From: Ascidiaceihabitans sp. | GTDB lineage: Bacteria; Pseudomonadota; Alphaproteobacteria; Rhodobacterales; Rhodobacteraceae | NCBI GenBank assembly: GCA_028248455.1 | Contig: JAOKHV010000005.1 | Span: forward strand, 16,738 to 80,737 | Direction of reading: 5' to 3' | Length of the DNA: 64,000 nt | Shown: in pieces, positions 1 through 64,000 of the stretch | Layout: every line of letters begins with the position of its first letter | Position numbering within the stretch: the stretch's first letter is position 1 | Notes under the pieces: model-generated | Told to the model about the DNA's origin: nothing | What the model saw: only the letters and a program-made list of their open reading frames with translations | Databases searched by the model: none | Made by a program: the position numbers and the translations under genes

Positions 1-1
1 C

Positions 2-355
2 CACAATCAGATTTTACCGATTGGTGGACCAGGTCCGGCGATCACACCGCGCGCTCAAGGCGAAATGCTGTTCACCGCGCTTGAGATTGCACCAAAATTC
101 AAGAAAGTCCCTATACGGCTGATGTCAGTGATTATTGGGGGGCTTGCGATGTTTCCACCGCTGCGTGATAAGGCTGAGCTGGCACGGATTGGGCGGTACT
201 ATGCCACCGAATCAATGCTGGTCTGGAATTCAACCCATAACCGATATGATGCAGATTTAACGCCAGAATGGGGTCAAGAAACGTTGCAAGATCACTATCT
301 TCAGCTTGCGACAGGATCAAAAACAGTTGATCTGGGCGATCACGCCGTATTTTGA
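2..355 (+). CDS. bciA: Divinyl (proto)chlorophyllide 8-vinyl reductase, BciA type, C-terminal part (5' truncated by window)
   Basis: Frame open from base 2 (HNQILPIGGPGPAITPRAQGEM...); C-terminus ATESMLVW...YDADLTPEWGQETLQDHY...DLGDHAVF matches the BciA/DVR C-terminal pattern; adjacent to photosynthesis genes. Confidence 0.75.
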   Translation, partial: HNQILPIGGPGPAITPRAQGEMLFTALEIAPKFKKVPIRLMSVIIGGLAMFPPLRDKAELARIGRYYATESMLVWNSTHNRYDADLTPEWGQETLQDHYLQLATGSKTVDLGDHAVF

Positions 356-735
356 CGACATCAGAAGTGGGTGAATAATATGGCATACGGGTAAAGTTGC
401 AAAAGTTCATTCGCAATCCGACGAAAGGCTAGTGAAATTAAATGACAACCGAAACACGGGTTGAACTACTAAAATTAGGCACCGGTTAAATAAAATTCGA
501 TTACTGAAAAGTAGGTAACCTCTTACGTATTCAATGATCCTATCTCAAACCTGTTTTGGTCAGCTTGACCTAAACCCGCCAGGAATACTCACCAAAGGTC
601 CTGTCGATGCGCTGTCTACCGGTAAAAACCACTAAGGTTTATAAGCAACCTCACTTCTAGATATCACAGTTCAACCCATAAACAACGAACACAATAGGCA
701 AGCAGCAACAACCGAACACTGCCCGGACAAACTTA

Positions 736-770
736 TAGGAACGACAGCCCATGACAGGCCGTCATTCCTA
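736..770 (-). terminator. Hairpin downstream of the cytochrome c gene
   Basis: Minus-strand RNA UAGGAAUGACGGCC / GGCUGUCGUUCCUA, 14 bp including two G-U wobbles; weak U-tract. Confidence 0.5.
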
Positions 771-777
771 TCAGGTT

Positions 778-1242
778 TTAATTTGTAGTTGCTTCAGCTT
801 CAGGACCAACTGAAACCAGATAAGCCCAAATGTTGCGCGCATCTTTTTCGCTCTTCAGTTTATACGACATCTTGGACCTTTGACGCTTGCCCAATGATTC
901 CTTCAGGAAATCAGACGGATCCTTTGTCCATGCTACAAACTGTGCTTCGTCCCAAGCGGCGTCCTGCTCACCCATGGCGATCAGACCTTTGGAGTAGCGA
1001 AAGCCTTCCTGTGAACCCATAATGCGATTATACAAGCCATACAGGTTTGGGCCCGTCTTGCTACCTTTCTTGATTACCGAGCCATCGTTCGAAACAATCA
1101 TGTGACAGGATTTACATTTTTTAAAGCCTTTTTCGCCAGCTGCTGAGTCACCGGTTGCGTGACCGTCGGCAATTGCTGCGGTCGTCATTAAAACTGCTGT
1201 TCCAACAGCAATGAAGTACGATTTCATATTATAGCCTCTCAA
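778..1242 (-). CDS. cycA: Periplasmic class I cytochrome c (c2/c551-like)
   Basis: Signal peptide MKSYFIAVGTAVLMTTAAIADG, CKSCH heme motif, distal MSYKLKS; start probably at the MKSYF methionine (1227). Confidence 0.75.
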   Translation of the reverse strand: MRGYNMKSYFIAVGTAVLMTTAAIADGHATGDSAAGEKGFKKCKSCHMIVSNDGSVIKKGSKTGPNLYGLYNRIMGSQEGFRYSKGLIAMGEQDAAWDEAQFVAWTKDPSDFLKESLGKRQRSKMSYKLKSEKDARNIWAYLVSVGPEAEATTN

Positions 1243-1506
1243 TAATTCATTTCTAGGTTACGGTAACCTTGTACTTAAATTTTTCAAGAAAATTTCGAAA
1301 AATTGCGCTTTAAATTCTTGCCTACCTTCGAAAACAGACACTCTATTTGTCCGAAAAATCTATTTGACTCATATAACTAAGTGTTTGAGGCTATGAACTC
1401 AATCAAAAGGACGAAAAATATACCTTTGTAAACTCAACAACACTTTACAGGCTCTAATGACGAGCTAACTATTCATTCAGTAATAGAGCAGAGCGGGAGG
1501 GAAATC

Positions 1507-2334
1507 ATGCCAAATCACGTAGATATTTTTCATCAAAATATTTATGAGCAAACCTTCGGTGAGCTGAAAACGCTCAATAAAACTTTGCCAGAAGATGCGA
1601 TTTTCTCACTGGCGCGCGAGGTATTACACCGCGTTGTCACGCGCGGAAACAATTTAAGCATTTCCAATTCACAAACGTTGTCCCTTCGAATTGACCAACT
1701 TACGCGGGCGTTAATTTCTGATGATGGGGACGCAGGTGCAGACATGATCCGCAACACCCGCGCGGAGGGCACAAGTCTCGAAGACCTTTATCTGGTATAT
1801 CTCGTCGAAGCCGCACGCACCTTGGGTGTCTGGTGGGAAGAAGACCGGATTTCTTTGGTTGACGTAACAGTTGGAACAGGCAGAATCTACGCGATCATGC
1901 GCGGATTGTCACCATTATTCCCGCTTCCCCCACCCAATGGCCAAAAGGCAGCCTTGTTCACCGCAGTTCCAGGCGAAACCCATACTCTTGGTGTCAAGAT
2001 GGCTGCTGATCTGTTTCGCACAAACGGTTGGGATATCGACCTACGGATTGGCGCGACAAACGCAGAATTGGCAAAGCACATTCAAGATCACCGTCCCCGC
2101 ATCGTTGGCTTATCTGCAGGTGGCAAACATGCGGTAGAAGACCTCGCGCGGTTAATAATCGGTATTAGGATCAGCTCTCCATCCACAACAATTCTTGTCA
2201 GTGGCCAAATCGTTCACGAGGCGGGTGACCTCGTGAAACTGATGGGGCCAGACGCAATTGTGTCAGATTATGCACAGGTCGAGGCCGAAATGGACCGCCT
2301 CTGGGATCTGACAACACAGGATAACCCGCCATAA
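1507..2334 (+). CDS. Cobalamin-binding-domain antirepressor of PpaA/AerR type
   Basis: B12-binding-like domain (TAVPGETHTLGVKMAADLFRTNGWDIDLRIG); located directly upstream of bchG in the PGC. Confidence 0.7.
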   Translation: MPNHVDIFHQNIYEQTFGELKTLNKTLPEDAIFSLAREVLHRVVTRGNNLSISNSQTLSLRIDQLTRALISDDGDAGADMIRNTRAEGTSLEDLYLVYLVEAARTLGVWWEEDRISLVDVTVGTGRIYAIMRGLSPLFPLPPPNGQKAALFTAVPGETHTLGVKMAADLFRTNGWDIDLRIGATNAELAKHIQDHRPRIVGLSAGGKHAVEDLARLIIGIRISSPSTTILVSGQIVHEAGDLVKLMGPDAIVSDYAQVEAEMDRLWDLTTQDNPP

Positions 2335-2338
2335 TAAG

Positions 2339-2356
2339 TGTAAATCAAAGTTTACA
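2339..2356. promoter_or_regulatory. PpsR/CrtJ-type operator 1 upstream of bchG
   Basis: TGTAAATCAAAGTTTACA = TGT-N12-ACA. Confidence 0.75.
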
Positions 2357-2373
2357 CTTGCAGAGGTTAAATG

Positions 2374-2391
2374 TGTAAGGCTAAGCTTACA
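2374..2391. promoter_or_regulatory. PpsR/CrtJ-type operator 2 upstream of bchG
   Basis: TGTAAGGCTAAGCTTACA = TGT-N12-ACA; ends 1 nt before the ATG at 2393. Confidence 0.75.
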
Positions 2392-2392
2392 C

Positions 2393-3292
2393 ATGGCCAT
2401 TTTAGATTCCATCAAACCACGCAAATACCCTGAGCCAGCTTCAATGTTGCGCCTGATTAAGCCCATCACATGGTTCCCTCCGATGTGGGCGTATACTTGT
2501 GGATTGATCGCGTCTGGTGCCGCGGCCTCTGGGCAATGGGGCTACATTGTACTGGGCATTCTTCTGGCGGGACCGATTGTTTGCGGCATGTCCCAAGCCG
2601 CCAATGACTGGTGCGATCGGCATGTTGACGCCATCAATGAACCGGACCGGCCTATTCCATCAGGGCGTATTCCAGGACGCTGGGGATTGTGGATCGCTTT
2701 GGTGATGTCCTTCCTGTCCTTAGCTGTTGGATCAATGCTTGGACCTTGGGGCCTAGGTGCCACAATCTTGGGTGTCGTCGCCGCATGGGCCTATTCTGCT
2801 GAACCCGTTCGCATGAAGAAATCAGGCTGGTCGGGGCCAGGGTTAGTTGGACTCAGCTATGAAACATTACCATGGATCACAGGCGCCGCAGTGTTATCCG
2901 CAGACGCGCCAAGCTGGCAAACAATCACAATCGCCGTCCTATACGGTATCGGCGCACATGGGATTATGACACTCAACGATTTTAAAGCGCTCGAAGGCGA
3001 CCGTCAAATGGGGCTGCGGTCTTTGCCTGTGACGCTTGGCCCTGACCGCGCAGCACGGGTGGCCTGTTGGATCATGGCCATTCCGCAAATCGCGGTCATC
3101 ACGTTGCTAATACTTTGGAACAAACCTCTCCACGGGGTGGTAATACTGGCAGTACTTGCGCTGCAAATCGCGGCCATGCGCAAATTGCTGCGCAATCCAC
3201 TCGCCAATACGCCGTGGTATCAAGGGAGTGGCATCACATTATACGTTAGTGGCATGATGATTGCCGCCTTTGCCTTAAGAGGACTGCAATGA
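2393..3292 (+). CDS. bchG: Chlorophyll/bacteriochlorophyll synthase (polyprenyltransferase)
   Basis: LLKPITWFPPMWAY-type N-terminus, NDWCDRHVDAINEPDRPIPSGRIPG motif. Confidence 0.93.
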   Translation: MAILDSIKPRKYPEPASMLRLIKPITWFPPMWAYTCGLIASGAAASGQWGYIVLGILLAGPIVCGMSQAANDWCDRHVDAINEPDRPIPSGRIPGRWGLWIALVMSFLSLAVGSMLGPWGLGATILGVVAAWAYSAEPVRMKKSGWSGPGLVGLSYETLPWITGAAVLSADAPSWQTITIAVLYGIGAHGIMTLNDFKALEGDRQMGLRSLPVTLGPDRAARVACWIMAIPQIAVITLLILWNKPLHGVVILAVLALQIAAMRKLLRNPLANTPWYQGSGITLYVSGMMIAAFALRGLQ

Positions 3293-4572
3293 CACTTTCA
3301 TGGACACAGATTATGCGGTTAGGGCTGGTGCAAATGGCACTTGGCGCGATTGTCGTTTTGACCACATCGACACTAAACAGGCTGATGGTGGTCGAATTCG
3401 CACTGCCCGCTGTTTTGCCCGGTGTGCTTGTTGGCCTGCATTACGGCATTCAAATGTCGCGGCCTAAATGGGGTTTTATGTCGGACAATGGAGCGAACCG
3501 GACAAAATGGATTATCGGCGGTATGATCGTCCTTGCAATCGGTGGCTTCAGCGCTGCCTTGGGTGTCACGTTGTTTGCTATCAATTTTTGGGCGGCGCTG
3601 GGGCTATCGTTTTTAGCCTATACATTTATTGGGCTTGGAGTGGGCGCATCAGGCACATCCTTGCTGGCCCTTTTGGCAACAGCCACCGCACCACAGCGCC
3701 GCGCTGCTGCCGCAACAATCACATGGCTCATGATGATCTTTGGCATCGCAATCACCGCTGGACTGGCGGGTTACTTCATTGCTCCCTATTCACCCGAGCG
3801 TTTGCTTGTCGTCGTCGCTGTCGTTGTCACGCTCGCTGTGATTTTGACGATTTTAGCCATTGGACGAATCGAAAGCCGCGTCACGGCCGCTGCCCCACAG
3901 CCAACCATGTCATTTCGTGACGGTCTTACAGAAATTTGGGCAGAGCAGAAAACCCGCAATTTCACCATCTTCGTCTTTTTGTCGATGAATGCCTATTTCA
4001 TGCAAGAACTGATCTTGGAACCCTTCGCAGGATTAGTATTCAACTTCACTCCAGGTCAATCGACATCGCTGTCAGGGGCACAAAACGGCGGAGTATTTTT
4101 TGGCATGTTAATCGTAGGCATCGTTGCCACAGGGCTAAAGATCGGGTCGTTGCGGTCATGGGTCGTAGCGGGATGTCTTGGGTCGTGTGCCGTGCTTGGC
4201 ATAATCAGTCTTATGGGTACCGGTGCACTCAACGCGCCATTGGTACCGGTTGTTGTGGCACTTGGGGTCTTTAACGGCATGTTCGCGGTGGCAGCCATCG
4301 GCGCAATGATGGCGCTAGCGTCCCAAGGACGCAGCGGAAGGGCTGGAACCCGTATGGGAATTTGGGGCGCAGCCCAAGCGATCGCCGCAGGCTTTGGCGG
4401 ATTAACTGGCGCATTAGCGGTAGATATAATGCGTAGCATCATGGCCGACGGACCTGCATTTGGCGCTGTATTTGCTTTTGAGGCAACAATATTTTTTGCA
4501 GCGGCCCTTATGGCCGTGCGCATCATGGAAATACAAAAGGCACCAGAGGCCGCAATGATACCGGGGGAATAA
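3289..4572 (+). CDS. PucC/LhaA/Bch2-family MFS protein, between bchG and bchP
   Basis: 12-TM PucC-like sequence; ATGA overlap with bchG; position corresponds to the orf428/bch2 gene of Rhodobacter. Confidence 0.85.
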   Translation: MTLSWTQIMRLGLVQMALGAIVVLTTSTLNRLMVVEFALPAVLPGVLVGLHYGIQMSRPKWGFMSDNGANRTKWIIGGMIVLAIGGFSAALGVTLFAINFWAALGLSFLAYTFIGLGVGASGTSLLALLATATAPQRRAAAATITWLMMIFGIAITAGLAGYFIAPYSPERLLVVVAVVVTLAVILTILAIGRIESRVTAAAPQPTMSFRDGLTEIWAEQKTRNFTIFVFLSMNAYFMQELILEPFAGLVFNFTPGQSTSLSGAQNGGVFFGMLIVGIVATGLKIGSLRSWVVAGCLGSCAVLGIISLMGTGALNAPLVPVVVALGVFNGMFAVAAIGAMMALASQGRSGRAGTRMGIWGAAQAIAAGFGGLTGALAVDIMRSIMADGPAFGAVFAFEATIFFAAALMAVRIMEIQKAPEAAMIPGE

Positions 4573-4574
4573 CT

Positions 4575-5753
4575 ATGTACGATGTTGTAGTGATTGGTGG
4601 TGGGCCTTCTGGGGCAACCGCAGCAAATGATCTGGCACTTTCAGGATTTCGAGTCGCGATGATTGACCGCGCTGGGCGGATCAAACCTTGTGGCGGCGCA
4701 GTTCCACCACGTGCGATTTCAGATTTCGACATCCCTGATGATCAGTTGATCGCCAAAGTGAACACAGCCCGTATGGTATCCCCCACCGGACGCCGCGTAG
4801 ATATTCCGATCGAGAACGGATTTGTCGGCATGGTAGACCGCAAAGATTTTGATCCATTTTTGCGCGAACGCGCGATCAGCAACGGCGTCACCTCTTTGAC
4901 AGGTACTTTCCGCAGCATTGAACGAAGGGGTGACAATCCAACGGTCATCTACCGCGACAAAAAAACTGGCAAAGACAAATCAATCCGGACCCGTATGATT
5001 ATTGGCGCCGATGGGGCGCGGTCTAATGTGGCCAAGGCCGAAGTGCCGGGTGGTGAGAAAATCAACTACGTGATCGCCTATCACGAAATAATAGAAGCCC
5101 CTGCCAAATCAGCGAGCTATGACCCGCTGCGGTGTGACGTGATTTATGACGGGAAAATCTCGCCAGACTTTTACGGCTGGGTATTTCCCCACGGAGCGTC
5201 CTGTTCGGTTGGTATGGGCACGGGTGTGGACGGCGTTGATCTTAAACAGGCGACTGCTGATTTGCGCGCAGCCTCTGGACTGACCGATTGCAAAACACTG
5301 CGGCGCGAAGGGGCACCTATCCCACTGCGACCTATGGATAAATGGGACAACGGACTCGATGTGGTATTGGCTGGCGATGCGGCCGGAGTCGTTGCCCCGT
5401 CGTCTGGCGAAGGCATCTATTATGCAATGATGGGTGGGCGTCTTGCAGCGACAGCAGTCAGCTCTGCTCTAACATCTGGCCGTGCCAAAGATCTAACATT
5501 GGCACGGAAACTTTTCATGAACGAACATAAAAATGTTTTCAAAGTGCTAGGCGCGATGCAAAATGCCTACTACCGTAGCGACGAACGGCGCGAACGCTTT
5601 GTCTCATTATGCCACGATGTGGATGTGCAGCGGCTGACCTTCGAGGCCTACATGAACAAGAAGCTAGTAGCGGCAAAACCAATGGCACATCTAAAAATTG
5701 GGGTCAAAAATTTAGCTCACCTCACCCGCATAATCCCGGCCACACGTATATGA
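4575..5753 (+). CDS. bchP: Geranylgeranyl reductase
   Basis: N-terminal MYDVVVIGGGPSGATAANDLALSG FAD motif, PCGGAVPPRAI, GDAAGVVAPSSGEGIYYAM. Confidence 0.93.
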   Translation: MYDVVVIGGGPSGATAANDLALSGFRVAMIDRAGRIKPCGGAVPPRAISDFDIPDDQLIAKVNTARMVSPTGRRVDIPIENGFVGMVDRKDFDPFLRERAISNGVTSLTGTFRSIERRGDNPTVIYRDKKTGKDKSIRTRMIIGADGARSNVAKAEVPGGEKINYVIAYHEIIEAPAKSASYDPLRCDVIYDGKISPDFYGWVFPHGASCSVGMGTGVDGVDLKQATADLRAASGLTDCKTLRREGAPIPLRPMDKWDNGLDVVLAGDAAGVVAPSSGEGIYYAMMGGRLAATAVSSALTSGRAKDLTLARKLFMNEHKNVFKVLGAMQNAYYRSDERRERFVSLCHDVDVQRLTFEAYMNKKLVAAKPMAHLKIGVKNLAHLTRIIPATRI

Positions 5754-6286
5754 CAGATGTCGTAATCCCAGCATGGGTAAATGGGACGTTGCATCCTGTG
5801 GAAAAGCTAGAGGCACATAAACGTGGTCTTAAACACAAGGCTGTATCGGTGTTTGTTATAGCTGGAAATGCGGTGCTGATCCAACAACGTGCGGCCCATA
5901 AATATCATACCCCACGTTTATGGGCGAACACTTGCTGTACCCACCCCAAGTGGGATGAAGCCCCAAAAACCTGCGCCGTGCGGCGTTTAAACGATGAACT
6001 GGGCATGACTGATCTACGCCCACAACATCGAGGAACGGTCGAGTATCGTGCCGATGTGGGTGGCGGTTTGATTGAACACGAGGTGGTAGAAGTCTATCTG
6101 GCTCAAACAAACCGTGCACATAAAGTCCACCCAAACCCAGAAGAGGTTATGGCCACCCGCTGGGTCGAGTATGAACAGCTGATTCAAGAGGTCCGCGCCA
6201 CTCCAGAACACTTCACGCCATGGCTGTCGATTTATCTGGAAAAACACAGCGATCTAATTTTTGGCAGCACAGTCGTCGCTCAATAA
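5750..6286 (+). CDS. idi: Isopentenyl-diphosphate delta-isomerase (Nudix)
   Basis: ATGA overlap with bchP; LWANTCCTHPKWDE, RLNDELGM Nudix/IDI motifs. Confidence 0.9.
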   Translation: MTDVVIPAWVNGTLHPVEKLEAHKRGLKHKAVSVFVIAGNAVLIQQRAAHKYHTPRLWANTCCTHPKWDEAPKTCAVRRLNDELGMTDLRPQHRGTVEYRADVGGGLIEHEVVEVYLAQTNRAHKVHPNPEEVMATRWVEYEQLIQEVRATPEHFTPWLSIYLEKHSDLIFGSTVVAQ

Positions 6287-6302
6287 TCACATAGTCCACA
6301 CA

Positions 6303-8183
6303 TCACACCGGAATTTTAATTCCCGCCGCCTGCAATGCAGTCGCTGCAATATCAGCCGCTGTCAGCCCCGCATCAGCATACATCGCGTCTGGTGCGGCCT
6401 GATCAATAAACCGGTCAGGCAGGGTCATCGTGCGCACAGCAAGGTGCTCGTCAAGCTGGCCGGTATTGGCCAATTCATGCAATACCATAGCACCGAATCC
6501 GCCTTTAGACCCTTGTTCAATTGTAATTAATGCACGGTGATTTTTCGCCAGTTGCCGGATCAAATCTGTATCTAAGGGCTTGGCAAAGCGCGCATCGGCA
6601 ATCGTCACTGACATTCCTTGGCCCATCAAAATTTCACGGGCCTTCAAGGCCTCTGAAAGATGCGCTCCAAATGATAGGATCGCCACATCTCTGCCATGAT
6701 GCACGATCTTGCCTTTCCCGATTTCCAAAATGGTGCCAACCTCTGGCATGTCGACACCAGTGCCTTCACCACGTGGATAACGAAAAGCAATTGGCCCACT
6801 ATTATGTGCGGCTGCAGTGGTCACCATGTGGATCAACTCTGCCTCGTCAGAAGCAGCCATCACCGTCATATTTGGCAGGGCCGCCAGATACCCAACATCA
6901 AAAGCACCCGCATGTGTCGCCCCATCGGCACCGACCAATCCAGCACGGTCCACCGCGAAACGTACAGGCAAATTTTGCAAGGCCACATCATGCACAATCT
7001 GATCATAACCCCGCTGCAAGAACGATGAATAAATCGCACAAAACGGTTTGAGGCCACCAGCAGCAAGGGCTGCCGCAAAGGTCACACCATGCTGTTCAGC
7101 GATACCTACGTCGAACATTCTCTTGGGATGGGATTGAGCAAAAATGTCCATGCCTGTGCCAGACGGCATAGCAGCAGTGATCCCTACAACGCGATTGTCA
7201 GTGTCCGCAATCTTGACCAACGCTTGTCCAAACACTTTGGTATAGCTGGGCGCATTAGGGCGGGACTTTGATTGGGCACCACTGGCAACATCAAATTTTG
7301 ATACCCCATGATATTTATCTGCAGCAGTCTCGGCAGGGGCGTAACCTTTGCCTTTGACGGTACAGGCATGGATCAAAACTGGACCAGTGGCGCGAGTGCG
7401 CGCAGACCGCAGTACCGCCAATAACTGTGGCAAATCATGTCCATCGATAGGGCCGAAATACTGAAAACCAAGCTCTTCAAACAAGGTGCCACTACCGCCC
7501 GCAGCACCTGTCACCAATTGACGGGCGCGGCGAGCGTGGTCGCGGATCGGACCAGGCAATGCAGCCTCAAACCCTTCAGCCATCGTGCCAAACGGCGAGG
7601 CATAAAGCTCCGAGATATAGCGAGACATCGCGCCAACAGGGGGCGAAATCGACATTTCATTATCATTGAGTATCACAAACATCCGGCGGCCTTCAGCACC
7701 GGCATTGTTCATCGCTTCAAACGCCATGCCAGCACTAATAGAACCATCACCAATAACAGCAATCGCGTCGCCAGTATCCTCGCCCATATCACGGGCAACA
7801 GTGAAGCCAAGGGCGGCAGAAATAGATGTCGAACTATGAGCAGCCCCGAAGGGATCGTAGACAGATTCGCTACGTTTGGTGAAACCGGACAACCCACCTT
7901 CTTGGCGCAGTGTATGCATACGATCACGACGATCCGTCAAAATTTTATGGGGGTAACATTGGTGGCCAACGTCCCAAATCAATTTATCGCGCGGCGTATC
8001 AAACACCGCATGGATTGCGACCGTTAATTCAACAACACCTAATGATGATCCTAAATGACCACCTGTTTTAGAAACAGCTTCAACAACTTCGCCACGCAAC
8101 TCATCGGATAAAATGCAAAGCGCGGCGTCTGATAAACTTCTTAAGTCTTTTGGGGAGGTGATACGGTCCAAATACGCAGTCAT
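6303..8183 (-). CDS. dxs: 1-deoxy-D-xylulose-5-phosphate synthase
   Basis: Transketolase fold, [33 protein letters not shown]; start taken at [18 protein letters not shown]. Confidence 0.95.
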
Positions 8184-8292
8184 GAGTAATCCTTCTCGAC
8201 AAGAAAGTCCGACGTTTGTGATAGGTTCTGTTGGCACGGGTGCAGATGCCAGGGTTAGTCCGTAGCATCTACTTCCCGTAGCCAACAGGAGA

Positions 8293-8316
8293 TGTCAGAG
8301 CGTCGAGTCTCTGACA
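8293..8316 (-). other. Perfect hairpin between pufX and dxs
   Basis: TGTCAGAG-CGTCGAGT-CTCTGACA, 8-bp stem, 8-nt loop. Confidence 0.6.
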
Positions 8317-8394
8317 GATTTAGGACACCGAAGGGACTCAGATATCCTAAACACGTGTGAAATGGACGGCGGCTATTACGCCCTTCTCAAAACT

Positions 8395-8634
8395 TTAGAC
8401 GAGCAAAACGTCTATATTTTTCATATAAAAAGACAATGGCGTCGGATCAGGAGTAAAACGCGAGTCCTCTGGGAGTAATTTTCCAATCCACGCCAATGCC
8501 AGGATCGCCAGCACAATGATCAAACAAAAGGCTGCTGCGTATTTTGCACCCCTAAGCTGGAGCATTAGGATTTGACCCTTTAACATGCTTTTCGAATCTT
8601 GGGTCGCCATTAGATAATCATGATTCTCTTTCAT
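8395..8634 (-). CDS. pufX: PufX-like core-complex polypeptide
   Basis: Starts 12 nt after the pufM stop with AGGAGC upstream; single TM helix; ~79 aa (or 71 aa from the second Met); GKLLPEDSRFTPDPTP resembles the R. sphaeroides PufX GRMLPIQENQAPAP segment as recalled; followed by dxs as in Rhodobacter. Confidence 0.7.
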   Translation of the reverse strand: MKENHDYLMATQDSKSMLKGQILMLQLRGAKYAAAFCLIIVLAILALAWIGKLLPEDSRFTPDPTPLSFYMKNIDVLLV

Positions 8635-8646
8635 TGAATTTGCTCC

Positions 8647-9573
8647 TTATTGATCAAGCGGCGCATAGCCGTGGTCTTGGGCCCACACGAACCAATTGTC
8701 GACAACTGTACCGGTTAACAAAATACCAATGCCACCTGTTAATGTTGTCAAAACTGCGAACCACCACGCCCAGCGGTGAATGCCTTCCATTGTGGCGTTA
8801 AAACCCATGGTCCAGCGCCAGAACAATGCAGCGCGTTCTGATGCGGTGCCGCGATCAACAATTTGCTCTATCTCCCGTTCGCCACCGTAACGAGACACAG
8901 CCAGTATGGTCGCACCGTGCATTGCAAACAACAGTGCTGAGCCATAAAGGAAAACGATAGAAAGCGCATGGAAGGGGTTATAAAAAAGATTGCCATAGGT
9001 CAGCGAGAACAGATTGGTCCAATCAAGATGGCTGAAAACGCCGTAAGGGACCGCCTCTGACCATGAACCCATCATGATGGGGCGTATTAATCCAAGTACC
9101 AATACCAACCAAATTGCAGATGCAAAAGCCCATGCAACATGCTTTCCAAGACCCAGCTCTTCAGCCCGCAAATAAGTACGAACCCACCAAGACAACAAGG
9201 AAACGAGGAAAAAGAAACCAGCAATCAAGAACCAGCCACCTTCATTAAGTGGCGCAAAGCCCAGCCCATATTCTGGAGCAGGTGGCTCTAGGGAAAACCA
9301 GAATAGGTCACGCATAAAAATTGCAGGAGACCACTCGGCTTGAACCCAAAAGTTAAATCCTATGATCCAGAACCATATCAAGCCCGATACCATCGAGATT
9401 ACCCCAAATGTACCAAGATAGATTGGGCCTAACTGGGCGTTGCCAAACAATCCAGCGAGAGATGAAAACGTGGCACCTTTGGTGCGTTCTGCAGCCAATG
9501 AGCCGGTCGGGTCGACCCCCATTTCGGGAGGGCCTTGGACCTGCACTTGGGTAAAGATGTTTTGATATTCCAT
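8647..9573 (-). CDS. pufM: Photosynthetic reaction centre subunit M
   Basis: [19 protein letters not shown]; typical RC-M helices and His ligands. Confidence 0.97.
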
Positions 9574-9588
9574 AAGTCTAACCCCTTT

Positions 9589-10419
9589 CTACAGGTCTGC
9601 CCAAAACGGTAAATATGCGTACCAGTCCCACCAAGCGATCCATGCGTCAAACCAGATGGTGCCAGAGATCACGATGCAAATCGCGGACCAAACAACAGCG
9701 GACAGCGCAAGGAACAAGCCAAGCCGGTGGATGCCCAACGGTCCAATCGAGTAGCCGACTAAATCGCGGAAATATGTGTCTTCATGATCAGGCGTGGCAA
9801 TCTGTTTGCCTTTGCCAGGATTGACCGCCGACAACACCAGCGACCCGTGCAGGGCCAGTGCAAAACACGTTGTAAAGAAGAACGTAATAGCGACCATATG
9901 CGCAGGGTTATAGTGGAAGTTGCCATAGGCGTAGCCGACGTTATTGACCCAATCGAGGTGGCTCCAGATCCCATATGGAAACCCATGGCCCCACGCCCCG
10001 AGCAGCACAGGGCGAATAATAACCAGTGTCACATAGGCGAGAATGGCGATGCTAAAGGCAAATGGTACATGATATCCCATGCCTAATTTACGGCAAATTT
10101 CAACCTCACGCATCATCCAACTAAGGAATGCAAATGTCGCACAAAGAGTAATAATTTGCCACAAACCACCTTCAGCCAAAGGCGCTACGCCCAAGCCATA
10201 TTCCAAGGCAGGCGGATTAATAGAAATTAGCCAGGGATTCCATGTGTTCCCTAAAGACGCCCCATATAAAACTAGAATCGTGCCAAGGGCAGCGAAAAAG
10301 AAGGTCGTAACGCCAAAAAATCCGACGTAAAACGGGCCCACCCAGAAGTCGAACAGGTCGCCTCCCACAAGGGTCCCACCTCGGACCCGATATTTTTTCT
10401 CGAAGCTGAGCTGTGCCAT
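9589..10419 (-). CDS. pufL: Photosynthetic reaction centre subunit L
   Basis: [37 protein letters not shown]; start taken at MAQLS rather than the longer ORF start. Confidence 0.97.
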
Positions 10420-10489
10420 CTTCTTCCTCCGTTTGGCGCTGCTGCCCATCTGAGTTGTGACAGCGCGACTTGAAACTTATGTGGTGTTT

Positions 10490-10521
10490 GCGTTGGGCGG
10501 CACTGACGCCCCGCCCAACGC
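10490..10521 (-). other. pufA-pufL intercistronic hairpin
   Basis: GCGTTGGGCGG ... CCGCCCAACGC, perfect 11-bp stem with 10-nt loop, just after the pufA stop. Confidence 0.85.
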
Positions 10522-10529
10522 GCAATCGC

Positions 10530-10700
10530 TTATTCAGCTGCTATTGCTTCAGCGCCAAAGGCGCGGTCAAACCAATTTGTTTCTGGGTTTGAAAGCAGTA
10601 CAAGGTGAATCATCGCTGCAAGTAAAAACAGGAAAACGCCCTGTGCCACGAAGACGCGGCGTGGATCGAAAACGAGCCAGATTTTATAAAACTGTGCCAT
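10530..10700 (-). CDS. pufA: Light-harvesting 1 alpha chain (56 aa)
   Basis: Manual translation [56 protein letters not shown]; BChl-ligand His and Trp+11 present. Confidence 0.95.
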
Positions 10701-10716
10701 ATTCTATGTTCTCCCT

Positions 10717-10872
10717 TTACCAAGCAAACCAAGGCAATTTGAAATATGTCAAAACGTGCGCAATGACGGCTACTGTGGCGAACAGGTAGAACCCGCTCAA
10801 ATAAACAGAGTGCAATTCTTGCGCCTGCTCGTCGGAAAGACCTGTAAAAGACAGGTCGGATTTATCAGCCAT
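10717..10872 (-). CDS. pufB: Light-harvesting 1 beta chain (51 aa)
   Basis: Manual translation [51 protein letters not shown]. Confidence 0.95.
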
Positions 10873-11030
10873 GTTTTTTCTCCTTAGAAGAAATAGTACT
10901 GACGCCGCGCTGCCCCCGCGGCCGGGTTACGACAGGAGACCACCCCCTGCCCTAATTCCACCATTTCTCTCCGAGGAAAGATTTGACGAATTATTGTAAC
11001 CCATCGTCTCGACCCGACGGATTGAAGAAA

Positions 11031-11258
11031 TTACGCGGAGAAAATCCGCGGTGTAATGATCTGCGTTTGGCTCCACGCAGATTTGATGGGACCACTGGCT
11101 GGCAGCTCCATCCGGCGCGCCGCGCTCAAGACCCATGTCAAACAGGCCAGCGGTAGCGTTGCCGCAAAAATAAGAGCAAAATATACGTAATATTCACGCT
11201 TTTCGCTGGCATAAGATGCACGGGATCTCGGTTTATGATCATCTATAAAGTAAGTCAT
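11031..11258 (-). CDS. pufQ: PufQ, regulator/assembly protein of the puf operon
   Basis: 75 aa single-TM protein between bchZ and pufB; ATGA overlap with bchZ. Confidence 0.85.
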
Positions 11259-12715
11259 TTGGCTCCTCCCAAAGCTGGTTGCAGTCCCTGAACAGTTTCC
11301 AAGACGACCCGCTCTGCCCCTGCATCCAATGCCCGCTGTTCAGCAGCATCACGCAGAGTTTTCGCGGCGGAAATTCGTGTCAGGACGGGATGGCTGGCGA
11401 CAATTTCATCCAGCTTTGCTTGGGCATCCGCATCCCAAGGGAAATCGCGGCGCAACGTTGTTGGTGTTGCCTCCGCTACATCCATATCCGTGCCAAGCGG
11501 CAGAATATGAAACAAGGCGTCAAAAAGACCATTGCAGACCTCTTGGACGATGTATGTCGCACCAGCATAACCCATAAACGGGGTGCCGGTTGCACGACGA
11601 ATGGCTGCGCCAGGAAAGCTGGCGGGAATAAAGGCCGGTGCTGGGCCAAAGCCCGCTTTCATCTCGGCCAGATACATTTTCTCGTTGATCGACCCCATCA
11701 CAATCAGCGGGCGTTTTTGATGCATCCATGCGCGGACTTCATCATTGTTGGTCTTTTTGCCCCGCGTCCGCGCAACCGCAAAAGCGCAAGGCAAACCCAA
11801 ATCACTTTCCAAGAAATTGCGGATGCCGCGCGCATAGGTCTCGTTGGCCACAATCGCGAACGATGCGGTCGCAAAGAAATCTTGGGTCACCGACCGCCAC
11901 AAATCCCAAACAGGCTTGATGGTGGAATGCTTTTCACGCTCAATAAACGGTTCTGGATTTAGATCCAGCAAATCGCCCAACTTGCGCAGAAATTTCGTAG
12001 TGGAATCGATCCCGACAGGAGCCTGCAAATAGGGCTTGTTCAGGACCTCACAAAGGCCACGGCCAAATTCACGATACATGCAGATATTCACATCGGCATT
12101 CACCAATCCGCGCATTTCCGCCACATGGGCACCCAATGGCATCACCATATTAACCTCCGCGCCAATGCCCTCAACAAGGCGACGAATTTCAGCAAGATCA
12201 GAGGGCATGTTAAACGTACCATACATCGGCCCAAGGATATTGACGCGCGGAGGAGCACCCTCTTCGCGCTTTTTCTCAGGCGGCATCCGACCTTTGGTCA
12301 TGCCAAATTCGGTAAAGATCCATGTCATCGCGCGGTCTGCAGATTCCCATTGATCCTCATCAATCGTGCGCGGCAGAAACCGTTGGATGTTCGTGCCCAT
12401 CGGGGTGACGCCACCACCGATCATTTCGGCAATTGATCCGGTCACAACCACAGCTGGCAGCGCAGGGTCAAGCGTTTGCCACGCCCGTTTCATCGCCTCT
12501 TCGGTGCCCGATCCCATTTCGTCTTCGGACAAGCCAGTGACGACAATCGGCAATTCATGCGGCGGTAATGCATCAGTGTAATGCAACACGGATGTGACTG
12601 GTAAGTTTTCACAACCCACAGGGCCATCGATTACGCATTGCAATCCTTTGACGGCGCAGAATGCGTAAACTGCACCCCAATACCCGCCCGCACGATCATG
12701 ATCTTGAACAAGCAT
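11255..12715 (-). CDS. bchZ: Chlorophyllide a reductase subunit Z
   Basis: [62 protein letters not shown]. Confidence 0.97.
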
Positions 12716-14289
12716 CAGATCATCTCCGCTGCTTTGGCAGCTTTGGCCGCACGTTCTAGTTTCTTGGCATTTGTGGCCCGGAACGCGGGCTTTAAATTAG
12801 GTGACCCTTCCCAGACGCCAGCAGTATCACCGGTCCCAACACCTTCAAAGAACGCGCGCATATGGTCCATGCGGCCTTTGTTAGCCATGGCCGTATTCAC
12901 GATCTCAGCCAATGCGCCCGCACCCGCGACACCCATCAATGGACGCGCCGAAATCAAGTTGGTGAAATACAGTGACGGGATGCCCAACTCTTTGCCCTTT
13001 TGGACAACAGGCGTCGTGCCAATCGCAAGATCAGGGTGCACAGCTTCCATCGCAGCACAGTCATCTTCCAATGAAGCACGGAATTTAACCTTGACGCCAC
13101 GGGCTTCCAGCCATGTGGCATCATCTGCGGACCACGGTGTTTTTGGCAAAGCAGTACCAACGTAAGGAATGTTTGCGCCACTTTCAATCAACAAACGGGC
13201 CACCAGCAATTCACTGCCTTCGTAGCCGGACAAGGTAATTGTACCTTTTACAGGAGCGGTCAACAGCGCGCTCTTAACCGCAGGAAGAATCTGGTTTTGT
13301 GCCGCTGCAATCAGATCAGGAGCGACATTAAACGCATCCCCAATCGCAGACATCCATGTGGCCGTACCTTCATAGCCAACAGGGGCAGACCCAATAACTG
13401 GGCGACCAGCGGCCTGAAATTCGCGCACGCTTGCCGTATAAAATGGATGGAGCGCGGCAACTGCGCTACAATCAAGGGCAGCATATAATTCGCGCCATTC
13501 ACGACAGGGCACAACGGGGCCAGCGGCAAGGCCCATAGGGGCCAGCATCGCACCAATCATCATCGGATCGGCAGGGAACATTTCACCCAATAAGGCGAGG
13601 GTTGGGCGATCGGATTTACCAGCAGCAGGACGTGCCACAGGGCCAGCCTTAATTTCACTGCGAGCGTATTTCAGCATCGCGCCTGCCAAAACATCCTTGG
13701 CCTCAGCATGGGTCGGAATACCAAAACCTGGCACATCAATGCCAACAATCCGCACACCATTGATTTCTTCTGGCAGCAACCGAAGCGGCACACCTGATGC
13801 GGTTGGCACACAAAGATTTGTCACAATAACCGCGTCTAATTTCTCAGGATCAGCAATGTCGTGGACCGCCTCGCGGATGTCCTCGAACAGTTTCCCAGTC
13901 ACTAATGTTTCAGAGTTGAATGGGACATAACCAACAGACCGACGCGCACCATAAAAATGGGACACAAACGTCAAACCATAAACGCAGCAAGCCGACCCAG
14001 AAAGAATCGTTGCAGTGCGTTTCATACGCAAACCCACACGCAAGGAGCCAAATGCAGGGCACATCGATTGCGGCTGGTCATGAGGACCAACCGGATAGTC
14101 AGCGGCAAACTTGTCCAACATGTCAGAATTGCCCGCTTTGCGCGCTGCATCCTTCAACGTAGATCCGCTATGACAGCCAGCACCACTTTCCGGGAGAGGC
14201 ACATCACGGTCGGTGACCTCAGTGCCAGTTTCAACCTGCACTTGATCGGTGTCGTCATATGAAATTAGGCCCGCCTCAGACGTCTTCAT
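12715..14289 (-). CDS. bchY: Chlorophyllide a reductase subunit Y
   Basis: [16 protein letters not shown]...[41 protein letters not shown]; start taken at [13 protein letters not shown]. Confidence 0.95.
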
Positions 14290-15295
14290 AAACGACCTCG
14301 AGGCTCTCTTTTGGCACCGCATTCTTGCCGCGCATGTCCATATCCGTCGCAGGAACCAGAACATAATCGCCACCAGTTTCCGACGCATCAAACAAGCCAA
14401 GCAGCCCGTCTTGATCCAAAGGTGCCGGGCGCACTGGTGGAGCAATTCCTACCGCATCGCCAAGTCCTGCGAACATCTCACCCCACTGACTCTCCTTCGT
14501 GCCAACGATCTGATAGTTCGCAGATTTCTTGCGCAGATCATCGTCCTGCGGAATAGATGCGAGCACTGGGATATTCACCGCTTCAGCAAATGCTGCCGCT
14601 TCACCTGAGCCATCATCTTTATTAATCACCAATCCTGCGACTCCAACATTACCCCCCAGCTTGCGGAAATATTCGACCGCCGAACATACGTTGTTGGCGA
14701 CATAAAGCGACTGCAAATCATTGGACGCCACAAGGATCACCTTTTGCGCCATATCGCGGGCAATCGGCAGGCCGAAGCCGCCGCACACCACGTCACCCAA
14801 AAAGTCGAGCAACACATAATCAAAGTCCCAGTCGTGGAAGCCCAGCTTTTCCAACAATTCAAAACCATGGATGATCCCACGACCACCACAGCCACGACCA
14901 ACCTCTGGGCCACCAAGTTCCATCGCAAACACGCCACCGCGTTTGAAGCAGACATCACCGATGGCAACTTCTTCGCCAGCCAACTTTTTCCGGGTAGATG
15001 TTTCGATAATCGTCGGGCAGGCTTTACCACCAAATAACAGGCTGGTGGTGTCAGACTTTGGATCACAACCAATCAGCAAAACGCGTTTACCCTGCTCAGC
15101 CATCATATGGGACAGGTTGGCAAGCGTGAATGATTTACCAATCCCACCCTTTCCATAAATCGCGATGATCTGAGTTTTGGATGTCGACTCAGCATGCACG
15201 ATATCCGCTAGATCCTCATTCGCTTCGTCGCGCAAACGCTGATCAAAATCTTTTATCGTACCACCATTTTTGAGGTTTGGAATATCAAGGCTCAT
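14276..15295 (-). CDS. bchX: Chlorophyllide a reductase iron protein subunit X
   Basis: NifH-like P-loop [31 protein letters not shown]. Confidence 0.96.
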
Positions 15296-16233
15296 GCGTG
15301 GTCCTCCCAATCAAGTATCATTTTCAGGCAGCTTGGATCGGTGAATTCCGTATTATAAGCTGTTGCCGCGGTTGCAGCCTTGGATGTGTGTGTGATCAAC
15401 CCGCCAAGCGACAACGCGCCACTTTCAACAAGCGCACGGGTCGCGGTCAGATCATCGCCGGTCCATTCCGCAGACACGCGCAAACGGGCCTCCTTCATGA
15501 ACGCCGGAGGGAACGCAAAATTGATAGGATCGGTGTAAAAGCCAGCTAGAACAATCTCGCCACCCTTTTGAATGCGACCAATCAGATCAGGCAAAATTGC
15601 GGCACTGCCGGATGCGTCGTAAATAGACGTGTAATCACGGCGGTCGTCAGCATCAGGATGCACAACCTTGTATCCGTCAGCACCAGACATTCGTGTGGGA
15701 TCAAGTTCCCAAACCGTTGGCGCTGGCGCACCTGCGGCAATGGCCAAACGGGCCAACAAGCGGCCAAGCACACCGTGACCAACAATCAGGTCTGGCACTG
15801 CTTTGCCTTGTCCAGCCATTGCATGACGCGCAGTTGCGGCCAAAGCAAGCAAGGCACCCTCAGCACCAAAACCCGCATCAATCTTTGTAACCCGCGCAGG
15901 ATCAGTGACCAACGTGCGCGCGGCACCGCCAAACAATCCAAACGCACCTTCGTAACAATTAGCACCCGGAACGAACACTCGATCGCCTGCTTTGAAATCA
16001 CAAGAAGGGGAGGCCTGCATCACTTCGCCCACGGCCTCATAGCCAGGAACAAGGGGGTATCCCATGCCAGGAAACGGTGGCATCTCGCCGGACCAGAACA
16101 ATTTCTCTGTACCCGTCGAAATGCCGGAATGGGAAATAAGCACAACCAAATCATCCGCTGTTGGCGGCTTTACGTCCAAGACATCAAGCCCTAAATCCTT
16201 CGGGCCCTTCAAGATGACGGCGCTAGTTTGCAA
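15292..16233 (-). CDS. bchC: Bacteriochlorophyllide a dehydrogenase
   Basis: MDR-type dehydrogenase; likely TTG start (TTGCAAACTAGC) with AGAGGA upstream; ATGA overlap with bchX. Confidence 0.92.
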
Positions 16234-16301
16234 TGTATTTCCTCTAAATTGGCGGCCGGTGATTCGAGACAAAAGACTCAGTAGGCGGCGGCATGCTTAT
16301 G

Positions 16302-16319
16302 TGTAACGTAAATCTGACA
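16302..16319. promoter_or_regulatory. PpsR/CrtJ-type operator upstream of bchC
   Basis: TGTAACGTAAATCTGACA = TGT-N12-ACA. Confidence 0.7.
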
Positions 16320-16322
16320 CTT

Positions 16323-17477
16323 TTATCTGTCAACTAACTTAGACACTTTTTTAGACGATTTCGTTGCAACAACACATTTGGTAACAAATGGGCGCAACGA
16401 TTTGGGACGGATGATCTGCCCAAACCCGGCCTCGACACACAATGCAGCGATCTCATCGGCGGAACGAGCTTTCCCAGTTCGCATCGCCATTGTATAAAGC
16501 GCAAAATAGGCATCACCCGCGCGCTCGGGGACAACTCCCCCTGACATTGGCTCCGAAATCACCAAACGACCGCCGACAGGCAAAGCCGCGTAGCATTTGA
16601 CCAAAAGATCAGCCACCGTATCGTCGGTATGGTCGTAAAGCACGCGGATCAAACTGATCGTGTCAGCACCTGTCGGCAGCGGACCTGTGCGAAATGACCC
16701 CGTCGAGATCTGGGCGCGGGCTGTCATGCCAACATCAGCGAATCGGGCGGCAGCACTTGGGGCAACTTGGGGCAAGTCAAACAGCATCAACTGCACTGCA
16801 GGGTGGGCGGCACCAACTGCGGCCAGAAACGCACCAGACCCGCCGCCCACATCTAACAAGGTTTGGCTCGCACCAAAGTCGACAGCGCGCAACGTGTCTT
16901 CCGCGACCAAAATCTGGCTGTTGGCCATCAGGTCCGAATAGGTTTCCGCAACATCAGGGGCCATGCCACCACCAAAAACATAGGGCCAGAAAGTCGCCAG
17001 CTCTGTGGCGACCTCACCCCGAAAAAACTTAACGGGGTCTGACAGGTCACGATACAAAACATCGTGGTGGCTGATCATTTGGGCCAAGCCCGGCACACCG
17101 ACTAAGGCCGCACCGGTGCGGGTCAAGGCAAAGCGACCAGCGCGTTTGGACTTTAACAAGCCCAAGGCGACGGCTGCGCGCAACAACACATCCATCCGGT
17201 CAGGAGGCACATCACAGCGGACAGCCAAATCAGCCGATGTAGTCGGGGCAGTCATCAGATTTTGCGGTATCTCAAACTTGACCAAGGCGGTCAAAATCTG
17301 GCTGTGGCAAAATCCGGCCAGCAAATCAAACAAGGCCTCACCTTCACGACGCACCAAGCGGCGGGTCAATGGAAAGCCTGCGGCCCATGTCTGAAACTTT
17401 CTTGATGCAATTAGGCGGGATTGCCAGCCTACCCACGGCAACGTTGCGGAAAAACTACTCACCCGCAATATCAGCAC
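16323..17477 (-). CDS. crtF: Demethylspheroidene/hydroxyneurosporene O-methyltransferase
   Basis: SAM-dependent O-methyltransferase (LLDVGGGSGAFLAAVG); 3' of crtE; start uncertain. Confidence 0.9.
   Translation of the reverse strand: MLILRVSSFSATLPWVGWQSRLIASRKFQTWAAGFPLTRRLVRREGEALFDLLAGFCHSQILTALVKFEIPQNLMTAPTTSADLAVRCDVPPDRMDVLLRAAVALGLLKSKRAGRFALTRTGAALVGVPGLAQMISHHDVLYRDLSDPVKFFRGEVATELATFWPYVFGGGMAPDVAETYSDLMANSQILVAEDTLRAVDFGASQTLLDVGGGSGAFLAAVGAAHPAVQLMLFDLPQVAPSAAARFADVGMTARAQISTGSFRTGPLPTGADTISLIRVLYDHTDDTVADLLVKCYAALPVGGRLVISEPMSGGVVPERAGDAYFALYTMAMRTGKARSADEIAALCVEAGFGQIIRPKSLRPFVTKCVVATKSSKKVSKLVDR
16328..16345. promoter_or_regulatory. PpsR/CrtJ-type operator inside the last codons of crtF
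   Basis: TGTCAACTAACTTAGACA = TGT-N12-ACA; overlaps crtF codons ...KLVDR. Confidence 0.7.
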
Positions 17478-18330
17478 GCCATTGCATAGGCGTCAACATT
17501 TCAGCTTGAGCGTTGACCATCTTGGCCAGCGTAGCTTCACCCGGACATCGGGGGATTGACGAAATCGCACCACCCAAAATGTCTTTCATTCGTGCAATTG
17601 CGCCCTGAACACCCAGTTCGGACACAGCATTGGGGCGGCCATGCAAATCATCTTGGCCCACAGGCTTGCCCAATGTCTCAGCATCATACAAAGCGTCACG
17701 CAAATCATCAGCGACTTGAAACGCCTCACCGATGCGCGCACCCAGTTCTTCCCATGGCCCCGCCTCTTGGCCTGCAGACACGGCCCCCATCTGGGTGGCC
17801 GCGATGAACAATGAACCTGTCTTGGCACGGTGGTAGGCGGACAGGTCAATCTTGTCTTCGGCCTCCCAACCTTGGCCCGCACAAATCCCGCTTGGCATAC
17901 CCGTTCGTGTGGCCAGAATACGCATCAACGCAACCGCGCGGGTCGGATCATGTTCTGCGGCCTGCGCCAGCACATCAAACGCCATAACAATCAAGCTGTC
18001 ACCCGTTAGAACGGCAAGCGGTTCGCCGTAAGCACGGTGTAAACTGGGTTTGCCACGACGTGTGTCCGCATTATCAAAAGCTGGCAAATCATCATGCACC
18101 AAGGACGCACAGTGGATAAGCTCAAGCGCAACTGCCGCCGCATCTGCCAGCGCAGGGCGATCATCGCCGCAGGCCTTTGCAGTGCTCATTAAAATGACAG
18201 GGCGAATACGCGCACCACCCGGACTCACCGCATAATTCAAAGCACTCGCTAATTTGCTTGGGGACGGGGCCACTTGGCCTGTGCGGATAGCGGTGGAAAT
18301 AGCATCGTTGATGCGGGCGGCAAATGGCAT
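17455..18330 (-). CDS. crtE: Geranylgeranyl diphosphate synthase
   Basis: LVHDDLPAFDNADTRRGKPSLH and QVADDLRD motifs. Confidence 0.93.
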   Translation of the reverse strand: MPFAARINDAISTAIRTGQVAPSPSKLASALNYAVSPGGARIRPVILMSTAKACGDDRPALADAAAVALELIHCASLVHDDLPAFDNADTRRGKPSLHRAYGEPLAVLTGDSLIVMAFDVLAQAAEHDPTRAVALMRILATRTGMPSGICAGQGWEAEDKIDLSAYHRAKTGSLFIAATQMGAVSAGQEAGPWEELGARIGEAFQVADDLRDALYDAETLGKPVGQDDLHGRPNAVSELGVQGAIARMKDILGGAISSIPRCPGEATLAKMVNAQAEMLTPMQWRADIAGE

Positions 18331-18354
18331 GTAACACCTCTTTTAAAATCGATA

Positions 18355-18372
18355 TGTCTACTATTGCTGACA
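18355..18372. promoter_or_regulatory. PpsR/CrtJ-type operator, crtE-crtD divergent promoter, site 1
   Basis: TGTCTACTATTGCTGACA. Confidence 0.75.
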
Positions 18373-18379
18373 CTGTAAG

Positions 18380-18397
18380 TGTAAACTAAAGTGGACA
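18380..18397. promoter_or_regulatory. PpsR/CrtJ-type operator, crtE-crtD divergent promoter, site 2
   Basis: TGTAAACTAAAGTGGACA. Confidence 0.75.
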
Positions 18398-18432
18398 TAT
18401 TACATTTGTCAATTGCGACGTAAAAGGAAGAC

Positions 18433-19917
18433 ATGCCCAAAACACGCCCTCATGTCGTCGTCATCGGTGCTGGCATTGGCGGGCTATGCACGGCGCTGCG
18501 GCTGGCTCATGCGGGCGCACAGGTCACCGTTTTGGAACAACACAGTACAGTGGGTGGCAAAATGCGCACCCTCCCCAGCATCGCAGGACCAGTGGATGCA
18601 GGCCCAACCGTTCTAACGTTGAAACATGTGTTTGACCACTTATTTACAAGCGTTGGCGCACGGCTGGGCGATCATGTGACCCTAACCCGCGAGGATATAT
18701 TGGCGCGCCATTTTTGGGCTGATGGAACTACGCTAGATCTGATGGCAGACCCCGCGCAATCACGCGCTAATGTGGCGAATGCCTTTGGGTCGCACGCAGC
18801 CAAGCAACTGGACCGCTTTACCAACCGCACCGCAAAACTTTTTGCAGCATTTGATGTGCCAATGATGCAATCCCCAGCCCCATCTCTTGGTGCAGTGGCA
18901 GCAAAAGTCTTGCACAACCCGCAGCTGATCATGGCTATGGCCCCCCATCAATCACTGAAAACCGCGTTAAAATACGCCTTTGACGAGCCACGTTTGGGAC
19001 AGCTTTTTGCCCGCTATGCCACCTATGTGGGCGGCATTCCTGAAAAGTCCCCTGCCCTCTTATCGCTCATTGCGCATGCCGAAGCCCAAGGCGTCTGGCA
19101 CGTCACTGGCGGTATGCATAGCCTTGCCGTTGCGATTGCTGATCTGGCGACGTCATTCGGTGCTACATTCCACTATGATACAACAGTCACCCGTATCGAG
19201 ACCACAAACGGGCGCGTCGCAGCCGTGCATCATGGTACCAGCCGGACCATCGCCGATGCGGTCGTCTTTAATGGCGATCCCAACGCATTGCCGGCGCGAT
19301 TGCTTGGCCCAGATGTCGCCAAAAGCACACCTGCAAAAACACCGCGCAGCTTGTCGGCTTATGTGTACGCCTTTGCCAGCACCCCCAGAGGTCTGCCGCT
19401 GGCCGCCCACAACGTTTTGTTCGCAGACGAACCATTGTGCGAATATGCGCCCCTGCGCAAAGGCGAGATTCAAACAGATCCTACCTTATACATCTGCGCC
19501 CAAGATCGGTTCGGCGGCAACACCCCAGCAGGACCAGAACGCTTCGAAATTATCCTGAACGCACCACCAATACGCCACATCATCACACGTCACGCCACCG
19601 AAAGGAAAGCCTCATGTCTGACATTGATAGCAAACAAGCTGCACCACTTTGGCCTGACATTCACACCGATGCCCAAGCTGGACAGCCTAACCACACCCCA
19701 GAACTTCAACCAGATGTTTCCAGCCTCCCACGGGTCACTTTACGGGCGATCCCCACATGGAATGATGGCGGCGTTCAAACGGCCGACGGCACAGACCAGC
19801 ACTACGGGGCTTTACCTGACAGGGGGCGGGGCACATCCGGGAGCGGGGGTGCCGATGGCAGCACTCTCCGGCGCGCATGCGGCCGCGGCGATCATCAAGG
19901 ACCTTTCTTTGATTTAG
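18433..19917 (+). CDS. crtD: Methoxyneurosporene dehydrogenase (carotenoid 3,4-desaturase)
   Basis: CrtI-family FAD motif VVIGAGIGGLCTALRLAHAGAQVTVLEQ; C-terminal GGGAHPGAGVPMAALSG. Confidence 0.92.
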   Translation: MPKTRPHVVVIGAGIGGLCTALRLAHAGAQVTVLEQHSTVGGKMRTLPSIAGPVDAGPTVLTLKHVFDHLFTSVGARLGDHVTLTREDILARHFWADGTTLDLMADPAQSRANVANAFGSHAAKQLDRFTNRTAKLFAAFDVPMMQSPAPSLGAVAAKVLHNPQLIMAMAPHQSLKTALKYAFDEPRLGQLFARYATYVGGIPEKSPALLSLIAHAEAQGVWHVTGGMHSLAVAIADLATSFGATFHYDTTVTRIETTNGRVAAVHHGTSRTIADAVVFNGDPNALPARLLGPDVAKSTPAKTPRSLSAYVYAFASTPRGLPLAAHNVLFADEPLCEYAPLRKGEIQTDPTLYICAQDRFGGNTPAGPERFEIILNAPPIRHIITRHATERKASCLTLIANKLHHFGLTFTPMPKLDSLTTPQNFNQMFPASHGSLYGRSPHGMMAAFKRPTAQTSTTGLYLTGGGAHPGAGVPMAALSGAHAAAAIIKDLSLI

Positions 19918-19919
19918 AG

Positions 19920-20828
19920 GTGCCTGCTGGGGGTTACGCATGGTGGTACGTTGACGGGATAAGCGACGATGGGTTGCGGGCGGTTTCTGTGATCGGTTTT
20001 ATCGGGTCAGTGTTTTCACCGTGGTACGCATGGTCGGGGCGCAACGATCCGGCCAACAACTGCTGCATCAATGTAGCTACATACGGGGCAGGGGGACGGT
20101 TCACCATGACCGATCGCGGACGGACAGCATTACGGCAAACTCCCGACATCCTGACCGTAGGCCCATCATCGATACGGTGGACGGGCGACCAACTCGTGAT
20201 TGACATCGACGAAATATCGTCACCACCGCTAATCAGTCGGGTACGAGGGCAAATTACTGTAACCCCTATAGCGCTCACAAATGTAGAGCTACCACTGACC
20301 GCAGATGGGGCCCATATCTGGAGGCCTTTTGCACCTACAAGCCGAATCAATGTGAACCTTGAGGCCAAAGGCTGGCAATTTGACGGACACGGATATTTCG
20401 ACGCCAATTTCGGAACACGCCCGCTCGAAGACGACTTTAGTTATTGGACATGGGGGCGGTTCCCAACCTCTGCAGGATCAACCTGCTTTTACGATGCAAC
20501 ACGGCGGGACGGGACCAAATTAAACGCGGCTATGGCCTTTGGATCCGACGGAACGGCGCAGCATATCAAGGCTCCTACACCGGTACCATTCAAACGGTCA
20601 CTTTGGGCGCTACGACGCGAAACACCTGCAGATAAAGGGACAATAGCCCGACAAATCAAACCGATGCTGGATGCGCCATTTTACAATCGAAGTGTTGTGG
20701 AAACCACTGTCAACGGGGAAACCGTCCAAGGGGTGTTTGAGGCTGTTGATTTGAACCGCTATGCTTCGCCGCTGTTAAAACCAATGCTGGCGTGCCGCGT
20801 GCCACGGCGCGCCCGCTGGACCTTTTAA
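19920..20828 (+). CDS. crtC: Hydroxyneurosporene synthase (carotenoid 1,2-hydratase)
   Basis: VPAGGYAWWYVDGISDDGLRAVSVIGFIGSVFSPWYAWSG; GTG start assumed just after the crtD stop. Confidence 0.9.
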   Translation: MPAGGYAWWYVDGISDDGLRAVSVIGFIGSVFSPWYAWSGRNDPANNCCINVATYGAGGRFTMTDRGRTALRQTPDILTVGPSSIRWTGDQLVIDIDEISSPPLISRVRGQITVTPIALTNVELPLTADGAHIWRPFAPTSRINVNLEAKGWQFDGHGYFDANFGTRPLEDDFSYWTWGRFPTSAGSTCFYDATRRDGTKLNAAMAFGSDGTAQHIKAPTPVPFKRSLWALRRETPADKGTIARQIKPMLDAPFYNRSVVETTVNGETVQGVFEAVDLNRYASPLLKPMLACRVPRRARWTF

Positions 20829-21301
20829 TCAGACATGTCACGCGAAGCTTGATCGGGATTTAATCGTGCAACCGATGCGTTCAACGCCGCAGCAACAGTG
20901 ACCCATGCCATAAACGGCAAAAACCCAATGCCTGCCCAAAAATCAAGTTGGAACATCGTAATAGTACAGCCCAAAACGGCGAGCCATAGTGGACCCATCA
21001 CCAACAGCGCGCCTCTCAATCGGCGCAATCCAAAAAAAACAGGTGTCCACAATGTAGAAAACGCAGCCTGCATCGCCCAGAATGCCATAGCATAACTGCT
21101 GCCCTCCATGCCCGCAACACGCGCACCCGCAAAAGAAATGCAAATGTAGATCGTGGTCCATGCAACGGGAAATGCCCAGTTGGGCGGGGTCCAGCGCGGC
21201 TTGGCCAATGCTTGATACCATGGGCCAGGTGAAAACATGGCCCCCGTGGCCCCTGCCCCAATACAAGCCGCAAAAAAGATCGCAAATAATGTAATATCCA
21301 T
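20825..21301 (-). CDS. tspO: TspO/MBR family tryptophan-rich sensory protein (CrtK)
   Basis: PGPWYQALAKPRWTPPNWAFPVAWT. Confidence 0.93.
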   Translation of the reverse strand: MDITLFAIFFAACIGAGATGAMFSPGPWYQALAKPRWTPPNWAFPVAWTTIYICISFAGARVAGMEGSSYAMAFWAMQAAFSTLWTPVFFGLRRLRGALLVMGPLWLAVLGCTITMFQLDFWAGIGFLPFMAWVTVAAALNASVARLNPDQASRDMSD

Positions 21302-21324
21302 GGAACGAGTTATAGGAGCAAAGC

Positions 21325-22344
21325 CTACTCTGCCGCCACCCCCGATTGATCACGCGCCTTAAGGGTCGCCATAATATCAACAAAAGCCGCTGCACGGCTT
21401 GACGGTAATTCAGGCGAAACATAGGACGCAGCGTCCACAAGGAACTTCACCTCGTCCAAGGGGCGGGCATAAATCACAGGCGATTTTGGCAAGATCACCG
21501 TGCCGACAGTGCGAACAGCAGCCAATCCGATCCGGGCAATCTTAGTCGCTTTTGTCGTGCGGGCGCGCATGCTGACACTGTCATAAGCGTTGCGGCGCAC
21601 AGCGGCAGATATACCGTCATAAATATAGCGGGCTGCAAAAATTCCAGTTCGGGCTTGCAATGGCAAGGCACCGATGCCCGCTTCTGAGCGAATATACAGC
21701 CTGTGCGCCTCTGCCAGCAAATGACGGACTATGCGGCGAATATCTGGACTGGCCTGCGGATTGGCAAAGAAATCTTCAACACTGATACCCGCATCATCCA
21801 GCCAATCCGTTGGCAGGTAAATCCGGCTTGCACGGGCGTCCTCCCCCACATCGCGGGCGATATTAGTTAGCTGCATAGCGACACCCAAATCACAGGCACG
21901 GGCCAAAGCATCGCGATTACGTACACGCATCAACACGCACATCATGGCACCCACGGCGGATGCAACACGGGCCGAATAGTCGCGCACCTCAGACAGAGTG
22001 GCATAACGGCGCTCCATTGCATCCCAAGCCAGTCCTTCAAGCAAGGCTTCAGGCAGTGCGCGCGGCATATCAAATTCAGCCACAATTGCAGCAAAGGCGC
22101 GGTCTTCTGGCGCATCGCAAGGCATGCCAGAATAAGCCAGATCCAGGCGGTTGCGCAGATCTAGAACCGCCCGTGCCTTGTTGTTGCCCTCGTCCACCTC
22201 ATCATCGGCCAAGCGACAAAACGCATAAAGCGCCAGCGCAGGGTCGCGCACAGACGCTGGCAACAGTTTAGATGCAGCATGAAACGACAAAGACCCTGTT
22301 CGGATCACATCACGACAATGGGCCAAATCTTTTGGGTCGATCAT
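21325..22344 (-). CDS. crtB: Phytoene synthase
   Basis: YAFCRLADDEVDE; MQLTNIARDVGEDAR. Confidence 0.95.
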   Translation of the reverse strand: MIDPKDLAHCRDVIRTGSLSFHAASKLLPASVRDPALALYAFCRLADDEVDEGNNKARAVLDLRNRLDLAYSGMPCDAPEDRAFAAIVAEFDMPRALPEALLEGLAWDAMERRYATLSEVRDYSARVASAVGAMMCVLMRVRNRDALARACDLGVAMQLTNIARDVGEDARASRIYLPTDWLDDAGISVEDFFANPQASPDIRRIVRHLLAEAHRLYIRSEAGIGALPLQARTGIFAARYIYDGISAAVRRNAYDSVSMRARTTKATKIARIGLAAVRTVGTVILPKSPVIYARPLDEVKFLVDAASYVSPELPSSRAAAFVDIMATLKARDQSGVAAE

Positions 22345-23879
22345 TCGGCGGCTATCCTTTTCTTCTGAACCTCGAGCGCATCGGGAATCAGCTGAGAAAC
22401 CACATCGGCACTGCCCACAACACCTGGCACACCAGCGCCGGGATGGGTGCCAGCGCCCACCAAAAACAGGCCCTTTGCCTCTTCTGAAATATTATGAGGG
22501 CGGAACCATGCACTTTGTAAAATACGCGGCTCTATCGAAAACCCTGATCCGTTAGGGGATAAATACCTCTCAGCAAATGTCAGCGGTGTGAACACAGTTT
22601 CTGTCACGATTTTGTCGCGAAATCCTGGCATGATCTTATCGACATAGGCGGCCACCTTCTCGCGATAGATCGGTTCCTCAGCCTTCCAATCCACGGCATT
22701 GTCCCAACCGATATGCGGCACGGGCGACAAGACATAAAACGTATCATCCCCCGCAGGCGCAACACTGGGATCTGTTTTTGAAGGGCGGTGAATATAAAGG
22801 CTCATGTCATCGGGCAATTTGCCCCTCATGAAGATGTCTTTAAGCAAACCATTATAGCGCGGGCCCATCGCAATCGTATGGTGACCAACATCAGGCCATA
22901 TATTCTTGGTGCCTTTGGTGCCGAAATACCAAACGTATAGCCCCATCGACCAACGGCTTTTCTTAAACCGCTTTGGCGTCCAACGCCGTTTGGACAGATT
23001 GCGCAACAGATGGGTGTATGTGTGACCCGCATCAGCATTGCTGACAATCACAGGGGCATGCAGTTTTTCTCCTCCCGTCAGGGTCACGCCCGTTGCGGCC
23101 CCCTCCACAACATTGATCTCGTCAACTTCTGCGCCCTGCCTGATGGTGCCACCTTGGGCGCGTACAACATCCGCCATGGCATCTGCAATCGCCTGCACAC
23201 CACCCATGGCGTAATGCACGCCAAATTCCTTTTCAAGATACCCCACCAGCGCGTACATTGATGTGACATGCATCGGGTCACCGCCAATAAACAACGGATG
23301 AAACGATAGCGCTTGGCGTAACTTTTCGTCCTTTACACAGGACTTTGCATATCCGTAAATTGACCTGTCCGCGCGAAGTATTGCAAACTGAGGCAGCACT
23401 TTCACAGTTTCCCAAATCTTATGCATCGGCAGGGTCATCAGCCCTTCAAAGCCAACCCTATAACGAGCCTTGCTGCCCCGTAGAAATTTCTCGTAACCCT
23501 TCACATCAGCGGGGTTGACCTTGGCAACCTCGGCCTTCATCGCATCGGTGTCACCCGTAGCCCGAAACGTTGTGCCATCTTGCCAGCGGATATCGTAAAA
23601 CGGGTCAACGCGACGCAGATCAACATCCTTGTGAAAATCGCGGCCACACGCGGCCCACAGGTCTTCGTACAACTGCGGCACTGTGACAATCGTGGGCCCC
23701 AGATCAAAGCGGTGACCATCTTGGGTGATCGATGACCCGCGGCCCCCCGTCCTGTCCAAACGGTCCAGCACCGTAACGCGGTAGCCTTTGGCACCCAATC
23801 GCATGGCAGCCGCAAGACCACCAAGGCCAGCGCCAATCACAAGCGCCGTCGTATCATCAAGAGAAATAGAATCTTTCAT
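22341..23879 (-). CDS. crtI: Phytoene desaturase
   Basis: Rossmann motif ALVIGAGLGGLAAAMRLGAKGYRVTVLDRLDRTGGRG; C-terminal GAGTHPGAGVPGVVGSA. Confidence 0.95.
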   Translation of the reverse strand: MKDSISLDDTTALVIGAGLGGLAAAMRLGAKGYRVTVLDRLDRTGGRGSSITQDGHRFDLGPTIVTVPQLYEDLWAACGRDFHKDVDLRRVDPFYDIRWQDGTTFRATGDTDAMKAEVAKVNPADVKGYEKFLRGSKARYRVGFEGLMTLPMHKIWETVKVLPQFAILRADRSIYGYAKSCVKDEKLRQALSFHPLFIGGDPMHVTSMYALVGYLEKEFGVHYAMGGVQAIADAMADVVRAQGGTIRQGAEVDEINVVEGAATGVTLTGGEKLHAPVIVSNADAGHTYTHLLRNLSKRRWTPKRFKKSRWSMGLYVWYFGTKGTKNIWPDVGHHTIAMGPRYNGLLKDIFMRGKLPDDMSLYIHRPSKTDPSVAPAGDDTFYVLSPVPHIGWDNAVDWKAEEPIYREKVAAYVDKIMPGFRDKIVTETVFTPLTFAERYLSPNGSGFSIEPRILQSAWFRPHNISEEAKGLFLVGAGTHPGAGVPGVVGSADVVSQLIPDALEVQKKRIAAE

Positions 23880-23898
23880 CGTATCCCAACGTTAGATG

Positions 23899-23916
23899 TG
23901 TCTAGTTTAGTTTACA
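23899..23916. promoter_or_regulatory. PpsR/CrtJ-type operator, crtI-crtA divergent promoter, site 1
   Basis: TGTCTAGTTTAGTTTACA. Confidence 0.75.
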
Positions 23917-23954
23917 ACTTTATTGTCTATCGCCTTCACAAAGCTCAAAAGTTA

Positions 23955-23972
23955 TGTCAAATTTATCTGACA
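23955..23972. promoter_or_regulatory. PpsR/CrtJ-type operator, crtI-crtA divergent promoter, site 2
   Basis: TGTCAAATTTATCTGACA. Confidence 0.75.
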
Positions 23973-23991
23973 TATACGGAGTCGACCAACT

Positions 23992-24687
23992 ATGACGCAA
24001 GTTGTTAGCATAAGTTTTTACCGCTTTTCATCGCGCCGGGCGCGGCTCTGGGCGTTGATGATGATGGTTGGCGCACGGCTGGCCATAAGGCGGGTTCCTG
24101 ATATTGGATTTTGGAAAATTTGCGGATCAGGCGGCGGCGTTGGGTTTACGCCAAGGATCAACATCGATGTCTTCGCCATTCTGGCGACATGGCCAGATGA
24201 GGCAACAGCACACAAGCGCACCCTAAACACAGCCATCTTTAATCGCTATTCGGCACGGGCTTGTGAGACATGGACCGTCTATCTGCGCACCGATTCAGTG
24301 CGCGGCGAATGGGCAGGAAAATCACCCTTTGTTATCTCTAATACCGGGAAATCAGGCCCAATCGGAGTGCTGACACGGGCAACAATAAAACCCTCAATCC
24401 TGCGCCGGTTCTGGGCTCGTGTGCCTGATATATCCGAACGAATCGGCGGTGACCCCAACGTGTTGTTCAAAATTGGCATCGGGGAATCGCCGTTGTTTCA
24501 ACAAATTACGTTCTCGCTCTGGCCCGACGCAGCAGCTGTTGCCAATTTCGCGCGCACAGGACACCACGCAGAAGCAATCAAATCAGTACGGGCAGAAAAG
24601 TGGTTTCGCGAAGAATTATACGCACGCTTCACCCTTCTTTCAGACCACGGATCATGGGCAGACGCCCCCTACTTGCAGCAAAGATAA
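23992..24687 (+). CDS. crtA: Spheroidene monooxygenase
   Basis: CrtA-like sequence (FWKICGSGGGVGFTP; KIGIGESPLFQQITFSLWPD) between crtI and bchI. Confidence 0.9.
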   Translation: MTQVVSISFYRFSSRRARLWALMMMVGARLAIRRVPDIGFWKICGSGGGVGFTPRINIDVFAILATWPDEATAHKRTLNTAIFNRYSARACETWTVYLRTDSVRGEWAGKSPFVISNTGKSGPIGVLTRATIKPSILRRFWARVPDISERIGGDPNVLFKIGIGESPLFQQITFSLWPDAAAVANFARTGHHAEAIKSVRAEKWFREELYARFTLLSDHGSWADAPYLQQR

Positions 24688-24691
24688 CGCC

Positions 24692-25696
24692 ATGAAACAG
24701 CCATTTCCATTCTCCGCCATCGTCGGGCAAACCGATATGAAACGCGCAATGACACTTACTGCGATCGACCCATCTATCGGCGGTGTGCTGGTGTTCGGAG
24801 ATCGAGGGACGGGAAAATCTACCGCCGTGCGTGCTCTTGCCGCACTTTTGCCGCCCATCAGGGCCGTCAAATCCTGTCCGGTCAACAGCGCACATCCGGA
24901 TGATTGCCCCGATTGGGCAAACATCACGGACACCACTTTGGTCGATAGCCCAACACCTATGATCGACCTACCCCTTGGGGCATCGGAGGACCGCGTCACA
25001 GGCGCACTTGATATAGAAAAAGCACTGACAAACGGCGAAAAATCATTCCAACCCGGGCTGCTAGCTGCCGCCAATCGAGGCTACCTTTACATCGATGAAG
25101 CAAACCTGCTCGAAGACCATATTGTCGACCTTCTGCTCGACGTGGCACAGTCCGGCGAAAACGTTGTCGAACGCGAGGGATTGTCCATTCGGCACGCCGC
25201 GCGCTTTGTGCTTGTTGGGTCTGGCAATCCCGAAGAAGGCGAACTGCGCCCACAGCTTCTCGACCGCTTTGGACTGTCAGTTGATGTGGCTTCGCCCACT
25301 GACATCGAAGAACGGATAGAGGTCATCAAACGGCGTGATGCCTATGACAATGACTATGCCGCTTTCATGCTGCGCTGGCAGACCGAAGATGCGACGCTGC
25401 GCGATCAAATTCTGACCGCCAGACAAGTACTGAAAAAGCTGATAACGCCTGACAGTACCCTGCGCGACGTGGCCGAACTTTGCCTCAAACTAGGATCTGA
25501 CGGGTTGCGCGGGGAACTGACCTTGCTCAAAGCTGCACGCGCCTATGCCGCCATGCGCAACGACACCGCCCTCACCCGCAGCCATATTCGCGCCACCGCT
25601 CCGTTGGTGCTGTCGCACCGCCTGCGCCGCGATCCGTTGGACGACGCCGGATCAAGCGCGCGGGTCGCCCGTACGGTGGCAGAGGTTTTGGCCTAA
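24692..25696 (+). CDS. bchI: Magnesium chelatase subunit I
   Basis: AAA+ motif GVLVFGDRGTGKSTAVRALAALLP; GYLYIDEANLLEDHIVD. Confidence 0.97.
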   Translation: MKQPFPFSAIVGQTDMKRAMTLTAIDPSIGGVLVFGDRGTGKSTAVRALAALLPPIRAVKSCPVNSAHPDDCPDWANITDTTLVDSPTPMIDLPLGASEDRVTGALDIEKALTNGEKSFQPGLLAAANRGYLYIDEANLLEDHIVDLLLDVAQSGENVVEREGLSIRHAARFVLVGSGNPEEGELRPQLLDRFGLSVDVASPTDIEERIEVIKRRDAYDNDYAAFMLRWQTEDATLRDQILTARQVLKKLITPDSTLRDVAELCLKLGSDGLRGELTLLKAARAYAAMRNDTALTRSHIRATAPLVLSHRLRRDPLDDAGSSARVARTVAEVLA

Positions 25697-27328
25697 ATGA
25701 CGCCATGGGATCGCAGCCAACTTGCGCTGGCTTTGCTGGCTCATGCGCCTGACGGACTGGGTGGGATTGTTGTTCGTGGACGGGCTGGTCCTGCCCGCGA
25801 CGCCTTTGTCGCTACCGCTCAAAGCCTGATCGTGGACATGGGAAAAATCCACCCTGCAATGACCAACGATGCGCTGGACGGGTCCATCGATTTGACAGCC
25901 ACATTGGACGCTGGCCGGATCGTGGAACACGCAGGTTTATTGGGCCGCAACTCCCATTTTATGCTAGCCATGGCAGAACGCACACCACCTTATTTGGCAG
26001 CCCGCCTGAGCATGGCACTCGACGCTAACACGCTGCGCGGATTGATCGCATTGGACGAAGGAATCGACGACGATGCTGTGCCTGTGACACTTTCCGACCG
26101 CATGGCCTTTTCCGTCACTCTTGATGATATCGCCGTGGCGGACATCACCGCCCCTATGTCGTTTCAATCAAACAAATCACCGATCAAACCGCCAACTGAT
26201 TTGCCTGCCCAGCTTATCATTCTGGCGGACAGATTAGGCATAACATCGCTGCGGGCCCCTGTGTTTGCTCTGCGCACCGCAATCGCACATGCGACCCTCA
26301 TGGGACGCGACGCAATCGCCGACGATGATATCACGGCCGCTGTCGCCTTGGTCTATGCCCACCGTACCACGCGGCTGCTGCAAGACGCGCCCAATCAACC
26401 TGCGACGAATGACGCCGCAGACCCGCCGACCCCATCGGACCCAAGCGAGAGCCCCGATATTCCCGACGACATGCTGCTTGACGCTGTCCTGTCTGCCTTA
26501 CCCAAGGGGCTGTTGGATCAGCTTTCCGCTGGAACCACCAAGGGTGGCAAAGGGGCTGGCACTGGGCGTAAAATTATTGGCAACAGGCGGGGTCGCCCCC
26601 TGCCCGCACGCGATGGGACTGCACGGTCAAATAGTCGGATCGACTTGATGGCAACCCTACGCGCGGCCCTTCCGTGGCAAACGATCAGGCGCAAAGCGAA
26701 ACCTGATCGCAAAGGCCCAATCATTTACCCCAGTGACCTCCGCGCAAAACGGTATCAAGACCTATCTGACAGTTTGCTGGTCTTTGCGGTTGATGCCTCA
26801 GGCTCCGCCGCTTTTGCACGATTGAACGAGGCGAAGGGGGCCATTGAAATACTACTTGGTGAGGCATACGCGCGGCGCGATCACGTGGCGTTAATCGCCT
26901 TTCGGGGCACAACCGCAGAGGTCCTTTTGCCGCCCACACGCTCCTTGGTGCAAACTAAACGCCGCTTGGCGTCCCTTCCCGGAGGTGGCGGTACCCCCTT
27001 GGCAGCCGGCATAAATGCAGCCATTGATCTGGCAGAACAGGCCCGCAAACGCGGAAAAACCCCAACTGTTGTCACCCTGACCGATGGGCGCAGCAATGTG
27101 GCGCTGGACGGGACCGCCAATCGCACCGCAGCCGCTGCTGATGCTGTCGCTGCAGCGCAAAGGTTGGCCGCATCAAAATTGGACGCAATCATGATCGACA
27201 CTGGCCAGCGCCCCGAACATGCCTTGCACCTTTTGGCTAAGACGATGGGCGCACATTACATTCCGCTTCCCCGCGCTGATGCCAAAAGTCTGTCAGATAT
27301 TGTCACCACCACATTGCAGGCCAAGTAA
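25697..27328 (+). CDS. bchD: Magnesium chelatase subunit D
   Basis: AAA-like N-terminus, Asp/Pro-rich linker, vWA domain with FAVDASGSAA MIDAS. Confidence 0.95.
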   Translation: MTPWDRSQLALALLAHAPDGLGGIVVRGRAGPARDAFVATAQSLIVDMGKIHPAMTNDALDGSIDLTATLDAGRIVEHAGLLGRNSHFMLAMAERTPPYLAARLSMALDANTLRGLIALDEGIDDDAVPVTLSDRMAFSVTLDDIAVADITAPMSFQSNKSPIKPPTDLPAQLIILADRLGITSLRAPVFALRTAIAHATLMGRDAIADDDITAAVALVYAHRTTRLLQDAPNQPATNDAADPPTPSDPSESPDIPDDMLLDAVLSALPKGLLDQLSAGTTKGGKGAGTGRKIIGNRRGRPLPARDGTARSNSRIDLMATLRAALPWQTIRRKAKPDRKGPIIYPSDLRAKRYQDLSDSLLVFAVDASGSAAFARLNEAKGAIEILLGEAYARRDHVALIAFRGTTAEVLLPPTRSLVQTKRRLASLPGGGGTPLAAGINAAIDLAEQARKRGKTPTVVTLTDGRSNVALDGTANRTAAAADAVAAAQRLAASKLDAIMIDTGQRPEHALHLLAKTMGAHYIPLPRADAKSLSDIVTTTLQAK

Positions 27329-28168
27329 ATGGAATGGGCGGCACACGCATCTGATTGGCCAATGGCTGACAGTTCTCAATTCATTCTATGCAAACCTCAT
27401 AAATGGCACGTCCAAATCGCAGGCGATGGCCCCTTGATATTATTGATCCATGGAGCAGGCGGGGCGACACAAAGCTGGCGGCATTTGTTTCCGCTACTCG
27501 CAAAGACCAGTCGCGTGGTTGCGATAGATTTGCCAGGCCAAGGCTTTACCAAATTGGGTGCGCAAGGCCGCTGCGGTCTGGTTGAAATGGCTCAAGACAT
27601 CACCCGTTTGTGCGCTGCTCAAGGCTGGAAACCTGTCGCTGTTGTTGGTCATTCAGCTGGTGCTGCTATTGCGTTGCAGATGAACTTATCTGCAAAAATC
27701 ATCGGCATCAACGCGGCGCTCGACACTTTCAAAGGTGTTGCAGGTGTGATGTTTCCATTTTTCGCCAAAACGCTAGCAATGTTGCCGATGGTTGCTGATG
27801 TTTTCATTGCAACATCCACACGGGGACAAGGGGTCCAGAGGATGATCGATAGTACTGGGTCCAAACTGTCAGCCACGGATATCAGGTTTTATCGACGTTT
27901 ATGCCAAGATCGAAATCATGTTAACGGCACTTTACAGATGATGGCTCAATGGGATCTTTCTCCCCTTATTAATCGGCTTGGCTCAATTAAAGCGCAGACG
28001 CTATTAATAGCAACTGCCAATGACCAAATGGTGCCTGCGGATGTATCGCGTCGCGCGGCAGAAGCGTTGCCAAATGGCACAGTGCTGCAAACCGCCGATT
28101 TCGGTCATCTTGCACACGAAGAAGCACCAGATGTAATCTCAAAAATAGTTACCAAATTTATAGGCTGA
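27329..28168 (+). CDS. bchO: BchO, alpha/beta hydrolase associated with magnesium chelation
   Basis: LLIHGAGGATQSWRHLFPLLA; VVGHSAGAAIALQM. Confidence 0.93.
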   Translation: MEWAAHASDWPMADSSQFILCKPHKWHVQIAGDGPLILLIHGAGGATQSWRHLFPLLAKTSRVVAIDLPGQGFTKLGAQGRCGLVEMAQDITRLCAAQGWKPVAVVGHSAGAAIALQMNLSAKIIGINAALDTFKGVAGVMFPFFAKTLAMLPMVADVFIATSTRGQGVQRMIDSTGSKLSATDIRFYRRLCQDRNHVNGTLQMMAQWDLSPLINRLGSIKAQTLLIATANDQMVPADVSRRAAEALPNGTVLQTADFGHLAHEEAPDVISKIVTKFIG

Positions 28169-28310
28169 AAAAAGGTTGCGGCTGTCAACTCTGAGGTTAA
28201 TCACTCAGTCGTCGAAAATTCAACGCAACAAATAAAAGGTTCAATTCCTTAAAATAAGCCCACGCAACATTGGACGTGTTTATACTGCCAAAATGATCGG
28301 CAAGCGGCAA

Positions 28311-28336
28311 TATGAAACGCAACCGTGCGTTTCATA
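28311..28336. repeat. Perfect inverted repeat downstream of bchO
   Basis: TATGAAACGCA-ACCG-TGCGTTTCATA, 11-bp arms. Confidence 0.8.
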
Positions 28337-28929
28337 ACTTTCATTTGAAAGCTTTGTCTAGCCTGAACACTGGACCCGCTGTCAGCCAGCGTTTACGGTA
28401 GCACCCAAACGATCACACCATATGATGCGCCCGTTTAAGTCTATATCTGAAAATTAAATATGCCTCGCTGTGTGCTTAATTACCCTCAAGAGAGGTGTTC
28501 GATTTGGTGCAAGATTCAGCGCTATATCAGCTAAATTAAAACGCTCTGGTTCACTGTCGCAATAAAGCCCACGAGGATCGCATACTTTTGATCTGGGACG
28601 ATGTGGCAAGTGATGAATCCACCACTGATCTAGTACCTCCAACTGACCCTGATCTGATGCAAATTCTGATGAACGGTAAAGCTTTCACAGACTTAGATGC
28701 TGACGGTGATATTACGCTGAATCACAACGCCTGTTCCCCCAAACCCTTACACAAACGGGTTTCATCGCCAACGATTAATAGGCTATCGTAATTTTCCTTT
28801 GCCATGGTGCTGGAAATTTCCTATACGCCACCTGCTGCTTTGGAATCATTCATAGCGGCACCTCCATGGGCCTGCGCTGGACGACATCCCGGGCTACGCC
28901 ATCACACTAACCTTTTAAAGGAGACCCCG

Positions 28930-29199
28930 ATGTCGATTAAACCAGAAGAAAAAGCACGCTTGATGAAAGAATTCGCCATCAAAGAAGGCGATACAGGTTC
29001 ACCTGAAGTTCAAGTTGCAATCCTGTCTTCACGCATCGCGACTTTGACAGAACACTTTAAAACACACAAAAAAGATAACCACGGGCGCCGTGGTTTGCTT
29101 AAGATGGTTGCGACACGTCGTAAGCTGCTGGACTATGCCCGCGCTAAAGACGAAGCACGTTACCAATCTATCATTAGCCGTCTAGGCCTACGCCGCTAA
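28930..29199 (+). CDS. rpsO: 30S ribosomal protein S15
   Basis: [60 protein letters not shown]. Confidence 0.98.
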
Positions 29200-29222
29200 G
29201 CGTATCCTGGACTGTAATTCTG

Positions 29223-29254
29223 AAAACGCCCGTTGTTTACAGCGGGCGTTTTTT
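29223..29254 (+). terminator. Rho-independent terminator of rpsO
   Basis: AAAACGCCCG-loop-CGGGCGTTTT followed by Ts. Confidence 0.9.
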
Positions 29255-29520
29255 GTTGGGCTGCGTTCGCTGGGCTTAACCCGCAGTGCGGTGGCGTTTC
29301 AGATGCGCAACGTACAGAATGTCATCTGAACTGTGCAGTTTGAACTGCACGATTTGCGCGGACTTAGAGGATTATCCAGAAACTATGCAATTCGCATCTA
29401 AATTTGTACAGTTTGACGCGCACACCCGCGTTCACACCTTTTTAACTTCGGCCTCCTGTTAACGTTTGAATAGGACCGGTAACTATTGCTTAATGCCTGA
29501 GGGACAAAGGAACATGACAA

Positions 29521-30044
29521 ATGGAAAAGGCAGTTTTCTTCACCAACCAAGATGCCTTTGAAGCGTGGATCAAGAACAACCCAAACGCCACTGAAGTCTG
29601 GCTTGGATATCTTAGAAAAGTACGGGGCGCGACAGCATCACGTGGTCTGAATCTGTCGACGCTGCCCTGTGCATTGGCTGGATCGACGGCATCCGAAAAA
29701 GCATCGATAATGAGAGCTATAAGATCCGTTTCACACCTCGCAAGAAGACAAGCGTTTGGAGTGCAGTGAACGTTAAGAAGGTCAATGAACTGATCGCCCT
29801 TGGAAAGATGATGCCGACGGGGTTGGAGCTGTTTCACAACCGGTCAGATGACAAAGGGTGCACCTCTGCGGATCGCAATGTACCACTGTCCGAAGAGTTT
29901 GAGAAAATCATCAAGGCCAATGACGCGGCATGGCAGGTTCTGTCAAACCTCGCACCCTCTGATAGACGCGATTCAATTTGCTGGGTCATCAGCGCCAAAA
30001 AAATAGCCTCCGTGCGCGCACGGAGGGCCAATGTTTTAAAATAG
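29521..30044 (+). pseudogene. YdeI/OmpD-associated (bacteriocin-protection-like) family gene with frameshift
   Basis: VFFTNQDAFEAWIKNNPNATEVWLGYLRK in frame 1, then SITWSESVDAALCIGWIDGIRKSIDNESYKIRFTPRKKTSVWSAVNVKKVNELIALGKM in another frame; single-nt deletion near 29622-29625. Confidence 0.8.
29997..30026 (-). terminator. Rho-independent terminator for the minus-strand desaturase region
   Basis: Perfect palindrome CCTCCGTGCGCGCACGGAGG followed on the minus strand by CTATTTTTTT. Confidence 0.8.
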
Positions 30045-30055
30045 GCGATTGCGAG

Positions 30056-30258
30056 TTATGAACGGTCGATGCGCTTAAGCACTGCGGCCATGACGATGCC
30101 GTAAACAACGCGACCAACCAGAGCGACCAAAGCTGGTAATAACGGCAAAGCCAACGCCACGCTGTTCGCCATTTGTCAGTGCAATCAGGTTGTTCGGACC
30201 GAACGCTAAATTGATAGCGAAACAGGCCAGAACGAAAACCAAATAATGAATAAAGGCG
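30056..30258 (-). pseudogene. Remnant of a LysE-family translocator (N-terminal part)
   Basis: FIHYLVFVLACFAINLAFGPNNLIALTNGEQRGVGFAVITSFGR, then shifted-frame LVGRVVYGIVMAAVLKRIDRS*. Confidence 0.45.
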
Positions 30259-30260
30259 AT

Positions 30261-31289
30261 TTAGCCATGCTTGAGTTTGTGCGCTGTAGCAAAGGACACC
30301 AAACGCTTGTTGGTGCTGTCCCACAGATCAAGGCTAGCGCACTTGAAGCTTTCGCGCAGGTTCATGCGGCTGCTGGAATTTGCTAGTTCTTCATGATCGC
30401 GCAATACTTCGGTCAATCGGTAGAACGGGATGCGGCTGTACAAGTGGTGTACGTGGTGGATACCGATGTTGGCAGAGAACCACTGCAAGATTGGAGGCAG
30501 GTCATAGTGTGACGAACCGTGAAGCGCGGCTTCGTGAACTTGCCAGTCATGGTTTTCTTCCCAATGTGTCGTTTCAAACTGGTGCTGCACGTAGAACAAC
30601 CAAACGCCGGTTGTGGCGGCGATCAAAGTTGTTGGAAGGAACACAAGGAACAGGGCCTGCCAGCCACCAAATTTCACGATGATTGTGAGTAGGATTGCGA
30701 TGGCCAGATTGGTGCCCATTGCACTTATCCAGTCTTTCTTTTGGCTAAAGTCAGACCACGGAATACGGTTAGTCAAAAAGAACAAATAGGTTGGACCAAT
30801 GCCAAACATTACGATTGGGTGGCGATATGCCCGGTACAACAAGCGGCCCCAGCGGCTGCGCTGGTGATACTCTTCAACCGTCAGTGTCATCACGTCGCCG
30901 ATGCCACGTTGATCCAAATCACCTGCGTGGCTGTGGTGAATCGAATGGGTGCGGCGCCATACGTCGTATGGTGTCAGTGTTAGGATGCCGAGTGCGCGAC
31001 CGGTCCAGTCGCTGACAGTGCGGTTGTCAAAAAACGATCCGTGTCCACAATCGTGCTGAATGCAGAACAACCGCAGCAAGAAACAGCCGTTAACAGCGGA
31101 AATGCCTAAAGCAGCGATGTAGCTAAAATTTGCGACCCAGCAGGCCAAGACCCACAAAATGATGAACGGAACAACACTGACACCCAACTCGAAGCTGCTG
31201 CGCAAGCTATTGGGTTCACGGTATTTCTTTAAAATCTGAACCCAATCGCGGGCAGCCATATTCGAAGAATTATCAGTTTTGTCAGTCAT
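30261..31289 (-). CDS. Fatty acid desaturase family protein
   Basis: Histidine boxes HDCGHGSFF, HSIHHSHAG, IHHVHHLYSRIPFYRL. Confidence 0.88.
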   Translation of the reverse strand: MTDKTDNSSNMAARDWVQILKKYREPNSLRSSFELGVSVVPFIILWVLACWVANFSYIAALGISAVNGCFLLRLFCIQHDCGHGSFFDNRTVSDWTGRALGILTLTPYDVWRRTHSIHHSHAGDLDQRGIGDVMTLTVEEYHQRSRWGRLLYRAYRHPIVMFGIGPTYLFFLTNRIPWSDFSQKKDWISAMGTNLAIAILLTIIVKFGGWQALFLVFLPTTLIAATTGVWLFYVQHQFETTHWEENHDWQVHEAALHGSSHYDLPPILQWFSANIGIHHVHHLYSRIPFYRLTEVLRDHEELANSSSRMNLRESFKCASLDLWDSTNKRLVSFATAHKLKHG

Positions 31290-31571
31290 ATTCAGCTCGT
31301 GATCTTTTTGTGGTTATCCAAGCGCAATACTGCATGCAGCGAAATTAGCAAACCAACATTATAGTCTCGTTAATCTGTCGCAGACAATTTTGCCCAACAC
31401 CCCTTCAAAATAGCCCTTTGATCCAATTCCCTTCCCAAGAGCAGTTTTCTACTGTATGGCCGCGATATCTGAAATCTGTCGCTCGGACTCCGGCGGTTGA
31501 ATTACAAGATACAGGAGTCAGGGGCAATTCGGCCCCTATGCAAAGGCCAATGGGCCAACAAGGAAACTTAG

Positions 31572-33713
31572 ATGTTTAACGTAACAAAAAAATCCATGCA
31601 GTGGGGCGAAGAGACGCTTACATTGGAAACCGGCAAAGTCGCGCGTCAAGCCGACGGTTCTGTCATCGCCACATTGGGCGAGACATCCGTTATGGCCAAC
31701 GTCACTTATGCACGTAAGCAAAAGCCAGGTCAGGACTTCTTCCCTCTGACTGTGCACTACCAAGAGAAATACTATGCTGCTGGTAAAGTACCAGGCGGCT
31801 TCTTCAAGCGTGAGGCACGCCCCACCGAGAAAGAAACACTGACTGCTCGCTTGATCGACCGTCCAATTCGCCCACTGTTCGTCCCTGGCTTCAAAAACGA
31901 AGTTTTGGTGATGTGTACTGTTCTATCCCACGACTTGGTTAACGACCCAGACATGGTTGCGATGATCGCTGCCTCAGCTGCGTTGACTATCTCTGGCGCA
32001 CCATTCCGCGGCCCTATCGCTGCTTGTCGCGTTGGTTTTGAGGATGGCGAATACATCCTGAACCCAGAAGTTGACGACATGCAGGACCTTCGCCTGAAGC
32101 CTGAGCAACGTCTAGACCTTGTTGTTGCTGGTACTAAAGACGCGGTGATGATGGTTGAATCAGAAGCTTATGAGCTTTCAGAAGCTGAAATGCTGGGCGC
32201 TGTTAAGTTTGCACACGAATCCATCCAACCAGTGATCGACTTGATCGTTGAATTGGCTGAAGGCGCTGCAAAAGAGCCATTCGACTTCCAAGCACCTGAC
32301 TATTCAGACCTGTCTGCTGCTGTTGCTAAAGCTGGCGAAAAAGACATGCGCGCTGCATTCGCAATTGGTGACAAGCAAGAGCGTACATCCGCTGTTTCAG
32401 CAGCTCGCGCTGTGATCATGGATGCGTTGACTGAAGAGCAACAAGCCGATGCGAACCTTGGTTCTGCAATGAAGGGCCTAGAAGCTGGCATCCTTCGCGG
32501 TGACGTTGTTAAAACTGGTAAGCGTATCGACGGTCGTGCGACTGACGAGATTCGCGACATCGTTTGTGAAACTGGCATGTTGCCACGCACACACGGTTCA
32601 GCTTTGTTCACACGCGGTGAAACACAAGGTTTGGTCGTAACAACTTTGGGTACCGGAGACGACGAGCAGTTCATCGACGCACTGCACGGCAACTTTAAAT
32701 CCAACTTCTTGCTACACTATAACTTCCCTCCATATTCAGTTGGTGAAGTTGGTCGTGTGTCTGGTCCAGGTCGTCGTGAAATCGGTCACGGTAAATTGGC
32801 ATGGCGCGCTTTGCAGGCTGTTCTTCCTGCTGCAACTGATTTCCCATACACCGTTCGCGTTGTATCCGAGATCACAGAGTCCAACGGCTCGTCTTCAATG
32901 GCGTCTGTCTGCGGTGGCTCCTTGTCCATGATGGACGCGGGCGTTCCGTTGAAGTCTGCGGTTGCTGGTGTTGCAATGGGTCTGATCATGGAAGACAACG
33001 GCGAATACGCCATTCTGTCTGACATCTTGGGTGACGAAGATCACTTGGGCGATATGGACTTTAAAGTAGCTGGTACAGAAAACGGTATCACGTCTTTGCA
33101 AATGGACATCAAGATCGCCGGCATTACGCCAGAGATCATGGAAAAAGCACTCGAGCAGGCCCGTACTGGCCGTTTGCACATCCTTGGTGAAATGAACAAA
33201 TCACTTACTGGCGCGGCTGAATTCTCAGAGCACGCACCACGTATCGAAACCATGCAGATCCCAACGGACAAAATCCGTGAAGTGATCGGTTCCGGTGGTA
33301 AAGTGATCCGTGAAATCGTTGAAGTGTCTGGCGCAAAAGTCGACATCAACGACGAAGGTATCATCAAAATCGCATCTCCAAATGGCGAAGCGATTAAGAA
33401 AGCCTACGAAATGATCTGGTCAATCGTAGCTGAGCCAGAAGAAGGCATGGTTTACACCGGTACGGTCGTTAAGATCGTAGACTTTGGTGCATTCGTGAAC
33501 TTCTTTGGCAAGCGCGATGGCTTGGTACACGTTTCCCAAATTGAAAACCGCCGTTTGAACCACCCTTCTGACGTCCTTAAAGAGGGCCAAGAAGTTAAGG
33601 TTAAATTGTTGGGCTTTGACGACCGTGGCAAGGTACGCCTTTCCATGAAAGTTGTTGACCAAACAACTGGCGAAGAAATCGTTGAAGAAAAGAAAGAAGC
33701 AGCTGAGGAGTAA
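31572..33713 (+). CDS. pnp: Polyribonucleotide nucleotidyltransferase
   Basis: RNase PH duplicates, KH ([29 protein letters not shown]) and S1 domains. Confidence 0.98.
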
Positions 33714-33747
33714 ATCCGAAGCCAGTTTTCTAAGACGATAGAAATAG

Positions 33748-33778
33748 AAAAGCCCCAGTGGAACCACCGGGGCTTTTT
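33748..33778 (+). terminator. Terminator after pnp
   Basis: AAAAGCCCC...GGGGCTTTTT. Confidence 0.88.
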
Positions 33779-33843
33779 ACTTGTCTAACAATTACTATTG
33801 GATCTAAGTGCCAGAGCCCAGATGGGCCATGACATTTGTAGCC

Positions 33844-34494
33844 TTAGCTAGGTGCTTTTGTTTTGCGCAGGTATGGAAGGATCGCTTCGAACTCACCAAA
33901 TTTTGCCAGCGCATCTTCGTTGCTGACGGTTGGTGGAATGATCACATCTTCGCCTGGCACCCAGTTTGCTGGTGTTGCCACGCCTTTGGCAGACATTTGC
34001 AAACCGTCTAGTGCCCGCAGAACTTCGGCAAAGTTACGGCCCACAGTCATTGGGTAAGTCATGGACAGCTTCAGCTGTTTGTCTGGGCCGATGATAAATA
34101 CGGAACGTACTGTCGCGCTGTGCGCCGGTGTGCGTCCGTCTGGCATGTATGCCTCAGCAGGTAGCATGTCGAAGGCTTTGGAAACTTCTAGCCCTGTGTC
34201 TGCAATAATTGGGAAGCCCGCTTTGGCACCAGCAACTTTTTCAATGTCGGCTTTCCACTTTTTGTGGTCCTCGACGCCGTCGACTGAAACACCAATCACT
34301 TTGGTGTCGCGTGCAGCCCATTCATCAGCAAGCTGTGCAACCGCGCCAAATTCAGTTGTGCAGACAGGAGTGAAGTCCTTTGGGTGTGAGAACAAGATCG
34401 CCCAAGAATCATCAATCCAGTCGTGCAATTGGATCGTGCCGTGGTCTGTTTCCACAGTCATATTCGGGATCGTGTCGTTAATACGTAGGCTCAT
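33844..34494 (-). CDS. Peroxiredoxin (1-Cys/Prx6 family)
   Basis: HPKDFTPVCTTEFGAVAQLADEWAARDTKVIGVSVD. Confidence 0.92.
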   Translation of the reverse strand: MSLRINDTIPNMTVETDHGTIQLHDWIDDSWAILFSHPKDFTPVCTTEFGAVAQLADEWAARDTKVIGVSVDGVEDHKKWKADIEKVAGAKAGFPIIADTGLEVSKAFDMLPAEAYMPDGRTPAHSATVRSVFIIGPDKQLKLSMTYPMTVGRNFAEVLRALDGLQMSAKGVATPANWVPGEDVIIPPTVSNEDALAKFGEFEAILPYLRKTKAPS

Positions 34495-34650
34495 GGTGGT
34501 ACTCCTTATTTGGTCCAGAATCGGGGCCTATAATAGCCTGAAAAATGTATAGATACGCCCTCGTCCTTGATACTGATTTAATGTGGTGACACAGTGTTTT
34601 CAATTGGAGGCCCAAAGTTAGGGCCACTGCATGTTATCAGGAGAAATGCC

Positions 34651-36090
34651 ATGCTGGAGAAACGCGATTTTTTTATCAACGGTGAGTGGGTCAAAAGCCA
34701 AGGTGGCACGGACCATCACGTCATCGATCCATCCACAGAAGAACCAACAGCCGTTATCACGCTAGGTTCTGAGGCAGACACCAACGCCGCGGTTGCTGCG
34801 GCGAAGGCTGCGTTGCCAGCATGGATGACCATCCCAGTTGAGGAACGTATCGCTTATGTTTCCAAGCTGATCGAAGTTTACGAATCCCGCGCCGAGGATT
34901 TGGCCGTGGTGATGAGCGCCGAAATGGGTGCTCCTATTTCGATGTCTCGTTCCAGCCAAGTTGGTGCAGGGTCTTACCACCTCAAGAACTTTATTCGCGC
35001 CGCTAAAGGTTTTGAATTCAGCCGCCCGTTGGGATCACACGCGCCCAATGATCGGATCATCTATGAACCCGTCGGTGTTGCCGCGTTGATCACCCCGTGG
35101 AACTGGCCGATGAACCAAGTGACCCTAAAAGTTGGCGCGGCCGCCATAGCGGGTTGCACTATGGTGCTTAAGCCATCCGAGGAAAGCCCAATCAACGCGA
35201 TGGTCTTTGCCGAGATGATGGAAGAGGCCGGCTTCCCCAAAGGTGTGTTCAACATGCTAAACGGTGATGGTGTTGGCGTTGGCTCAAACCTATCCGGTCA
35301 CAAGGATGTGGATATGGTCAGCTTCACCGGTTCGACCCGTGCAGGCACGTTGATTTCTAAGAACGCCGCCGACACGCTGAAACGTGTGCATCTTGAGCTG
35401 GGTGGCAAGGGTGCCAACCTGATCTTTGACGATGCAGACGAAAAGGCCGTGAAGCGTGGCGTGATACATATGATGCAGAACACAGGTCAGTCCTGTAATG
35501 CACCAAGCCGTATGGTGGTCCAGAAGGGCATCTACGATCAAGTTGTGGCCGAAGCTGCCGCAATCGCTGACAAGATCACTGTAGGCCCTGCATCAGAGGA
35601 AGGTCGCCACATTGGTCCTGTCGTGAACGAGGTGCAGTGGAACAAAATCCAAGGGATGATCGAGGTTGGTATCGCTGAGGGTGCCAAACTGGTTTCTGGC
35701 GGTCCGGGGCGTCCTGAAGGGCTGAACCGTGGATTTTACGTGAAACCAACTGTCTTTGCGGACGTGAATAATCAGATGGCCATTGCGCAACAGGAAATCT
35801 TTGGCCCTGTGCTGGCGATCATCCCGTTTGAGACAGAGGAAGAAGCTGTCGAGATCGCCAACGACACGCCATACGGTTTGACCAACTACGTCCAAACCCA
35901 AGACATGGTGCGCGCCAATCGTCTAGCGACACAACTGCGGTCTGGCATGGTCGAAATGAACGGCACATCCCGCGCAGCAGGTTCCCCATTTGGCGGCATG
36001 AAGCAGTCCGGCAACGGACGTGAAGGTGGTGTTTGGGGGTTGGAAGACTTCCTAGAGGTGAAAGCCGTTTCTGGTTGGACGCCAGAATAA
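34651..36090 (+). CDS. Aldehyde dehydrogenase family protein
   Basis: FTGSTRAGTLISKNAADTLKRVHLELGGKGANLIFDDAD; NTGQSCNAPSRM. Confidence 0.93.
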   Translation: MLEKRDFFINGEWVKSQGGTDHHVIDPSTEEPTAVITLGSEADTNAAVAAAKAALPAWMTIPVEERIAYVSKLIEVYESRAEDLAVVMSAEMGAPISMSRSSQVGAGSYHLKNFIRAAKGFEFSRPLGSHAPNDRIIYEPVGVAALITPWNWPMNQVTLKVGAAAIAGCTMVLKPSEESPINAMVFAEMMEEAGFPKGVFNMLNGDGVGVGSNLSGHKDVDMVSFTGSTRAGTLISKNAADTLKRVHLELGGKGANLIFDDADEKAVKRGVIHMMQNTGQSCNAPSRMVVQKGIYDQVVAEAAAIADKITVGPASEEGRHIGPVVNEVQWNKIQGMIEVGIAEGAKLVSGGPGRPEGLNRGFYVKPTVFADVNNQMAIAQQEIFGPVLAIIPFETEEEAVEIANDTPYGLTNYVQTQDMVRANRLATQLRSGMVEMNGTSRAAGSPFGGMKQSGNGREGGVWGLEDFLEVKAVSGWTPE

Positions 36091-36150
36091 GATCTAAAAA
36101 TTTCTTATTCTGAGCAGAGAGCAATGGAATTTGGTTACCTTCAATCACCC

Positions 36151-36798
36151 CTAAAACGGTGCCTTCGCCCGTACCCGCAACGACTGCCCATTTTCAGGAT
36201 GCTTCACACGCAACTCTTCGGCGTGCAGCATCATGCGTGGGAACGCTTGGCTTTGTTCATGTCCATAAAACGGGTCGCCTAAAATCGGGTGGCCCAAAGC
36301 CAACATATGCAAACGTAATTGATGTGTTCGGCCCGTTTTCGGGATCAATCTGATCCGCGATGTCTCGCCCTGATCCTTAAGCAACCGCCAATCGGTGACA
36401 GACGGTTTGCCGGTTTCATGGCAGACCATTTGCAAGGGACGGTTTGGCCAATCGACGATCAATGGCAGATCGACAGTGCCTGCCTTTTCCTCGGGTACAC
36501 CCCAAACATGGGCCACATACATCTTCTTGGTATGACGTTCTTGGAACTGCATAGACAACCAGCGCTGTGCATGTGGGTTCAGCCCAAAGATCATCACGCC
36601 TGATGTGTCGCGATCCAAACGGTGCACCAACAAAGCATGTGGAAACACCTGCTGCACCCGCGTGATCAGGCAATCCGCCAAATGCTCGCCCCGTCCGGGG
36701 ACGGAGAGCAGGCCAGCGGGCTTATCGACGGCAATGACATCTGCATCGTCGTGCAAAATGACAAGCGGATCGTGCGGGGGGATATAGGGTGTTTGCAT
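36151..36798 (-). CDS. RluA-family pseudouridine synthase
   Basis: LLVHRLDRDTSGVMIFGL; TGRTHQLRLHMLALGHPILGDPFYG. Confidence 0.92.
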   Translation of the reverse strand: MQTPYIPPHDPLVILHDDADVIAVDKPAGLLSVPGRGEHLADCLITRVQQVFPHALLVHRLDRDTSGVMIFGLNPHAQRWLSMQFQERHTKKMYVAHVWGVPEEKAGTVDLPLIVDWPNRPLQMVCHETGKPSVTDWRLLKDQGETSRIRLIPKTGRTHQLRLHMLALGHPILGDPFYGHEQSQAFPRMMLHAEELRVKHPENGQSLRVRAKAPF

Positions 36799-36828
36799 GC
36801 CCTCAGTTCACAGATGTGCGTTTGGTTT

Positions 36829-37734
36829 TCAACCCTCTCGACGCATCTTGCGAAACATAGAGAGCGAATAGATCACCAATGCGGCCCAGATCATCGGAAA
36901 GGCGATCATACGGGCGCGCCCGAATTCCTCACCGAAGGCAAAAACAGCGACAAGGAAGATCAATGTTGGTGCGATGTATTGCATAATGGCGATGGTGGTC
37001 AACTGCAGCCCCTTTGCCCCGTTGGCATACAGCAATAGCGGCACAGCCGTAACGATACCGCAGCCCATCAACATCAAAGTGTCGCGCGTTGGGCTAAGTT
37101 CAAAATGGTTCTGCCCCTGCACGCCCAACCACGTGACGTAGATCAGTGCAGGTACCAGTAGGATCAACACCTCTAGCAAGAACCCTTGGTTTGGGCCAAT
37201 CGGTAGCTGCTTTTTGGCAAGGGCATACAACCCCCATGAGACGGTCAGCCCCAAAGACACCCAAGGCACTGACCCATTGGAAACCGCCAAAACGACAACA
37301 GCACCTGCGGCCAAAGCGATGGCGACAAGCTGTGCGCGGGTTAACGCTTCACGCAGGACAATCGCGCCAAGTGCAACACTAAACAGCGGGTTTATGTAAT
37401 ACCCAAGAGCCGCATCAAGGGTACGGTCGGCGGCGATCGCCCAGACATATATCCCCCAGTTGATAGAGATCAACGCAGCTGTGACGCAGGCCATTCCCAA
37501 CATCTTTGGATCCATGATGGCGATGCGCACATCCTTGGTCCGTCCCAAAAAAATTAGCAGGATGCCTGCTATGGGCACCGACCAAATCACACGGTGCGCA
37601 ACCACTTCGGCGGATGGCAGGTGCGACAACAGCTTGAGATAGATCGGTAGGAAACCCCACAAGAAGTACGCCGCAAAGGCAAAGGTAAAGCCAGATAGAG
37701 TGTCACCACTTGTAGGTGTAGATGGCTTTGACAT
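36829..37734 (-). CDS. rarD: RarD-like EamA-family transporter
   Basis: FAFAAYFLWGFLPIYLKLLSHLPSAEVVAHRVIWSVP. Confidence 0.88.
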   Translation of the reverse strand: MSKPSTPTSGDTLSGFTFAFAAYFLWGFLPIYLKLLSHLPSAEVVAHRVIWSVPIAGILLIFLGRTKDVRIAIMDPKMLGMACVTAALISINWGIYVWAIAADRTLDAALGYYINPLFSVALGAIVLREALTRAQLVAIALAAGAVVVLAVSNGSVPWVSLGLTVSWGLYALAKKQLPIGPNQGFLLEVLILLVPALIYVTWLGVQGQNHFELSPTRDTLMLMGCGIVTAVPLLLYANGAKGLQLTTIAIMQYIAPTLIFLVAVFAFGEEFGRARMIAFPMIWAALVIYSLSMFRKMRREG

Positions 37735-37940
37735 AAGGATGCTCCGTTCGCTGGGTTGGCTATGGGTAACAGCCCTACTCCTGCTGTCCATAACTATAAA
37801 TTACGGAGCAATTCTGTCGGCCAGGATGGGGTCGCGGAAACACGCCAAAACAAAAGGTGTGGATTCCCCCACTTGAGTAAACCCCATATAAAATTGACTA
37901 ATTATTAATATTTTTTGAACAATCACTTTGGATTCTTGAA

Positions 37941-38411
37941 GTGGCACTCTCAACCCCTGCATCGATTAACAGTTTTCCTAGCATCGTTTTAGATGCCTCT
38001 ATTACGGACACATTAAACGCTGAATGCGGGAAGCCTATCCAATTTGGTCTTGACAGTTACAAACCAGGCGCAAAGTCACACAAAGCCCAACCAGGTCCTT
38101 CTGTGTGGAATGGCGAAACCATCACAATTCCAGAAAATGGCGTATATATCTGTATCTTTTCAGAATCTTGCGAGACTGACTGCGAGATGAAAAGCGCTCA
38201 AATTCACCTAAACTTGCGCCAAGTGTCAGAGAGTTTGATTACAACCGGAAGCACTTCTATCGGTGAAGAAAACTGTGAAAAATCTATCTATCGTCGCGTA
38301 TCCAGATTTGAAAAGGGCGATGAGATTTGGTTGACAGCAACACGCGAAGACAGGCAAAATGTCCGCATCAAATCCGCTAAATGGATGTTTCATCACTCTT
38401 TTCCTTTGTGA
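37941..38411 (+). CDS. Hypothetical protein, possibly C1q/TNF-like jelly-roll
   Basis: Intact 156-aa ORF; WNGETITIPENGVYICIFSE...IHLNLRQVSE...YRRVSRFEKGDEIWLTATRE spacing resembles C1q-like domains. Confidence 0.6.
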   Translation: MALSTPASINSFPSIVLDASITDTLNAECGKPIQFGLDSYKPGAKSHKAQPGPSVWNGETITIPENGVYICIFSESCETDCEMKSAQIHLNLRQVSESLITTGSTSIGEENCEKSIYRRVSRFEKGDEIWLTATREDRQNVRIKSAKWMFHHSFPL

Positions 38412-38469
38412 TGCTCATCAGAATAATTCGGTGCGCAAACTGCCGTTAAAGCTGTTTACGCATCAAACC

Positions 38470-40917
38470 TTAGACCTTCACGCGCTCTGATTTGGGGTCA
38501 TAGAAGGGTTTTAGCTGTGCTTCAGCCTTGACCCGCGCGCCCATCACATCGATTTCAAATGATGAAGCCAGCAGCTCTGCCACGCTTTCGCCTTTGCATG
38601 GCACATAGCCCATACCGATGGCCGCACCCACGTGGTGTCCGTATCCGCCCGAAGACAAATAGCCAACGTTTTCGCCGTTCCGCAGGATCGGTTCGTTGTG
38701 GTATAGCAACGGCTCTGCGTCGGTCAGTTTGAACTGGACCAAACGTTGTTCCAGCCCGGTTTCGCGTTTTGCCAACACCGCGTCACGACCGATAAAGTTA
38801 GGCTTGTCGGTTTTAACAGCAAAGCCAAGGCCCGCTTCAAGAACGTGATCCTCTGACGTTATATCATGCCCGAAGTGACGGAAGCCTTTTTCCATCCGGC
38901 ATGTATCCATCATATGCATCCCACAAAGTTTCAGCCCCATATCTTGGCCTGCCTCATGCAGCGTTTCAAACATATGGCCCGCCATGTCGGACGGCATATA
39001 GATTTCCCAACCCAACTCGCCCACATAAGTCACACGGTGCACACGAGCGAGGCCCATGCCCAGCTCGATTTCTTGCGCTGTCCCAAATGGGTTTACCGCA
39101 TTGCTAAAGTCATTCGGCGATACAGATTGCAGCAACTTGCGCGCGTTTGGCCCCATGACAGCCAAGACGCCTTCGCCCGCGGTGACGTCCGTGATCACCA
39201 CGTTAAAGTCACCCTGATTTCGGCGTATCCATGTCTGATCTGCAAGGCGCGTCGCGGCAGGTGTCACGACAAGATAACAGTTCTCTTCGATCCGCGTGAC
39301 GGTCACATCCGCTTCGATCCCAGCCTTAGAATTCAAGAGCTGTGTGTAAACAATTTTGCCAACTGGCACATCGTAATCACCGCCACCGATGTAGTTCATA
39401 AAGGCCATTGCATCACGGCCTTCGACACGCAATTTCCCAAAAGACGTCATGTCATACATGCCAACGTTATTGCGCACTGCGTTGTGTTCGGCAGCGACGT
39501 TGTCAAAGAAGTTTTGGCGTTTCCATGAGTATTTGTATTCTGGTTTCTGACCTTCATTGGCGAACCAGTTGGCCCGTTCCCAACCTGCAATTTCGCCCAT
39601 GACAGCGCCCTGATTCAACAGATGCTGGTGGAACGGCGTGCGGCGCACACCTCGCGCTGTTGCCTTTTGGCGGAACGGGAAGTGATCGGCATAAAGCAAA
39701 CCAAGAGTCTCTTTTGAACGCGCCTCAAGATAGCGTTTATTGCCTTGGAACGGCTGCATACGACTAATGTCTACATCGCCCAAATCGAATGGTTTTTCAC
39801 CTGTATCCATCCACGCCGCCAGCGCCATACCTGCGCCACCAGCCGATTGAATACCAATTGAATTGAAGCCAGCCGCAACCCAGAAATTGTCCATCTCTGG
39901 CGCAAGGCCAAGGTGATAGGCATCATCAGGGGTAAAGGATTCAGGACCGTTAAAGAACGTGTGGACACCCGCCTCTGCCAACAGTGGCATCCGTTCGATG
40001 GCTTTTTCTAAGATCGGTTCAAAGTGATCGAAATCTTCTTGCAACTGGTCAAATTCAAAGTCGTCGGGAATACCGTCCAAAGCCCATGGTTTGGATTCTG
40101 GCTCAAACGCACCCAACAGGAACTTGCCTGCATCTTCTTTGTAATAGGCGTGCTCATCAGGGACGCGCAGCACTGGCAATTGCGTCAGACCCTCAATCGC
40201 CTCGGTCACGATATAAAAGTGTTCACAAGCTTGCAACGGGACATTCACGCCAGCCATGCGTCCAACTTCGTGCCCCCACATGCCGCCACAGTTCACAACC
40301 ATGTCCGCTTCGATGTGGCCTGAATTGCCGTCTTCATCCGTCCAATCAACGCCCGTGACGCGGCTGCCATCATTGGCCATGCCAGTCACTTTAACACGCT
40401 CCTTGATCAACCCACCACGCTGACGCGCGCCTTTGGCCAATGCCAATGCGATATTGGCGGGATCGCCCTGACCGTCGAGGGGCAAATAAACAGCGCCCAC
40501 AACACCCTCAAGATTAAGATGCGGGTACATTTCTTGGACGCGCTCGTTTGAGATTTCTTCAACCTCAACGCCAAAGGCGCGGGCCATGGCAGCTTGGCGA
40601 TAAATTTCTTCGCGACGTTCTTCGGTCAAGGCAACGGTAATGGACCCCACCCGTTTGAAACCAGTGGCCACGCCTGTTTCTTCTTCCAGACCGCCGTACA
40701 ATTCTTGGGAATATTTCGCCAGTTTGGTCATGTTCGCCGTTGCGCGCAATTGCGCAATCAGACCCGCGGCGTGCCACGTTGTACCAGATGTCAGTTGTTT
40801 GCGTTCCAAAAGAACCACATCTTCCCAACCCAATTTGGTCAGGTGATACGCAACGGAGCAGCCGATAACGCCGCCCCCGATAATGACAACGCGTGCTTTG
40901 TTTGGAAATGCAGACAT
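38470..40917 (-). CDS. FAD-dependent dimethylglycine/sarcosine dehydrogenase family (DAO + GcvT domains)
   Basis: VVIIGGGVIGCSVAYHLTKLGWEDVVLLERKQLTSGTTWHAAGL; GcvT C-terminus MGLKLCGMHMMDTCRMEKGFRHFGHDI. Confidence 0.9.
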   Translation of the reverse strand: MSAFPNKARVVIIGGGVIGCSVAYHLTKLGWEDVVLLERKQLTSGTTWHAAGLIAQLRATANMTKLAKYSQELYGGLEEETGVATGFKRVGSITVALTEERREEIYRQAAMARAFGVEVEEISNERVQEMYPHLNLEGVVGAVYLPLDGQGDPANIALALAKGARQRGGLIKERVKVTGMANDGSRVTGVDWTDEDGNSGHIEADMVVNCGGMWGHEVGRMAGVNVPLQACEHFYIVTEAIEGLTQLPVLRVPDEHAYYKEDAGKFLLGAFEPESKPWALDGIPDDFEFDQLQEDFDHFEPILEKAIERMPLLAEAGVHTFFNGPESFTPDDAYHLGLAPEMDNFWVAAGFNSIGIQSAGGAGMALAAWMDTGEKPFDLGDVDISRMQPFQGNKRYLEARSKETLGLLYADHFPFRQKATARGVRRTPFHQHLLNQGAVMGEIAGWERANWFANEGQKPEYKYSWKRQNFFDNVAAEHNAVRNNVGMYDMTSFGKLRVEGRDAMAFMNYIGGGDYDVPVGKIVYTQLLNSKAGIEADVTVTRIEENCYLVVTPAATRLADQTWIRRNQGDFNVVITDVTAGEGVLAVMGPNARKLLQSVSPNDFSNAVNPFGTAQEIELGMGLARVHRVTYVGELGWEIYMPSDMAGHMFETLHEAGQDMGLKLCGMHMMDTCRMEKGFRHFGHDITSEDHVLEAGLGFAVKTDKPNFIGRDAVLAKRETGLEQRLVQFKLTDAEPLLYHNEPILRNGENVGYLSSGGYGHHVGAAIGMGYVPCKGESVAELLASSFEIDVMGARVKAEAQLKPFYDPKSERVKV

Positions 40918-41012
40918 GGGCTCAAGCCTTATGAATCAAAGTTGATTTCACTTTGGCACTAAATGGCGCAAATTAGACCTTCAAAAACGTCACTACTGAC
41001 GCTTTCCAACCA

Positions 41013-42011
41013 TCAAACCCGTTGACCCGATACTTTCTTAGTCTTCCGGATTGCGGTGGGTGTGATCCCAAAAAAGCTGCGGTAGAGGCTGGAAAATCCG
41101 TTGGGGAATCCACAGGCCATGCCAACCTCACGCACTGATAGCGTAGTGTTCAGCAGCAGGTTATTTGCCCGGTTTAGGCGCAGTTCACGGTAGTATGTGT
41201 TGGGTGTGGTGTTCAGTTTGCTATGGAAGCGACGTTCTAATGAGCGCGATGAAATACCCACGCGTGTGACCAGTTCGGCAATCGGCATGGGGTCTTCCAT
41301 ATGGGACTGCATTAGCTCAATACACTGATCCAACTCCTTATCGCCTGTCATACTTAGGCGCTTACCGCCAAAGGGCTGAAGAGTTTTGAAGTCACGGATT
41401 TTTTCATGCAACAAGATATCTGCCACAGTCATAACACCCGCCGCAGACATGTGATTACCCACCAACCCCAGCGTCAAATCTACGGTCGCGCCCATTCCTG
41501 CACAGGTCACAACACGCCCATCGTCCACGGCCAAAGCATAGGTGCCCTCCCCGCCCGGATCACCGCGTTCCTGCAAGACTGCGCGATTTTCCCAATGGGT
41601 CGTATGATCCCCAGATCCGTTTGGGTGTTCAGATATGTATCGGCTGGCCGCCTCGGACAGCAAAATCACCTTGGCCTTGCGGTAGCTGTACGCCGAAATG
41701 GTTGTGCCCAAAGACAATTCCAGGTGATCAGAGTTTGTGTTGCCAATGACGAAAACATAGTCGGCCGTTGGGCGATCTGTCAGGGGTTCACTCAGCGTCC
41801 CCAAACCCGCACGACAAGACACATACCCGCCTTTGACCGAGCGATAGGTCCAATCAAATAATGTGGTTGGATTGATCCGGTTCGCCATGCGCAGCACTTC
41901 GACCACGCCTGACAATTCCACCAGAACAAACCCCTCTGCCAGAATGATATCTACCCTCCACGGCTCTCCCGATGCACGGGTGCCAAAATGTGAAGGATCG
42001 ATATCAATCAT
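41013..42011 (-). CDS. GlxA-family AraC-type transcriptional regulator
   Basis: DJ-1/PfpI-like N-terminus plus AraC HTH (LVTRVGISSRSLERRFHSKLNTTPNTYYRELRLNRANNLL). Confidence 0.9.
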   Translation of the reverse strand: MIDIDPSHFGTRASGEPWRVDIILAEGFVLVELSGVVEVLRMANRINPTTLFDWTYRSVKGGYVSCRAGLGTLSEPLTDRPTADYVFVIGNTNSDHLELSLGTTISAYSYRKAKVILLSEAASRYISEHPNGSGDHTTHWENRAVLQERGDPGGEGTYALAVDDGRVVTCAGMGATVDLTLGLVGNHMSAAGVMTVADILLHEKIRDFKTLQPFGGKRLSMTGDKELDQCIELMQSHMEDPMPIAELVTRVGISSRSLERRFHSKLNTTPNTYYRELRLNRANNLLLNTTLSVREVGMACGFPNGFSSLYRSFFGITPTAIRKTKKVSGQRV

Positions 42012-42014
42012 GAC

Positions 42015-42884
42015 TTAGGTCGTTTTCAAACGTCGGGACAGTTCTGCGATGTGCGCAGGTCCAACTTCGCAGCAACCGCCGATAATAGTCGCGCCGTTTG
42101 CAGCCCAACCATCAGCGAAATCCGCATAGGCGTTTGGACCAAGATCGCGACGTGCGCTGAGCATATCAACAGTTGAACCCACCTTGTTAAAGTCCGCAGC
42201 GATACCCGTGAAACCGTTCGCATAAGCACCGACAACGCGACCACTTTTGGCAAGGATTGGCACGGCTGTGTCGACCGCTTCGGGCTTAGAGCAGTTGATG
42301 AAAACAGCCGCAGGATCGAATTCTTCCAACAATGGCATAACATCAGAAACCAATTCGCCAGAACGCAAACGTGTGCCGTCGTCATCGCGTACGGACAAGG
42401 CAACCCAAACAGGATTGCCCGTCACACCAGCGCCCATCAGGCCGCCGCGTGCTTGATCCACAGAAGACATGGTTTCAAGTAAATGCACGTCGACATATTG
42501 CGCGTGAATTTGTGCCAGCTTGGCGTAGGCTTCAGCCGCCTGTTCTGCGGGTGGGGCTTTGTCGGGTTGATAAGAGAACCCTTGCGGACCCAAACCACCA
42601 GCAACCATGCCTGACCCGTGCGCCTCACGCGCATCAGACGCCAGTTGGCAGGCAAGACGCGCTAATTCTTCCAGGCGATCCAGCATGCCATGTGGCTCTA
42701 GGCGGTCGGGCAGAACAGAATAGCTGTTGGTAGTGGCGATATCAGCGCCAGCAGCGAAATATTCGTCGTGCACTTGGCGCACAACTTCGGGCGCATCAAG
42801 CAAGGCTTGGACCGACCAAAGCGACGTCGCTTTACCTGCGCGTGCCACAAGTTCTTGGCCCATTCCGCCATCTAAAATCATCAT
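42015..42884 (-). CDS. Homocysteine S-methyltransferase family (betaine-homocysteine methyltransferase-like)
   Basis: ILDGGMGQELVARAG; VFINCSKPEAVDTAVP; NGATIIGGCCEVGPAHIAEL Zn-binding motifs. Confidence 0.88.
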   Translation of the reverse strand: MMILDGGMGQELVARAGKATSLWSVQALLDAPEVVRQVHDEYFAAGADIATTNSYSVLPDRLEPHGMLDRLEELARLACQLASDAREAHGSGMVAGGLGPQGFSYQPDKAPPAEQAAEAYAKLAQIHAQYVDVHLLETMSSVDQARGGLMGAGVTGNPVWVALSVRDDDGTRLRSGELVSDVMPLLEEFDPAAVFINCSKPEAVDTAVPILAKSGRVVGAYANGFTGIAADFNKVGSTVDMLSARRDLGPNAYADFADGWAANGATIIGGCCEVGPAHIAELSRRLKTT

Positions 42885-43035
42885 CTGCCTTATCCCTTTT
42901 CACTGCGGGTTTTGATCACACTGAGAACGGCGTGATGGAAATCTTGCAAGAACACTTCTCCCCAAATGGCAAGATATGTGTTCACAGGCGTCCTGATTGA
43001 ATAATTTGTTTCCAAGGTCAATAAGGTAACGCCGT

Positions 43036-43560
43036 TTAGCAGTGATGTAAGGTGGTATGACCCCATTGCATGTTCACAATGCCACCCTGAGGGGCAATGT
43101 GGGGGTCAAACGCGACCAAAGTCTCTGACTGGATCTCGCTAATCTCAATGGTGTTGGCCCAAACCATATCTTTAGGTGCTTCAATCGCAATCTGGGTCAT
43201 GACCCGCATTTGCACCTGTGAGAATTCAAACTGACCAAACAGCGGCACCGCCAAAATTGGCAGTAGAACAGCAATAAAAATAAGTGTTTCGAACTGCCAG
43301 AACAGTAAAGCGACACAGAGTAAAACCACCGGCAGCACCATCAATTGGAATGTCTGGTGTGATGATTTTGAAAGCAGCGGGTCAAATAACAATTGCGCGG
43401 ATGCAACGTAAAAAACTGGGAACACCGTCACAAGAACGGTTGTGACGGTGTCCAAAGAAAAGACGCCAGATAAGAAATGAAGTCCATAGTAGATCGCACA
43501 ATAGCCAAAGGCAAAGCACACGCGCACAGCGGCGCTTTGCCTTTGAAGCCATTTTATCAT
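43036..43560 (-). CDS. Small membrane protein with truncated SRPBCC-like C-terminus
   Basis: ATGA overlap with upstream gene; TM helices then QIAIEAPKDMVWANTIEISEIQSE. Confidence 0.5.
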   Translation of the reverse strand: MIKWLQRQSAAVRVCFAFGYCAIYYGLHFLSGVFSLDTVTTVLVTVFPVFYVASAQLLFDPLLSKSSHQTFQLMVLPVVLLCVALLFWQFETLIFIAVLLPILAVPLFGQFEFSQVQMRVMTQIAIEAPKDMVWANTIEISEIQSETLVAFDPHIAPQGGIVNMQWGHTTLHHC

Positions 43561-46010
43561 GCGCGGATGCGATCGTCTTCTGGATCCCATAGTGGTTGAT
43601 CGGCGTGCACAACAGCCTTGCAACGGGCGCCAAAGATTTCGACCTCAAGCTCGGTTCCCGGGGCTGCCAGTTCCGCCTTAACAACGCCCAGCGCGATGGA
43701 TTTGTTCACACGAAACCCCCAGTCGCCAGATGTCGTTTCACCGACCACTTCATCACCATTCCAAATCGTCGACATGTAAGGTGCATCGGCGAACGGTGCG
43801 TCTACAGTCATGGTCACAAACATCTTCTTCACGCCCGCATCTTTCTCAGCCAGCAAAGCAGCTTTGCCGATAAAGTCTTGGGGTTTGTCAAAGCGGATAA
43901 AGCGTTCCATGCCGCCCTCTAGCAATGTGTAATCTGTGGACAGATCACCCTTCCAAGTGCGGTACCCTTTTTCGATCCGCATTGAGTTCAACGCATACAT
44001 GCCGAATGGTTTGGCACCTGCATCGCGGATCGCCTCATAGGCGGCTTTGCTGTCCTCAAAGGACGTATGCACTTCCCAACCCAGCTCGCCACAGAACGAG
44101 ATACGCATCAGTTTACACGGCACGCCAGCGATGGTCGCGTCTTGCAACGTGAGCCACCCTTTTGTCAGGTCTGCACCTTCCACAATACCAGACAACAGAT
44201 CGCGTGACTGTGCGCCTGTGACCAATGCTGTTGACCACTCTTTGGTGATGTCTGTCATCGTAAGCGAGCCATCGGTTGGCAAGCGTGATTGCAAGAACTC
44301 AAGGTCATGCCACTGTGCCACGGCTGCTGTCATGATCCAGAAGTCGTCTTCGCCCCAACGGATGATTGTCACCTCTGTCACGATGCGTCCACGGCTGTCT
44401 GTGAAATAGCCAAGGTTCATGCGGCCCGCTTTTGGCAAGGCACCCGCGATTTGACCACGTAGCCATTCCGCCGCACCTGCGCCAGAAAGCGTGTAGCGCG
44501 AGAAGCCTGGCATATCGAGGACACCTGTTGCGTTTGTGCAGGCCTCGACTTCCTCCTCAACCCGTTTGACCCACGGCCCTTCGCGCGACCATGTTTCGGT
44601 TGCGGCCTCGGATGTGTCATCGCCATCTTGGGCGAACCAGTTGGCACGTTCCCAACCGTTATAGGCCCCCATCTGTGCGCCCGATGCCAACAGCTTGGCG
44701 TGGTTTGGCGATAGCTTTTTGTCGCGCCCTGCTGGCCATTCGTGGTGTGGGAAGTGCATGGCGTATTCGTGGCCATAAGTTTCCAACGCCTTGGATAGGC
44801 AGTAGTCGTGATCGGCGTAATCTGTGTAACGACGTGGATCGATGGCCCACATGTCCAATTCAGTTTCGCCGTGCATAATCCATTCCGCCATAACCTTACC
44901 CGCGCCACCACCTTGGGCGATGCCAAATGTAAAGGAGTGCGCCTCGAATGCATTGGGAACACCCGGCATAGGACCAACCATTGGCAGACCGTCCGGCGCA
45001 TAGGGAATGGGACCGTTGATGTTACGGCCGATACCAGCGGTACCAAGGGCTGGCAAACGTTCCATCGCGTCCTCGATGTAGAACTCAAGACGGTCCAGAT
45101 CATCGGGGTACAGTTGGAAGCTGAAGTCTTCTGGCATTGGATCCTGAGGGGTGACCCAGTGCGCCTTACAATTGCGTTCATATGGACCAAGGTTCAGGCC
45201 ATTTTTGTCCTGACGTAAGTAGTATGAAATATCCACGTCACGGATCATGGGCATCTTGTGGCCCTTTTCTTTGGTCCACGCTTCAAGCTCTGCGATTGGC
45301 TCTGTCAGGAAATACTGGTGGGACATAACAACCATTGGAACCGTGCGTCCGCCCCAAGGTTTGAACATCTCACCAATGCGCTGTGCATAATAGCCGCCAC
45401 AGTTCACAACTTTCTCGCAGCGGATATCGCCCTTCTCAGTTTTCACGATCCACTCGTCGCCATCGCGTTCAATGCCAACAACGGAACAGAAACGTTCGAT
45501 ACGGCCACCTGCGTCACGGGCACCTTTTGCCAGTGCTTGGGTCAACTGTGCGGGATCGATATCACCGTCCAACGGATCCCAAAGACCACCCGCCAGATCA
45601 TGGGTTTCCATGAACGGGTTCAGCTCTTTCAATTCCGCGGGTGTGCAAATGTCCATTTGTAGACCCTGATAACGGCCCATACCTGCAACGCGTTCGAATT
45701 CTTGCATCCGCTCTTTCGAGTGGGCCAAGCGGATCGCGCCAGTCACGTGGTAGTTCATCGGATATCCAACATCTTCGCCCAACGAACGATACATCGCAGC
45801 CGAATACCGCTGCATGTTCATCACGGCCCAAGACCCCGCAAAGTTAGGAACATTGCCTGCCGCGTGCCACGTGGAACCGGCGGTCAGCTCGTTCTTTTCA
45901 ACCAGCACACAATCTTTGTAGCCAGCTTTAGCTAGGTGATAGAGTGTCGATGTACCGACTACACCGCCACCGATGACAACCACACGGGCCGTTGTTGGAA
46001 ATTCACTCAT
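43557..46010 (-). CDS. FAD-dependent dimethylglycine/sarcosine dehydrogenase family (second paralogue)
   Basis: VVVIGGGVVGTSTLYHLAKAGYKDCVLVEKNELTAGSTWHAAGNVPNF; GcvT C-terminus. Confidence 0.9.
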   Translation of the reverse strand: MSEFPTTARVVVIGGGVVGTSTLYHLAKAGYKDCVLVEKNELTAGSTWHAAGNVPNFAGSWAVMNMQRYSAAMYRSLGEDVGYPMNYHVTGAIRLAHSKERMQEFERVAGMGRYQGLQMDICTPAELKELNPFMETHDLAGGLWDPLDGDIDPAQLTQALAKGARDAGGRIERFCSVVGIERDGDEWIVKTEKGDIRCEKVVNCGGYYAQRIGEMFKPWGGRTVPMVVMSHQYFLTEPIAELEAWTKEKGHKMPMIRDVDISYYLRQDKNGLNLGPYERNCKAHWVTPQDPMPEDFSFQLYPDDLDRLEFYIEDAMERLPALGTAGIGRNINGPIPYAPDGLPMVGPMPGVPNAFEAHSFTFGIAQGGGAGKVMAEWIMHGETELDMWAIDPRRYTDYADHDYCLSKALETYGHEYAMHFPHHEWPAGRDKKLSPNHAKLLASGAQMGAYNGWERANWFAQDGDDTSEAATETWSREGPWVKRVEEEVEACTNATGVLDMPGFSRYTLSGAGAAEWLRGQIAGALPKAGRMNLGYFTDSRGRIVTEVTIIRWGEDDFWIMTAAVAQWHDLEFLQSRLPTDGSLTMTDITKEWSTALVTGAQSRDLLSGIVEGADLTKGWLTLQDATIAGVPCKLMRISFCGELGWEVHTSFEDSKAAYEAIRDAGAKPFGMYALNSMRIEKGYRTWKGDLSTDYTLLEGGMERFIRFDKPQDFIGKAALLAEKDAGVKKMFVTMTVDAPFADAPYMSTIWNGDEVVGETTSGDWGFRVNKSIALGVVKAELAAPGTELEVEIFGARCKAVVHADQPLWDPEDDRIRA

Positions 46011-46012
46011 GT

Positions 46013-46390
46013 CTATTGCTCCCTTTGCGGCACGTTGTCCGCGATTTTATAGTAATCACCTTTGTCCGCGACAAAGATGTGTTTTTGAAGTTCGAGCCCT
46101 GTGGGCCCATCGATTACTCCCAAAGAAAAACTCATGCCCTCCTCGGCATGCGCTTTCCAAAATAAGAAACAGCCGCAGGTCGGGCAGAACCAACGCTTGG
46201 CCGTTTCAGAGGCGGCGAACCAACGCACGTCGCCTGTAATATCAAAGCTCTCCATATCGCCACACCCAGAGGCCCAGTGATGGCCTGACTGTTTGCGACA
46301 CTGCGTGCAGTGACAGGCTGATACGCTTTGACCGCCATCTTTGACGGTAAAGGTCACGCCTTTGCAGTTGCAGCTTCCTGTCAGCATCAC
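46013..46390 (-). CDS. GFA (glutathione-dependent formaldehyde-activating) family protein
   Basis: GSCNCKGVTF...ACHCTQCRKQSGHH...WFCPTCGCFLFWK. Confidence 0.88.
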   Translation of the reverse strand: MMLTGSCNCKGVTFTVKDGGQSVSACHCTQCRKQSGHHWASGCGDMESFDITGDVRWFAASETAKRWFCPTCGCFLFWKAHAEEGMSFSLGVIDGPTGLELQKHIFVADKGDYYKIADNVPQREQ

Positions 46391-47007
46391 CCTCTCCCCG
46401 GTGCGCTGGCCGTGCCCAAGAGCAGGCCATAGATGACGAAGCACGCACCCATGGCGCGGCGCAGCCAAACGTTAAACACAACACCCATCGCCGCGCGTCC
46501 TAAGCCGGCACCGATAGCCGTGAACCCCATGTAGGACAGTGCCGTCAGTGTGAGTGCGGTTGGCATGATTAGCCCCATCTGGTCCCAGATCGGTACATCC
46601 GGTTGAACGAACTGTGAAAAGGCCGCCAGATAACCACCAACAGATTTGGGATTGATCACCGCAATCGCCAATGCGTTGCTATAGATGGACCCCGCGCCTT
46701 TGGGCAATTCAGGTGCGGGATTGCGCGCATTGATCCAGCCGCGCACCCCGATAAAAATTAAGAAGCCTGCGCCGATCAGTTTGGCCACATTGAACGCCAC
46801 AGGTGAGGCCGCAATCAGTGCAGTGATCCCCATCGCCGATAAAACTAGGAACATTATTGCTTGGGTCAGTATTGCTGCAACGCCAACAAGTCCACGACGG
46901 AACCCAACGTTCATACCGTTGTTGATGCAGTTCACGGCATTTGGCCCTGGCGTGATCACAAAGACCCCCCAAAACACAGCGAATATGATCCAACTTTCAA
47001 ACGACAT
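46387..47007 (-). CDS. LysE/RhtB-family translocator
   Basis: FVITPGPNAVNCINNGMNVGFRRGLVGVAAIL. Confidence 0.9.
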   Translation of the reverse strand: MSFESWIIFAVFWGVFVITPGPNAVNCINNGMNVGFRRGLVGVAAILTQAIMFLVLSAMGITALIAASPVAFNVAKLIGAGFLIFIGVRGWINARNPAPELPKGAGSIYSNALAIAVINPKSVGGYLAAFSQFVQPDVPIWDQMGLIMPTALTLTALSYMGFTAIGAGLGRAAMGVVFNVWLRRAMGACFVIYGLLLGTASAPGRG

Positions 47008-47580
47008 TTAATACACCGGAGGGGCAATAACCCAAACCGCAACGGCGGGGGTATCATAGGGGTTCATCCAACGGTGCGGTTCGCCTTTGATGCGAAAGCT
47101 GTCCCCTGGATTGATCTTGAAAATTTGGCCCGCAATCTCAAGGTCCAATTTACCGGAGATAAGGTATCCCACCTCTTGGGTCGGACGTGTCACAGGTTCA
47201 GCGATTTCGCTAAAGGGTTCAAAGGTAGAATGCACCATTTCGAAATCGTCCGTCAGATCGGGCGACAATAGTTCTTCGACCAAGCCAGCGGTATGCGACC
47301 CCATTGGACGACGCGAACCATGGCGCACAACGTAACCCGCCTCGTGCGCTGGCGCAGCAGCGTGACGAAATAGCATTGAAATCGGAACACCCAACAGCGC
47401 TGCGATTTCGCGCAGGTCACTGATGGACGGATCGGACAGATCGCGTTCAACCTGACTTAGCCAACCCACAGAACGCCCCAAGCTTTCGGCCATGTCCGAC
47501 AGCGTAAGCCCCCGCGATTTACGCAAGGCCCTAAGGTCAGCACCTAGGGTTTCAGGTTTACTAAGGTCGGTTTGCAGCAT
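47008..47580 (-). CDS. XRE-family regulator with C-terminal cupin
   Basis: LRALRKSRGLTLSDMAESLGRSVGWLSQVERDLSDPSISDLREIAALLG + cupin. Confidence 0.92.
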   Translation of the reverse strand: MLQTDLSKPETLGADLRALRKSRGLTLSDMAESLGRSVGWLSQVERDLSDPSISDLREIAALLGVPISMLFRHAAAPAHEAGYVVRHGSRRPMGSHTAGLVEELLSPDLTDDFEMVHSTFEPFSEIAEPVTRPTQEVGYLISGKLDLEIAGQIFKINPGDSFRIKGEPHRWMNPYDTPAVAVWVIAPPVY

Positions 47581-47589
47581 GAAAGGCCC

Positions 47590-47614
47590 GTGAAATTATA
47601 CAACTTAATTTCAC
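47590..47614. promoter_or_regulatory. Perfect inverted repeat, candidate operator for the XRE-cupin regulator
   Basis: GTGAAATTA-TACAACT-TAATTTCAC, 9-bp arms, 10 bp upstream of the regulator start. Confidence 0.75.
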
Positions 47615-47666
47615 GGTGATGCCGAGTTGCGTGAAAAATCAAGTAATTTCTTCACGAGCGCCCAAT

Positions 47667-48134
47667 TTAAGGTGCGTTTGCCAACCTAAACGTGTCCGCC
47701 AATATGGCTGTCAGCGCATCCGCATCTGTTTGGGTGAATGCATCAGGTTGATCGCTATCAAGGTCAAACACCCCCAATAACACCCCATTTCCATTCACCA
47801 CGGGCAAAACCAACTCAGACCGTGTTGAACCGGCGCAGGCGATATGACCAGGGAACGCATCAACGTCTGCCACCAGCTGAACCTCAAGGCTGCGTGCGGC
47901 TGCACCACAAACTCCGCGTGAAAAAGGAATCACAAGACAACCGTGCCCGCCCTGATAAGGGCCGATTTTCATCAACTCGGGTTCGGTCACGCGGTAGAAC
48001 CCCGTCCAATCAAAACGGTCGTCACTGTGGTGCACTTCGCAGGCAACCGTCGCCATCAGCGCAACGGCATCTGTTTCGCCCTCAGCCAAAGACGCGATGG
48101 ATTGGCTAAGGGACTTGTAATCAACTTGCATGGT
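47667..48134 (-). CDS. GAF-domain free methionine-(R)-sulfoxide reductase
   Basis: SRGVCGAAARSLEVQLVADVDAFPGHIACAGSTRSELVLPV. Confidence 0.88.
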   Translation of the reverse strand, partial: TMQVDYKSLSQSIASLAEGETDAVALMATVACEVHHSDDRFDWTGFYRVTEPELMKIGPYQGGHGCLVIPFSRGVCGAAARSLEVQLVADVDAFPGHIACAGSTRSELVLPVVNGNGVLLGVFDLDSDQPDAFTQTDADALTAILADTFRLANAP

Positions 48135-48155
48135 CTGACTTTCCATTGGATCAGG

Positions 48156-49328
48156 TTAAGGGCGTTCAATCGCAATGGCAGTACCCTCGCCACCACCAAT
48201 GCAAATTGCTGCGATACCGCGTTTAAGACCACGTTTTTCCAGCGCGTTTAGCAAGGTCACGATGATCCGCGCCCCAGATGCACCAATAGGATGGCCCAGC
48301 GCACAAGCGCCACCATTTACGTTGACGATGTCATGGCTGATCCCCATCTCGTGCATGAAGGCAAGGGGGACAACGGCGAAGGCCTCGTTCACTTCCCAAA
48401 GGTCCACGTCATCCTTGGACCAGCCAATTTGCTCAAGCAGTTTTTGCGCCGCTGGTACTGGGGCCGTGGTGAACAGGCTGGGAGCCTGAGCGTGGCTGGC
48501 GTGCCCCTTAATGTGCGCACGAATGGTCATACCTTTGGCTTGTGCGACGTCTTGCGCGGCCAGAACCAATGCGGCAGCCCCATCAGAAATGGAAGATGAA
48601 TTGGCAGCCGTTACAGTGCCACCCTCACGAAACGCTGGTTTCAACTGTGGGATTTTGTCGGGGCGCGCTTTGGCAGGTTGTTCATCTATGCTGATGGTCA
48701 CCATGCCTTTACGGCTTTTCATCTCAACCGGTGCTATCTCTTGATCGAAGGCGTCATTGCCCTGCGCTTTGATCGCGCGTGATAGGGACGCTAACGCATA
48801 GTCATCTTGGATCTCGCGGGTGAATTGGAAAGCTTCGGCGCAATCCTCTGCAAAGCTGCCCATGAGGCGACCTTTGTCATAGGCGTCCTCTAAACCGTCG
48901 AGGAACATGTGGTCGATGACGTTGCCATGCCCAAGTCGCGCACCGCCACGCATTTTCTCTAGCAAGTACGGCGCGTTTGTCATGCTTTCCATGCCGCCCG
49001 CGATCATCACGTCCGTGTTGCCCAGCGCAATCTGGTCATAGGCTATCATCGCAGCCTTCATACCAGACCCGCACATCTTGTTTAGTGTAGTGGCAGGAAC
49101 CTCTTCGCCCAAACCACCCTCAAATCCAGCTTGGCGCGCAGGCGCTTGACCCTGCCCCGCTGGCAAAACACAGCCCATCAGAACCTCATCCACCGTATCA
49201 GTTTGCGCTCCAGCAAGGGCCGCTTTGATAGCAGCACCACCCAATTGCGCGGCTGTCATTGGTGCAAAGTCACCTTGGAACCCACCCATTGGCGTGCGCG
49301 CAGCACCTGCAATAACGACATTTTTCAT
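48156..49328 (-). CDS. Acetyl-CoA C-acyltransferase (thiolase)
   Basis: NKMCGSGMKAAMIAYD; NVNGGACALGHPIGASGARI; CIGGGEGTA. Confidence 0.95.
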   Translation of the reverse strand: MKNVVIAGAARTPMGGFQGDFAPMTAAQLGGAAIKAALAGAQTDTVDEVLMGCVLPAGQGQAPARQAGFEGGLGEEVPATTLNKMCGSGMKAAMIAYDQIALGNTDVMIAGGMESMTNAPYLLEKMRGGARLGHGNVIDHMFLDGLEDAYDKGRLMGSFAEDCAEAFQFTREIQDDYALASLSRAIKAQGNDAFDQEIAPVEMKSRKGMVTISIDEQPAKARPDKIPQLKPAFREGGTVTAANSSSISDGAAALVLAAQDVAQAKGMTIRAHIKGHASHAQAPSLFTTAPVPAAQKLLEQIGWSKDDVDLWEVNEAFAVVPLAFMHEMGISHDIVNVNGGACALGHPIGASGARIIVTLLNALEKRGLKRGIAAICIGGGEGTAIAIERP

Positions 49329-49423
49329 AGTAAGTGCTCCGAATTTTTATGTGTCATGGACACGAGTTGGTAAGACTTAAGGCTTAGTTGTGGCCGCGTT
49401 GGTGACGATCATAGGTGCATAAA

Positions 49424-49771
49424 ATGGAATTATCGACCAAAACTGTAGACCCTGTTCTGATCGTGTCTGTGAATGAGGACCGAATTGATGCAGCTGTTGC
49501 AATCGAATTCAAAGATGCGATGCGCGCTGAAACTTTGGATGAGCCCAAAATTGTGGTCCTCGATTTGAGTACAGTTAACTTTATCGACTCTAGCGGATTG
49601 GGGGCCATTGTTGCCTCAATGAAGCATATGGGACAAGATCGAACATTGGCTTTGGCAGGGTTAACGCCAACCGTTGATAAGGTGTTTCGCCTGACCCGAA
49701 TGGATACCGTTTTCAGTCTGTTCGCGACTTTGGAAGGTGCATTGGAGGCACTATGCAATCCCCCCGCTTGA
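49424..49771 (+). CDS. STAS-domain anti-sigma factor antagonist (RsbV-like)
   Basis: IVVLDLSTVNFIDSSGLGAIVASMK. Confidence 0.9.
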   Translation: MELSTKTVDPVLIVSVNEDRIDAAVAIEFKDAMRAETLDEPKIVVLDLSTVNFIDSSGLGAIVASMKHMGQDRTLALAGLTPTVDKVFRLTRMDTVFSLFATLEGALEALCNPPA

Positions 49772-49790
49772 TGTTTAGGAGTTTGTTCTA

Positions 49791-50249
49791 ATGTCCTCAC
49801 AGCCCGTATCCTTTTGCGTAACGTTCAGCGTGACCAGCGGCGTATTTGCGGCGCGCAAGGCACTGGCCAAACTGTTGGATGGCTTGGCCCCTTTGCAACT
49901 AGACTCTGAGGATGCCGATAGTATCAAGATGGTACTGGCTGAGGTGCTGAATAACATCGTGGAACACGGGTACCCTAACCCCCAAGAACCAGGGCCTATT
50001 GGGGTTCAATGCACTTTGGTGGGAGATGGATTGGACATTGCGTTAACGGATACAGGCGAACCAATGCCAAATGGCGAACCACCAATTGGCAACGCCCCCA
50101 ACACCAACGTTCAGTTTGCGGATTTGCCTGAGGGCGGGTTTGGATGGTTTCTAATAAAGATGTTTGCCCAAAATATCACATACAAGCGCACCGGCAGCAT
50201 CAACACATTGGCATTCCATCTGCCCATTCGCGTCAAAATAAGTGCCTAG
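49791..50249 (+). CDS. ATP-binding anti-sigma factor (RsbW/SpoIIAB-like HATPase)
   Basis: KMVLAEVLNNIVEHGYP; DTGEPMP; GGFGWFLIKMFAQNITY. Confidence 0.88.
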   Translation: MSSQPVSFCVTFSVTSGVFAARKALAKLLDGLAPLQLDSEDADSIKMVLAEVLNNIVEHGYPNPQEPGPIGVQCTLVGDGLDIALTDTGEPMPNGEPPIGNAPNTNVQFADLPEGGFGWFLIKMFAQNITYKRTGSINTLAFHLPIRVKISA

Positions 50250-50485
50250 TGGTATAAAAAGATAAAATCGACTTTTCCCAAAAGGGTCACAGGTGAAGCA
50301 CAATTACGCCGTGAATCGAGGTCATACGGTTACTTATAGTTGCATAAAGCTTCCCTCGGCGTCGCGAATTCACGGCCCCCCCCCAGTTCGCTACGTCGAG
50401 GCACTACCCCCCTATTTCCACTTTTGGTGGACTTCCCCCTCACCGTCGCTAAGTTGCTAATCAAATGATTGGCAAAGGTTTCGAT

Positions 50486-52063
50486 ATGCGTGATTTCCAA
50501 CTCCCCGGACGGTCCCCTGTTTTTGCAAGCAATGGAATGTGTGCCACGTCGCACCCCCTTGCTGCACAAGAAGCAATTAACATCCTAAAGGCAGGCGGCA
50601 ACGCGATGGACGCCGCAATCGCAGGCGCCGTCTTATTGGGCATCTGCGAGCCACAGATGACTGGGATCGGTGGCGATTGTTTCGTCCTATATTCCCCTGC
50701 TGACAGCGATGAAGTTCATGCCATAAACGGATCAGGCCGCGCACCAGTTGCTTTGGACAGCGCAACCTTGCGCAATGAGGGCCAAGCAACTGTTCCTTTG
50801 AAAAGCGCCCATGCCGTAACCGTGCCGACCGCAATCGATGCGTTTTGCAATCTTTCCGAACAGGTCGGCAAGCTGGGCCTTGATCGCATTTTGGCACCTG
50901 CCATTCATTACGCAGATGCCGGCGTTCCGGTGGCACCACGCGTCGCATTTGACTGGGCCAATGACGCGGGCACTTTGCAAGGCTCTGCGCGCGAAAAGTA
51001 TTTGTTTGATGGCATCGCGCCAACAGTTGGGCAAATTTTCCGCTCACCGGGTCAAGCAGAGGTATTGCGCCGTATCGCCAAAGATGGTCGCGATGCGTTT
51101 TACACAGGTGAAATCGCAGAGGACATGGTGTCGAGCCTTACCGCAGCCGGTGGTGTCCACACGGTCGCAGATTTCGCAAATGCCGCCAGTGATGAAACAA
51201 GGCCTATCGGTGGCGATTACAAAGACATCGAAGTGGTTGAGCATCCACCAAACGGCCAAGGTGCCACGGCGTTGTTGATGCTAAATATCTTGTCGCACTT
51301 TGACATTGCGTCGATGGACCCCTTCGGCTCCCAACGTGCCCATATTGAGGCCGAGGCTTCCAAGCTGGCCTATGACGCACGCAATCGGTTCTTGGCTGAT
51401 CCAGAACACACCACGCGCGTCGACCATATGCTGTCTGCAGAAACCGCATCCAAGTTGGCAGCGTTGATTGATCCAAAACGCGCGATGCAAGCTGCGGCAC
51501 CGCTAACCGAATCCGTTCATAAGGATACCATTTACATCACTGTGGTGGATCGCGACGGCATGGCGGTTTCATTGATCTATTCCATCTTCCACGGTTTCGG
51601 ATCGGGCATAGCATCTGAGAAGTTCGGCATACTAATGCAGAACCGCGGCGCTGGCTTTACCTTGGAACAAGGTCACGCGAATGAGCTGAAGGGCGGCAAA
51701 CGTCCGATGCACACCATCATTCCCGGAATGGTCCGCCAGAACGGCAAACCGATCATGCCGTTTGGTGTGATGGGGGGTGCATATCAACCCAATGGTCACG
51801 CGCGCTTTGCCAGTAATCTAACCGACTTCGGGATGGACCCTCAAACCGCAATCGACGCGCCACGTGCCTTTAGCGATGCAGGTAATATGAAGGTCGAACG
51901 CGGCTATTCAGATGCTGTGCGCCAAGAGCTAAGTGACTTAGGCCACAACGTCAGCATTCCAGACACAGCAATCGGCGGTGCCCAAGCGATTTTGATCCGC
52001 GAAGATGGCGTGCTTGAGGGGGCCAGTGATGCGCGTAAAGATGGCTGTGCATTAGGATACTAA
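50486..52063 (+). CDS. Gamma-glutamyltransferase family protein
   Basis: LKAGGNAMDAAIAGAVLLGICEPQMTGIGGDCFVLY; HKDTIYITVVDRDGMAVSLIYS (catalytic Thr). Confidence 0.93.
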   Translation: MRDFQLPGRSPVFASNGMCATSHPLAAQEAINILKAGGNAMDAAIAGAVLLGICEPQMTGIGGDCFVLYSPADSDEVHAINGSGRAPVALDSATLRNEGQATVPLKSAHAVTVPTAIDAFCNLSEQVGKLGLDRILAPAIHYADAGVPVAPRVAFDWANDAGTLQGSAREKYLFDGIAPTVGQIFRSPGQAEVLRRIAKDGRDAFYTGEIAEDMVSSLTAAGGVHTVADFANAASDETRPIGGDYKDIEVVEHPPNGQGATALLMLNILSHFDIASMDPFGSQRAHIEAEASKLAYDARNRFLADPEHTTRVDHMLSAETASKLAALIDPKRAMQAAAPLTESVHKDTIYITVVDRDGMAVSLIYSIFHGFGSGIASEKFGILMQNRGAGFTLEQGHANELKGGKRPMHTIIPGMVRQNGKPIMPFGVMGGAYQPNGHARFASNLTDFGMDPQTAIDAPRAFSDAGNMKVERGYSDAVRQELSDLGHNVSIPDTAIGGAQAILIREDGVLEGASDARKDGCALGY

Positions 52064-52095
52064 ACGAACGGTGGGCCATTGGCCCGCCGAACACC

Positions 52096-52419
52096 TTAGT
52101 TCATTTGGAAATGCAGCGGATATGTACCGTCTTGGAACGGACCAAACAAGTCGGGAATATCTGGGTGATCCACCGGTTCGCCAGAATAATCAGCCAATAG
52201 GTTCTGTTCGGACACGTAAGCCACATAGTAGCTTTGGTCGTTTTCAGCCAAAAGGTGATAGTACGGCTGTTCTTTGATCGGGCGGCTTTCCTCAGGAATA
52301 GCCTCGTACCAATCATCCGTATTTGCGAATTGAGGATCGACGTCAAATATCACACCCCGAAAGGGATGCTTCTTGTGCCGGACAACTTGTCCCAAATGAT
52401 ATTTTGCACGAATTCTTAG
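52096..52419 (-). CDS. hspQ: Heat shock protein HspQ
   Basis: KYHLGQVVRHKKHPFRGVIFDVDPQFANTDDWYE...PYYHLLAEN. Confidence 0.93.
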   Translation of the reverse strand, partial: LRIRAKYHLGQVVRHKKHPFRGVIFDVDPQFANTDDWYEAIPEESRPIKEQPYYHLLAENDQSYYVAYVSEQNLLADYSGEPVDHPDIPDLFGPFQDGTYPLHFQMN

Positions 52420-52505
52420 CATAGCATTGCAGCCCCTATCGCTCGTTAGTAGACGTTGCAAGGGACCTTTGTCCAATTTTTGAAGCCTTTTTTAGGAAAC
52501 AGTCT

Positions 52506-53387
52506 GTGGCCCTTATCTTAACAGTCCTCGAAATCGTCGCTCCAGTTTTCCTTTTGGCAACCGTTGGCTTTACTTGGGTCAAGCTAGGCTTTGAATATCG
52601 CATTCAATTTGTGACCCAATTGGCGATGACCCTATCAGTGCCCTGCCTGATTTTTGTGTCCCTGATGCAGGCAGAAATGGACCCAAGCGCGTTAACCGCA
52701 CTGACGCTTGCATCCTTCACGGCCTATGTTGGCGTTACGCTGGTGGTGTGGCTATGCTGCAAGATTGGTCGCCTGAACACGCGCACCTACATGGCCCCAC
52801 TCATTTTTGGGAATACCGGAAATTTGGGCCTACCCCTCGCGCTGTTTGCATTTGGTGAAGCAGGATTAAGCAACGCAATTGTTGTTTTCGCCGTTATGGC
52901 GATCTTGTCTTTTACCTTCGGTATCTGGCTGGTTTCTGGTGAGGGTGCTTTGGAGAAAGTGGTGCGTGAACCGTTGGTGGCCGCCACTTTATTAGGTGCA
53001 TTATTCCTATGGCAAGGATGGGAAACACCCCTATTCCTGACCAACACGTTGTCCTTGATCGGTCAAATTGCGATTCCAATCATGTTGATCACATTGGGCG
53101 TTGCAGTCGCCCGGCTTAGCCCTCGCGGACTAGGCAAAGCAGCGTTCCTATCACTGATAAAACTGATCATTTGCACAGCCGTTGCCTGGGTCGTTGCAGA
53201 CTATTTCGCCCTAAGCCACGTCGCCTTCGGTGTGTTGGTCATTCAAATCGCAACACCTGTCGCAGTGACCTCATATTTATTGGCTGAAAAATACGGTGCC
53301 GGTTCTGATGCGGTTGCCGGATTGGTTGTGACATCTACGTTAATGGCTGTTGGCGCTTTGCCGCTAATCTTGGCTGTGCTGTTATAG
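52506..53387 (+). CDS. AEC-family transporter
   Basis: Ten-TM permease, GNTGNLGLPLALFAFGEAGL; GTG start. Confidence 0.88.
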   Translation: MALILTVLEIVAPVFLLATVGFTWVKLGFEYRIQFVTQLAMTLSVPCLIFVSLMQAEMDPSALTALTLASFTAYVGVTLVVWLCCKIGRLNTRTYMAPLIFGNTGNLGLPLALFAFGEAGLSNAIVVFAVMAILSFTFGIWLVSGEGALEKVVREPLVAATLLGALFLWQGWETPLFLTNTLSLIGQIAIPIMLITLGVAVARLSPRGLGKAAFLSLIKLIICTAVAWVVADYFALSHVAFGVLVIQIATPVAVTSYLLAEKYGAGSDAVAGLVVTSTLMAVGALPLILAVLL

Positions 53388-53454
53388 AAACCTGATTTCC
53401 CAAATTGAAGAAATCAGGTAGAGTTCCAAAAAAGAAGAAAAAAACCGCAGGCAT

Positions 53455-54063
53455 ATGAAAAAATCTATTGGCGCGATGATATTAGTTCTAGCGGTCGCTT
53501 CGTGCGGCGGCACAGGTGGCGGTAGCGGGTCTTCGAACGCACCAAGTAATTTGGACAACGCATGTTCCATCGTCCAAGAACGCCCACAGTATCTACGCGC
53601 GTTTCGTGCGGCTGAACGCAAATGGAACGTCCCCGTGCACGTTTTGATGGCTATGATTTATCAAGAGAGCAAATTCAAAAGCAACGCGCGACCACCCTTC
53701 CGTTATGCGGCTGGTGTTGTACCGGTGGGGCGCCAATCAAGTGCTCTTGGGTATTCCCAAGCCTTGAATGCGACATGGAAAGAATACCAAGTCGCTACAG
53801 GAAGCCGTTCGGCGCGCAGAACAAATATCAAAGATGCTTCCGATTTTATGGGTTGGTATATGAACGTTACGAAAAGACGTAACGGCGTTTCCCTGAGTGA
53901 TGCACGCAACCAATACTTTGCCTACCACGATGGCCATACTGGCTTTTCTCGCGGGGCGTACAAAAATAAAGCGTGGTTGGTTCGTATCGCGGGTAAGGTT
54001 TCGTCACGCGCAAACACGTACAGAAGTCAGCTCACCAACTGCGGAAGCCGCTGGCGCGCCTAA
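53455..54063 (+). CDS. Lipoprotein with lytic transglycosylase (SLT) domain
   Basis: Lipobox LAVASC; VPVHVLMAMIYQESKFKSNARPPF; ALGYSQALNATWKEYQ. Confidence 0.87.
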   Translation: MKKSIGAMILVLAVASCGGTGGGSGSSNAPSNLDNACSIVQERPQYLRAFRAAERKWNVPVHVLMAMIYQESKFKSNARPPFRYAAGVVPVGRQSSALGYSQALNATWKEYQVATGSRSARRTNIKDASDFMGWYMNVTKRRNGVSLSDARNQYFAYHDGHTGFSRGAYKNKAWLVRIAGKVSSRANTYRSQLTNCGSRWRA

Positions 54064-54067
54064 ACTC

Positions 54068-54643
54068 TTATTGCAGATCAAGTTCGAACAGTCCGTTCGC
54101 AAGTGTACCACCTTTAATCAACTCACCTAAAACAACGGTCGAACGGCCGCCATTGGCGTCGTTCACCACCCATTGGCGAAGCTCAACTGGATTGCTCGTG
54201 AACTTCAGTTCAATGCTACCGTATTCAGGGTTCTTTGGATTTTGAGCCCGCACAATTGTGGCTGTGCCATCGTAGTCATGGCCAACAACCATTTCCGCCT
54301 GACCAAGGTCGACATTGCGGGCCAAAATCAATGAAAGCGGCGTGCGTCTTAGGGCATAGGATTCGGGTGGTTGGTTCGATTTCTTATCGTAAATCTTAAT
54401 GGATCCACTGCTCGCCAAGACCAATGCATCGTCATACTCAAACCGCATGCGGCCTGGTCGCTTAATGGAAATTTTACCTACAGAAATTGTACCGTCATCG
54501 TTAATCTGTGTGAAATCACCAGATGCCGTTTTCAAGTCGTTCAAGAAATTCGAGATTTCATTCAACGACAACTTATCTGCGCTGGCAACAGTTGCGAGGC
54601 TCATGAATGTAGCGGCAATAAATGATTTAAAAACGTATGACAT
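54068..54643 (-). CDS. lolA: Outer membrane lipoprotein carrier protein LolA
   Basis: TASGDFTQINDDGTISVGKISIKRPGRMRFEYD. Confidence 0.9.
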   Translation of the reverse strand: MSYVFKSFIAATFMSLATVASADKLSLNEISNFLNDLKTASGDFTQINDDGTISVGKISIKRPGRMRFEYDDALVLASSGSIKIYDKKSNQPPESYALRRTPLSLILARNVDLGQAEMVVGHDYDGTATIVRAQNPKNPEYGSIELKFTSNPVELRQWVVNDANGGRSTVVLGELIKGGTLANGLFELDLQ

Positions 54644-54822
54644 GTTTTGTGGTCCTACTTGTTCTTGTTATGAAGCGAAATATAAGCAGTCTAGTCATGT
54701 TATGCGATATCAAAGGCGATAAATCGTGCAATCGCATCAATTCCCAACACTAATGGTCGCCCCATAAAAATTCGGAATCGTTTGTGACATCCCCCGATCG
54801 CAACGGGTGACAGGTTGCTCCG

Positions 54823-55540
54823 CTACAAAATAATATCCTTTGGGCGCAACTGAAAATCAGCTACATAAACCAAATTAATCGCATTGATCGCATCGAGATA
54901 CCACGCCGTGATCCCCCTAAATTCTTCATCTTTGGTTGGGCCACGCAAAACATAGATCTGCGATATATCCCCCGTTCCGGGGGCAATACAACCGGCATCA
55001 AACAGCGCGTCAGCTAGTACCACTTGCCCCGCGAACGGAAGCGCGAAACGCGATTGCACTCCAACCTCTCCCGTCAAATAAACTTAGTCAGGCTTGTCCG
55101 CCCCTAGGCTTTGCGCTTTGAGGAAGTTCTCGCGTTGGTCGCTTTGTCGATCCCTTAGCAGCGTGACTTCTGCTTGCAACGCTTCAAGCGCTACTTGGCG
55201 TGACCTTTGCTGTGTCCCGATCAAAAGCAATTGCTGTTGAAAGTACTTTTGGGCCGCCTCAATGTCTGAACCAGGATCAAAAAAATGGCATCTTCATCCA
55301 GCAACCGCACTTTCACCTGACCCGATTTGAAATAAAGATGAGACAACGGTATCTGATATAACTGGCCATCACGGTAAATCCGAACAGACGTATCTTCAGC
55401 CTTGCCACCAACAACGCCACTCGCTGCAGCCAGCACTTCGCCTAAGTGAATTGGGGCCAGTTTTAACGCCACATGTTTGGCTTTAGGACTGCTCCAACAA
55501 TATAAATTTTCCGCGAATTTAACTCTACTATTTCAAGACT
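54823..55540 (-). pseudogene. Wza/BexD-type polysaccharide export protein, decayed
   Basis: VELNSRKIYIVGAVLKPNMW / LKLAPIHLGEVLAAASGVVGG / AAQKYFQQQLLLIGTQQRSRQVALEALQAEVTLL / VYLTGEVGVQSRFALPFAGQVVLADALFDAGCIAPGTGDISQIYVLRG split over frames; in-frame TAA at 55084-55086; frameshift at the A7 tract 55279-55285. Confidence 0.85.
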
Positions 55541-55562
55541 GAATGTACGTTCGATTTGGTTT

Positions 55563-56239
55563 TCAACCACGGATCGACGCGATCCCTTCGCTTGAAGGCG
55601 CGTAGCGAATGTTTACATGCACCTTACTGCCATCAAGAAACCATGTACCCACAGCCGCCTGTCTCATCGCCAAATCCTCGGCTTTAGGCAATTCATTGTA
55701 GCTCCCCTCAGCCGTCAACACATCGGTTCGAAACAAACGCTTCACTGAACTTACAGGCGGTGAATAGGTAGCACCTACATTTGACCAGCTTACTGAAAAG
55801 GGACCCGTTCAATATCGAACTGCACCACCCCAGTCAACGATCGCGACCGGTTGGTTCGGTTCATTCTTGCCGTTGCGGGTAAATGCTCTTTCCTTATATA
55901 GCTCCGCCTTAACCAGCACACTGTATGCGCCACCCGTCGCATTACCAGTGGCAAATGCACCGTGGATCGTACGCTTAGGCGCGCTGAAATCGCCATCATA
56001 GGTGCCCAGACCGTTGTTGCTATCTTCACCGGTAGCGCTGCACACATGAACAGCAGTGCCGGTCGAGATCTGTGGGTCGACCAGATCGCCTGGACTTAGG
56101 GTTGGGGCAAAATCAAGCTCCATGCGTTTCACACCCATTGGGAACGGATTTGATCCCATGCAAAACCACTTGGAAAACCCAGTGCCTCAACCCCAGAGCC
56201 CCGATACTGGGGCTGTATACCCACACCAGCCCCCAACAT
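55563..56239 (-). pseudogene. Phage-like head-spike protein gene, decayed (GTA GhsB-like, tentative)
   Basis: MLGAGVGIQPQYRGSGVEALGFPSGFAWDQIRSQWV* then frameshift to MELDFAPTL...SGDFSAPKRTIH-type segment, in-frame TGA at 55809-55811 (CGA expected), continuing TGPFSVSWSNVGATYSPPVSSVKRLFRTDVLTAEG. Confidence 0.6.
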
Positions 56240-56507
56240 TAAATCAAGCTCTTTAGGCCTGTTGCAGTTGTCCCCGTGTCCAAAACACGCAAAACCCGCA
56301 CCGGATAAATCGCCCCGGCAGTTAGACCTAGAAATATGATTGCATCACCATTCTTCAAGACGACAGACACGTCTCCACCGCTTGTTAGGCCGAGAGCGCG
56401 TGTAACATTTGGAGATCAACAACATCGTCAGGCAAGATATCAAACCTACCACAAATTGGGCTGCTAAGACCCGATGTGACATCGCCAAATGTATCTAAAA
56501 TGGTCAT
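56239..56507 (-). pseudogene. Spike base protein gene, RCAP_rcc01079-like, frameshifted (tentative)
   Basis: MTILDTFGDVTSGLSSPICGRFDILPDDVVDL | 1-nt deletion | NVTRALGLTSGGDVSVVLKNGDAIIFLGLTAGAIYPVRVLRVLDTGTTATGLKSLI*; 269 nt, one short of 90 codons. Confidence 0.65.
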
Positions 56508-56640
56508 AAACTCTTCCTCAATAAATGTTCACATCCACATCATTCAAGGAAGTTTATGCATCGAGAAGGCACCGTTCGATGCCCATTCAATCGGTCTTTT
56601 CGACCACCAAATTTTCATCTGATGGCCGAATTATTAGTTC

Positions 56641-59607
56641 TTAACTGTGTTCAGGGATCAAGATTTCGCGTTTACCAACATGGTTCGCAGCAGACACAAG
56701 GCCCTGATCTTCCATCTGTTCAACAAGTCTTGCTGCTTTGTTATACCCAATCGCCAATTTGCGTTGGATATAGCTGGTGGAACACTTCCGATCCTTTGCA
56801 ACGATGGCAACAGCGGTATCGTACAGCGCGTCCTCACCGTCAGTATTCCCACCCAAACCAAGAACAGCATCAATGCTGTTTTCTTTGTCTTCATCCGGCC
56901 CTTCGACAACACCGTTGATATAGTCAGGTACACCAAACGCTTTCAGGTGGTTCACGACTTCTTCAACTTCTTCATCGCTTACAAACGGGCCATGGCAACG
57001 CGTAATCTTTGCACCGCCAGCCATATACAACATGTCACCCATACCCAACAGCTGCTCTGCACCCATTTCACCAAGGATGGTACGGCTGTCGATTTTTGAG
57101 GTCACTTGGAACGAAATCCGCGTTGGGAAGTTCGCCTTAATCGTACCTGTAATAACGTCCACAGACGGACGCTGTGTCGCCATAATCAAGTGAATGCCAG
57201 AAGCACGTGCCATCTGTGCAAGACGCTGAATACAGGCTTCGATCTCTTTACCAGCGACCATCATAAGGTCGGCCATCTCATCCACAATCACGACGATATA
57301 GGGCAGCGCCTCTGGTGTTGTCTCTTCTGTCTCGAATATCGGTTCACCCGTATCTTCGTCAAAACCAGTTTGAACGGTACGACTAAACAGCTCACCTTTG
57401 GCCAATGCCTCACGCACACGACCGTTATAACCTTCGATGTTACGAACGCCCATTTTAGACATCTTACGATAGCGCTCTTCCATCTCGCCGACAGTCCATT
57501 TTAGAGCCACAACCGCCTTTTTAGGGTCGGTTACAACTGGCGACAGCAGATGCGGGATGCCATCATAGACCGACAATTCCAACATCTTTGGATCAATCAT
57601 GATCATGCGACATTCCTGCGGCGTCAATTTGTAAAGCAATGACAAGATCATCGTGTTGATCGCAACTGATTTACCGGAACCCGTGGTACCAGCGATAAGA
57701 AGATGAGGCATCTTAGCAAGGTTCGCTACCATGCTGTCGCCACCAATGTCTTTTCCCAAAGCAAGTGGCAGGCGCATGTTGCTATCACCGAAATCGCGGC
57801 TCGACAAAATTTCACGAAGCACAACTTTTTCGCGGTGCTCGTTCGGCAGCTCGATACCAATAACAGAGCGACCAGGAACAGTTGAAACACGTGCAGACAA
57901 GGCTGCCATTGAACGGGCAATATCGTCAGCCAAACCTATGACTCGGCTGGCTTTTAAACCCGGTGCAGGCTCAAGTTCATACATGGTAACAACAGGACCA
58001 GGGCGCACAGAAACAATTTCACCTTTGACGCCGTAATCGTCCAGCACGTTTTCAAGCATACGTGCATTTTCTTCCAATGCCTCATCACTTAAATGCTGAT
58101 GTTGAACATCGTCTGCACTCTCCAACAAGTTAAGCGGCGGCAATTCGAATGCTGGGCGGTTGTCTTCAAACGATAAACTAGGCTGCGCTTCGGCTTTCGC
58201 ACGCGCGCTTGGTTGCACAGATTTACGAATAGGTTGCTGTACAACTTTGCGTGGCTCCACCACTGGGATCGACATTGGTTGCGGCGTGGCTTGTGGTGTT
58301 GGTGTCTGGATAGCAGCTTGCGTTGGTGTTGCGGTTTCAATTCTTGGTGCTACTGGAACCGGAGCAAAAGGCGCAGGTGCGATCAAAGGCGGCTCAGCGC
58401 GCAGCGAAGAGATCGCCGCATCTGGTGAGGTCATTGGTGGCTCTGGTGGCAATTCAAATTGATCAACAAAGATATTTTGCTCTGGTTTTGGCTGAGTGTT
58501 CAAAACCAACGGATCAGGTCCACGACCGAGGCCCTTGGTCAACGGCGCTACAGACTTGATCTGAATAGATGGGTTCGAACGAACGCGAGATTGAATAACA
58601 CCAGCAATCTTCGCCTTGATACGATCATCGTCAGGTGCATCGACATAATTGTCGCAATTGAAAGTCTCAATCAATTCAGATTCAGGCATTTCCTGAATAA
58701 CAGGTTCTGCACGTTTGATAAGTGATGGCATGCGCGCAAGCAGACCCGTTTTTACCACGGGCTCCGCATTTACAATGGGATCATGCATCGGTTCGAGTGT
58801 CGGTACAAAATTGGGGTCAGCGTCGGCACTTGCAGATGGTACAGCGGCAACAGCAGCTTGATAAGCAGCAGCTTCATCCGCTTCAACACGGTTGCGTTCC
58901 TTACGATCAGCGTTGCGTGCCTGCAAATCACGTGCAGCAAGAACGGCAGAATTAGCGCCTTTGCCCAACAACGTCATGAGGCCAGCATAAAGCATGATCA
59001 AACCGATCAATAGGAAACGACCCGTGCGCATCAACTCAGGCTTCGTAAAGCCCAAGACAAATGCGCCAAGTGCAAGGATACCAACACCCAATATCAAAGA
59101 CATGAGTTTAATTGCAAAGGACGATCCTAACGGAAGTACAGTCAAGATTGCACCCATAACAGTATCACCGAATAATCCGCCCAATCCAAAGCTGTGGGTT
59201 TGCAACCATACTTGGCCTGGCTCTAGAGTTGCGCCATAGATAGAGACCAATGCAACTGCAATCGGTGCAAAAATCAAACGCCCAACGACACGCTCTTGGC
59301 CACAGTGCATTGCAAAGCGTGCACCCCATGCCAACAAAACTGCAGCAATCGCCCATGCGCCCAAACCAACGATCATAAACAATGGCGCGGCAATCGATGC
59401 ACCAGAACGGCCCAACCAATTTTGAACCTGCGCGTCAGTGGAAACCATCCAGTTTGGATCATCCGGCGTATAGCTAAAAATCATCGCCGCAGCCATCAAG
59501 CCAACGACAATCAACGCAATGCCGATCAGCTCTTTGCCGCGTTTCTCGATGGCTTCGGCCATGTTGCTGTCTAGCAATGGATCGCGCCCGCGTGTCTGAT
59601 ATGCCAT
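56641..59607 (-). CDS. ftsK: DNA translocase FtsK
   Basis: 4-TM N-terminus, Walker [30 protein letters not shown]-terminal gamma domain. Confidence 0.97.
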
Positions 59608-59627
59608 GTTACTACCTCGCCTAATTT

Positions 59628-60815
59628 TTATTGTGGATAAAGACAGTCACGGATTGCTTGGATCCCTCGTGTCATTTCCACTTTTGGAGCCACTATAGCG
59701 ACCCGAATATATCCTGTACCGGGGTTAACCCCGTCAACGTCTTGCGCCAAATACGCACCAGGCAGCACACGCACGCCTGTCTCTTTCCATAACTTCAATG
59801 CAACTGCTTCGCCGTCTTCAACTGGCAGCCACAAAAAGAACCCAGCCTCTGGGCTGACGTATCCCGGCACGTCACCAAGGATGCTGTCCACAATCGCAAA
59901 CTTTTCTTGATACAGCGCACGGTTTTCAACAACATGCTCTTCGTCGTTCCAAACCGCCGCCGCTGCCATCTGCAAAGGCAGTGGCAATGGTGTACCGGCA
60001 TAAGTACGCAATTGACGGATCTCATTCATCGTCTTTGGACCGCCGGTCACAAAGCCAGAGCGCAAACCCGGTAGGTTTGAACGTTTGGACAGCGAGTGGA
60101 ACGCAACGACCCGCTCAGGATCAGCGCCCATCTCTGCTGCCACTTCCAATGCGCCAGTGGGTGGCGTGTCTCTATAAATCTCGGAATAACATTCATCCGC
60201 AAAAATCCGGAAATCGTGTTTTTCTGCCAATTTTAATAATTCAGTCCAATACGTCCAATCCGCAACTGCACCCTGAGGGTTAGCTGGGGAGCAGATATAG
60301 ACAGCGACCGTGCGATCCAAAATCTCAACCGGTTGGCTTGCATAATCTGGCAGATAATTGGTCTCAGCCGTGGCATCCACAAAAATTGGGTCTGCACCCG
60401 ATGAAATGCTTGCAAGCATGTAAACTTGATAAAGCGGGTTCGGCATCAAAACAACAGGACGTTGACCGTTCTTGGTTTCAGGGCACAATGCCATCGGGGC
60501 GTTGTACAAACCTTCGCGCGTGCCATTCACAGGCATCACATTTGTTTCAGGGTCCAGGGCTAAACCGTAGCGACGCTGTGACCAATCACAGAATGCTTGG
60601 CGCAATTCAATTGCACCTTCATTTGGTGGATACCGGTTAAACCCAGCGGCATGTTCAGAAATCACGTTTGTGACCCACGTTGGAAACGCGTGCTTGGGTT
60701 CGCCAATTGTCATGTGGACCACATCGCCGCCCGCTTCATGTACGTCTAACAACGCACGCAAACGTGGGAACGCATAAGCCGGAAGGTTCGAAAACCGCTC
60801 GGGAAACTTCATCAA
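59628..60815 (-). CDS. Class I/II pyridoxal-phosphate aminotransferase
   Basis: [47 protein letters not shown]. Confidence 0.92.
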
Positions 60816-60941
60816 AACTGCCTCAGGATAGGGATCATTATTGCCCCGTTTCTTCCAAACTACCCAACCGAACGGCTTTCGTCCAGAAAAACAAAGACCT
60901 AGGCAGCGTTATGTGGCTTTTGAGTCATCCCCATTTCGAAA

Positions 60942-62270
60942 TCAGGACAATGCCGCCTCTGCTGCTGCCCCAATTCGAAGCAGTTCTGCTTCTGTATCAG
61001 GCGCACAAAGAAACATAATTCCGCAACTTGGTACGCCTGTTGGAAGGGTTAAACCACACAATCCTAGCAAATTCCCAACGCGTGTATTGCGCAGGGAAAG
61101 CAAGTTTTCAGTGACGTAATAGTCCTCTTCAGCGTTCAAACGATCCAAATTCGGGGGCATAATTGCTGATGTTGGTGCAAGCACTGCGCAATATCCTGCA
61201 GTTGCAGCATTATATGCAGCCCGTACTTTCTCCAGTTTATTCACCGCAGCCACATAATCTGCAGCGTTATGTTCGGCACCCAAACGGAACCGTTTTAGAA
61301 TTTCCGGGTACATTGCATCTGGATTCTCCTCGATAACATCTTTCCACTGACCATAGGCCTGCGAAGTCATCAAAATCGTCGATAAGTTTAAGGAATCTTG
61401 AACCGCTGGCACGTCGATATACTCGATCGCCGCGCCGCCGGCTTGCATGCGATTAACAGCGCTTTCAAACGCTGCCTTTGGTGCATCACGCAAATCATCC
61501 ATCATGGTGGTGCGCACAATTGCAAACTTGCGGCCCTTTAATGTAGCGCCACGCAAATCGGGGACCTTACTGCCGTCCATCACTGCAAACAACTCTGCTG
61601 CATCCTCAACGGATCGGGTCAAAGGGCCAACCGTGTCAAACTTCACTGACAACGGAACGACGCCCTTTAATGACAGCCGCCCCGCTGTGGTTTTCAATCC
61701 AACCAGATCATTCCACGCCGCAGGAATACGAACAGAACCACCTGTATCAGACCCTATTCCAGCAGCCGCAATATTAAACGCAACCGAAGCGCCAGCACCA
61801 GATGAGGACCCACCAGGAACAGCCTCCAGATCATTCACACAAGGAGGCGTTTCGGTCGAGGGGTTATAGCCCAAGCCGGAAAACGCCAATTCGCTCATGT
61901 GGGTTTTACCCAAACAAACCAATCCCATAGCGGTGGCATTCGCCAATACGACGGCATCCACGTCTGGGACGCGACCACTTAACAATTTCGACCCCGCTTC
62001 GGTCCCAATACCTGCCGTATCAAACAAGTCTTTCCAACTGATCGGAACACCGTCTAGCAGGGACAAACGATGCCCTGACCTTGCCCGACCTGCGGCGGCT
62101 ATCGCCTCTGACAATGCCCGTACTGACGTAACCCGCGCATAAATCTGGTTCGCAAATTGATGACCGTTGATCGCATCCAAATAGGTTTGGGTCAAAGCAA
62201 CAGGATCAATCTGCCCTGCCCCAATACCACGTCCCAAATCGCATGCTGTCATTGTTAGCCAGTCATTCAT
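60942..62270 (-). CDS. Amidase-signature family protein
   Basis: PGGSSSGAGASVAFNIAAAGIGSDTGGSVRIPAAWNDLVGLK. Confidence 0.93.
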   Translation of the reverse strand: MNDWLTMTACDLGRGIGAGQIDPVALTQTYLDAINGHQFANQIYARVTSVRALSEAIAAAGRARSGHRLSLLDGVPISWKDLFDTAGIGTEAGSKLLSGRVPDVDAVVLANATAMGLVCLGKTHMSELAFSGLGYNPSTETPPCVNDLEAVPGGSSSGAGASVAFNIAAAGIGSDTGGSVRIPAAWNDLVGLKTTAGRLSLKGVVPLSVKFDTVGPLTRSVEDAAELFAVMDGSKVPDLRGATLKGRKFAIVRTTMMDDLRDAPKAAFESAVNRMQAGGAAIEYIDVPAVQDSLNLSTILMTSQAYGQWKDVIEENPDAMYPEILKRFRLGAEHNAADYVAAVNKLEKVRAAYNAATAGYCAVLAPTSAIMPPNLDRLNAEEDYYVTENLLSLRNTRVGNLLGLCGLTLPTGVPSCGIMFLCAPDTEAELLRIGAAAEAALS

Positions 62271-62356
62271 ATTAACGCTCCTACAAACCATTTAATCGAA
62301 GGGTAGCGACGCAACCACGCATGGACAATCCCCGTAAGCTCCCCATATCTATAACG

Positions 62357-63571
62357 ATGAAATTTGACACAGACATAACCATCGTAGGTGGCGGGCTGAA
62401 TGGCCCCATCCTGGCCATCGCTCTTGGACGCGCAGGTATCACCACAACCGTGATTGACGCGCTGACAACTAAGGTGCGCAAGAATGCTGCCTTTGACGGG
62501 CGGTCCTACGCCGTCGCGCTGACCTCACAACGTCTGTTGAAGAACATCGGGCTTTGGGATGCGCTTAGCGACGATGCCCAACCGATGCTAGAGATCAAAG
62601 TCACCGATGGACGTGCGGGCGAAGGCCCCTCGCCCTTCTTCATGCACTTCGATCATGCAGAGATTGAGGATGGTCCAATGGGCTACTTGGTCCAAGATAG
62701 GCACCTGCGTCGTACCTTATTGGAAGCAATGGCCGCAAATCCATTGATCAAGCACCTTGAGGGGCAAGCCGTCACCAACCAAGTCGTTGAGGGGGCTGGC
62801 GTCACTGTCACTCTTGAGAGGGGGAAAACACTGACCTCCCGCAGTCTAATCGGCTGCGATGGCCGTGGCAGCGGGACCGCAACACGCGCTGGAATCAAAC
62901 GCATCGGTTGGGGATATGGTCAAACCGCATTGGTCTGCGCCATCGAACACGAAAAACCACACGGTGGCATCGCACACCAGTTCTTTATGCCAACGGGTCC
63001 ACTTGCGATCCTACCCCTGACTGGTAATCGCAGTTCCATAGTTTGGAGCGAGAGCGAGGCGAATGCCACCGCCTTTAACGCGCTCAATGACGAAGATTAC
63101 CTAACCATGCTGCGCCCGCGGTTTGGCAATTTCTTGGGTGAAATTTCACTCACTGGTACACGCTATTCCTATCCACTTTCCCTTTCGATGACGGAACACC
63201 TGGTTACAGATCGCACAGCCCTTGTGGGTGATGCAGCCCACGGTCTGCACCCGATTGCCGGCCAAGGATTGAACGCAGGCATGCGCGACATCGCAGCATT
63301 GGTTCAGATCATCACAGAGGCGCAAAACCGTGGTGAAGACTACGGCAGCCTCGCGGTTCTCGAGCGTTACGAAGAATGGCGCAGGTTCGACAACACCGCG
63401 CTTGCGTTGGCAACGGATACGTTCAACAAGCTGTTTTCAAATAACAATCCATTGCTGCGTTTGGGCCGTGATCTGGGAATGGGTTTGATCAATAAAATGC
63501 CAAGCCTGCGTCGCGGGTTTATGCGCGAAGCGGCTGGATTAAGTGGCGATCTGCCTGATCTGATGCGTTAG
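62357..63571 (+). CDS. UbiH/UbiF/VisC-family FAD-dependent hydroxylase
   Basis: DITIVGGGLNGPILAIALGRAG; LVGDAAHGLHPIAGQGLNAGMRDIAAL. Confidence 0.92.
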   Translation: MKFDTDITIVGGGLNGPILAIALGRAGITTTVIDALTTKVRKNAAFDGRSYAVALTSQRLLKNIGLWDALSDDAQPMLEIKVTDGRAGEGPSPFFMHFDHAEIEDGPMGYLVQDRHLRRTLLEAMAANPLIKHLEGQAVTNQVVEGAGVTVTLERGKTLTSRSLIGCDGRGSGTATRAGIKRIGWGYGQTALVCAIEHEKPHGGIAHQFFMPTGPLAILPLTGNRSSIVWSESEANATAFNALNDEDYLTMLRPRFGNFLGEISLTGTRYSYPLSLSMTEHLVTDRTALVGDAAHGLHPIAGQGLNAGMRDIAALVQIITEAQNRGEDYGSLAVLERYEEWRRFDNTALALATDTFNKLFSNNNPLLRLGRDLGMGLINKMPSLRRGFMREAAGLSGDLPDLMR

Positions 63572-63754
63572 TTAGTCTAACTTGCGCGCTTCATCCACCA
63601 GCATCACAGGGATGCCATTGCGGATAGGGTACGCCAGGCTTGCAGCTTTTGAAATCAATTCCTGCGCGTCAGCATCATAGCGCAATGTTGTTTGCGTACG
63701 CGGGCAAATTAGTGCTTCTAACATGCTACGCTCGGCTTTTGTTTCAGTGCTCAC
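63572..63754 (-). CDS. Trm112-family protein
   Basis: [51 protein letters not shown] start. Confidence 0.9.
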
Positions 63755-64000
63755 TGCATCATATCTCCGTCTAGGCCGCCGCGCAGGGTGTATTCAATTA
63801 GAGTCACAAGTGTCTCACGACGCGTGCTTAGGCAAGGTGCCTCAAGCAACGCTTGTTTTTCTTCGGCATCAAAGTCCATCATCATCGAAAGCGAATTGAT
63901 CAACAACTCGTCTTCGGCGTCATCCAAGGTGTCCCAATCTGCAGACAGTCCTTTGGCCTCAAAGAACTTGTTCAGCTTTTTCAGGAACGCAGGACGATCA
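63751..64000 (-). CDS. LON substrate-binding-domain peptidase-like protein, C-terminal part (truncated by window)
   Basis: [74 protein letters not shown]; 3' end overlaps the Trm112 start. Confidence 0.75.

Follow-up and report, generated by a model that had tools for sequence, protein, structure and literature searches.

Broken head-spike and capsule genes between ftsK and lolA in Ascidiaceihabitans: probable scar of a gene transfer agent adhesin island

Between the intact ftsK and lolA genes of an Ascidiaceihabitans genome, three broken genes (ghsA, ghsB and a Wza-like gene) lie in a row on the minus strand, raising the question of what this block once encoded and how all of its parts came to be broken. 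The relics were read in the window, which is the whole 64,000-nucleotide stretch of contig JAOKHV010000005.1 analysed here; the genome containing it (G000) measures 2.08 Mb and is 76% complete. Eleven genomes of the same genus (G001-G011), most of them incomplete MAGs, served for comparison, and genome searches were run family by family and region by region. We consider it highly probable (roughly 0.85) that the block is the scar of an island encoding head spikes of the type carried by RcGTA, the gene transfer agent (GTA, a domesticated phage-like carrier of DNA) of R. capsulatus, along with the machinery for their probable receptor polysaccharide, and that this island has since decayed in a genome whose GTA cluster was also deleted.

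Elsewhere in the window, at about 1500-28000, pufL/M-like, bch-like and crt-like frames seen by eye form an apparent photosynthesis gene cluster, and the host is therefore probably an aerobic anoxygenic phototroph. A broken crtC was suspected in the window and rejected when the frame was found to be open.

Three relics and their lesions

The features of the block and its flanks are as follows.

54068..54643, minus strand: lolA, intact flank of the insertion site, open frame
54737..55568, minus strand: wza relic, C-terminal half of a polysaccharide-export (OPX/SLBB) gene (PF22461 SLBB_2, NF011658; 50-62% identity to residues 196-475 of G008 wza)
55365..55371, minus strand: direct repeat TGATGGC, copy 2
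55565..55572, no strand: deletion junction joining ghsB at about residue 224 to wza at about residue 196-214 (G008 numbering), placed by comparison with the G001, G008 and G011 sequences
55569..56239, minus strand: ghsB relic, spike-fibre/receptor-binding gene, first ~224 codons only (60% identity to G008 ghsB over 192 aa)
55629..55635, minus strand: direct repeat TGATGGC, copy 1 (one boundary of the in-frame ghsB::wza deletion in G002)
56239..56507, minus strand: ghsA relic, GTA head-spike base (Rcc01079 family), about 89 codons with one frameshift, by profile and PDB matches
56641..59607, minus strand: ftsK, intact flank of the insertion site, 2967 bp, open frame

The ghsA reading scores 75 bits (E 4.2e-21) on NF048002, the NCBIfam model for the spike base protein, RCAP_Rcc01079 family, which has a cut-off of 28. 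It also matches the RcGTA spike base of known structure, Rcc01079 (PDB 6tb9; E 3.3e-9, residues 5-83), and PHROG 12296 (E 1e-19). It extends from an ATG at 56507 to a TAA at 56241-56239 with a single frame loss near 56414, and is a relic in having no intact frame able to yield the protein; open frames are present among its orthologues in sister genomes.

Directly 3' of ghsA lies ghsB, whose ATG overlaps the ghsA stop codon (TAATG, 56241-56237). This gene has a frame loss near 56148 and an in-frame TGA at 55811-55809, and its likeness to relatives ends at about 55570. The reading matches PHROGs of phage hydrolases or fibres, and phrog_16653 with E 2.8e-7. Its N-terminus, MLGAGVGIQ, has counterparts in G008 and G011 (MLGAGLGL/MLGAGVGL), all of them short alternations of hydrophobic residues and glycine. 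Searches with the body of G008 GhsB found no sequence match in the PDB, IMG/VR yielded no GhsB relative, and an AlphaFold model of GhsB built from a four-sequence alignment was poor (mean pLDDT 38).

In the third relic the frame changes three times, near 55472, 55281 and 54831, and is interrupted by a TAA at 55086-55084; the frame loss near 55281 sits in a T-run (an A-run on the plus strand). Matches to PF22461 SLBB_2 (29 bits, cut-off 27) and to the Wza family model NF011658 (E 1.5e-7, below the full-length cut-off) give it the SLBB domain and C-terminus of the Wza/OPX exporters. What sets it apart from those exporters is the missing N-terminal half, which bears the Poly_export domain (PF02563); that part is deleted from the window and present in the G008 orthologue; only the C-terminal half remains because ghsB is joined directly to wza. 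The one other Poly_export match in G000 (G000:C58:71366-71548) is partial and falls within an open frame of 1163 residues, unlike the usual Wza of sister genomes at about 383 residues.

All three minus-strand relics claimed in the earlier note were found, and the resemblance of the first two to rcc01079/rcc01080 is supported by the NF048002 and 6tb9 matches, the TAATG overlap and the anchor-like N-terminus. The lesions it listed (a frame loss in ghsA, a frame loss and TGA in ghsB, and a TAA, an A-run frameshift and a further frame change in wza) are all present, and the lesion near 54831 adds a fourth to wza. The note ended the block at 54820; alignment with G002 carries the original wza frame to about 54737, some 85 bases further. 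Its assignment of this gene to the Wza-type exporters holds for the family and requires correction in that just the C-terminal half is there.

Could these lesions be errors of assembly or sequencing in genes that are in fact intact? Several of the frame losses are single bases, some of them in short homopolymers, which lends this explanation some colour. The neighbouring genes, however, carry no frame losses, and indel errors cannot produce two point stops or raise dN/dS. Between G000 and G002, dN/dS was 0.59 over 361 relic codons versus 0.14 over 1573 flanking codons (ftsK, lolA and the gene upstream of ftsK, all three open), with similar dS in relics (0.106) and flanks (0.116); for ghsA between G008 and G011 the ratio was 0.03, at a dS near saturation. 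In addition, ghsB and wza each lack about half of their length, and sister genomes carry other, independent deletions. On these grounds error was rejected as the cause of the lesions, and we regard it as very improbable.

The ftsK-lolA interval across the genus

Comparison of the lolA-ftsK interval in sister genomes, a check named in the earlier note, brought to light an empty site, a full island and a series of remnants. The site is empty in G005, G009 and G010, where ftsK and lolA are 131-134 bp apart. G008 holds a whole island of 15.2 kb, in the order ghsA, ghsB, a GumK-type glucuronosyltransferase, a flippase-like (Wzx-like) protein, an acyltransferase, an unassigned protein where Wzy would stand, a sulfotransferase, two glycosyltransferases, a second acyltransferase, a priming sugar transferase, Wzc and Wza. 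The island genes match polysaccharide Pfam families, and besides the spike genes no phage gene was seen among them. Both island ends are present in G011, on two contigs; relative to its ghsB, that of G008 diverges and ends early. In G003 no interval between ftsK and lolA could be recovered.

About 12 kb of capsule genes separate, in G008, the points that are fused in the window. We therefore rejected the idea that ghsB and wza were original neighbours: as judged from sequence comparison, their adjacency is a deletion artefact and the exporter is the far end of the island. The co-inheritance of spike and capsule genes proposed in the earlier note thus survives, with the island whole in G008 and both of its ends in G011, and the original adjacency does not.

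Deletion-scarred remnants occupy the site in six genomes (G000, G001, G002, G004, G006 and G007). That of G002 is an in-frame ghsB::wza fusion, and that of G001 an out-of-frame ghsB/wza junction at another point. G004 retains ghsA and pieces of GumK, flippase and wza; G006 has just the last ~136 residues of wza; and in G007 a frameshifted ghsA stands at a contig end, at the ftsK end of the island. In a tree built from ftsK, the gene upstream of it and lolA, the groups are G000/G002/G004, G001/G006/G007 and G008/G011, and the genomes that have no island branch outside them, so that the remnant genomes fall in two clades. Because of this, and because G004 retains genes missing from G000 and G002, there must have been at least three separate large deletions. 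The G002 fusion point falls exactly at the 7-bp repeat TGATGGC, of which the window has two copies 264 bases apart; the G002 state can therefore derive from a G000-like state. The fusion in G002 (L032, ~7975-6824) is an open chimera that starts with the spike anchor peptide and ends in the SLBB part of the exporter.

These comparisons show that an ancestor within the genus carried a ghsA-ghsB-capsule island between ftsK and lolA, and that in the lineage of the window a deletion of about 12 kb joined ghsB directly to the 3' half of wza. The relics left behind are gathering frameshifts and stops under relaxed selection.

Loss of the GTA cluster and the cause of decay

Profile searches of G000 found PF13547, TIGR02217 and PF05065 to be absent. 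The GTA cluster lies between fabF-mltG and cysE in G002, G005 and G008 (on two contigs in G002). On contig C22 of G000 (locus L093), fabF, mltG, a fragment of the next gene, a remnant of ORFG15, one small gene and cysE all stand within about 4.5 kb, the remnant being some 72 C-terminal codons of what is the last large gene of the cluster. This site was located with an MltG query that shares 72% identity with the G008 protein and is in part approximate after about the first 40 residues; the content of the site was read from the DNA. Since the cluster site itself reads as a deletion scar, the absence is not due to MAG incompleteness, and the head-tail cluster of the same genome has been deleted between mltG and cysE.

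The cluster is completely lost in G004, has lost its 5' half in G006, and is present in G010 in copies broken into several frames; at L099 of this outgroup species most GTA genes are there in broken form, an independent decay. At the GTA site of G004 (L094, ~4020-5330), after the gene adjoining mltG and in the place of the cluster, stands a fragment resembling by eye the AHH-type nuclease domain of a polymorphic toxin.

In G002 the terminase, portal, capsid and ORFG15 genes are open and the spike and capsule genes broken; G008 shows the opposite state, with the island kept and the GTA terminase and ORFG15 split. The particle, spike and capsule systems were therefore lost in no fixed order. A Bac_transf priming sugar transferase was found in G005, G008, G009, G010 and G011 and in none of the six remnant genomes (of which G002 is 94% complete). 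As spikes, capsule exporter and GTA cluster are all broken or deleted in G000, this genome has lost its gene-exchange system together with the likely receptor. The earlier note had read the block as simultaneous decay reflecting loss of GTA adhesion or of the capsule. Such loss is supported by the deleted GTA cluster of G000 and the undetected priming transferase; both systems are gone from G000, and strict simultaneity fails on the opposite states of G002 and G008.

By analogy with R. capsulatus, pentamers of GhsA at the capsid vertices would each hold one GhsB fibre by its N-terminal peptide. We infer from the same analogy that GhsB of these genomes binds capsule, gripping that of kin cells, and the island polysaccharide is probably what the spikes bound. 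Adhesin and receptor encoded together may keep producers and recipients matched, and piecemeal loss in several sister lineages may have followed when GTA exchange or the capsule ceased to be of benefit.

An alternative is that the spike genes never served a GTA and were phage-type fibre genes on a polysaccharide island, for example a phage-derived capsule hydrolase trimming or modifying the cell's own polymer. Spike-base homologues are also carried by phages such as DSS3P8 and vB_RpoS-V10, the body of GhsB bears a distant likeness to phage proteins with hydrolase or tail-fibre annotations, and the RcGTA tailspike is reported to degrade biofilm (PMC13420450). Yet the overlap of the ghsB start with the ghsA stop and an N-terminus like the anchor suit a capsid spike and not a free enzyme, no other phage gene was seen in the G008 island, and the island bearers G008 and G011 both carry GTA genes, so we think this origin unlikely. 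A stronger challenge concerns the cause of decay, in which loss of the capsule alone, through phage escape or streamlining, removed the neighbouring spikes and the GTA was lost for unrelated reasons. The opposite states of G002 and G008, and the lack of a detected priming transferase in the remnant genomes, fit this account. Against it, G000 and G004 have both systems deleted and the GTA of G006 is half-deleted, a pattern that suggests linked relaxation and is not proof of it; we hold an unconnected loss to be a real possibility, albeit the less favoured one.

Why GTAs persist or vanish is debated. The scar read here belongs to a single genus that shows an empty site, a full adhesin-plus-capsule island, several stages of loss and GTA clusters ranging from open to deleted, and ordinary comparative genomics can therefore test in what order, and how independently of one another, particle, adhesin and receptor are lost.

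Spike-capsule linkage and known systems

The spike base family NF048002 is present in 102 of 298 genomes of the family. In 80 of these genomes, at least 21 of 85 spike genes have a Poly_export gene within 25 kb, where 2.8 would be expected, the count being a lower bound based on exporters among the matches listed. Contigs were scanned for GhsA with a five-sequence alignment, one of 13 sequences having proved too diverse. On a Tateyamaria contig (L078), ghsA-ghsB and the genes from flippase to priming transferase stand in the order and orientation of the G008 island, with no ftsK or lolA in the 20 kb examined, and on a second contig (L079) ghsA-ghsB is linked to GumK and sugar-nucleotide genes. 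From their sequence context, the spike and capsule genes look like a cassette moving between chromosomal sites, and their recurrent linkage points to a range of GTA recipients that is inherited in cassette form. We put forward tentatively, at a little under even odds, the broader proposal that spikes and capsule make up a single lock-and-key cassette that can be transferred, that comes and goes as one unit at different chromosomal sites across Rhodobacteraceae and sets GTA exchange partners, and that was dismantled several times in parallel in Ascidiaceihabitans, in some lineages with the GTA itself.

In R. capsulatus, according to PMC10218006 and PMC7296036, rcc01079/rcc01080 are head spikes that bind capsule and rcc01081-01086 make the capsule needed for binding; PMC7296036 cites Westbye 2016 for capsule binding by RcGTA. 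The window relics share with these spikes a base protein of the same family, as judged from the profile and from the likeness to the sequence of the solved protein, and a position outside the main GTA cluster (PMC6209664). They also share a hydrophobic/glycine fibre N-terminus: the peptide IALGLGLGL, which anchors the RcGTA fibre in the pentamer of the base (PMC7296036), resembles MLGAGVGIQ of the window ghsB by eye. The body of GhsB is longer in relatives (387-450 aa versus 325 in RcGTA), and the window copies are frameshifted and truncated. Polysaccharide genes adjoin the spike genes in R. capsulatus too, by locus-tag number (rcc01081-rcc01086). In contrast to that cluster, the G008 set includes GumK, Wzx, sulfotransferase, Wzc and Wza at a site between ftsK and lolA, and its counterpart in the window is almost entirely deleted. 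R. capsulatus strain 37b4, without the capsule cluster and unable to receive GTA (PMC10218006), offers a likeness in that natural absence of a capsule locus is tied to GTA function; there the whole capsule cluster is missing, whereas the window keeps a scar and broken spikes and the GTA cluster is gone. Among 5.39 million open-access papers, none names both gene transfer agents and Ascidiaceihabitans. The spike-capsule link in R. capsulatus is already known; what is new is an apparently mobile cassette that has been lost repeatedly, together with the scar of the GTA cluster.
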